This document shows positions 1-36,485 of a stretch of 36,485 nt of DNA, in pieces. The notes under the pieces are model-generated. The model was not told the DNA's origin, searched no databases, and was given only the letters and a program-made list of their open reading frames with translations. This DNA is from Bacteroidota bacterium (GTDB taxonomy: Bacteria; Bacteroidota; Bacteroidia; AKYH767-A; JABDAW01), in assembly GCA_013288905.1 (NCBI GenBank), contig JABDAW010000006.1, forward strand, positions 4,623 through 41,107. Direction: 5' to 3'. The position numbers were made by a program, and so were the translations under genes. Each line of letters starts with the position of its first letter. Position 1 is the first letter of the stretch.

Positions 1-727
1 CATTTCAGAGACTGCTAAATTAGGTGAAAATGTTTATGTCGGAGCCTTTGCATATATCGGGAATGATTCTATCATCGGGAATAATGTGAAGATTTATCCA
101 CAAGTTTATATCGGTGAAAATGTGAAGATCGAAGACAATACCGTGCTATTTTCGGGTGTCAAGATTTACCCAGATTGTGTTGTAGGGAAAAATTGCACAT
201 TGCATTCAGGAGCTGTCATTGGATCTGATGGATTTGGTTTTGCACCTGATAAGAACAATAATTATGTAAAGGTAGCCCAAATAGGTAATGTCGTTATTAA
301 GGATAATGTTGAGATAGGGTCTAATACAACTATTGATCGTGCTACTTTAGGCTCTACTATCATCCATTCGGGAGTGAAATTGGATAACCTTATTCAGATT
401 GCCCACAATGTGGAAATAGGTGAGAACACTGTGATTGCAGCACAAACTGGAGTTGCGGGAAGCACTAAAATCGGAAAAGATTGCATGATTGGCGGGCAGG
501 TCGGAATTGTTGGTCATCTGACTATAGCAGATAAAGTAAAAATTGCTGCTCAATCTGGCATCGGACAAAGTATTCTAAATGAAGGAGAGACCGTTCAAGG
601 TTCGCCGGCATTCGAGAGCCATGACTATAAAAGAACCTACGTAATGTTTAAAAAACTTCCTGATTTAGAGAAAAGAATTTCTGAATTGGAACAGGCATTG
701 GAAGAATTAAAATCGAATATTCAATAA
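1..727 (+). CDS. lpxD: LpxD, UDP-3-O-acylglucosamine N-acyltransferase (5' end outside window)
   Basis: LpxD adds the second 3-hydroxyacyl chain, taken from acyl-ACP, to the 2-amino group of UDP-3-O-acylglucosamine in cytoplasmic lipid A synthesis. The frame is open from base 2, so the gene starts upstream; the track start at 86 is only an internal GTG. What is visible is a long left-handed beta-helix built from hexapeptide repeats (for example [25 protein letters not shown]), the conserved His region 'IAHNVEIG' expected at the active site, and a C-terminal helix rich in Glu and Leu. This looks like the C-terminal two thirds of a protein usually near 340 aa. Only 3 bp separate its stop from lpxC/fabZ, so the two are very likely co-transcribed. 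Family call is firm from motif order; the acyl-chain specificity cannot be read. Confidence 0.95.
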
Positions 728-730
728 ACT

Positions 731-2152
731 ATGAGTGAGAAACAAAACACTATAAAAACAGCCGTCACCGTATCTGGAATCGGCTTACATACAGGGACAG
801 ATGTAAATATGACTTTCAAACCTGCTCCCGAAAATCATGGCATAAAATTTCAACGTATTGACCTCCCTGATAAACCTATCATTGAGGCAGATGTGGATTA
901 TGTCGTGGATGTTTCAAGAGGGACCACTTTAGGAAAAGGTGGTGCCAGGGTTGTCACCATCGAACATTCTTTGGCAGCAATCACAGGGCTTGAAATTGAT
1001 AATGTTTTGATTGAATTGGATGGTCCTGAAGTGCCAATCATGGATGGCAGTTCCAAGCCATTTCTTGATGCTTTGCTGGATATTGGAATTCAGGAGCAGA
1101 CTTTACATCGTGAATATTATGATCTGAAAGAAAACATCTCCTATTTCGATAACGAAAAGAAGGTGGAGATGGTGGCTATTCCTGATGATATGTATAAAAT
1201 CACGGTGATGGTGGATTACAATTCTCCAGTCCTCGGCACGCAACATGCCAGGATGAATAACATCGGTGAATTTGCTCGTGAAATAGGTGCCTGCCGTACC
1301 TTCTGCTTCCTTCATGAATTAGAGGCTTTGCTGGCGAATAACCTTATCAAAGGGGGTGATTTGAATAATGCTATCGTCATTGTTGACAGAGTTGTTTCTG
1401 AAGGAGAATTAGATCATCTCGCCGAATTATTCCATAAGCCTAAGGTGGAAGTCAAGAAAGAAGGTATTCTCAACAATCTTCAATTGCGATATCAGAATGA
1501 ACCTGCCCGTCATAAACTGCTGGATATTGTCGGCGATCTGGCTTTGATAGGAGTGCCATTGAGGGCGCATGTATTGGCAGCGCGCCCGGGTCACGCTTCT
1601 AATGTTGAATTTGCCAAGAAGATCAAAAAGATGATCAAGGAAGAGCGCAGGAATCAAAAAGCTCCTGCTTATAACTCAAATCAAAGAACCATTTTCGATA
1701 TTAATCAGATAGCAAAACTATTGCCCCATCGCTATCCGATGCTGATGATTGATAAGATTATTGAAATCTCTGATCATCACGTGGTGGGTGTGAAAAACGT
1801 TACGATGAACGAATGGTTTTTCCAGGGACATTTCCCGGGGAATCCTGTGATGCCTGGCGTAATGCAGATAGAAGCGATGGCACAGACCGGTGGCATCCTT
1901 GCTCTTAATTCGGTAACAAATCCTCAGGATTACTGGACTTATTTCCTCAAGATAGAGAATGTGAGATTTAAGCAAAAGGTAGTTCCGGGTGATACTTTGA
2001 TATTCAAATTAGAGTTGGTAACGCCCATCCGCCGGGGCATCTGCCACATGCGTGGTGCTGCTTATGTAGGTGATAAAATAGTTACCGAAGCTGAGATGAT
2101 GGCACAGATTGTCAAGAAAGACATCGAGCAGTTGACCACAGTAAATGCTTAG
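731..2152 (+). CDS. lpxC/fabZ: Bifunctional LpxC-FabZ: UDP-3-O-acyl-GlcNAc deacetylase / 3-hydroxyacyl-ACP dehydratase
   Basis: A 473-aa fusion. Residues about 1-300 are LpxC, the zinc deacetylase that commits UDP-GlcNAc derivatives to lipid A: the motif 'VTIEHSLAA' carries one zinc His, 'HKLLDIVGDLAL' the second His and the Asp, and 'HVLAARPGHASN' the catalytic His. Residues about 325-470 are FabZ, a hot-dog dehydratase of fatty acid synthesis: 'LLPHRYPMLMID' and the catalytic 'FFQGHFPGNPVMPGVMQIEA' (His and Glu). Fusion of these two enzymes is typical of Bacteroidota and couples lipid A synthesis to the 3-hydroxyacyl-ACP pool. The ATG start lies 3 bp after lpxD. In many relatives lpxA follows; here it does not, and a convergent secreted-protein gene begins 26 bp downstream. 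All key residues appear intact. Confidence 0.97.
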   Translation: MSEKQNTIKTAVTVSGIGLHTGTDVNMTFKPAPENHGIKFQRIDLPDKPIIEADVDYVVDVSRGTTLGKGGARVVTIEHSLAAITGLEIDNVLIELDGPEVPIMDGSSKPFLDALLDIGIQEQTLHREYYDLKENISYFDNEKKVEMVAIPDDMYKITVMVDYNSPVLGTQHARMNNIGEFAREIGACRTFCFLHELEALLANNLIKGGDLNNAIVIVDRVVSEGELDHLAELFHKPKVEVKKEGILNNLQLRYQNEPARHKLLDIVGDLALIGVPLRAHVLAARPGHASNVEFAKKIKKMIKEERRNQKAPAYNSNQRTIFDINQIAKLLPHRYPMLMIDKIIEISDHHVVGVKNVTMNEWFFQGHFPGNPVMPGVMQIEAMAQTGGILALNSVTNPQDYWTYFLKIENVRFKQKVVPGDTLIFKLELVTPIRRGICHMRGAAYVGDKIVTEAEMMAQIVKKDIEQLTTVNA

Positions 2153-2178
2153 CCTGCCTTCGGTTTATCTTTTACGAT

Positions 2179-4017
2179 TTACCGGGTGTCAATTATTACT
2201 AATTTCCCTTTCGCTAATATTCCATTTTCATTAACTGCTTCCCAAAAGTAGATGCCATTGCTCAATGGAAGCGTGATGGTCTCCTTTTCTTTGGCATCAT
2301 TAAAACTTTGGGAATAGATTGTTCTTCCAAGGACATCTATAATTTCTATTTCGTAATTTCTAATGCCTGAATGGCTAAGTATGAACATTCCGTCATTAGG
2401 ATTTGGGTAGATTAAAATATTTTGTTTGTCGTAAATAGAAGGAATTCCTGTAAAAGCAAAGCAGATTGTATCTGACTTGGTAGTGCAGCCGTTAACATCG
2501 GTTTCAATGGCTTGGTAGCAGCCGGTATGCTGCACAACATATACAGGATTAGTATCTCCCGGCATGGGTATTGAATAATTATACCATTGCAACCCTGTCG
2601 TGAAGTTGGTGATTGTCAATGTGTCTTCGCTTTGAATAATATGCGGCTGTACAGGTGGAATGAAAACAGTAAAATAGAAAGTCTGTGAGGAGGAATCGGT
2701 AAATACTCCGCAGACTGTAGAATCATAAGCAATGAGGGTAACAGTATCAATGCCTGAGTGAATATAAGAGTGTGTGGGATTAGTTAAGGTGCTTGAATCA
2801 CCATCACCAAAACGCCAGAGATAACCAGATGCAGTATTATTCGTATTTGTATAATGAACATTCAATGGACTACAGCCAGAGAGAGTATCCAGAGTAAAAG
2901 ATGGAGGCAAATGTTGGACATTATATTGATTGACAAAATTTGGAAGTCCATACAATGTCATCCCATTTAATAGAACTGCATTTGAAACAAAATTACATCC
3001 TGATCCAAGAACATTTGGGGTGTTTATTGTACCAAGATAATTTGTGTTTCGCCCATCAACATAGATTTTATCGTGAGGTCCTAATAATAAAGCCCCTCCA
3101 CCAGTCCCTGGAACTGTATCTATTAAATATTGAGAAGCATTAATAGTTGCTGAATCATTGGAGGAAATATCATATTGATAAAGTAATGAATTACTATAGC
3201 CCGAAACATATAGTTTGGAATTATCAGGTGAAAAAGCCAACCCATAAGGATTATCATTAGTTATTGGTAAGGTTATAAGATTTGAAAGGATTCCTGTTGA
3301 ATTATCGAAATCATAAAGTTCTACTTCATAAGCAGAATAGGAAAATGCAGCAGCTAATTTTTGTGAATTTGGTGAAGCTTTTAGATACCCTGCATATTCA
3401 ATAACAGAAGGAATCATTCCAATATGTGTTACAACTGGGGCAGCAATTCCCGAATTTGAAACCAGGTAAGAATAATAAGCATTATCATTCCAATTATGAA
3501 CAATTACCCAATAATCAATTCCATTACAATGTCTGACACCACAAAGTTTTTCAGTAACTGGGACAAGAAGTTGAAAATTTTTTACGGTAACGGCTCCAAG
3601 TCCTGAATTTAAAGACATGTCCACCTCGGAATAACTGAAGCCTTGAACTCTTGCTGCATCAACACATGTAAAAATATAATAGACATTTGCACTATCCGGT
3701 TTTGGAATTATTAAACAAGATTGAGTAGATGAATTACCTCCCCAAAGATGGTCTCCATTAAACATGTGATTATTGGTTCTGTCCCAAACTGCGAGTGAAC
3801 CATCAGTATAAAACAATAAATTGCCTGAAGAATCAGTAAGAGCTGTGCAGCCTGCCCAGGCATACATTAAACTTCCTGAAACATTAACTGGGTTTCCTGT
3901 ACTGAAATTTAAGGCACAAGTATTACCAAAATACCAATTAGTATTTTGATAGGGATACTGGCAATACCCGCCGATACTCATCCCCACAATCGCCACAAGT
4001 AAATAAATCTTCTTCAT
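2179..4017 (-). CDS. Secreted propeller/PKD protein with T9SS type A sorting domain
   Basis: A 612-aa exported protein. The N-terminus is a signal peptide (MKKIYLLVAIVGMSIGGYCQ, cleavage after about residue 19). Residues about 25-365 form a beta-propeller-like region with recurrent blades such as 'LAFSPDNSKLYVSGYSN'. Residues about 372-455 are a PKD domain with the signature 'YLWRFGDGDSST'. After a short Ig-like linker, residues about 525-612 are a T9SS type A C-terminal sorting domain ('LIYPNPNDGMFILS ... LSNGIYFWEA'), which should direct export through the outer membrane and surface attachment or release. The ligand is unknown. A promoter-like TACTTTTG lies about 30 bp upstream of the ATG. 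The gene converges on lpxC/fabZ with a 26-bp gap and shows no clear terminator there. Confidence 0.85.
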   Translation of the reverse strand: MKKIYLLVAIVGMSIGGYCQYPYQNTNWYFGNTCALNFSTGNPVNVSGSLMYAWAGCTALTDSSGNLLFYTDGSLAVWDRTNNHMFNGDHLWGGNSSTQSCLIIPKPDSANVYYIFTCVDAARVQGFSYSEVDMSLNSGLGAVTVKNFQLLVPVTEKLCGVRHCNGIDYWVIVHNWNDNAYYSYLVSNSGIAAPVVTHIGMIPSVIEYAGYLKASPNSQKLAAAFSYSAYEVELYDFDNSTGILSNLITLPITNDNPYGLAFSPDNSKLYVSGYSNSLLYQYDISSNDSATINASQYLIDTVPGTGGGALLLGPHDKIYVDGRNTNYLGTINTPNVLGSGCNFVSNAVLLNGMTLYGLPNFVNQYNVQHLPPSFTLDTLSGCSPLNVHYTNTNNTASGYLWRFGDGDSSTLTNPTHSYIHSGIDTVTLIAYDSTVCGVFTDSSSQTFYFTVFIPPVQPHIIQSEDTLTITNFTTGLQWYNYSIPMPGDTNPVYVVQHTGCYQAIETDVNGCTTKSDTICFAFTGIPSIYDKQNILIYPNPNDGMFILSHSGIRNYEIEIIDVLGRTIYSQSFNDAKEKETITLPLSNGIYFWEAVNENGILAKGKLVIIDTR

Positions 4018-4045
4018 GCTATATAATCGTTGGTTTTTATTTCTG

Positions 4046-4053
4046 CAAAAGTA
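4046..4053 (-). promoter_or_regulatory. Predicted Bacteroidota -7 box (TACTTTTG) for the PKD/T9SS gene
   Basis: On the minus strand TACTTTTG fits the Bacteroidota sigma-ABfrA -7 consensus TAnnTTTG and would give a leader of about 20-25 nt before the ATG at 4017. No convincing -33 TTTG is present, so this rests on one box and its position. Confidence 0.4.
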
Positions 4054-4216
4054 GGTATTAATTCAGATAAAAGAAAAGAGGGGGAAGAAAAAACGTGCCT
4101 ATATAGTATGAGTGATTTTGTGCATTCGATGAGAAATTGACCAAGGAATTTCTGAAGCTTTTATTCAAAAGAGAAATTCTTTTTGGAAATTTTCATTTCT
4201 ACTATTCAATGAAACA

Positions 4217-4426
4217 CTTTGGCAATTCACTCAAAACTTTTGAATGAATCACCAAAACCTTTGGTTATTTACTCAAACGTTTTGATGATTTACCCAAACG
4301 TTTTGGTGGTTCACTCAAAACATTTGGTGGTTTACTCAAACGTTTTGGTGATTCATTCAAACGTTTTGGTGACTCACTCAAACGTTTTGGTGATTCACTC
4401 AAAAGCTTTCAGTGAGCCACCAAAAA
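4217..4426. repeat. Tandem array 1: about 10 units of 21 bp
   Basis: Ten consecutive units keep a 21-bp spacing from 4217. The core is 'ttttggtgattcac' followed by 'tcaaacg'. Each unit junction forms a near-palindrome 'caaacgttttgg' (inner AAACGTTT), and the unit interior holds a second small dyad 'tgattca'. The first two and last units are diverged but stay in phase. Mismatches between units are mostly single substitutions with no length change. Sequence just upstream ('gaaattctttttgg' near 4171) loosely resembles the leader end of arrays 3-5, but too weakly to claim homology. Confidence 0.9.
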
Positions 4427-4599
4427 TCATTTTTGGAGCGGTTGACGAAGCCTTCTTAACAAATATTTATATGAATATCATAATATTATATATAGACAGT
4501 ATAAATGTTTAAAATTTCAACCATTTTTTATAAATCTTATAAAAATAGAAAAAATATTTTTTTTATTTTCTTATGATTTTATATTGTTAAAAAAAATTG

Positions 4600-4607
4600 T
4601 ATATTTG
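4600..4607 (+). promoter_or_regulatory. Predicted -7 box TATATTTG upstream of the 223-aa gene
   Basis: TATATTTG is a perfect match to TAnnTTTG and is followed by 'cc', as is common at Bacteroidota promoters. Transcription from about 4614 would give a leader of about 45 nt containing a small hairpin 'cctg-tgagag-cagg' and a very A-rich ribosome-loading region before the ATG at 4660. The A-rich leader is typical of strongly expressed Bacteroidota genes. Confidence 0.55.
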
Positions 4608-4659
4608 CCTCCTTAATAACTAATGCCTGTGAGAGCAGGAAAAATAAAAAATAAATAAA

Positions 4660-5331
4660 ATGATAAGTCAAAAATTTAACGGTTTCAACACATGGTTCCC
4701 GATAGTGATCGCGTACCTTATTTTAAATGCTACAAGATTGAGAATTTCCAGCGCACAAATAACTGCTTTAACCGCTATGGGCACAGCGTGGACTCCGGCT
4801 TGGGCAAAATATTCAAGCATGGCAACACAAACTCATGGCAGCATTTCAGACATTCAAGGTTTGTATGATGATGACCATTCTTACATGGAAAAGGTGAAAT
4901 TGCAATTGAAATATGACATGAATGTCGAATTGTCGGGCGATGACATCAGGGTTATTGAAATCCATGTGGATGCTGACCCACGCGGAGAAGTTCCTGCTTA
5001 TGGTTATGCACCTAATGGCGTGGTTGTTAATAACAGGCATTTGCTGGCTTCCATTGATGTTTCCAGCACCGAAGAAGGCCATACAAATGATGGCAAAAAG
5101 CCTGTGGATGTAGCAAGAATCGGCATGAAGAGAATTATTATAGGAGCTACTGCGCCTATTCCTGCCGCTTCGACTTTTTTGCCTTATCCTGCATCGGGTT
5201 CGGTAGATTTTGATATGGCATTCACAGCCGATCAGGCAGGGATGCAATGTTGCGTCGTTTTCTGGTATGAGAACCCAAAGGGCGATAATCGCAGCCCTGA
5301 AAGTGTCATGCTGGTTTTCCCGATAATCTAA
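4660..5331 (+). CDS. Hypothetical protein, 223 aa, unrecognised
   Basis: I do not recognise a named domain. The N-terminal hydrophobic stretch 'WFPIVIAYLILNATRLRIS' is short and not a convincing signal peptide. Residues about 35-110 look helical and acidic; residues about 110-223 look like beta strands, ending with 'CCVVFWYENPKGDNRSPES', reminiscent of a fibronectin-like last strand pair seen in other Bacteroidota hypothetical proteins of about 200 aa that also begin 'F..FN.W'. Codon use and composition look normal for the window. It has its own promoter-like box (4600) and its own terminator (5351), so it is probably transcribed alone and possibly at high level. The ATG at 4660 fits the A-rich leader. 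Function unknown. Confidence 0.75.
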   Translation: MISQKFNGFNTWFPIVIAYLILNATRLRISSAQITALTAMGTAWTPAWAKYSSMATQTHGSISDIQGLYDDDHSYMEKVKLQLKYDMNVELSGDDIRVIEIHVDADPRGEVPAYGYAPNGVVVNNRHLLASIDVSSTEEGHTNDGKKPVDVARIGMKRIIIGATAPIPAASTFLPYPASGSVDFDMAFTADQAGMQCCVVFWYENPKGDNRSPESVMLVFPII

Positions 5332-5350
5332 AGTTATTTCCTAAAAAAAT

Positions 5351-5380
5351 AAAGCCTTCTCAATGTGGGAAGGCTTTTTT
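5351..5380 (+). terminator. Rho-independent terminator after the 223-aa gene
   Basis: 'aaagccttctc' pairs with 'gtgggaaggcttt' as an 11-bp stem (one G-T pair) around the loop AATGT, followed directly by a T run. It lies 20 bp after the stop at 5331 and is the cleanest intrinsic terminator in the window. Confidence 0.88.
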
Positions 5381-5494
5381 GTGGACGAGAGTTTTTTTTT
5401 GTTCCAAATTTTTTACTCCTCCTTTTATGATAGCATCCCCTTTTTGGGGTGCTGCAATAAAATGAGGAGAATGATTAAACAACAATTACCAAGT

Positions 5495-6055
5495 TTATTG
5501 AGCACTGTTATTCTTCGCCGGAAGCTCCTTAAAGGAATTCAAAACCACATCCATATCTTTTTCATTATTGGGTAATAAATCAGCCACAGTCCAGCAGTAA
5601 ACCTGGTAGAAATGACTCATGCTCTCGATGATGTAACATTTATAAACCATCGTTAATTGATCATGCCTGCCGACGATGGTAACCTTATAGGCATCCAAGC
5701 CATTTACCTTGACCTGCTCGGGATTAGAGGACTGTACCTGTGTCAGGCTGCCGACAATATTGGAGGTGCTGGTATCGAAGAATTCAACCAAAGTGATGGC
5801 TTTGTTATTCACCGTGAGATTAGAACGGATTTCGTCAATAACGATGACATACATGTTTCGCATCGAATCTGAATATTGCAAAGAAGCATCATCATTCAGC
5901 AAGGTCTTGGAAGGCACGAGATAGGTGGGCAACTGGACGCTGTATAGATCTTTAATCTTGACTTCTCTGAAGGTCGTTTCCTCAGCATTTTTATTGGTAA
6001 CGGTGATGCATCCGGCAAGGAGGAGAAACAGGAGATATAGGGGAAGTTTGTTCAT
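5495..6055 (-). CDS. Small lipoprotein, PsbP/DcrB-like shape
   Basis: The track ORF starts at 6133, but the ATG at 6055 is preferred: it gives a classic lipoprotein signal 'MNKLPLYLLFLLLAGC' with the lipobox LAGC, and a promoter-like box lies between the two starts. The mature protein is about 170 aa. Its pattern of strands ('YSVQLPTYL', 'VNGLDAYKVTIVG', 'YKCYIIESMSHFYQVYCWT', ending in a helix 'MDVVLNSFKEL') resembles small PsbP/DcrB-like folds, which are often of unknown role; I infer the fold only from this pattern. It should be anchored to a membrane facing the periplasm. It is divergent from the giant SPOR protein, from which it is separated by 244 bp. Function unknown. Confidence 0.8.
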   Translation of the reverse strand: MNKLPLYLLFLLLAGCITVTNKNAEETTFREVKIKDLYSVQLPTYLVPSKTLLNDDASLQYSDSMRNMYVIVIDEIRSNLTVNNKAITLVEFFDTSTSNIVGSLTQVQSSNPEQVKVNGLDAYKVTIVGRHDQLTMVYKCYIIESMSHFYQVYCWTVADLLPNNEKDMDVVLNSFKELPAKNNSAQ

Positions 6056-6091
6056 TAATTTGGGGAATAAAAAGCTATGATTCAAGGAACA

Positions 6092-6119
6092 AAAATAAAT
6101 ATTATTATGGAAACAAATA
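6092..6119 (-). promoter_or_regulatory. Predicted promoter for the lipoprotein gene
   Basis: On the minus strand TATTTTTG (6092-6099) fits TAnnTTTG, with TTTG (6116-6119) 16 bp upstream as a possible -33 element, slightly short spacing. It would give a leader of about 30 nt to the ATG at 6055 and argues against the longer ORF start at 6133. A second TAnnTTTG match (TATATTTG) overlaps at 6116-6123. Confidence 0.4.
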
Positions 6120-6241
6120 TAGATAGAATCCATTATACCTTTTTAGCTCCTTATTTAATGCTAACTTTATTAAAGATGCTACGTAATAAGCAGAATTTAT
6201 TAATAAAATAACTTCTTTATAAAATATATTGGCTAATAAAC

Positions 6242-6249
6242 TAATTTTG
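6242..6249 (+). promoter_or_regulatory. Predicted -7 box TAATTTTG upstream of the giant SPOR protein
   Basis: A perfect TAnnTTTG match 50 bp before the ATG at 6300, implying a leader of about 45 nt. No clear -33 element at the expected spacing. Confidence 0.35.
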
Positions 6250-6299
6250 AGCGGTGAATAAAAGATACTTTTTCAGGAAAGGGCGAACGATAATTTGAT

Positions 6300-9200
6300 A
6301 TGAAGAGAAGCTTACTTGTGCTTTGTTTCCTTTGGTTTCACTGCTTTTACCATATTGCTTTTGCGCAAAATAATTTTAAATCTCAAGAGGATTTAAAGAA
6401 GAATGCCGAGAAGACTTTTACCGCAAAAGACTATGTAAAAGCGACGCCTCTATTCTCCCAACTGCTAAGTACGGTGCCTAAGGATGCTAATTATAATTAT
6501 AAATATGGGGTCTGTATTCTTTACACCAATAATGACAAGGGTAAGTGCCTGAAGTATCTGCAATTTGCGGCGAAGAATCCAAAAACCACGAATGATGTTT
6601 ATTATTATTTAGGGAAGGCATATCATCTGAATCAAAGGTATGACGAGGCAATCAGCGCATTCAATACTTTCAAAAAGAATGCCTCCTCAGGAGATATACA
6701 AAAGAAAGGTGTTGATGCAGAAATACAAAGTATCAACAATGCCAGGAATCATTTAGGCAGTAATGTCAATATGGTGATCGTGTCTAAGAATCAAATTCCT
6801 ATTGCCTCCTTCACAACCGCTTATGATGTGAGTGCAATGGGTGGAAAAATCATTGACAAACCGCCTATCTATAGGATGAAAGCTGATAAAAATGATATTA
6901 CAAATAATACTGTTTATATAAATAACGGTCTTAAAGTAATTTACTTTTCGAGCTATGGAATTGATGGGAAGGCTGGTAAGGATATATACAAAGTAACAAA
7001 GAATAAAAAGGGGGAATGGTCGGAGCCAGTAAACCTTGGTGCCCCTGTTAACACGGGTTCTGATGAAGATTATCCTTTTATATCTCAAGATGGCAAGACA
7101 CTTTATTTTTCGAGTAAAGGTCATAACAGTATCGGAGGATATGATGTCTTTAAATCGGTTTATGATTCTGCGAAAAACACCTGGTCTGAACCTGTAAGTG
7201 TGGGTACTCCTGTTAATTCTCCTTATGATGATCTGTTGTTTGTTGTTGATAGTACAGGCAATGCAAATTTTGCCTCCACCAGGGAGAGCAGTGATGGGAA
7301 TATTGGTTTTTATAAAATGATTATCTCTGAAAGACCTATTGAATTTACAACGATCAAAGGTTCTTTGAGAACAGATAAAACGACTGATTCAAAAGATGCA
7401 ACAATTACAATTTTAAATTACAATGATGGCAGTGTAGTTGATGTGATAAAGGCTGATGAACTGACAGGTTCTTATGACATGAAACTAAAGCCTGGCAGGG
7501 GTTATACTATTGTTGTTGAAAAGAAAGGTTATATTCCACATGCCGAGAATATATATATACCCGACCAACTTGTTGAGCATGTCTTAGGTCAAGAATTGAG
7601 ACTATCTAAAAGTGATTCTTTGGAAGAATTATCTATCTCGAATTACTTTTCAATTTTGGAAGAAAATACTGACCTGAATACAGCAATTAAAACAGAAGAA
7701 ATCACAAGTGATTTTAAGCATGCTGAAAACTATAAAGAGAAGTTGAAGACTGTTGCGATAAATGATAGAACAATTGATGTCACTCCACCTGTCAATGATA
7801 TTAGCATGCAGGCTAAAACACTTCCGGTATCTGCCTTTGCAATAAATACAGGAGCAAATAATATTTCCGTTGATACTTCCTCTCCATACTCAAAAGGCAA
7901 TGTAGCAGGGGGAACTTCTAACAATGAAACACCGGCAAAAAAAGAAGAAATTAAACCGGATACTTCCAAACAAGAAATACCTAATGTAATAACTGCCAAG
8001 ACCACTAATAATGAAATTGTAACTATTGCATATAGCGATGCTGCCGCCATTCAAAATGAAGCAAAGGAAATGAAAAAGAATGCTGAAATAGCTGAATCCA
8101 TAGGCAAAGCAAGAGATAGCATGGCAATAAATTTAAATAAAGAGATAGCTTCCTTACAAAAGAAAATTGCTGTAGAAAAGAATGTTGTTATTAAAAAGCA
8201 TTTGCAAGATTCTATACAGCAAAGGCAGAATGAAGCAGCACAATTAAAGGAGGAAGCAAATGTTGCATATTCACTTTCTAAAGAATATAATGAAGATGGA
8301 AGTAAACTTCAAAAGGATGCTGATGAAAGCCTTGCTATTGCAAAGGCTTTGGAGAATTCATCAAAAACTAAGGCAGATGTAAATAATCAAACTGCTGCAA
8401 AAAATAATGATAACAAAAGAATTGAAGATACTTTATATAAAAAGGTAGAGAAAATAAACACAAATGATTTGATATTAAAGGCAGCTGCAAGTTTTTCAGA
8501 ACTATCAAAAGAAAAGCTGATGGAATCGGATAGCGTGTCATTGGCGGCAAATCAACTAAAGACGGAATCTGTTTCTCTTACAAATAAAGCAAACGATACT
8601 ATTAAGAAAGCTACTATAACCCCTGAACCGGAGAAGACAAGATTAAGAAAGAAGGCAGCAGAATTGGAGCGGCAATCTGCACAAAAACAAATAGAATCAG
8701 ATCAAGCAACCACTCATGCAAGACAACTGAAAGACTCTGCTGTAAAAGAAGAGAAGAAGGCAACAATAGCAAAGGGTTTGACCAATGATATTATCAATTC
8801 TAAAGAAGGCATTACTGTAATTTCAACTCCTTCTACTCAAACTGAAAAAGGTTTTCAAAGTAGCGAAGTTAATAATGAAACAACGAAAAAAACAAATACG
8901 GCTGATACATTAGTAACTACTTCTATTGACAATGCTTCAAAGAATGATACAACAAAAATTACAAGCACTATAAAAAATAAAGGAAACATTCCGGATATTG
9001 CATTACCCACTCAAACAAAAAGCAATAATAATTTAAATGCAAATACCTCGTCAAATGGAGGAATTGATAAAGACAATAATGCTTCCAATGGAAATAACTC
9101 GATAAACATAAATAGTAATAATAGGAAGGACAGTCTTGTGGCGAATGTTGTTCCAAATGACACATCAATTAATCAAAGTAATGCATCAAAAGCCCCAACA

Positions 9201-11846
9201 ACAATAGATAGTGCGGCATATAAAGTAAAAGCTGATACACTTTATTCACAATCCAAAAGGCTTAATGATCAATCACAACAACTTTATGCAAAAGCAAAGA
9301 AATCTAAAAACCAAAAGGAGAAAATTAAATTGATGCAACAGGCTCAAAACCTAAGCGATTCCTCTATTGAGAAGCAAAAACAAGGTGATGTGGCAAGTGC
9401 AATTGCACCTCAAATAAAAACTACTGAAATACCTGCTGTAGTTGTAAAAAATGACACCCAAACAAATACGATTTCAAATGATACAACAACTAACAATGCT
9501 TCAATTGTTATAATAAAAGATACTTCCACATCTCCTAAAAAAATTGATACCGCATCTAAAGAAATAAAAGCAACTGCGGATGTTAGTAATCATCCATTGA
9601 AAGAACAAGGTGCCATAGAAAATAAAGGGAACATAGATTCTGCAAGGATAATTATTCCATCAACCACAAAAGGAAATGATGTTTCAAAAACTTCTAGAGC
9701 CACTAATGAAAATAATTTAAATTCTCAACAACCAATTAATTCGAACCCGGCTGAAAGCTTTAGGACACAGGCACTTCAATTAGATAATGAAGGGGATAGT
9801 CTTTCAAATCAATCGAAAATACTTTATGTAAAAGCTAAGGCTACCGATGATAAAGTTGAAAAGCGAAATCTTAATATGCAAGCATTCAATCTTCAAAATG
9901 AAAGTAAATCATTGCATCAACAGGCTGCTGATAAAAGAAAAGAGGCTGACCAATTAAATCAACCTAATTCCACTAATGAAATTGTAACAACTAAAGCTGA
10001 TACGAGCAATCAAAATATTGAGGTTGTAAAAAGCTCCGACAATAACACGAATGCAAAAAATTCTAATAACTCGATACCAGCGCAACCACCTGTTTCTATG
10101 GGGAATGAACGATTGGATACCAATAATGTTGATTATCCAAGATATATTCAATTGGTTGCATCAGCAAAGGAAAAACAGAAGGCAACAGAAGCTGAATTTG
10201 CGAAAGCAGTGGACTTGGAAAACCAGGCTAAAGATGAAAATAAGCAAGCCCAAGAAAAATTAGATCAGGTAAATAAATTAAAGAAGAAAAAAGAAAAACA
10301 ACAAGCCACGAAGGATGCTAAAAATTTACAAAGCGAAGCAAAATTAAAACAGCATGATGCCGACAGTATCTATGTTCTTGCAAAGGAAATGGCAAAACAA
10401 TCGGATAATCAAAAAGCTGAAGCGATTACATTAAGAGAAAAGTTGGAAATCCAAGACTCTGCTGATAAATCTTCTTCCAAAATAAATGAAACTGAATCAA
10501 AAAATAATACAAGAACCAAGCAAGATATTTCAAACAGTTCATCCAATAATTATGTCTTCAGCATCTCGAATGAAAAAGCCACTAAGAATGAGAAACGAAG
10601 CATTCCTCATAATGAAAAACTCCCTGATGGGTTATATTTTAAGGTCCAGATAGGAGCATTTAAAACACCTGTCTCCTCCGATGCCTTCAAGGGTTTGCAG
10701 CCCATAACTTATGAGGATGGTCCGAATGGATGGCTTCGATATACTGCAGGATTATTTCAAACTTTTGAGAGTGCCAACCTTGCAAAGAAAGAAATTAGAA
10801 GAATTGGTTACAAGGATGCCTTCGTCGTGGCTTATCATAACGGAAAAAGGATTTCAATTTACGAAGCAGGATTATTGATTCATGACTATACAAAACCTCA
10901 AAAGGAGACTTATCAATTTGTTTATATCGAAGAAACAAAGGTCTTGAAAGCTAACAGTATTTATCCTGAAAAGTATGCCCCGGAACTTGCGGATGTCAAT
11001 CTGAACGTCTTTAACAATGCGGTGAAAAGATCACCCGTGGCTTTGGTTAATGATGTGAATGATTCTTCAAAAAATACCGTTGCATCATCTTTACAAAACA
11101 ATATTCCCACCGCAACAACTTCTTCAAATCAATCTTCATTCAATATTAAAAACACCGATGGATTATTTTATACCATTCAGGTAGGTGTGTATGGAACTGC
11201 CACTCCCCCGCGCATTCTTGAATCATTGAAGCCATTAAATACTGAAGTTACTCCAAAGGGTTATTATCGTTTCTTATCTGGTCTGTATAATTACTTTCCA
11301 CCTGCCGATGCTGCCAAAAATCAGATTGCCAGGACTCTGGTTCCTGATGCTTTTGTGGTTGCTTATTATAAGGGTTCGAGGATCGGATTGGTACAGGCAA
11401 GGGAATTAGAAAAGACTGTTACCCCAACGAAATTTGATGTTGCCCCAACTTCTACAAACATTCAGGAACCCGCACCAATCAATACAAATACTACAACCAG
11501 CAATAACGATTCAGCCGCAATACATACTATTGCGCCAATAATCAAGGCACCTGAAGAACCTATAAGTCCCTCCACTATTATCTTCAAGGTTCAGTTGGGA
11601 GCTTATCGCGAACAGGTGCCTTTTGATGTGGTGGATTTGTTCCTAAAGTTAAGCAGCAAAAACATTACCCACTACAAGGATGCTGATGGTCTTACCTATT
11701 ACTTTGCCGGCGAGGTTCATGATTATGATACCGCAGTCCAATTAAAAAATATGGTCATTGCTGCCGGAATCAAAGATGCATTTGTCGTGGCTTTTAGCGG
11801 AGATAAAAAAGTCCCGATGGAGAAAGTAAAGAAGCTGGTTAAATAA
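6300..11846 (+). CDS. Giant TPR / PD40 propeller / CRD / coiled-coil protein with three C-terminal SPOR domains
   Basis: An 1848-aa exported protein. Residues 1-22 are a signal peptide (cleavage after 'HIAFA', no lipobox Cys). Residues about 28-150 hold TPR-like helices ('AKDYVKATPLFSQLL', 'YYLGKAYHLNQRYDEAISAFN'). Residues about 200-340 hold WD40-like PD40 blades ('DYPFISQDGKTLYFSSKGHNSIGGYDVF'). Residues about 355-430 resemble a carboxypeptidase regulatory-like domain. Residues about 440-1440 are low-complexity, rich in Asn, Lys, Ser and Thr, with several copies of a helical heptad-like module ('DQSQQLYAKAKKSKNQKEKI'). Three SPOR domains follow at about 1444-1520, 1619-1700 and 1758-1840, each with 'YFKVQIGAF'-type first strands and ending 'DAFVVAY'. 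SPOR binds denuded peptidoglycan. The first half matches the layout of PorE-type and other OmpA-family proteins, with SPOR domains where OmpA_C would be. I infer a periplasmic cell-wall-bound scaffold. Confidence 0.85.
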   Translation: MKRSLLVLCFLWFHCFYHIAFAQNNFKSQEDLKKNAEKTFTAKDYVKATPLFSQLLSTVPKDANYNYKYGVCILYTNNDKGKCLKYLQFAAKNPKTTNDVYYYLGKAYHLNQRYDEAISAFNTFKKNASSGDIQKKGVDAEIQSINNARNHLGSNVNMVIVSKNQIPIASFTTAYDVSAMGGKIIDKPPIYRMKADKNDITNNTVYINNGLKVIYFSSYGIDGKAGKDIYKVTKNKKGEWSEPVNLGAPVNTGSDEDYPFISQDGKTLYFSSKGHNSIGGYDVFKSVYDSAKNTWSEPVSVGTPVNSPYDDLLFVVDSTGNANFASTRESSDGNIGFYKMIISERPIEFTTIKGSLRTDKTTDSKDATITILNYNDGSVVDVIKADELTGSYDMKLKPGRGYTIVVEKKGYIPHAENIYIPDQLVEHVLGQELRLSKSDSLEELSISNYFSILEENTDLNTAIKTEEITSDFKHAENYKEKLKTVAINDRTIDVTPPVNDISMQAKTLPVSAFAINTGANNISVDTSSPYSKGNVAGGTSNNETPAKKEEIKPDTSKQEIPNVITAKTTNNEIVTIAYSDAAAIQNEAKEMKKNAEIAESIGKARDSMAINLNKEIASLQKKIAVEKNVVIKKHLQDSIQQRQNEAAQLKEEANVAYSLSKEYNEDGSKLQKDADESLAIAKALENSSKTKADVNNQTAAKNNDNKRIEDTLYKKVEKINTNDLILKAAASFSELSKEKLMESDSVSLAANQLKTESVSLTNKANDTIKKATITPEPEKTRLRKKAAELERQSAQKQIESDQATTHARQLKDSAVKEEKKATIAKGLTNDIINSKEGITVISTPSTQTEKGFQSSEVNNETTKKTNTADTLVTTSIDNASKNDTTKITSTIKNKGNIPDIALPTQTKSNNNLNANTSSNGGIDKDNNASNGNNSININSNNRKDSLVANVVPNDTSINQSNASKAPTTIDSAAYKVKADTLYSQSKRLNDQSQQLYAKAKKSKNQKEKIKLMQQAQNLSDSSIEKQKQGDVASAIAPQIKTTEIPAVVVKNDTQTNTISNDTTTNNASIVIIKDTSTSPKKIDTASKEIKATADVSNHPLKEQGAIENKGNIDSARIIIPSTTKGNDVSKTSRATNENNLNSQQPINSNPAESFRTQALQLDNEGDSLSNQSKILYVKAKATDDKVEKRNLNMQAFNLQNESKSLHQQAADKRKEADQLNQPNSTNEIVTTKADTSNQNIEVVKSSDNNTNAKNSNNSIPAQPPVSMGNERLDTNNVDYPRYIQLVASAKEKQKATEAEFAKAVDLENQAKDENKQAQEKLDQVNKLKKKKEKQQATKDAKNLQSEAKLKQHDADSIYVLAKEMAKQSDNQKAEAITLREKLEIQDSADKSSSKINETESKNNTRTKQDISNSSSNNYVFSISNEKATKNEKRSIPHNEKLPDGLYFKVQIGAFKTPVSSDAFKGLQPITYEDGPNGWLRYTAGLFQTFESANLAKKEIRRIGYKDAFVVAYHNGKRISIYEAGLLIHDYTKPQKETYQFVYIEETKVLKANSIYPEKYAPELADVNLNVFNNAVKRSPVALVNDVNDSSKNTVASSLQNNIPTATTSSNQSSFNIKNTDGLFYTIQVGVYGTATPPRILESLKPLNTEVTPKGYYRFLSGLYNYFPPADAAKNQIARTLVPDAFVVAYYKGSRIGLVQARELEKTVTPTKFDVAPTSTNIQEPAPINTNTTTSNNDSAAIHTIAPIIKAPEEPISPSTIIFKVQLGAYREQVPFDVVDLFLKLSSKNITHYKDADGLTYYFAGEVHDYDTAVQLKNMVIAAGIKDAFVVAFSGDKKVPMEKVKKLVK

Positions 11847-12060
11847 TAGACCTCTATCATATTTAATCACTATTTGTTTTATAAAAAGTCCCCCCAGGGA
11901 CAACTTCTAATCTTTTGCTATAAACAGGTAATCACTACCGGACTTTCGCACCATCTGATTTGCGATAATTATGAAAGAAGTCTAATCCCTCCTCTATGTT
12001 TTATAATTTTGGAATAATGTGAAATTTAATTAGGCATGAAGAAATTTTTCTCTTCTTAAT

Positions 12061-12291
12061 ACAAATTATAGAAGGCGGAATACAAATTATAGGAAGGGGG
12101 ATGGTATTTATAGGAAGCGGGACGGTAATTACAGGAGAAGGGACGGTAATTATAGGAAGGGGAATGATAATTATAGAAGCTGGGATAATAATTATAGGAC
12201 AGCAGAAAGCAATTATAGAAGGAGGGAAGGACATTATAGAAGGAGGGACAGCAATTATAGAAGGGGGGACAGGCATTATATATTGCATAGA
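12061..12291. repeat. Tandem array 2: 11 units of 21 bp, purine-rich on the plus strand
   Basis: Eleven units start every 21 bp from 12061. The consensus is roughly 'aattatagaaggagggac' plus three variable bases. The AATTATA block is the best conserved and often forms a small dyad (ATAATTAT, GTAATTAC); the rest of each unit is nearly pure G and A on the plus strand. No shared leader or trailer with arrays 3-5 is visible. Confidence 0.9.
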
Positions 12292-12530
12292 AATCAATAC
12301 TTTAGATAATTTTTTGCTGGCTTTCATCTTTTATAATAACAGGGAATTCAAAACTTAATTGTAACAAACCATTATACGCCAAATGAAATTAGAAATTAAT
12401 CATTCAAAATAACAAAGCCATAAGATACATGGAATAGATGTCGTGCTTTATCGGATTTTTTTAATGTTTATAAAATGGAGTTTAATTTAACAAACATGAA
12501 AAAAAGATGAATGATAATAAACCTTTTTAA

Positions 12531-12538
12531 TATATTCG
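12531..12538 (+). promoter_or_regulatory. Possible -7 box TATATTCG upstream of the SBBP/T9SS-B gene
   Basis: TATATTCG differs from TAnnTTTG by one base and is followed by 'ccg'. A similar TAAATTCG-ccg occurs upstream of exbB (35090). A leader of about 55 nt would result. Weak evidence from one box. Confidence 0.28.
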
Positions 12539-12599
12539 CCGTCTTAAAAAAATAGAATACATTCCTTCCACCTTTTGTATCACTTCATAAAAACAAAAT

Positions 12600-15500
12600 A
12601 TGAAAAAAATAACTATCCTTCTTTCAACCATTTTCTTTTTAATCAGTTATAACCTTTCCGCACAGCTTTATTGGATGGAGCATGGCGGTAGTCCTGACGT
12701 AGATGAGGGTATCGCAGTCGGCTCTGATGCTGCCGGAAACACCTACGCTACCGGCTATTTCACAAACACTGCAAAATTCGGTTCTACTATCCTTACAACC
12801 TTTGGGCAGACTGATATAGTTCTTACAAAGATGAATAATTTAGGTGCTTATGTATGGGCAGTTCAAGCTGGCGGTATTGGTTCAGATCGCCCGACAGCTC
12901 TGCGCACCGACTCTATGGGTAATTGCTACATTACCGGGTTTTATTACGGCACCGCCACCTTTGGAAGCTTTCATATTACATCTACAGGCGCGCAGGATGT
13001 CTTTATCGCAAAATATGACAGCTCTGGTACCTGTATTTGGGTGCGTACTTGTGGCGGAACAGAGGAAGACATTGGTCATGCCATTGCTCTTGATCCTTCG
13101 GGGAATGTCGTGGTTACCGGGGAATTCCAAGGGACTTCGACTTTTGGCACTTCTGTCTTCACAAGCATGAATAACAGTGTTGATATCTTTACTATTAAAT
13201 ATGATAACAACGGTACCTTCTTATGGGCGAAGCAAGGTGCGGCAAAATACACCGATATTGGAGCTGCTGTGGTATGTGATGCTTCCGGAAACGTATATGT
13301 GACGGGGCAATTCAGCGATACCATTACTTTTGATTATGTTACCAATTGCAATATGTATAATGGAATATTCCTCATTAAATATAATGCCTCCGGTGTTGAA
13401 CAATGGATGAAGTTTTCCGGTGGTGGAAATTACAATGTTGCCAATACCATCTACATTGATCAGAGCGGAAACCCTGTAATAGCAGGTGATTTGCATGGCA
13501 GCATTACTTTTTTCTATGCCCCTACCAATATTACCATGACTACCACCTATCCCAACAATATCTTCCTTGCTAAATATAGTCCTGCCGGTAATCTTATCTG
13601 GAGTCTTGCCAATGGTTCCAACTCTTATGTTACTGCAAAGAGCCTGGTGATTGATGAACTCGGCAATAATTATCTTACCGGAAACTTCGCCTGTACTTTC
13701 ACTCAATATGCCGATGTTTATGGTCAGGGAACCTTCTGTAGCATTGGGTTTAATGATATTTATGTTTCCAAATGGGATGTTGCGGGGAATAAAATCTGGA
13801 ACAGACAAGTCGCAGGTCATGCTGATGACAATGGAACCGGCATTGCATTGAATGCTGCCGATGAAATATTACTTACCGGGAGCTTTGGAGAAACAGTTAT
13901 TTTTCCTGTCCGCTGGGCAAATTTCATTGGATATGCCGATACTGTCTTTAATGGCTGTACTCCGTACTATTGCAATGACTTTAGTTATTCTCAATACAAG
14001 GGTTTGAGGTCTTATGGAAACTCGGATATGTTTGTGGCGAAGTGCCTTGATACTATGCGGCAGCCTTATGACTATTTTCTTCGCTCCGGCAATAATTGCG
14101 ACAGACCTTATGACAGTATGTGCCTTGGGCAATGGCTTGGACCTTGTTCTGATTCTGCTCATGGCTGCGATTCTGTCATTGTTCAGGTAAATACTTTTGC
14201 TTGTAAGGACCTCGCGCCATCTTATTCTTTCCATTGGTCTAATGGTTCTACTAATGACACCGCTAAGATTTGGACTTCGGGATGGGTTTATCTATTACAT
14301 TCCCATCCAGATGCCTGTGACACTAAGACAGATTCCATCTATGTTACTATTTATCCCATTCCGCCTATTCCTGCAATCTCTGACAACCAATTGGTGAACG
14401 TAGATGCTATTCAGACATACATTGTGCAGGTTTGTGTGCCTGATTCCATTAGTATATGGGCTAGCAATTATGATCCCACGGATTCTATTTATTGGATTAA
14501 TCCAAATAATGTCATTACACATGATTCCAGCCTTCCTAATAACCACGTTGATGGATTATATCTTTTCGTTGTTACGAATTCTTATGGCTGCACCGATACT
14601 AATGCTGTCCTGCTTGAATTTGATTCCTTGCTTCCTCCCATTCATCCCAAAATAATTTTTCCTCAAGACACTTTTAATACCGATACCATTACCCTTTGTC
14701 TTGGTAATCCTTTCGAAGCTGTCATAAGAGATACTGTTACCGGGGCTGACTGCTATCCGAATACTACTATCATCTGGACTGTTTCCCCTGTGATTCCTGA
14801 ATTATTCGGTATCTATTTTACTCAGTATTGTCAATGGTATATTTACAACTGGTTTTGGCCCTCTGTCAGTGGTTGGTACACGGTTACTGCACATATTAAT
14901 TTGGGAAATGTCTGTAATCTTATTGATGTAACCACTTCGCGCTCCATTTACATCGTTGTTCTCCCCCACCCTACTCCTATCATTAAAGGAGATACTGCCT
15001 TCTGTCCCGGAGATTCTGTTGAATTGCTCGCATCCGGCGGTGTGAGTTATCTTTGGGGGTATAATGAATTCAATACCTATTATTTTACCCAATTCAATAC
15101 TAATCAAGATATCTGGGTGAATCAAACAGGTTACTATATCGTCGCTGTTACTAATGCCGGCGGCTGTAGCGATTCCATAATAGTACATGTTCAGCAAAAG
15201 CCTTACCCTGAAATCACCATGAATCCTGTTTTCGGAATCATTTGTCCCAATGACTCTGTCTTGCTCACTGTTTCGGGCAATGGAACCTTCGCTTGGGATG
15301 GTCCGAACGGTGCTATTCCGGGCGATACCGACCAGATATATGTTCAGCTCGCAGGTCAATATTATTGTTACAATGTTGATACGCAAGGTTGTCCACAACT
15401 TTCCAATACTGTCATTGTTACGGCATACAATACTCCCTATCTTAAAGTCATTCCCGACACTGCTTTTTGTAAAGGCGATTCTGTGGAGATCGTTGTTGTT

Positions 15501-16814
15501 ACTACTCCCGGCAGCAATATCACTTGGCTTCAGCCTCTTTCCGGTGATAGTCTTTTCGTCTATGTTGATACTACTGATTACTATTCTTGTTCGGTATTTT
15601 CCTGTAATATCACGACCATAGCCGGTGTTCATGTTACGATGGTTACCTCTGCTGCGCAGATTGATTATACTGGTTCCACTACCTTCTGTGCTGGCGATTC
15701 AATCGTGTTGTCTGGGAATAGCGGAATGACACAATATATCTGGCAACCCGGTAATATTATAGAGCCGACGATGACTGCCTATACCAGCGGCACCTACCTT
15801 TTGATGACTCTTGACTCTCTTGGCTGCCAGGCTTTTGATAGTGTTACCATTACTGTTACTCCGGCTTATTATACTCCATCTTTGAAGGTCATTCCTGATT
15901 CTGTCTTTTGCATAGGGCAGTCTGTGGTGTTGAATGTTTTGTCTGATTCATTAAGCACCATCCAATGGCTTAATCCTCTTTCCGGTAATAGCTTCCAGCA
16001 GGTTGTTGATACCACCGGAACATACATTTGCAGCGTAACTTATTGCAATATCACAACTACTGACAGCATCACGGTTACGGAATTAAATCCTGCTGCAAAC
16101 ATCACTGCATCCGGTCCCCTGACTTTCTGTAGTGGAGATTCCATAACCCTCACTGGCAGCGGCAATTTCACAAATTATATATGGCTTCCTGATTCTGTTT
16201 CCAATCAAAACATCATTGTTCACAATCCTGCTGTCTATCATCTCACCATAACTAATTACATTGGCTGCACAGCGACAGATTCCATTAAGATAGACACCAT
16301 TCCAAACCCTACTCCCATGGTGCCTTCAGCCGCTACCTGTGCTGGGACTTCCATCACTCTTATTGCGAATGGCAATCAGCAGGTTTATTGGTATAATGAT
16401 GAATTTGCTACCACTCCTTTTGATTCAGGATATACCTTTACCACACCTTTGCTTTATACTACGATGACTTATTACATCCTCACGAATACCGGGGTTTGCA
16501 GAAGTATGCTTGTCCCGGTTGTTGTGGAAGTTGAGCCTTGCTTTATTAATATTCCAAATATCTTTACTCCTAATAATGATGGCTATAATGACTTCTTTGC
16601 CTTCCAAGCCGATGGTTTCCTGACTTATCATCTTATTATTTATGATCGCTGGGGATTAAAGATGTTTGAAAGCTACCAACCGAATCTTTATTGGGATGGT
16701 TATGATCAGGCAGGCAGGCAATGTCCTGACGGCACCTACTATTATATCTTCTATGGCGATGATTATAATGCTCATCCTTATTCTACGCATGGTTATATTA
16801 CTCTTATAAGGTAG
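12600..16814 (+). CDS. Large secreted SBBP-repeat / Ig-like protein with T9SS type B (gliding-associated) C-terminal domain
   Basis: A 1404-aa exported protein. Residues 1-22 are a signal peptide ('FLISYNLSAQ'). Residues about 25-450 contain seven SBBP-type propeller blades, each with a core like 'DASGNVYVTGQF'. A Cys-rich segment follows near residue 500 ('CDRPYDSMCLGQWLGPCSD'). Residues about 560-1310 are a chain of Ig-like modules with repeated cores of the type 'TFCAGDSIVLSG' and 'FCIGQSVVLNV'. The last 90 residues are the T9SS type B sorting domain: 'IFTPNNDGYNDFF', 'IYDRWGLKMFES', 'WDGYDQAGRQCPDGTYYYIF'. It should be secreted through T9SS and held on or near the cell surface, probably as an adhesin or sheath component. 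Its 3' end is followed directly by MITE-like copy A. Ligand unknown. Confidence 0.88.
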   Translation: MKKITILLSTIFFLISYNLSAQLYWMEHGGSPDVDEGIAVGSDAAGNTYATGYFTNTAKFGSTILTTFGQTDIVLTKMNNLGAYVWAVQAGGIGSDRPTALRTDSMGNCYITGFYYGTATFGSFHITSTGAQDVFIAKYDSSGTCIWVRTCGGTEEDIGHAIALDPSGNVVVTGEFQGTSTFGTSVFTSMNNSVDIFTIKYDNNGTFLWAKQGAAKYTDIGAAVVCDASGNVYVTGQFSDTITFDYVTNCNMYNGIFLIKYNASGVEQWMKFSGGGNYNVANTIYIDQSGNPVIAGDLHGSITFFYAPTNITMTTTYPNNIFLAKYSPAGNLIWSLANGSNSYVTAKSLVIDELGNNYLTGNFACTFTQYADVYGQGTFCSIGFNDIYVSKWDVAGNKIWNRQVAGHADDNGTGIALNAADEILLTGSFGETVIFPVRWANFIGYADTVFNGCTPYYCNDFSYSQYKGLRSYGNSDMFVAKCLDTMRQPYDYFLRSGNNCDRPYDSMCLGQWLGPCSDSAHGCDSVIVQVNTFACKDLAPSYSFHWSNGSTNDTAKIWTSGWVYLLHSHPDACDTKTDSIYVTIYPIPPIPAISDNQLVNVDAIQTYIVQVCVPDSISIWASNYDPTDSIYWINPNNVITHDSSLPNNHVDGLYLFVVTNSYGCTDTNAVLLEFDSLLPPIHPKIIFPQDTFNTDTITLCLGNPFEAVIRDTVTGADCYPNTTIIWTVSPVIPELFGIYFTQYCQWYIYNWFWPSVSGWYTVTAHINLGNVCNLIDVTTSRSIYIVVLPHPTPIIKGDTAFCPGDSVELLASGGVSYLWGYNEFNTYYFTQFNTNQDIWVNQTGYYIVAVTNAGGCSDSIIVHVQQKPYPEITMNPVFGIICPNDSVLLTVSGNGTFAWDGPNGAIPGDTDQIYVQLAGQYYCYNVDTQGCPQLSNTVIVTAYNTPYLKVIPDTAFCKGDSVEIVVVTTPGSNITWLQPLSGDSLFVYVDTTDYYSCSVFSCNITTIAGVHVTMVTSAAQIDYTGSTTFCAGDSIVLSGNSGMTQYIWQPGNIIEPTMTAYTSGTYLLMTLDSLGCQAFDSVTITVTPAYYTPSLKVIPDSVFCIGQSVVLNVLSDSLSTIQWLNPLSGNSFQQVVDTTGTYICSVTYCNITTTDSITVTELNPAANITASGPLTFCSGDSITLTGSGNFTNYIWLPDSVSNQNIIVHNPAVYHLTITNYIGCTATDSIKIDTIPNPTPMVPSAATCAGTSITLIANGNQQVYWYNDEFATTPFDSGYTFTTPLLYTTMTYYILTNTGVCRSMLVPVVVEVEPCFINIPNIFTPNNDGYNDFFAFQADGFLTYHLIIYDRWGLKMFESYQPNLYWDGYDQAGRQCPDGTYYYIFYGDDYNAHPYSTHGYITLIR

Positions 16815-16846
16815 TTTTCTTGGAATGTTTCATAAGATAGGAATAA

Positions 16847-17000
16847 TGCTGCTTTGTTGTATATACGAAGTTTCGGCTTGTCATTCCGTCGAAGGAGGAA
16901 TCCTATTATTATTCCAATAAGATTCCTCCTTCGTCGGAATGACAAGGACTCACAGTTTCAAAAATGTAATTGTATTATTGGTTTATTCAGCCCAACAGTC
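16847..17000. mobile_element. MITE-like palindromic element, copy A
   Basis: The core inverted repeat 'cttgtcattccg..' (16877-16902) and its partner (16920-16945) enclose a short AT loop; one mismatch separates the arms. The right side ('cacagtttc', 'attggttta', 'cagcccaacagtc') aligns throughout with copy B at 18183-18338, whereas the left terminal repeat has decayed. The 'GTCATTCCGACGAAGGAGGAATC' kind of hairpin is familiar as an interspersed repeat in environmental bacterial genomes. It begins about 30 bp after the stop of the preceding gene and could also act as its terminator. Confidence 0.7.
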
Positions 17001-17066
17001 CTTATTAAGAATATCCTTTTCCAAAGATTCAATATTGAATACTGAAAGATTAAGGTTGTGTTGATT

Positions 17067-17098
17067 AACTTTACTAAAGCTTTGAACTTTAGTAAAGT
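17067..17098. repeat. Hairpin H (first copy): aactttactaaag inverted repeat
   Basis: 'actttactaaag' pairs with 'ctttagtaaagt' around a short loop, followed by 'cagatgccattaa'. The same hairpin and 'cagatgcc' recur at 17298-17337 as the start of the array 3 leader, and a perfect version precedes array 5 (25278-25310). This copy is probably a truncated leader separated from the second by palindrome Q. Confidence 0.7.
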
Positions 17099-17121
17099 CA
17101 GATGCCATTAATTTTTATTTA

Positions 17122-17285
17122 TTTCACTCCTACGGAGTTTTGGAAGTTGTTGTTCCTTGTTTGCTATTAAGATTTCACTCCTTCGGAGTTTTAGAAAGAA
17201 CCTTAAGAATATTTAAAAACTCCGTAGGAGTGAAATCTTAATAGATAATATGCTCCATCATACCATTAAAACTCCTTAGGAGTGA
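17122..17285. repeat. Nested palindrome Q (ctcctacggag family)
   Basis: The outer arms 'tcactcctacggagtttt' (17124-17141) and its partner (17268-17285) match at 17 of 18 positions. The inner arms beginning 'ctattaagatttcactcc' (17164-17192) and partner (17216-17244) match at 28 of 29. The inner and outer arms carry the same 'cactcc-ncgg-agttttt' core, so one palindrome appears to have landed inside a related one. Confidence 0.8.
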
Positions 17286-17297
17286 CATGATATGGAG

Positions 17298-17418
17298 AAC
17301 TTTACTAAAGCTTTCAACATTAGTAATGTCAGATGCCGAACTCCTTGCCATTAAAGCCTTCCATCCACATCTCTTTCCTGAAGTTCCTGGTATGGAAATT
17401 CTTTTTCTAAGTATAAGA
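17298..17418. repeat. Leader of array 3: degenerate hairpin H' plus about 90-bp conserved leader
   Basis: A degenerate hairpin (17298-17330) is followed by 89 bp starting 'cagatgccgaactcc' and ending 'attctttttctaag' plus 'tataaga'. The 89 bp differ from the array 4 leader (22895-22983) at only five positions and closely match the array 5 leader (25311-25398). The last 21 bp of the leader are already in phase with the array. Confidence 0.85.
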
Positions 17419-18041
17419 GTGGAAATTCTAAGGTTATATGCACTGTATCTAAGGTTAGTTACAGTGTATCTAAGGTTAGTTACAGTGTATCTAAGGTTAG
17501 ATACGCTGTATCTAAGGTTAGATACGCTGTATCTAAGGTTAGATACGCTGTATCTAAGGTTAGATACGCTGTATCTAAGGTTAGATACGCTGTAACTAAG
17601 GTTAGATACACTGTAACTAAGGTTAGATACAGTGTAACTAAGGTTAGATACAGTGTAACTAAGGTTAGATACGCTGTAACTAAGGTTAGATACAGTGTAA
17701 CTAAGGTTAGATACAGTGTAACTAAGGCTACATACGGAATTTGTAAGCAAGCATACAGAAGATGTAAGCACACATACAGAAGATGTAAGCACACATACAG
17801 AAGATGTAAGCACACATACAGAAGATGTAAGCACACATACAGAAGATGTAAGCAAGCATACTGAAGATGTAAGCACACATACAGAAGATGTAAGCACGCA
17901 TACAGAAGATGTAAGCACGCATACGGAAGATATAAGCACACATATTGATAATGTATGCTTACATTATCAAATCTTATGCTTAGACCTTTCATTCTTAACC
18001 TTGGATCCACTATCTCTAACCTTCTTTTTCCTGAACATAAG
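17398..18041. repeat. Tandem array 3: about 30 units of 21 bp with a graded change of unit sequence
   Basis: Starting in the leader at 17398, units follow every 21 bp to about 18041. Units 17440-17730 have the core 'ctaaggttagatac', with the near-perfect dyad 'ttagatac-gct-gtatctaa'. From about 17730 the unit becomes 'catacagaagatgtaagc' with no shift of phase. After 17943 decayed units ('cttacattatcaaatc', 'cttagacctttc', 'cttggatccac', 'cttctttttcc') still start every 21 bp. Track ORFs 17238..17939, 17480..18010, 17728..17943 and 17287..17595 are all translations of this array. Confidence 0.93.
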
Positions 18042-18182
18042 GTTGCGATTTCAACTATTAAACATAGAAATTCTTGTCTTTACATTAGATAAGAAATTTC
18101 AAGAGATGGTTCTTCAATAAAGATAAGTTTTTAAATCGCCCTGTTTATTGGGAATTCTGGAAAGAACCTTATTTTGAATTTA

Positions 18183-18338
18183 ATGACTGTCGGGTTGTAT
18201 AAACCAAATTTTATCTTGTCATTCCGACGAAGGAGGAATCCTATCCATATTTCTATAGGATTCCTCCTTCGTCGGAATGACAAGTTTACACAGTTTTTAT
18301 ACTGTAATTATATTGTTGGTATAAATAACCCGACAGTC
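18183..18338. mobile_element. MITE-like palindromic element, copy B, with direct repeats
   Basis: The terminal inverted repeats 'gactgtcgggtt' and 'aacccgacagtc' bound the element. Its core is a perfect 30-bp inverted repeat (18215-18244 with 18255-18284) around a 10-nt loop. The 12-bp direct repeat 'attttgaattta' flanks it at 18171-18182 and 18339-18350, as expected of a target-site duplication. No coding capacity. Copy A at 16847 is homologous over its right two thirds. It ends 33 bp from the stop codon of the YfhO gene, so both copies sit just past gene ends. Confidence 0.78.
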
Positions 18339-18371
18339 ATTTTGAATTTATATAAGGTATAATATGTTTCC

Positions 18372-20987
18372 CTAAGCAGACCGTAATCTCCTCTTTGTGG
18401 TGTGTTGAAAATTCTCTTTTATAGTTTGTTTCAAAACAGGTTTTATCTCTTGTTTCTTTTCCTTCAATTTAGTCCTTAGTTGTATGGCGAAGGTTCCCCC
18501 AATAAAACTTAAGAGCAATAAAGAACTGATCAGCGAAATAGTTTCACAGGGAGCATAAAAAGCAGGTTCAAATTTGAATTCAATAAGATGATTTCCGGCA
18601 GGGATATTCATGCCTCTCAAGATATAATCCGTACGAAAGTATTTTGCAGGTTTGCCATCCAGATATGCATTCCAGCCATTAGAAAAATAAACCTCCGAAA
18701 ATACTGCGAGTTGCTCAGAAGTCGTATTTGAATGGTAGGTTAAATCATTCGGAAGATAATTGGTTAATTTAATAGTAGAAAGAGAATCCGGCGCAGGGTG
18801 AAGATTGCCTAAAGAAGATTTGAATTGCGCATCAATGACAGCAATGCTGGCAGGATCAAACTTCCCCATGACATTAAGTTCTGAATCTGCATTCTCGACA
18901 ATCTTATAATCTTTCACAAACCAGCAGTTTCCCAAAGCATTAGTATTGAGATAGGGCGCGCCATCCAAACTATCAATAATATATTTCCCATTAAGCATAT
19001 TTATACAATCAGCGCTCGCCATCGCTTGCTTAATTTGCTCTTGATTCCTGGTCTTAAAGGAATTATTAATCTTGCTTATTTCATTAAGCAATTCAGCATT
19101 TTTCAACTCATGGAACCGTTGTAATATTGCACCGTTATAACCTCCGATAGATTTATGGAAAAACGAGGTACGAGCATCATTAAAAGGATCCCCTTGTATA
19201 TTCATGACGCGATAGTCAAGGCTTTTATCTTTTTGAATTTCAAGGTCGGCATTCTGAGGCAGATAAGCGATATCGCCAATATTGGGATACTTAAAACTAT
19301 CATCATTAAGATACCTTTTATCCACTGCCCAGAGATCGCCAACAATCAATAATCCCATGCCAATGATAAGATATTGTTTCCTGAAATTAAATCTTGCATA
19401 AGCACATATCAGAAGCCCGGCAAGAGCAATGAATCCAAAGCTTCGAACGGCATCATTAAAGAGAATATTATCACGGGCTTTGGTGACATTATCATTAAAT
19501 TCTTCAGCTTGACTGTTGCTATGTCCTTGTTTAATCAATTGGTCTTTGTAAAGCGTGTATTCATTCTTTAGTTCTATTTTTCCATTCGTCAAAACCTCAA
19601 TAGTCTTGTTTGTATCGGAATATATTGTTGCGGAAATAAAGATTAGAAAAGTAATAGCCGAAGCAATGACGATGTCAGTATAAAGTCTTTTCTTGTTAGT
19701 AAGAAGATATTTAGTGTTAAGAATTCTATTCAAAGCAAAGACCGCAAGAAGAGGCATACAAAACTCGGCAATGATAAGAACAATGGTGACAGACCGGAAT
19801 TTATCATATTCAGGAAAATGTTCATACATCCAATAATTAAAATCAGGGAAATTTTTCCCCCAGGCAAGCAAGATGGAAAGAATCGTACCGACCAGAATCC
19901 ACCATTTATTATTCCCTTCCACAATCATAAGCCCGAGAAGAAAAAGAAAACATACGATAGCCCCGACATAAACAGGTCCGTTAGTAAATTTTTGATTGCC
20001 CCAGTAAGCAGGAAAGTTCCCGATGTTCTCCTGAAATATGGGATTGACATTATTCAATGCCCCATCCTCATCATGAATGGTCTCATTGCTGCGACCTCCC
20101 TTGAAATTAGGAACCAGCATCGTCATCGTTTCGCCGATACCATAACTCCATTCAAAAACAGCATCCTTAGAAAGACCTGTAGCAGTCTTCCTGGCGGTAA
20201 GATCGCTGGGTCCGCGAATTGAATATTTGCTGTAATCTGCCATAGCATACAGGCTGGTGAGATTAGACAAGATGGCGATAACAGTAACCGTAAGAATGAT
20301 GGCTGAAGCATTGATAAAAGATTTCCAGAGCTTGTCTTTAAAGGTTTTATATACCTGGAAAGCCAGCATGACCATGAGCAGCAAAATGAGATAATAAGTA
20401 ACCTGGGGATGACCGGCATTAATCTCAAGAGCAACAGCCAAACCGGTAAGCGCACCACCGATAAGATATTTGCCACGGTAAGTAAGAATTATTCCAGCCA
20501 AAACAGGCGCCATATATCCGATGGCTTCGGCTTTTGTATTATGTCCGGAAGCAATAATAATAAAGAAATAAGACGAAAGACCAAATGCCAGAGCACCAAT
20601 AACAGCAAGGCGATAATCCACATTAATAACTATTAAAAGAAGATAGAACCCTGCGAAATAAAGAAAGAGATAATTGGCAGGATTAGGGATGCCTAAGGTC
20701 AAAGCTTTGTCAATGTATTGAATAAGATTGAAAGGATACCTTGTCGAAATAGGATAAGAAGGCATTCCACCAAACATACTGTTGGTCCAAAGTGGCTCGG
20801 CATCATGTACATTCCTGAAATCGGTAATCTCTTTAGAAGCCCCGTACCATCGGTCAATATCACCTTGATTCAAAACTTTATTCTGAAGCAACGGAGAGAA
20901 ATAGATCAATGCTACTGCAACAAAAATGGCTATTACAATAGTGTGTTTCAGGATTTGGGTACTTAGATTTCTATTCACAGCATTCAT
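18372..20987 (-). CDS. YfhO-family multi-pass membrane protein
   Basis: An 871-aa integral membrane protein. Hydrophobic segments begin at about residue 12 ('HTIVIAIFVAVALIYFSPLL') and recur through the first two thirds, e.g. 'YLFLYFAGFYLLLIVINV', 'LILLLMVMLAF'; a soluble domain of about 250 residues follows, and a last membrane segment lies near the C-terminus ('TISLISSLLLLSFIGG'). The motif 'LNQGDIDRWYGASKEITDFR' and 'EPLWTNSMFGGMP' near the N-terminus are typical of the YfhO family, GT-C-like proteins linked in Firmicutes to glycosylation of lipoteichoic acid; the substrate here is unknown. The track start at 21113 is TTG and adds 42 non-membrane residues; the ATG at 20987 is preferred and a TAAATTTG box lies 12 bp upstream of it. 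MITE copy B follows its stop. Confidence 0.85.
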   Translation of the reverse strand: MNAVNRNLSTQILKHTIVIAIFVAVALIYFSPLLQNKVLNQGDIDRWYGASKEITDFRNVHDAEPLWTNSMFGGMPSYPISTRYPFNLIQYIDKALTLGIPNPANYLFLYFAGFYLLLIVINVDYRLAVIGALAFGLSSYFFIIIASGHNTKAEAIGYMAPVLAGIILTYRGKYLIGGALTGLAVALEINAGHPQVTYYLILLLMVMLAFQVYKTFKDKLWKSFINASAIILTVTVIAILSNLTSLYAMADYSKYSIRGPSDLTARKTATGLSKDAVFEWSYGIGETMTMLVPNFKGGRSNETIHDEDGALNNVNPIFQENIGNFPAYWGNQKFTNGPVYVGAIVCFLFLLGLMIVEGNNKWWILVGTILSILLAWGKNFPDFNYWMYEHFPEYDKFRSVTIVLIIAEFCMPLLAVFALNRILNTKYLLTNKKRLYTDIVIASAITFLIFISATIYSDTNKTIEVLTNGKIELKNEYTLYKDQLIKQGHSNSQAEEFNDNVTKARDNILFNDAVRSFGFIALAGLLICAYARFNFRKQYLIIGMGLLIVGDLWAVDKRYLNDDSFKYPNIGDIAYLPQNADLEIQKDKSLDYRVMNIQGDPFNDARTSFFHKSIGGYNGAILQRFHELKNAELLNEISKINNSFKTRNQEQIKQAMASADCINMLNGKYIIDSLDGAPYLNTNALGNCWFVKDYKIVENADSELNVMGKFDPASIAVIDAQFKSSLGNLHPAPDSLSTIKLTNYLPNDLTYHSNTTSEQLAVFSEVYFSNGWNAYLDGKPAKYFRTDYILRGMNIPAGNHLIEFKFEPAFYAPCETISLISSLLLLSFIGGTFAIQLRTKLKEKKQEIKPVLKQTIKENFQHTTKRRLRSA

Positions 20988-20998
20988 ACTAATATTAT

Positions 20999-21006
20999 CA
21001 AATTTA
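20999..21006 (-). promoter_or_regulatory. Predicted -7 box TAAATTTG for the YfhO gene
   Basis: A perfect TAnnTTTG match on the minus strand, 11 bp before the ATG at 20987. It would give an almost leaderless mRNA, and it lies inside the longer TTG-initiated ORF, which supports the shorter start. Confidence 0.4.
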
Positions 21007-21219
21007 CCTCCTTTAAATATTTCGGTGGTAAAATTAGAAGAACATTTCTGAATGGCAATACCAATTAAGGTATCTTTAACAGCAATAGAAAAAAGGTTCT
21101 TAGAATAGTTCAAACCCTGCTATTGACAGGTCAATTGGGTTATTGAATATTTAATGGAAAGGAAAAAAGATTTACATTGATTGTCCGGAAATCTGTTTTG
21201 ATGAACTTTACCATTAATG

Positions 21220-21290
21220 ATGAGTTATGAAGTAGGAGTTATGAATCTGTTGACAACTCATAACTCATACTTAATAACTCATTACTCTTT
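21220..21290. repeat. 7-bp-phased palindrome at the 3' end of the YVTN gene
   Basis: The left arm reads in 7-bp steps as atgagtt, atgaagt, aggagtt, atgaatc; the right arm as aactcat, aactcat, acttaat, aactcat. The arms pair with about three mismatches around a loop near 'ctgttgac'. The right arm runs to the stop codon of the minus-strand gene at 21282, so it can fold in the 3' untranslated RNA and may serve as a terminator or stabiliser. Confidence 0.8.
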
Positions 21291-22523
21291 TACAAACTTC
21301 CCTCGCTCGCTACTATTATTGCTTCTTATCTCATAAAAATAAATTCCGCTATTCCAATTGTCAATTGATAATTGACAATTGACATTGGATAAGATTCCTT
21401 TATAGACTTCATTCCCCAGAAGGTCAGTTATTGTCAATTGTGCATTATCAATTGTCCATTGAGACTTGATGTTTAGAATAGTAGTAGTGGGATTGGGATA
21501 GAGGGTGATGCTTGGGGCGGAAGGAGGTATGGAGGGGATTCCTGTAGTCATATCATACACGGAAATAAAATTCCCAAATGCAACTGGTTCATTTCCGACA
21601 TTAATAGTATCCGTCACAGTATTTGTAAGAGAGTCAATGACACTTACTGTATTATCATATTCATTTGCAACATAAATCTTATCTCCATTAGGGCTTATAG
21701 ATATACCTTGTGGGTATCCACCTACTGGAATAGTAGCTGAAACACTATTTGTATTAGTATTTATTATGCTTACTGTATTATCATCAGCATTTGTAACATA
21801 TACATTATTCCCATTAGGGCTTACTGCTACTCCAAAAGGTACATTGCCAACTGGAATTGAATCCAAAACAGTATTAGTTGCAGTATTTATTACATAAACT
21901 TTATTGCTAAAACCATCATTAGCAACATATAACTTACTTCCATCAGGACTAACAGCTACGCCAAAAGGATTATCGTAAGGAAAATGACCAACATGAATTA
22001 TTGACAAAACAGTATCAGCCATTGTGTTAATAGTGCTAACTGTAGCATCAGAACTATTCACAACATAAACTTTACTTCCATCTGGGCTGACAGCCATACC
22101 CATAGGATAATTACCAACCGGAATTGTTGCTGAAACCATATTGGTAGTTGTATTAATTACACTTACTGTATTAGAACCCTGATTCGAAACATATACTTTA
22201 GTTCCATTTGGAATTACAACAAGTGTCCAAGGTCTATTACCTACATTAACAGGAGCAGAAACAGCATTAGTAGCAGTGTTTAAAACACTTATGGAATGAG
22301 AATCTAAATTCGAAATAAATACTTTACTTCCATCTTGACTCACAGATACCCCAAAAGCTCCATAGACAACTGGAATTGTAGCAGTTACCGTATGTGTTGT
22401 TACATTAATAACAGATACTGTACCAGCACCAGCATTCGTGATATACGCAGTCTGCCCCTCCCCCTTCCCTCCAATGAAACCCGCCACCACAAGCATCATT
22501 AATTTTATAACATTATTCTTCAT
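21282..22523 (-). CDS. YVTN-family beta-propeller protein with T9SS type A sorting domain
   Basis: A 413-aa exported protein. An N-terminal hydrophobic segment ('VIKLMMLVVAGFIGG') acts as signal. Residues about 25-320 are seven YVTN/NHL-like propeller repeats of about 42 aa with the core 'VAVSPNGNNVYVTNADDNTV' and 'IPVG'. Residues about 335-413 are a T9SS type A sorting domain ('ITLYPNPTTTILNI ... GNEVYKG ... GIYFYEIR'). The DNA for that domain contains palindromic 7-bp-phased repeats (caattga/taattga; tcaattg/tgcatta), seen in the protein as 'QWTIDNAQLTI' and 'NVNCQLSIDN', so a repeat has spread in frame into the coding sequence. Promoter-like TAACTTTG lies upstream (22570). Ligand unknown. 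Confidence 0.85.
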   Translation of the reverse strand: MKNNVIKLMMLVVAGFIGGKGEGQTAYITNAGAGTVSVINVTTHTVTATIPVVYGAFGVSVSQDGSKVFISNLDSHSISVLNTATNAVSAPVNVGNRPWTLVVIPNGTKVYVSNQGSNTVSVINTTTNMVSATIPVGNYPMGMAVSPDGSKVYVVNSSDATVSTINTMADTVLSIIHVGHFPYDNPFGVAVSPDGSKLYVANDGFSNKVYVINTATNTVLDSIPVGNVPFGVAVSPNGNNVYVTNADDNTVSIINTNTNSVSATIPVGGYPQGISISPNGDKIYVANEYDNTVSVIDSLTNTVTDTINVGNEPVAFGNFISVYDMTTGIPSIPPSAPSITLYPNPTTTILNIKSQWTIDNAQLTITDLLGNEVYKGILSNVNCQLSIDNWNSGIYFYEIRSNNSSERGKFVKE

Positions 22524-22569
22524 GATTTTAATTTGTTTGATAAAACGATTTTTGAATATTTTGGAATGG

Positions 22570-22577
22570 CAAAGTTA
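22570..22577 (-). promoter_or_regulatory. Predicted -7 box TAACTTTG for the YVTN gene
   Basis: A perfect TAnnTTTG match followed by 'cc' on the minus strand; the expected leader is about 40 nt to the ATG at 22523. No clear -33 element. Confidence 0.4.
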
Positions 22578-22621
22578 CATTAAATAGTTTGGAATAGGAA
22601 AAGTTTCCACGAATCCTTTCA

Positions 22622-22706
22622 GGTGCGAAGCTCCTGGAAGGTTTAATTCTTATAAATCAAGAGAAATGTATGCATCCTGACTGGAGCTTCGCACCAGTCA
22701 GGATGC
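22622..22706. repeat. Alternative hairpins with ggtgcgaagctcc arms
   Basis: 'gcatcctgactgg' (22672-22684) pairs perfectly with 'ccagtcaggatgc' (22694-22706) around a 9-nt loop. The loop side also carries 'ggagcttcgcacc' (22683-22695), which is the exact complement of 'ggtgcgaagctcc' at 22622-22634. The two pairings overlap and compete. Confidence 0.75.
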
Positions 22707-22750
22707 CTGTTCCAAAAACTTAGTCAATGGTTGAAATTGTTTAGCCTATA

Positions 22751-22881
22751 TTTTTTTAACCTTAGTAGAAAGTAATGTTAAGTGAGACATAAAAACCTTA
22801 TTACCTTATTTAACTTTATATAATATGGCAATAAGGTTTTAAAATCTAAACTTGTTTCCTATTCTACTAAGGTTAAAAAAA
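22751..22881. repeat. Palindrome P1: short copy of the aaccttagta/accttatt element
   Basis: The outer arms are a perfect 20-bp inverted repeat containing 'aaccttagtagaa' (22751-22770 with 22862-22881). The inner arms 'aaaaccttatt' (22792-22802 with 22830-22840) are perfect over 11 bp. The same two arm pairs in the same order occur at 23487-23799, where further palindromes sit in the centre. It ends only about 13 bp before the array 4 leader. Confidence 0.82.
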
Positions 22882-22894
22882 ACAGCAGGAACAT

Positions 22895-23418
22895 CAGATG
22901 CCGAACTCCTTGCCATTAAAGCATTCCAGCAACATCTCTTTCCTGAAGTTCTTGGTATGGAAATTCTTTTTCCAAGTATAAGAGTGAAATATCCAGGCGT
23001 AAGACCTCAACTCTTATGCATAAGACCCCAACTCTTATGCATAAGACCTCAACTCTTATGCATAAGACCCCGACTCTTATGCATAAGACCTCAACTCTTA
23101 TGCATAAGACCTCAACTCTTATGCATAAGACCCCAACTCTTATGCATAAGACCTCAACTCTTATGCATAAGACCCCGACTCTTATGCATAAGACCCCGAC
23201 TCTTATGCATAAGACCTCAACTCTTATACTTAGATATTTCACTCTTATGCCTAAGAGTTGAAGTCTTATACTTAGATATTTTATTCTTATGTATAGTTCC
23301 TCGACTCTTAACCTTGGTTTTTTAAGAAAGAACCTTGGAAATAGTATTTACAGATATAGTTCTTTAGCTTTTATGTATAGCTTCTATAGAAGCATACTTT
23401 CTTCCATTAATACCTTGC
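22895..23418. repeat. Tandem array 4 element: leader, 17 units of 21 bp, trailer
   Basis: The leader (22895-22983) is nearly identical to that of array 3. Units follow every 21 bp from 22963 to 23319. Ten near-identical units (23005-23214) have the core 'actcttatgcataaga' with the perfect 12-bp palindrome CTTATGCATAAG; variation is mainly cctc/cccc and aact/gact. Five diverged units follow in phase ('atttcactcttatgcctaag', 'gttgaagtcttatactt', and so on). The trailer from 23309 ('taaccttggttttttaag') to about 23418 is clearly related to the array 5 trailer at 25808-25917. Confidence 0.93.
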
Positions 23419-23443
23419 AAGGAACCCTTGATTTGAATAATAG

Positions 23444-23814
23444 ACCTCTTCGGAAAATAGTAAAGTAAGTATAAAATTTCCTTTTTAACCTTAGTATAAA
23501 ACCTGGCATTGGCTGTAATCCAAACCTTATTCCCTTATTCAATAGGCTTTACTGGGAATTTTGTGGGTAAATGATTATAGCGGGATATTAACCAAAATTT
23601 AAAGGGATAAAATTTAACCACAGAGTACACAGATTAACACAGATTTTGGTCGCCAAGAATCTGTGTTAATCTGTGTACTCTGTGGTTAAATTTTATCCTA
23701 TTGAATCAATGTAAATTAAGCTTCCCACAAAATTCCCAGTAGAACCATTCAATAAGGTAATAAGGTCATCATTGACTCTAATTATTTTCTACTAAGGTTA
23801 TTTTCCGAAGAGGT
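23444..23814. repeat. 371-bp nested palindrome (P2), five arm pairs deep
   Basis: From outside in: 'acctcttcggaaaata' (23444-23459 with 23799-23814, perfect 16 bp); 'aaccttagta' (23487-23496 with 23790-23799); 'accttattcccttattcaat' (23524-23543 with 23747-23766, 18 of 20); 'actgggaattttgtggg' (23551-23567 with 23724-23740, perfect 17 bp); and a perfect 41-bp core stem beginning 'ggataaaatttaacc' (23605-23645 with 23658-23698). The core contains 'accacagagtacacag', a motif I recognise as a common interspersed repeat in environmental bacteria. No coding capacity. Confidence 0.9.
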
Positions 23815-23858
23815 ATAATCTTTCCTACAATCTGATTAGTGAAGGAGCTGCTTTTAAA

Positions 23859-25223
23859 TTATTTTTCGCGGGTAAATCGTACAAAAACACCTTCTTGTTT
23901 CAGAAGAAATGAAGCAGCATCCGTCTCAAAAAGAAGTTCAATTCCATAATCAAAATTCTTAAAATCATCTTTTGCAATCGCTTCCATCGGAATAGGAATT
24001 TGTCCTGTCGCCTGATTGATTAAAGTAGAATCATGCTTACTGATAGTGATGTGCATCTCTAATCCTTTATTATAATAGATTCCCAAATACTTATTTAATT
24101 CTTCGGGACTGACATTTATGGTTTTATGATTAGAAATAGTATAAGGTTTATTGTAACAAATCTTCAGGACAGTACTCATCACTTCGCTGATAGCTGTCAC
24201 GGTGCCATTAGTACATAAAGCAACGGTAAAATGATCCTCAGGAAAGTATTCCAAAGTAGAAACAAAGCCGTCTATTTGCCCGGTATGACCATACCCAAGC
24301 TTGTTGTAGAAAAGGAAAGTAAACATTCCCATTCCATAATCATCCTTCATTGTTTTCATAAGTTCAAGACTGTTTTTATTAACCAACTTACAGGCAAATA
24401 GAGCATCAATAAATTTATTTAAATCGCTCGGAGTAGCGACTACAGACCCGCTCCCGACAAAGACACTACCGTCGGACTCCTTCATTTTAGCGGCATGATT
24501 CCCGGTAAAGAAATAAGAATAAGACTCCTTGTTCTTCACATCAATTTTAGTGGTGGAATAGGTATTTTCTAATCCAAGCCTGGCAGTTATTCTATCCCGA
24601 AGCGCATCCTTGTAAGACTGATGACAAATCTTTTCAATAATATAAGCCAGCAGATTATAATTTGTGTTGCTATAAGCAAACTTCTCATCCGGCGCAAATT
24701 CGGGAGGCTTGCTTGCAATAAGAGAAAGCATTTCTTCTTGTGTTTTCGGCTGATCCATCCAATCATAAAATGCAGTATCTTCGGTGAAATCAAAAAGCCC
24801 GCTCCTGTGTTGAAGAAGATGAGTGATGGTAATTTTATCAGCATTGGGAAGGCGAGGAAAAAACTTCTTTAGCGTATCCGTAAGACTTAATTTCCCCTCC
24901 TCGACAAGCTCCAAAATCATGGTCGCAGTAAACAGTTTGGAGATAGAACCTATTTTATATTTGGTATCAATGGTGGAATGGATTTTCTCTTCCTTGGAAA
25001 TTAAGGAATAGCCCGTGCTGCAGGTATAAATAATCGTATCATTCTTAGAAACAGCAATGCTGTACATCCCTTTATGATTGCTCATGATGGCGGTAAACAA
25101 ACTATCCAATCTTTCTTTATTAATACTTTGGGCACTACATATATTAATGCTAATACCAGCCAAAAAGAAGGCTGCGAAAACGGTATAAACAATCAACCCA
25201 TTTCTAAAATTAAGGAAACTCAT
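23859..25223 (-). CDS. Beta-lactamase-family serine hydrolase (S12/class C fold), exported
   Basis: A 454-aa exported enzyme. The first 32 residues form a signal peptide ('VYTVFAAFFLAGISINICSAQ'). Catalytic motifs of the class C beta-lactamase/DD-peptidase superfamily are present: SxxK as S93-I-S-K96, YSN at 184-186, and HTG at 313-315 in 'GYGHTGQIDGF'. A C-terminal region of about 90 residues resembles the lipocalin-like extension often found in this family. It may hydrolyse a D-amino-acid peptide or an ester; motifs alone do not show beta-lactam resistance. The track ORF begins at 25709, but its first 160 residues are translated array 5 and leader ('MHSSSETMHSSLET'); the ATG at 25223 gives a proper signal peptide and has a TAGTTTTG box just upstream. 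Confidence 0.88.
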   Translation of the reverse strand: MSFLNFRNGLIVYTVFAAFFLAGISINICSAQSINKERLDSLFTAIMSNHKGMYSIAVSKNDTIIYTCSTGYSLISKEEKIHSTIDTKYKIGSISKLFTATMILELVEEGKLSLTDTLKKFFPRLPNADKITITHLLQHRSGLFDFTEDTAFYDWMDQPKTQEEMLSLIASKPPEFAPDEKFAYSNTNYNLLAYIIEKICHQSYKDALRDRITARLGLENTYSTTKIDVKNKESYSYFFTGNHAAKMKESDGSVFVGSGSVVATPSDLNKFIDALFACKLVNKNSLELMKTMKDDYGMGMFTFLFYNKLGYGHTGQIDGFVSTLEYFPEDHFTVALCTNGTVTAISEVMSTVLKICYNKPYTISNHKTINVSPEELNKYLGIYYNKGLEMHITISKHDSTLINQATGQIPIPMEAIAKDDFKNFDYGIELLFETDAASFLLKQEGVFVRFTREK

Positions 25224-25241
25224 ATTAGTTATTTGTTTTTG

Positions 25242-25249
25242 CAAAACTA
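25242..25249 (-). promoter_or_regulatory. Predicted -7 box TAGTTTTG for the serine hydrolase
   Basis: A perfect TAnnTTTG match on the minus strand, about 19 bp before the ATG at 25223. It supports the short start and means array 5 lies upstream of, not inside, the transcript. Confidence 0.45.
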
Positions 25250-25277
25250 AAATTTCAAAAGGAAAGGAAGGGTGAAG

Positions 25278-25310
25278 AACTTTACTAAAGTTTCTGACTT
25301 TAGTAAAGTT
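25278..25310. repeat. Perfect hairpin H at the head of array 5
   Basis: 'aactttactaaagt' (25278-25291) pairs perfectly with 'actttagtaaagtt' (25297-25310) around the loop TTCTG. The same hairpin, degenerate, heads array 3 (17298-17330) and appears alone at 17067-17098. Confidence 0.85.
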
Positions 25311-25917
25311 GAAAGCCGAACTCCCAGCCATTAAAGCCTTCCATCCACATCTCTTTCCTGAAGTTCCTGGTATGGAAATTCTTTTTCCAGGTATAAAAGG
25401 GAAAAATCTAAGGTTAGTTTCCAAGGAACAGTGCATTGTTTCAAAGGAACAGTGCATTGTTTCCAAGGAACTGTGCATTGTTTCCAAGGAACAGTGCATT
25501 GTTTCTAAGGAACTGTGCATTGTTTCCAAGGAACAGTGCATTGTTTCCAAGGAACTATGCATTGTTTCCAAGGAACAGTGCATTGTTTCCAAGGAACAGT
25601 GGATGGTTTCTAAGGAACTATGCATTGTTTCCAAGGAACAGTGCATTGTTTCTAAGGAACAATGCATGGTTTCTAAGGAACTATGCATGGTTTCCGAGGA
25701 ACTATGCATTGTTTCCGAGAAACTGTGTATAGTTTCAAAGGAACTATGCTTAGATGCTAAGGAACTGTGCCTGGTTTCCGAGGAACTATGCTTAGATACT
25801 GTGCATCTAACCTTAGTTTTTTAAGAAAGAATCTTGGAAATAGTACTTATAGATATAGTTCATTTCCTTTTATGTTTAGGTTCTATAGAAGGATGCTTTC
25901 TTCTATTAATTCGTTGC
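25311..25917. repeat. Tandem array 5 element: leader, 21 units of 21 bp, trailer
   Basis: The leader (25311-25398) matches those of arrays 3 and 4. Units start every 21 bp from 25378 to 25818. The main unit has the core 'aaggaacagtgcattg' plus 'tttcc', an imperfect dyad (ggaaca...tgtttcc). Near the right end units change to 'aaggaactatgcttagat' types without losing phase. The array is bounded by the inverted pair CTAAGGTTAG (25407 region) and CTAACCTTAG (25807 region). The trailer (25808 to about 25917) is homologous to the array 4 trailer. Confidence 0.93.
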
Positions 25918-25920
25918 ATC

Positions 25921-26093
25921 AAAGTAAGTTAAGGGAATAAAGGTTTAAAGGCATAGGGCATAAGGTATAGGGAATAGGGTATAGGGTATAAGGTATAGAG
26001 TATAAGGTATAGAGTATAAACCTTATACCCTATACCTTATACCCTATACCCTATTCCCCATGCCTTATACCCTATTCCCAAAACACTTACTTT
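25921..26093. repeat. 173-bp palindrome of 7-bp-phased atagggt/ataaggt units
   Basis: The outer arms 'aaagtaagt' and 'acttacttt' close the structure. The main stem (25970-26007 with 26021-26058) matches at 37 of 38 positions. Each arm reads in 7-bp steps: atagggt, atagggt, ataaggt, atagagt, ataaggt, atagagt. It lies directly upstream of the TAATTTTG box for the next gene and downstream of the array 5 trailer. Confidence 0.85.
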
Positions 26094-26101
26094 AATTTTT
26101 C

Positions 26102-26109
26102 TAATTTTG
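26102..26109 (+). promoter_or_regulatory. Predicted -7 box TAATTTTG for the pectate-lyase-like gene
   Basis: A perfect TAnnTTTG match 30 bp before the ATG at 26139, giving a leader of about 23 nt. It lies 8 bp beyond the end of the 173-bp palindrome, so the palindrome occupies the -33 region and upstream DNA. Confidence 0.42.
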
Positions 26110-26138
26110 GCATCTCATAATCTAATAATATATACAAC

Positions 26139-27932
26139 ATGAAAAGTCTATCCTTAATCGTAATCACCTTTGTTTTAGCCACCTTCAGTATTGCCCAGAC
26201 CATCCCTGCATCTAAGAGAGTGCAATGGTCTCCTGTCGGAATGTTTTCTAATAATCCTGTCATCACCACCGAACTTAATGTCATGAATTTTGGTGCTCAT
26301 GGCGACAGTATCAATGATGATGCCCATGCCATTGACAGTGCCATGAACTCTTTGAATGGTCATGCCGGCATTATCTATTTTCCTCACGGAAATTATCTGA
26401 TTAAATCAACGTTGAATCTGCCTGACAGTGTCATTCTGCGTGGTGATTGCTATGATTCTGCACGTTTGATTTTTAATCTTAATGGTGCTAATATTGATTG
26501 CATAGATGCCCAGGTAAATCAGACTGATACCTTCCAAAACATTGTTGCAGGATTTACCATAGATACTACTTATATTGTTCTGGACAGCACTACCGGCTTC
26601 AATGTCGGCGATTATGCTGAAATTTCCGAGACTAATGGCGCCTGGAATACTGTTCCCGCGACATGGGCTGTGGATTGTGTCGGGCAGATCATTCATATAA
26701 CTGCCATCAGTGGCGATACGATTCACTTTACGAACCCTTTGCGAATCAACTATACACCTTCTCTTCATCCCCAGATTAGAAAATGGACTCCGAGAAAGTT
26801 TGTTGGCATCGAAGATTTGCGCATGACCCGTGCTGATACCGGTCTGCCCGCAGGAGGCTATATGATGAATTTCTATAACGCCATTAATTGTTGGGTAAAG
26901 GGCGTTGAAAGTTATCATAGTTGTGGTGCTCATGTGGCTCTGAATGTCAGTACCAATATTACTGTATCAGGATGTTATTTTCATGATGCTTATGCTTATG
27001 ATGGCACGAATACAAGGGGCTACGGCGTTATGATGATTCAGCATACCGGGCAATGTCTGGTAGAAAATAATGTCTTTAATCATCTTCGTCATGCTGTCAT
27101 TGTGAAGCAGGGTGCTAATGGAAACGTTGCCGGGTATAACTATGCCATTAATGAATATCGCGTGGAAAATCCCACTGATGCAGGAGCCGATCTGGTATGT
27201 CACGGGCACTATTCTTTTGCTAATTTATTTGAAAGTAATATTGTAAATAATATCATGATAGATTCGACTTGGGGACCCACAGGTCCTTATACCACTTTCT
27301 TTCGTAATCGCGCGGTATTGTATGGTATTTTGATGACTCCCGGTGCCAGTGTTTTATCAGACAGTCTTAATTTCGTCGGCAATGAAACTACTGACAATGC
27401 TTTTCTTCATGGCTTATATTATCTTGCCGGTACGAATCATTTTCAATGGGGTAATAATATCTTAGGCACCATCACTCCGGCGAATACCACTCCTCTTCCT
27501 GATACGTCTTATTATAGAACATCATTTACTGACCTCTTTCCGACCACTCCCTATCCTCCAACCATTGGTATTCCTAATACTTTGAATACAGGCACCATTC
27601 CCGCCATGCAAAGATATGTTGCCGCTGGAAGGATGACAGTTTCACCAAATGCTCCTTGTGTTTTAACAGGAATTCCTTCGATTAATTCTACAGAGAAAGT
27701 TCTTATTTATCCCAATCCTGCTGCTGATAATTTCTTTGTCATGTTGAATAATAATGGTTCTTCTACTCTGGAAATAATTACGTTGGATGGAAGAATGATT
27801 TCTTCTGTTTCTATTCCCAAAGACCAGCATCTTACAGAAATAAATACTGCTGATTTCCCACAAGGCATCTACTTTATCAAGGTGATTAATGATAAAGAAG
27901 TCGTGGTGAAGAAGATTGCTGTAGAAAGGTAA
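26139..27932 (+). CDS. Secreted right-handed beta-helix (pectate lyase superfamily) protein with T9SS type A tail
   Basis: A 597-aa exported protein. Residues 1-19 are a signal peptide ('VLATFSIAQ'). Residues about 45-120 match the start of the pectate lyase superfamily / GH28-like fold: 'NVMNFGAHGDSINDDAHAID' and 'GIIYFPHGNYLI'. Residues about 220-400 show beta-helix coils with 'ISGCYFHDAYAYDG'- and 'CLVENNVFNHLRHAVIVKQG'-type turns. Residues about 520-597 are the T9SS type A sorting domain ('LIYPNPAADNFFVML ... FPQGIYFIKVI'). It probably acts on or binds a polysaccharide outside the cell, but catalytic residues cannot be assigned from sequence alone. About 105 bp separate it from the next gene, which has its own promoter-like box. 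Confidence 0.85.
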   Translation: MKSLSLIVITFVLATFSIAQTIPASKRVQWSPVGMFSNNPVITTELNVMNFGAHGDSINDDAHAIDSAMNSLNGHAGIIYFPHGNYLIKSTLNLPDSVILRGDCYDSARLIFNLNGANIDCIDAQVNQTDTFQNIVAGFTIDTTYIVLDSTTGFNVGDYAEISETNGAWNTVPATWAVDCVGQIIHITAISGDTIHFTNPLRINYTPSLHPQIRKWTPRKFVGIEDLRMTRADTGLPAGGYMMNFYNAINCWVKGVESYHSCGAHVALNVSTNITVSGCYFHDAYAYDGTNTRGYGVMMIQHTGQCLVENNVFNHLRHAVIVKQGANGNVAGYNYAINEYRVENPTDAGADLVCHGHYSFANLFESNIVNNIMIDSTWGPTGPYTTFFRNRAVLYGILMTPGASVLSDSLNFVGNETTDNAFLHGLYYLAGTNHFQWGNNILGTITPANTTPLPDTSYYRTSFTDLFPTTPYPPTIGIPNTLNTGTIPAMQRYVAAGRMTVSPNAPCVLTGIPSINSTEKVLIYPNPAADNFFVMLNNNGSSTLEIITLDGRMISSVSIPKDQHLTEINTADFPQGIYFIKVINDKEVVVKKIAVER

Positions 27933-27998
27933 TATCCAAATTATATATTCAGTCTTCGGGTTTTCACCTCGTGGAATGATGTGCTATTATTTGTCCAT

Positions 27999-28006
27999 TA
28001 ACTTTG
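27999..28006 (+). promoter_or_regulatory. Predicted -7 box TAACTTTG for the DUF3078 gene
   Basis: A perfect TAnnTTTG match 32 bp before the ATG at 28038, giving a leader of about 25 nt. No clear -33 element. Confidence 0.4.
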
Positions 28007-28037
28007 TAATATTGCACCTCAAAATAAACACATATAT

Positions 28038-28976
28038 ATGAGTAGAAATTTAATTGTATTAATGACTGTAATGATGATTGCAGTAAGTGCTGCGGCACAG
28101 AATGATTCTTTAACGAAGAAAGATACTTTAACCAAAAGAGATACTATCTGGCGTAGAGGCGGCTATGGAAATGTAACCTTCAATCAAGCTTCCTTTTCAG
28201 ATTGGGCTGCGGGCGGACAAAATTCCTATGGCGGGAATGCTTTGTTATCTCTTTTTGCTAAAATGAAAAGTGGAAAATGGGCTTGGGATAATACCCTCGA
28301 CTTAGCCTTTGGTGGTTCCAAAATAGGTAACCAACATGCGCAGAAGACTGATGATAAAATTGACTTTAACTCTAAGGTGGGTTGGGATATGGGGCGTAAT
28401 TTTTATCTAACTTACCTTCTTGGCTTCAAAACTCAATTTACAGAAGGATTTAATTATACTGATACCTCCAGAACGAGGATTTCAAACTGGCTCACGCCTG
28501 CTTATCTTTTAAATTCTGTGGGTATAGATTGGAAGCCTTCTGATAAACTTTCGGTTTATTTGTCTCCGGTAACATCCCGAACCACTTTTGTGGAAGATCA
28601 GATGCTTATTAATGAAGCTCTCCTGGCTAATCAAACTCTTTTCGGTGTTCCTCCGGGCTTAAAGATGAAAAATGAAATAGGAGCGTACTTTAAATTGAAG
28701 CATCGCTTTAAAGTTATGCAGAATATAAACCTTAGTTCAGAGGTAGATTTGTTTTCTAATTACGAACAAAACCCTCAAAATGTAGTTGTCAATTGGGAAG
28801 AAGTCCTCGCCATGAAAGTTAATAAATATATTAATGTCCTTATCCAGACTCAATTGATTTATGATGATCAGGTTTTGATTCACAGAGCTAATGGCACTGC
28901 TGGTCCAGGCACTCAATTCAAAGAAGCTTTAGGCATAGGATTTGCTTATCGTTTTGAAGGATTTGGAATAAAATAA
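28038..28976 (+). CDS. DUF3078 family outer-membrane-associated protein
   Basis: A 312-aa exported protein. The signal peptide is 'MSRNLIVLMTVMMIAVSAAAQ'. The body is a run of amphipathic strands typical of the Bacteroidota DUF3078 family: 'FNQASFSDWAAGGQNSYGGNALLS', 'WAWDNTLDLAFGGSKIG', 'KIDFNSKVGW', 'YLSPVTSRTTFV', and a C-terminal strand ending in 'GIGFAYRFEGFGIK', as in a small outer-membrane barrel. The molecular role of the family is not established. Only 12 bp separate its stop from the ATG of the metallophosphoesterase, so they probably form one transcription unit. Confidence 0.85.
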   Translation: MSRNLIVLMTVMMIAVSAAAQNDSLTKKDTLTKRDTIWRRGGYGNVTFNQASFSDWAAGGQNSYGGNALLSLFAKMKSGKWAWDNTLDLAFGGSKIGNQHAQKTDDKIDFNSKVGWDMGRNFYLTYLLGFKTQFTEGFNYTDTSRTRISNWLTPAYLLNSVGIDWKPSDKLSVYLSPVTSRTTFVEDQMLINEALLANQTLFGVPPGLKMKNEIGAYFKLKHRFKVMQNINLSSEVDLFSNYEQNPQNVVVNWEEVLAMKVNKYINVLIQTQLIYDDQVLIHRANGTAGPGTQFKEALGIGFAYRFEGFGIK

Positions 28977-28988
28977 TAATTGATTATT

Positions 28989-29969
28989 ATGGCTGGAAAT
29001 AATAGCAACAATAAAACTAATGTAGCTCTTATTTCTTTTGCCTTCCTTCTTTTCTTCACCATTATTTTTAGTCAGCGTGTAGAAAGTTTTTCTGTAAAGC
29101 CCTTTAAGCCTGTTGCCGCCGATACCACCGAAATAGCTTTCGTTGCTGATACTCAAGCCCCCTTATGGGTCGAAACTTTGAAGCTCAAGCGCAATCATAA
29201 TGAGAAAGCCACAGAGATGATCTTTAAAGAAATACTTGCTACTCATCCGCGATGTTTCTTTATTCTTGGCGATATTGTTTCATGGAGCGGGATTGAGAAA
29301 AATTGGAATATAATGGACAAATATCTCAGAGATTTGAGGGCTGCGAATATCCCTGTTTATGCTTGTCTTGGAAATCATGAATATCTTGGAAGCGGCACCG
29401 ATGGTCAAACTAATTTCCAGAAGCGATTTCCTAATCACCATAATACCGGATATGTTGAAATTGTTGATTCCATAGCGGTTGTCTTGATGAATTCAAATAT
29501 AAAGGTAATGAGTCCCAAAGATACTGCCATTCAAAATCAATTCTACAAGGAAACTTTGAAACGATTGGATGCAGACCCCGCCATTCAATATATTATTGTA
29601 GGCTGCCATCATCCCCCATATACCAACAGCAGCATTGTCAATCCTTCTAAGAATGTAATGAACTATTTCGTGCCCCTTTTCCTTCGCACGAAGAAGTGTA
29701 AACTCTTTATTACCGGGCATTCACACAACTTCGAATACTTTAAAAGAGATGGGAAGGACTTTGTAATTGTCGGAGGCGGCGGTGGTCTTCATCAACCTCT
29801 CGTTAAAACTTCAAAACGAATTCCTGACTCTGCCAATGGCTATGATCCGATGTTTCATTATCTTACTATAAAGAGATTCAACGACCATCTTCAACTTACA
29901 TCCCATCAACTTAAAGAAGACTTCTCCGGTTTTGAAAACGGCTTTACCTTTGCTATTCAAAAACCATAG
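28989..29969 (+). CDS. Metallophosphoesterase with N-terminal signal anchor
   Basis: A 326-aa calcineurin-like phosphoesterase. The track start at 28980 is TTG; the ATG at 28989 is preferred. A hydrophobic segment at residues about 11-29 ('VALISFAFLLFFTIIFSQ') directs export or anchors it. Metal-binding motifs are in order: 'VADTQ' near residue 54 (D-x-Q in place of the usual D-x-H), 'GDIVSW' near 94, 'LGNHEY' near 130, 'GCHHPP' near 205, and 'GHSHNFE' near 243. The D-x-Q change also occurs in some extracytoplasmic members of the family. The fold is clear, the substrate (a phosphomonoester or phosphodiester) is not. It is the second gene after DUF3078. Array 6 starts within about 30 bp of its stop. 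Confidence 0.87.
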   Translation: MAGNNSNNKTNVALISFAFLLFFTIIFSQRVESFSVKPFKPVAADTTEIAFVADTQAPLWVETLKLKRNHNEKATEMIFKEILATHPRCFFILGDIVSWSGIEKNWNIMDKYLRDLRAANIPVYACLGNHEYLGSGTDGQTNFQKRFPNHHNTGYVEIVDSIAVVLMNSNIKVMSPKDTAIQNQFYKETLKRLDADPAIQYIIVGCHHPPYTNSSIVNPSKNVMNYFVPLFLRTKKCKLFITGHSHNFEYFKRDGKDFVIVGGGGGLHQPLVKTSKRIPDSANGYDPMFHYLTIKRFNDHLQLTSHQLKEDFSGFENGFTFAIQKP

Positions 29970-30356
29970 GGTTCTTAGAAAAACTCATGACCTTGAAGGC
30001 AATAGAAAATAACTGCTCACATCCTTCTAAACTTTTGGAATTGAGCAAGTAGTATTGATCAGACCATTCCATCTTTGCGGAATGGAGTAAGCGGTACTGA
30101 TCAGACCATTCCCAAACTTCGGAAGGCAGTGATTGATACCGATCATTGTTATCTAAAACATTGGAATGATATGAACAGTGTTTTGTATTGTAGTCCAAAA
30201 CTTTGATTTTAAATGAAAATAACTGACCATTACGGAACACATTTGCGTTTCGCAGTGACCCGTACGACTTAGTCCAAAACAAATTTGCGTTTCGCAGTGA
30301 TCCGTACGACTCAGTCCAAAACACATTTGTGAAGGTTTGAAATAGAAATTCAAAAG
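29970..30356. repeat. Array 6: 8 diverged units of 42 bp in a convergent intergenic region
   Basis: From 30001 to 30336 the sequence aligns to itself every 42 bp with no gap. The best conserved pair are units at 30253 and 30295 ('cagtgacccgtacgact'); units at 30043 and 30085 share 'tgatcagaccattcc'. Each 42-bp unit carries two dyads about 21 bp apart: 'ggtactgatcagacc' and 'ccattcc...ggaatgg', or 'tgcg-ttt-cgca' and 'cgtacg'. Read on the minus strand it gives a 14-residue repeat (FWTESYGSLRNANL-like), hence track ORFs 29953..30324 and 30153..30353. The gap separates convergent genes; I see no promoter or start signal for a protein. Confidence 0.85.
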
Positions 30357-30905
30357 TTAAGCAGATAATCCGAAAAGCTTATAATTCTTAATTCTTTGGA
30401 AAATCTTAAAGAAGATATATCCAAGAAAAATACCTGTTAGCATTCCACAAACGACATCTCCCGGGTAATGAACTCCGAGGTAAATACGGCTATATGAAAC
30501 CAGCATCGCATAAGGCAATAAAACAAAAACTATCCAGGAAAATCTCTTTCGCAATAAAAAGAAAATAAAGGCTGCTATGGCGAAGCTTGTGGAAGCATGC
30601 GAAGAGGGAAACCCATACTTGCCTCCATGATAATCCTTTACCAAATGAATGGTATCGGCAAGAGCCGCTTCATGAGACGGACGGGGTCTTTCGACCATAT
30701 TCTTGATTAATCCTGAAGTCAATTGATCGCTGCATATAATTAAGGCAATAGAAAATAACAGGATGATGAAACCTTGGTTCTTAAACTCTCTAAAAATCAA
30801 GATTAAAATGAAAATATAAAGCGGAATCCAAATTAATTTATTGCTCGCCCAATACATGATAAAATCGAAAAAGGAATTGTGCATTCCATTTAGAAAAAGG
30901 AACAC
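30357..30905 (-). CDS. PAP2-family membrane phosphatase
   Basis: A multi-pass membrane phosphatase of the PAP2 superfamily, which removes phosphate from lipids such as phosphatidic acid or undecaprenyl pyrophosphate. The three signature motifs are intact: 'KNMVERPRP' (residues about 68-75), 'FPSSHAST' (about 99-106) and 'SRIYLGVHYPGD' (about 139-150). Five or six membrane segments are visible. The start is uncertain. GTG at 30905 gives 182 aa, but the frame stays open upstream and encodes 'IETLNSIDTS', which fits the usual N-terminus of the family; the codon there is ATA (30933-30935), 4 bp after the obg stop. It is the last gene of the exbB-tonB-obg run. Substrate unknown. Confidence 0.88.
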   Translation of the reverse strand: MFLFLNGMHNSFFDFIMYWASNKLIWIPLYIFILILIFREFKNQGFIILLFSIALIICSDQLTSGLIKNMVERPRPSHEAALADTIHLVKDYHGGKYGFPSSHASTSFAIAAFIFFLLRKRFSWIVFVLLPYAMLVSYSRIYLGVHYPGDVVCGMLTGIFLGYIFFKIFQRIKNYKLFGLSA

Positions 30906-30939
30906 GGAAGTGTCTATGGAATTGAGAGTTTCTATGAGG

Positions 30940-31935
30940 TTACAATTTGTTAAGTTCCTTCCAAAGCATGTCTTTCAGCTTCGCAATTCCAGATTCTGTA
31001 ATCGAAGAAATAAATACTGAAGACACGCCTCGCGGAACTTCCTTTTTCATCTCTCTTAATAATTCAGCATCCAGCAAATCAGATTTTGTAATAGCCAAAA
31101 TCCTTGATTTATCTAATAGTTCAGGATTATATAACTTTAATTCTTTAAGTAATATTTTATAATCCTTCTTGATGCTTTTGCTGTCAGCAGGAATCATAAA
31201 CAAGAGAACAGAGTTCCTTTCTATATGTCTCAAGAAGCGAGTGCCGAGTCCCTTTCCTTCATGCGCCCCTTCGATTATCCCTGGAATATCAGCCATCACG
31301 AAAGATTTGTTTTCATGGTAAGATACGATACCGAGATTTGGAACCAAGGTTGTGAAAGGATAATCGGCAATCTCTGGTTTTGCGGCAGAAACCACTGAAA
31401 GCAAAGTTGATTTCCCAGCATTAGGAAACCCAACCAAGCCCACATCGGCAAGGAGTTTTAATTCTAATATCTTCCATTCTTCCTTGGCGGGATCACCAGG
31501 TTGAGCGTATCGCGGGCTTTGATTAGTAGAAGATTTGAAATGATTATTTCCCTGCCCTCCTCTGCCGCCTTCCAAAAGGATTTCTTCTTGACCGTCCTCA
31601 GAAATTTCAAATAAAACTTCACCTGTCTCAAAGTCCTTCGCAATAGTCCCAATAGGGACTTCAAGAATATCATCCTTCCCATTAGCACCGGTTTTTAAAG
31701 TGCTGCCACCACGCTCGCCGGGAGTTCCAAGGACATGTTTACGATATTTCAAATGCAATAGGGTCCACATTTGTTTATTTCCTTTGACAATGATATGTCC
31801 TGCCCTGCCACCATCACCACCATCAGGTCCACCTTTAGCGGTTAATTTATCACGATGAAAATGCACCGCCCCCGGACCACCGGCACCTGTGCGGCAACAA
31901 ATCTTTACATAATCTACGAAGTTGGAAGAAGCCAT
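30940..31935 (-). CDS. obg: Obg/CgtA GTPase
   Basis: A 331-aa essential GTPase linked to late 50S ribosome assembly and to growth-state control. Residues 1-158 form the glycine-rich Obg fold ('[16 protein letters not shown]', '[20 protein letters not shown]'). The G domain follows: G1 'GFPNAGKST' (about 169-177), G2 in 'DYPFTTLVP', G3 '[16 protein letters not shown]' (about 216-231), G4 'TKSDL', and G5 'ISSITESG'. There is no long C-terminal extension. It lies downstream of tonB with an 89-bp gap containing a 17-bp inverted repeat, and 4 bp upstream of the probable PAP2 N-terminal codons. Confident. Confidence 0.97.
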
Positions 31936-31952
31936 ATTTTTGTTTTTAATAA

Positions 31953-32010
31953 TTAAGGTCTAAAGATATCGGCTCTTCAAACTCGAACAACCTATATCTT
32001 TAGACCTTAA
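31953..32010. terminator. 17-bp inverted repeat between tonB and obg
   Basis: 'ttaaggtctaaagatat' (31953-31969) pairs perfectly with 'atatctttagaccttaa' (31994-32010) around a 24-nt loop. It follows the tonB stop by 15 bp in the direction of transcription, and a T-rich stretch follows on the minus strand only weakly. It may be a partial terminator or an mRNA-end stabiliser. Alternatively it is another member of the palindrome repeats in this genome. Confidence 0.6.
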
Positions 32011-32024
32011 ATTATAAACTGATA

Positions 32025-32837
32025 TTATTGTAATTTAAATTGTATTGGTAAATTATATGAAACAGGTACTGCACGTCCATTTTGTTTACCCGGTTTCCAA
32101 TTTGGCATTGCTTTTACAACCCTAACTGCTTCCTCATCACAACCAGCACCAATGCCTCTTAAAACTTTTACATTACTGATTTTCCCTTCTTCATCAACCA
32201 CAAAATTAACGAATACTTTTCCCTGTATATTTGTTTCTCTTGCCATAGAAGGATATTTCATATTATCATTCAAATATTGAAATAGTTTCTCCTCACCGCC
32301 AGGAAAGGAAGGCATTTGCTCCACATAAGAATAGACTTCCGGCTTCTTTGGCGGAGGAATAGGTGCTGAAGGTGCCGCATAAACCGTAGTATCCGGTCCT
32401 GGAGTTGCATCAGGAGGAGGTGGCGGTTTAGGTGGCTCGGTATTTTTTGGAAGTTCAGGCTCATCAACAGGCTTGATAACAACCTTTGGGGGCACAAAAC
32501 GAACTTGCTCTACTTGCTTTGGAATGTTTAATTTTGGAGGAGGAGGTAACTCCTTTTCCAATGGAGGAGGCGGACCTAATTCGGTTACCACTTCCTTAGT
32601 CCTGTGCTTTGCGTTGGTATCTTCAGATGGACTTAATAGTTTTATGATTAATGGAATTGCCAATACAAAAAATACTATTCCTAAAGTAATTCCAAAAGAA
32701 ACAGATGCTCGCTTTCCGTAAAATCTTCTTAAATCATAAGCACCATATTGACGATTCCTTGTTTCAAAAACAATATCATTTCTGCCGGTAGAAACTTCAT
32801 TGCCCCAATCGTTTAAAAATACATTATTACTTTTCAT
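32025..32837 (-). CDS. tonB: TonB-family energy transducer
   Basis: A 270-aa protein that passes proton-motive force from ExbB/ExbD to outer-membrane receptors. One membrane helix lies at residues about 46-68 ('VSFGITLGIVFFVLAIPLIIKLL'), preceded by a cytoplasmic segment typical of Bacteroidota. Residues about 85-160 are Pro-rich ('LGPPPPLEKELPPPPKLNIP'). The TonB C-terminal domain occupies about 175-270 ('YPSMARETNIQGKVFVNFVVDEEGKI', ending 'NLPIQFKLQ'). Immediately downstream of two exbD genes (44-bp gap), in the order exbB-exbD-exbD-tonB. The receptor is unknown. Confidence 0.93.
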   Translation of the reverse strand: MKSNNVFLNDWGNEVSTGRNDIVFETRNRQYGAYDLRRFYGKRASVSFGITLGIVFFVLAIPLIIKLLSPSEDTNAKHRTKEVVTELGPPPPLEKELPPPPKLNIPKQVEQVRFVPPKVVIKPVDEPELPKNTEPPKPPPPPDATPGPDTTVYAAPSAPIPPPKKPEVYSYVEQMPSFPGGEEKLFQYLNDNMKYPSMARETNIQGKVFVNFVVDEEGKISNVKVLRGIGAGCDEEAVRVVKAMPNWKPGKQNGRAVPVSYNLPIQFKLQ

Positions 32838-32881
32838 TGTCCTTTTCTTTAATGATGCAAAAAGTGATTAAATTCCATAAA

Positions 32882-33430
32882 TTATTTATCCTTAATCAGA
32901 GCTTTATCGTCGGCAGTAATAGGAACCAAAGCATAAATGGGTGCTTTGGTAATCTTCATTTCATCCATAATATCCACGAAGTTTTTATACCTCGAAGAAT
33001 CCACAGGTTTAATCAATATCACCATAGGGAATTTATCGGGATCTTTACCAAGACCTCTCATAATGGCAGCTACATCTCTCTCTTTTTCCAATACAACCTT
33101 CCGAATACCATCCTTGGAATAAGTTGTGGTATTTACTTCGGGTTTTGTGATTCCCATCCACCAATAGACTTTATCTTTATCGCCAAGAATCAGGTTCATT
33201 ACTCTCTTTTCATTTACTTCTGGGGGCTTGGGAGCATTATCTTTTGGCTTTTCTGGAACTGCTATTTCCATTGTTTTAGGCTTTGCGAATGTTGTAGTAA
33301 GCATGAAAAATGTCAACAAAAGAAATGCCAAATCAACCATTGGAGTCATGTCAATTCGGGTAGATTGTTTCTTACTCCTGACCTTACCGCCTTTTTTATC
33401 ACCGCCGCCTTGCTGTTGTACTTCTGACAT
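32882..33430 (-). CDS. exbD: ExbD/TolR-family protein (second copy)
   Basis: A 182-aa ExbD-like subunit of the proton channel. After a basic, Gly- and Lys-rich N-terminus, the single membrane helix 'DMTPMVDLAFLLLTFFMLTTTF' carries the conserved Asp needed for proton transfer (MVD). The rest is periplasmic and includes 'DKFPMVILIKPVDSSRYKNFVDIMDEM', a typical ExbD periplasmic fold. Twelve bp separate it from the first exbD. The pair probably forms heteromers with ExbB. Confidence 0.93.
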   Translation of the reverse strand: MSEVQQQGGGDKKGGKVRSKKQSTRIDMTPMVDLAFLLLTFFMLTTTFAKPKTMEIAVPEKPKDNAPKPPEVNEKRVMNLILGDKDKVYWWMGITKPEVNTTTYSKDGIRKVVLEKERDVAAIMRGLGKDPDKFPMVILIKPVDSSRYKNFVDIMDEMKITKAPIYALVPITADDKALIKDK

Positions 33431-33442
33431 AGTATTTAGTAT

Positions 33443-34063
33443 TTATTTATTATCAGGTTCGTTAACTCCAGGTTCAGCAATCAGGTTGGTGATGAGATTA
33501 AAATGATTTACATCCTGGCTTTTCAATGTTTCAATAACTTTATTGATGACAGGGAATTTGGTATCCAAATCTCCTTTAATAGCAATTCTCAACTTAGGGT
33601 TTGCAAGTCTTGAATAGATGATCCAATCAGCTAATTCATTATTCAATGAATCGGCTGGAATACCAGGCTGAATAATTGCTTTCCGTGCATCAGCTTCCAT
33701 GTCCAAATAAGATTGCAGTTGGCTTAAAGGCAGCCCAAAACTTGGCAATACCGCAAAACGATTTATCTGGTCTGGAGTGAATTTAATATTATGTGCATTA
33801 CCCATATTCGTCAGCAAGGTTTGCTTGGTGAATTTCCCATCCATACCAAAGAATACTTTGCCGTCCTTAGAAACAGTAAGCAATAGAATATCGGTATCCG
33901 GCAGACGGAAATTAGCATGTGACTTGGGCATATCTACTTGCACGGGTTCTTCGGGAGCGAATTTGGTGGTCAACATAAAAAACGTTACCAACAAAAACGC
34001 AAGATCAACCATCGGAGTCATATCCAAGGTCGGCGAACTTCTATGCGGTTTTACTTTAGGCAT
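33443..34063 (-). CDS. exbD: ExbD/TolR-family protein (first copy)
   Basis: A 206-aa ExbD-like protein. The membrane helix 'LDMTPMVDLAFLLVTFFMLTTKF' carries the conserved Asp. The periplasmic part is longer than in the second copy by about 40 residues around 'IIQPGIPADSLNNELADWIIYSR', which may be a lineage-specific insertion. It follows exbB after a 78-bp gap that holds a strong palindrome, and precedes the second exbD by 12 bp. Two differing ExbD paralogues per operon are common in Bacteroidota. Confidence 0.93.
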   Translation of the reverse strand: MPKVKPHRSSPTLDMTPMVDLAFLLVTFFMLTTKFAPEEPVQVDMPKSHANFRLPDTDILLLTVSKDGKVFFGMDGKFTKQTLLTNMGNAHNIKFTPDQINRFAVLPSFGLPLSQLQSYLDMEADARKAIIQPGIPADSLNNELADWIIYSRLANPKLRIAIKGDLDTKFPVINKVIETLKSQDVNHFNLITNLIAEPGVNEPDNK

Positions 34064-34071
34064 ATCCTTTT

Positions 34072-34147
34072 AATTAGGAATTACGAATTAGGAATTAGGA
34101 ACCAGGATTCGTAAAGACTCCTAATTCCTAATTTCTAATTCCTAATT
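34072..34147. repeat. 7-bp-phased palindrome between exbB and exbD
   Basis: The left arm (34072-34100: aattagg, aattacg, aattagg, aattagg) pairs with the right arm (34119-34147: cctaatt, cctaatt, tctaatt, cctaatt) at 27 of 29 positions around an 18-nt loop. The right arm overlaps the last codons and the TAG stop of exbB. In mRNA this is a long AU-rich hairpin directly after exbB and before exbD. Confidence 0.85.
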
Positions 34148-34954
34148 GTTTTCCTTGTATTTAGCTGCAAAAGTATTTACGATGCTGAAACCTGCTTCGT
34201 CAATACCATAAGTCAAACCATCTATCTTGGAGGTGAAATAATTATAAAGGATAATAGCTATCGCTGAAGTTCCGATACCAAAAGCAGTATTGATAAGAGC
34301 TTCAGAAATACCTGTAGAAAGAGCAATAGCATCTGGCGCACCTGCCGCTGCCAACGCTTTGAAGGCGCGAATCATACCAAGTACAGTTCCGAGCAGCCCC
34401 ATCAAAGTGGCGATAGAAGCGATGGTAGAGATAATCACCAAATTCTTTTCCAGCATAGGCAATTCCAATTGAGTAGCCTCTTCAATATCTTTTTGGATAG
34501 CGAGGATTTTACGTTCTTTATCCAAGCCATGTTCGTTTTCCATTTCTTTGTATTTGCTCAAACCGGAGCGCACTACATTAGCGATAGAACCTTTCTGACG
34601 GTCGCATTCGGTAACAGCACCGTTGAAGTCGCCGCTGGTCATCATACCACGGATTTTCTTCACAAAAACTTCCACATTGCCAGAACCTTTAGCCTTGGAA
34701 ATAGTAAGCATACGCTCGATGGCAAAGGTAATAACAAGGATCAACATCCCGATAAGAATAGGCACGATAATACCTCCTTTGTGAATAATCCCCATGGTGT
34801 CATTAGGATTTTTCTCGGGATCATTTCCTTGAAAATGCGAAGGATCGCCAAGGACATAAGCATAGATAATGAAAGCGACAACGAATGCCACAGGGATAAC
34901 TACTGCGGCAAACATGGAACGAAGACTGCCGGAAGATTCTTTAGATTTACTCAT
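34142..34954 (-). CDS. exbB: ExbB/TolQ/MotA-family proton channel protein
   Basis: A 270-aa inner-membrane protein forming the pentameric channel that uses the proton gradient to energise TonB. Membrane segments: residues about 14-35 ('FAAVVIPVAFVVAFIIYAYVLG'), about 62-80 ('IIVPILIGMLILVITFAIERM'), about 172-195 ('VIISTIASIATLMGLLGTVLGMI', the hallmark ExbB segment) and about 218-240 ('ALINTAFGIGTSAIAIILYNYF'). The cytoplasmic loop between the second and third is of usual size. It is the first gene of exbB-exbD-exbD-tonB. A promoter-like box lies about 135 bp upstream. Confidence 0.95.
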   Translation of the reverse strand: MSKSKESSGSLRSMFAAVVIPVAFVVAFIIYAYVLGDPSHFQGNDPEKNPNDTMGIIHKGGIIVPILIGMLILVITFAIERMLTISKAKGSGNVEVFVKKIRGMMTSGDFNGAVTECDRQKGSIANVVRSGLSKYKEMENEHGLDKERKILAIQKDIEEATQLELPMLEKNLVIISTIASIATLMGLLGTVLGMIRAFKALAAAGAPDAIALSTGISEALINTAFGIGTSAIAIILYNYFTSKIDGLTYGIDEAGFSIVNTFAAKYKENN

Positions 34955-35089
34955 TTTTATTTGTATTTAATTAAGTTTATTTATTTGTTGGATTTATTAC
35001 CTTTTATTCTCTTACCTTTATTTTTGAAAGTCCTTAATAACTTCTATTGGCTGGTTTTTATTGTATGATTCTATAAAAATTTGGAGCGG

Positions 35090-35119
35090 CGAATTTAGAA
35101 AAATTTTGATTGAAACAAG
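35090..35119 (-). promoter_or_regulatory. Possible promoter for the exbB operon
   Basis: On the minus strand TTG, 18 bp, then TAAATTCG (35090-35097), one base off TAnnTTTG and followed by 'cc'. It would give a leader of about 128 nt. The same TTCG variant appears at 12531. Moderate to weak evidence. Confidence 0.35.
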
Positions 35120-35178
35120 AGAAAAGGAAAAAAAATTTATGTCTAAGGTCTATAACCTAAGGGTCAGGCGACCTACAA

Positions 35179-36485
35179 CTATTCTTTTATAAACTTTCCT
35201 CGCACACTATCATTCGCCCCTCTGACCTCATAGAAATAGACTCCTTCGCTCCATGTGGAGACATCTATTTGAGTTGTGAATGATGAGTTATTAGTTATGA
35301 GTTGTTGGTAGATTTTATTCCCAAGAACGTCTTCAATGATTAATTGAGAGTTGGGAATTGGAGTTTGAGAATGAAGGGTGATGGTTATATTTGCCGGATT
35401 GGGGAAGAGGGTGAGGGTTGGGGTATTAGTTATTTTTTGAATACCTGTAACCCAAGGTGTTTCGATTAATTCACAATCAAGCCATCTTCCACTTGTGGTA
35501 CTGTCAAAGTCAAATATCTTTGTAAAAGTATTATTAGTGATATTATAACTAAATGCTACTCCGCAATTATGTGCTCCTCCTCCAGTTGCTAATCCATATA
35601 ATTTGCCATTACTTGCCTGCATTAGGCTTCGAACAGGTACATATCCATTAATACTGTCAAAGTCATATATGTCTGTATAAGTATTGGTGTTAATATCATA
35701 ATTGAAGATAACCCCTTCATTATTTGCCCCACTTCTTCCGGTAATTCCATACAGTAGCCCATTTGTTGCTTGAATTAAACTGCCTGATGGATTTGCGCCT
35801 GTCAAAGAATTAAAATCATAAATATCTGTGTATATATTGGTGGCAACATTATAACTAAAAATTACTCCTCCACTATGTGCTCCACCAATATTTGTCATTC
35901 CATAAAGGAGTCCATTTGTTGCATTAAGTAATGCTGTATTGCCTGGTCCTATTCCTGATGGACTTTGAAGTGAACGTAATAAGGTATAGGTTGAGTTTGT
36001 AGGGTCAAAACTAAAAAGCACTCCAGAATTGTATGCCCCGCCATTATAAGTCATTCCATAAAGTTTGCCATTACTATATTGAATTAATGTTCCATAAGCA
36101 CTTTTACCAGTAGTGGATGAAAAATCAAATATATCTGTATAAATATTGGTGTTTGGATCAACCTTATAAATAGTGCCACAGCCATTTACGCCACCTTGAG
36201 AACATAACCCATATAAGTTCCCATCAGAGGCAAGATACATTCCACTCATTGCATAATATCCTTCTATGGAGTCACATTCAAAATCATGAATATTATGGAA
36301 TACTCCTGATAAAGGGTCATAATTAAAAATAACACAACTATCCTGACATCCACCTGTATAGGTTACTCCATAAAATTTCCCATTGTTTGCTCTTAGCATA
36401 CTTCCCAAAGGAAATGTCCCAGTAGAATCAACCATTGAATAAACGGTATGGAAATTATTACCATTTCCATCAGCTACAAAAATAG
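35179..36485 (-). CDS. GloVer-repeat (TIGR03803-type) secreted protein with T9SS type A tail, 5' end outside window
   Basis: The frame stays open from the track ATG (36435) to the window edge, and the residues upstream ('FVADGNGNNFHTVYS') fit the repeat, so the N-terminus is missing. At least eight repeats of about 45 aa are visible, each of the form 'GSLIQATNGLLYGITGRSGANNEGVIFNYDINTNTYTDIYDF', the Gloeo/Verrucomicrobia (GloVer) repeat expected to form a propeller or solenoid. The last 80 residues are a T9SS type A sorting domain ('LTLFPNPANITITL ... GVYFYEVRG'). The DNA of that domain contains the 7-bp-phased run atgagtt, attagtt, atgagtt, the same repeat found as a palindrome at 21220. Surface or released protein; ligand unknown. 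Confidence 0.85.
   Translation of the reverse strand, partial: IFVADGNGNNFHTVYSMVDSTGTFPLGSMLRANNGKFYGVTYTGGCQDSCVIFNYDPLSGVFHNIHDFECDSIEGYYAMSGMYLASDGNLYGLCSQGGVNGCGTIYKVDPNTNIYTDIFDFSSTTGKSAYGTLIQYSNGKLYGMTYNGGAYNSGVLFSFDPTNSTYTLLRSLQSPSGIGPGNTALLNATNGLLYGMTNIGGAHSGGVIFSYNVATNIYTDIYDFNSLTGANPSGSLIQATNGLLYGITGRSGANNEGVIFNYDINTNTYTDIYDFDSINGYVPVRSLMQASNGKLYGLATGGGAHNCGVAFSYNITNNTFTKIFDFDSTTSGRWLDCELIETPWVTGIQKITNTPTLTLFPNPANITITLHSQTPIPNSQLIIEDVLGNKIYQQLITNNSSFTTQIDVSTWSEGVYFYEVRGANDSVRGKFIKE

Follow-up and report, generated by a model that had tools for sequence, protein, structure and literature searches.

Insertion sequences (IS) of the ISL3 family have 25-bp ends and produce AT-rich 8-bp target duplications (PMC5559704), and short non-coding derivatives that retain the ends of a parental IS are known, such as MITECca01, an IS982-family MITE of Cardinium (PMC9769881). 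Mobile DNA is also found inside repeated extragenic palindromes: IS1397, IS621 and ISPsy8 lie in REP or BIME palindromes (PMC1525189). Here we describe a locus in which related components are stacked. Its inner element, B, resembles ISL3-family IS in its inverted ends of about 25 bp and its AT-rich 8-bp duplications, and IS-derived MITEs in being short and non-coding with parental IS ends; it differs from both in its core, a perfect 41-bp stem that is unrelated to the IS end seen and that is replaced in one copy by another core, A. As with IS1397, IS621 and ISPsy8, mobile DNA sits within a repeated extragenic palindrome; however, guest and host palindrome are both MITEs here, the host carrying a target duplication of its own, and B showed no preference for palindromes. 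Core A resembles REP sequences that are associated with RAYT (Y1) genes in consisting of paired inverted intergenic half-units that occur in either orientation. In contrast to that system, repeats A, D and D′ do not regularly flank the Y1 genes of the two genomes that carry core A (G000 and G027), and RAYT-driven REP was rejected on this basis; no A repeat lies beside a Y1 gene in either genome, the nearest being one copy around 1.2 kb away in G027 only.

The host genome (G000), from a lake, is a 2.64-Mb Bacteroidota-type draft in 209 contigs. The stretch analysed, which we refer to as the window, is 36,485 nucleotides of contig C6; copies elsewhere in the genome are named after their contigs. 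Two palindromes, P1 and P2, share a 1.3-kb intergenic gap with a 21-bp tandem array, between two minus-strand genes (Table 1). All of the arms that an initial annotation described in P1 and P2 are present at the positions given there, and the arm pair that it placed in P2 at the site equivalent to the centre of P1 is perfect, as claimed, but 18 rather than 17 bp long. Two direct repeats had been overlooked: the 8-bp sequence ATTCAATA exactly flanks B, and AAT flanks the whole of P2. With these, the 375 bp of P2 resolve into 165 bp (element C with core A), 202 bp (element B) and an 8-bp target duplication (TSD). From the outside in, the order is AAT, the C end AGACCTCTTCGGAAAATAG, an A half-unit, ATTCAATA, the B end GGCTTTACTGGGAATTTTGTGGG, and stem D with its 12-nt loop; the second half mirrors the first, running from the D stem through the B end, ATTCAATA, an A half-unit and the C end to AAT. 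Both palindromes fold far better than their shuffled sequences (P2, z = −17.6, equalled by none of 100 dinucleotide shuffles; P1, z = −6.0, equalled by none of 200).

Table 1 Features of the P1/P2 gap (window coordinates)
Feature	Position	Strand
Flanking gene, left	21282-22523	-
P1: core A without insertion, surrounded by remnants of a different shell, E	22758-22874	
P1 perfect 20-bp arms (plus an inner AAAACCTTATT pair)	22751-22770/22862-22881	
3-bp target duplication AAT, left	23439-23441	
P2, whole: element C with core A (165 bp minus B and one TSD), split by B	23442-23816	
Element C left terminal inverted repeat, AGACCTCTTCGGAAAATAG	23442-23460	+
P2 outer arms, perfect, 16 bp	23444-23459/23799-23814	
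P2 arm pair TAACCTTAGTA	23486-23496/23790-23800	
Core A left half: box AACCTTAGTATAAA, 22-nt spacer, box AACCTTATTCCCTTATT	23487-23539	+
P2 arm ACCTTATT	23524-23531	
8-bp target duplication ATTCAATA of B, left	23537-23544	
Element B, 202-bp ISL3-type MITE, inverted ends GGYTYTACTGGGAATTTTGTGGG	23545-23746	+
P2 inner arm pair, perfect, 18 bp	23550-23567/23724-23741	
Core D: perfect 41-bp stem, 12-nt loop (23646-23657) inverted relative to C52, C193 and C11	23605-23698	
P2 innermost stem, arms of 41 bp	23605-23645/23658-23698	
8-bp target duplication ATTCAATA of B, right	23747-23754	
Core A right half, AATAAGGTAATAAGGTC ... TTTCTACTAAGGTT	23751-23799	-
Element C right terminal inverted repeat, two mismatches	23798-23816	-
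3-bp target duplication AAT, right	23817-23819	
Flanking gene, right	23859-25709	-

Other repeats are present in the window. Three tandem arrays of 21-bp period (one of them double) have different units (17316-17944, 22890-23256 and 25315-25791), and each is preceded by a common conserved leader of about 95-109 bp; P1 abuts one leader, and more leader copies occur on C38, C28 and C1. A nested palindrome at 18182-18341 has ends AATGACTGTCGGGTTGTATAAACC, core GTCATTCCGACGAAGGAGG and an apparent 8-bp duplication, TTGAATTT; the AATGACTGTCGGGTTGTATAAACC-type shell bears core D′ at locus L116. The P1/P2 gap contains a further palindrome, an inverted repeat at 22608-22709 with arms around CAGGTGCGAAGCTCC and GGAGCTTCGCACC.

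Searching the host genome recovered nine complete copies of B, eight of exactly 202 bp and one of 243 bp in which core A replaces D. Perfect, AT-rich 8-bp TSDs border eight of the nine (seven of the 202-bp copies and the 243-bp copy): ATTCAATA at P2, and AATTCTTT, AAGATTAA, AACTTTAA, TCTATATA, TTTCTTTT, ATAAAATT and ATTTTATT elsewhere. The copy on C52 is without one. The end sequence of B has 24 matches in the genome and its reversed control has none. On C164, an ISL3 transposase fragment (PF01610, DDE_Tnp_ISL3) clears the curated cut-off of 23 bits both in the genome search (36.6 bits) and with hmmscan (37.4 bits), and the C-terminal end of its open frame is closed by a B terminus in which the last 25 bp of B are identical. 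The same arrangement is found on lake MAG contigs (L090-L096), where the B terminus follows coding sequence closely similar to the C terminus of the C164 frame, although the short translated stretch from these contigs falls under the Pfam cut-off when taken alone; the MAGs with this IS end are named AlinenLipids, and one is labelled uncultured Bacteroidetes. B thus combines terminal inverted repeats common to an ISL3 end, AT-rich 8-bp TSDs and uniform, short non-coding copies. Because its end is linked to ISL3 in this genome and in lake MAGs, and its TSDs are ISL3-like, B is best read as an ISL3-type MITE. We infer that an ISL3 transposase, intact now or formerly, probably moved B in trans; the 59%-complete draft yielded no intact ISL3 IS. 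Also on C164 (L076, 3060-3304), a ribosomal protein L16-like gene begins and then passes into the C terminus of the ISL3 transposase, through insertion of an IS or through chimeric assembly.

Beyond cellular genomes, viral contigs contained neither the B end nor the A half-unit as an exact match, and phage records did not match P2; among plasmids, only the D core matches (79%), in plasmids of Bacteroides and Haliscomenobacter. A known RNA family was rejected, as Rfam matches are all far under the gathering scores and are mostly to microRNA hairpin models.

Element C measures 165 bp end to end in five of nine copies, as it does in P2 once B is removed, and seven of the nine are flanked by perfect 3-bp TSDs, in every case AAT or ATT. 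With core A, element C therefore has the terminal inverted repeats and constant-length duplications of a MITE in its own right. It carries core A at P2, C75, C103 and C104; elsewhere it carries a different palindrome, D′. C elements with unrelated cores nonetheless have the same exact length of 165 bp (L038, L082, L084 and L117, compared with L033 and P2 minus B).

When B and one copy of ATTCAATA are removed from P2, the A layer is 103 bp long, the same as at C75; it is 112-129 bp in the other unfilled copies. The restored element shares 82% identity with C104 (136 bp compared) and 78% with C75 (127 bp compared), and the range for C104, C75 and C103 together is 71-82% over 127-137 bp. These three are the proper empty relatives of P2. 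The initial annotation proposed that one palindromic element had inserted into the loop of another, and this is borne out for B (202 bp) within C with core A (165 bp) by the isolated B copies, the unfilled copies of C with A and the normal length of the A layer after removal of B. Its contrast of filled and empty copies holds for this one boundary and not for the other layers. Looking for each layer in isolation recovered B alone and C with A unfilled, but D was inseparable from B in the 202-bp copies. P2 consequently records two events rather than serial insertion of all four layers, because every intact 202-bp copy of B includes the 41-bp stem D, and because the MITE that bears core A ends in the outer 16-bp arms.

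The layers of P2 are concentric and nearly symmetric, as would be expected if they formed one complex unit in which all four always moved together. However, B is found by itself at seven or more other intact sites, mostly with its own TSD; C with A is unfilled at C75, C103 and C104; and A is found in other shells, as well as inside B at C85. These isolated layers with TSDs rule out a single composite unit, to which we assign almost no probability. Replication by fold-back (template switching), in which half an element is duplicated inversely to form P2 at once, could account for the long perfect arms, the symmetry and the homogenized arms of the D stem. It provides no source for an 8-bp direct repeat that exactly borders a 202-bp unit with identical end points elsewhere, and the left and right halves of P2 have A spacers that do not match; we regard this origin as extremely improbable. 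Assembly is a further consideration in a draft of 209 contigs, several of which end in or beside copies of B or A (C13, C16, C103 and C104), and P2 could have been joined artificially through the repeated B. Such a misjoin would not produce complementary A halves with a matching 8-bp repeat and an exact total of 165 bp, making an artefact very unlikely.

We are therefore highly confident that P2 consists of two MITEs, one nested in the other: C with core A came first (3-bp TSD), and the ISL3-type B later entered its apex (8-bp TSD). As a first step, the 165-bp MITE with ends AGACYTCTTCGGAAAATAG and hairpin core A would have entered the intergenic gap, generating the 3-bp duplication; the 202-bp MITE, with ISL3-type ends and a hairpin with a 41-bp stem, would then have entered the AT-rich apex of the first, generating the 8-bp duplication. 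B at P2 differs from the C52 copy at 1 position in 202 bp once the loop is re-inverted, and the host element is only 71-82% identical to its relatives; judged from these divergences, B is recent and the C-with-A element older. The perfect outer arms had been taken as a possible sign of recent insertion, a suggestion that does not survive, as the outer layer is old and has diverged from its relatives. An orthologous empty site was unusable: the nearest orthologue of the neighbouring β-lactamase-like gene is 51% identical and has a different downstream neighbour.

P1 had been put forward as the empty-site comparison for P2. It consists of core A within remnants of shell E, with arms like GGTCATGGGTTAAACC, and its similarity to P2 is mainly limited to the A boxes; with its different shell, P1 is a cousin of P2 rather than its empty form. 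Shell E has 8-bp duplications of its own at C114 and C168 (GATTTGTT and CTTTATTT, read off the sequence).

Two more A cores have been filled independently at the apex, at C66 by a C element (165 bp, TSD AAT) and at C138 by another element of about 202 bp (TSD TTATTTTA; the boundary was set by eye, one base off the scripted cut), and serial insertion is supported as a general process by these two cases. Both loci have four nested layers: E, A, C and D′ from the outside in at C66 (L038), and E, A, an element with GTGARTTCGRGATT ends and a CTCCTACGGAGTTTT palindrome at C138 (L039). At C85 the order is reversed, with B around A.

All three foreign insertions in A cores are at the apex, and IS are known to enter REP palindromes, ISPsy8 at the symmetry axis of the hairpin (PMC1525189). 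This raises the question of whether hairpin loops, the tips of cruciforms, are an active target of these elements, much as REP sequences are of some IS. However, 42% of the AT-rich 8-mers in A fall in the apex, which gives a chance of about 0.07 for three of three. Moreover, only two of nine B sites fall within palindromes, a share near the 10-13% of control sites (AT-rich intergenic positions within the window) that score equally high, and across the nine sites B has no excess in palindromes over AT-rich intergenic sites. A plain preference for AT-rich sequence in palindrome-rich gaps is enough to explain apex insertion, and active targeting seems unlikely.

The initial annotation also raised conversion between arms, which is supported for the 41-bp stem by paired changes and a loop inversion. 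Among B subfamilies, variation affects five interior stem pairs, with both arms changed every time and no G-T in 40 cells; two pairs at the stem base are mismatched in some copies. The P2 loop reads TTGGTCGCCAAG, and its closest copies (C52, C193 and C11) have the exact reverse complement, CTTGGCGACCAA; the stem flanks keep their orientation despite the inverted loop. These observations fit pairing or recombination between arms, although the counts of arm changes rest on few independent events: paired changes shared across a subfamily could reflect a small number of events passed on to several copies, and replacement of whole cores could also have produced the subfamily differences. The stem arms of B may have been held identical through pairing-based repair or recombination of a hairpin or cruciform, which would also have inverted the P2 loop.

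The A half-unit comprises a box AACCTTAGTANAAA, a spacer of 18-23 nt and a box AACCTTATTACCTTATT. It is present in G000 and in G027, a genome from another family; a strict pattern search found it in none of 40 other genomes of the order, including two of the same genus. In G027, core A occurs in other shells, one of them inside-out; inside-out half-units are found at L133, L135, L137, L143, L150 and L153, several inside shells that end in AGACYTCTTTCATAATT. The spacers are unrelated to one another (0.4-0.5 bits per position, compared with 1.7-1.9 in the boxes, a contrast that is inflated because the boxes were the search criterion). Core A is thus kept in two bacterial families and at least five shells, with unrelated spacers and boxes in inverted pairs. 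Shells and cores are thus freely combined: shell B is seen with D and with A, shell C with A and with D′, and shell E with A. Tentatively, A, D and D′ might be modules swapped among unrelated MITE shells; the conservation of the A boxes across shells points to a possible role of the boxes in protein binding or transposition, together with capture of cores. Integron attC sites, which are defined by the form RYYYAAC/GTTRRRY, were considered and rejected for core A, the ends of which are without this form. At two loci (L122 and L126, on C50 and C57), D′ half-palindromes (GGAACGCWGATGACGC...) are arranged head to tail with half of D (ACCACAGATTTCACAGATT) rather than inverted.

Nested MITEs, one of them of ISL3 type, are an ordinary kind of system. 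Stacked non-autonomous transposons can explain multi-layered intergenic palindromes, and their footprints make the layers datable. Of more interest than the nesting are the loop inversion and the conserved pair of A boxes. The paired changes and the inverted loop provide natural evidence for arm-to-arm repair or recombination in hairpins of around 40 bp, and the A box pair could be a handle on the spread of hairpin cores.
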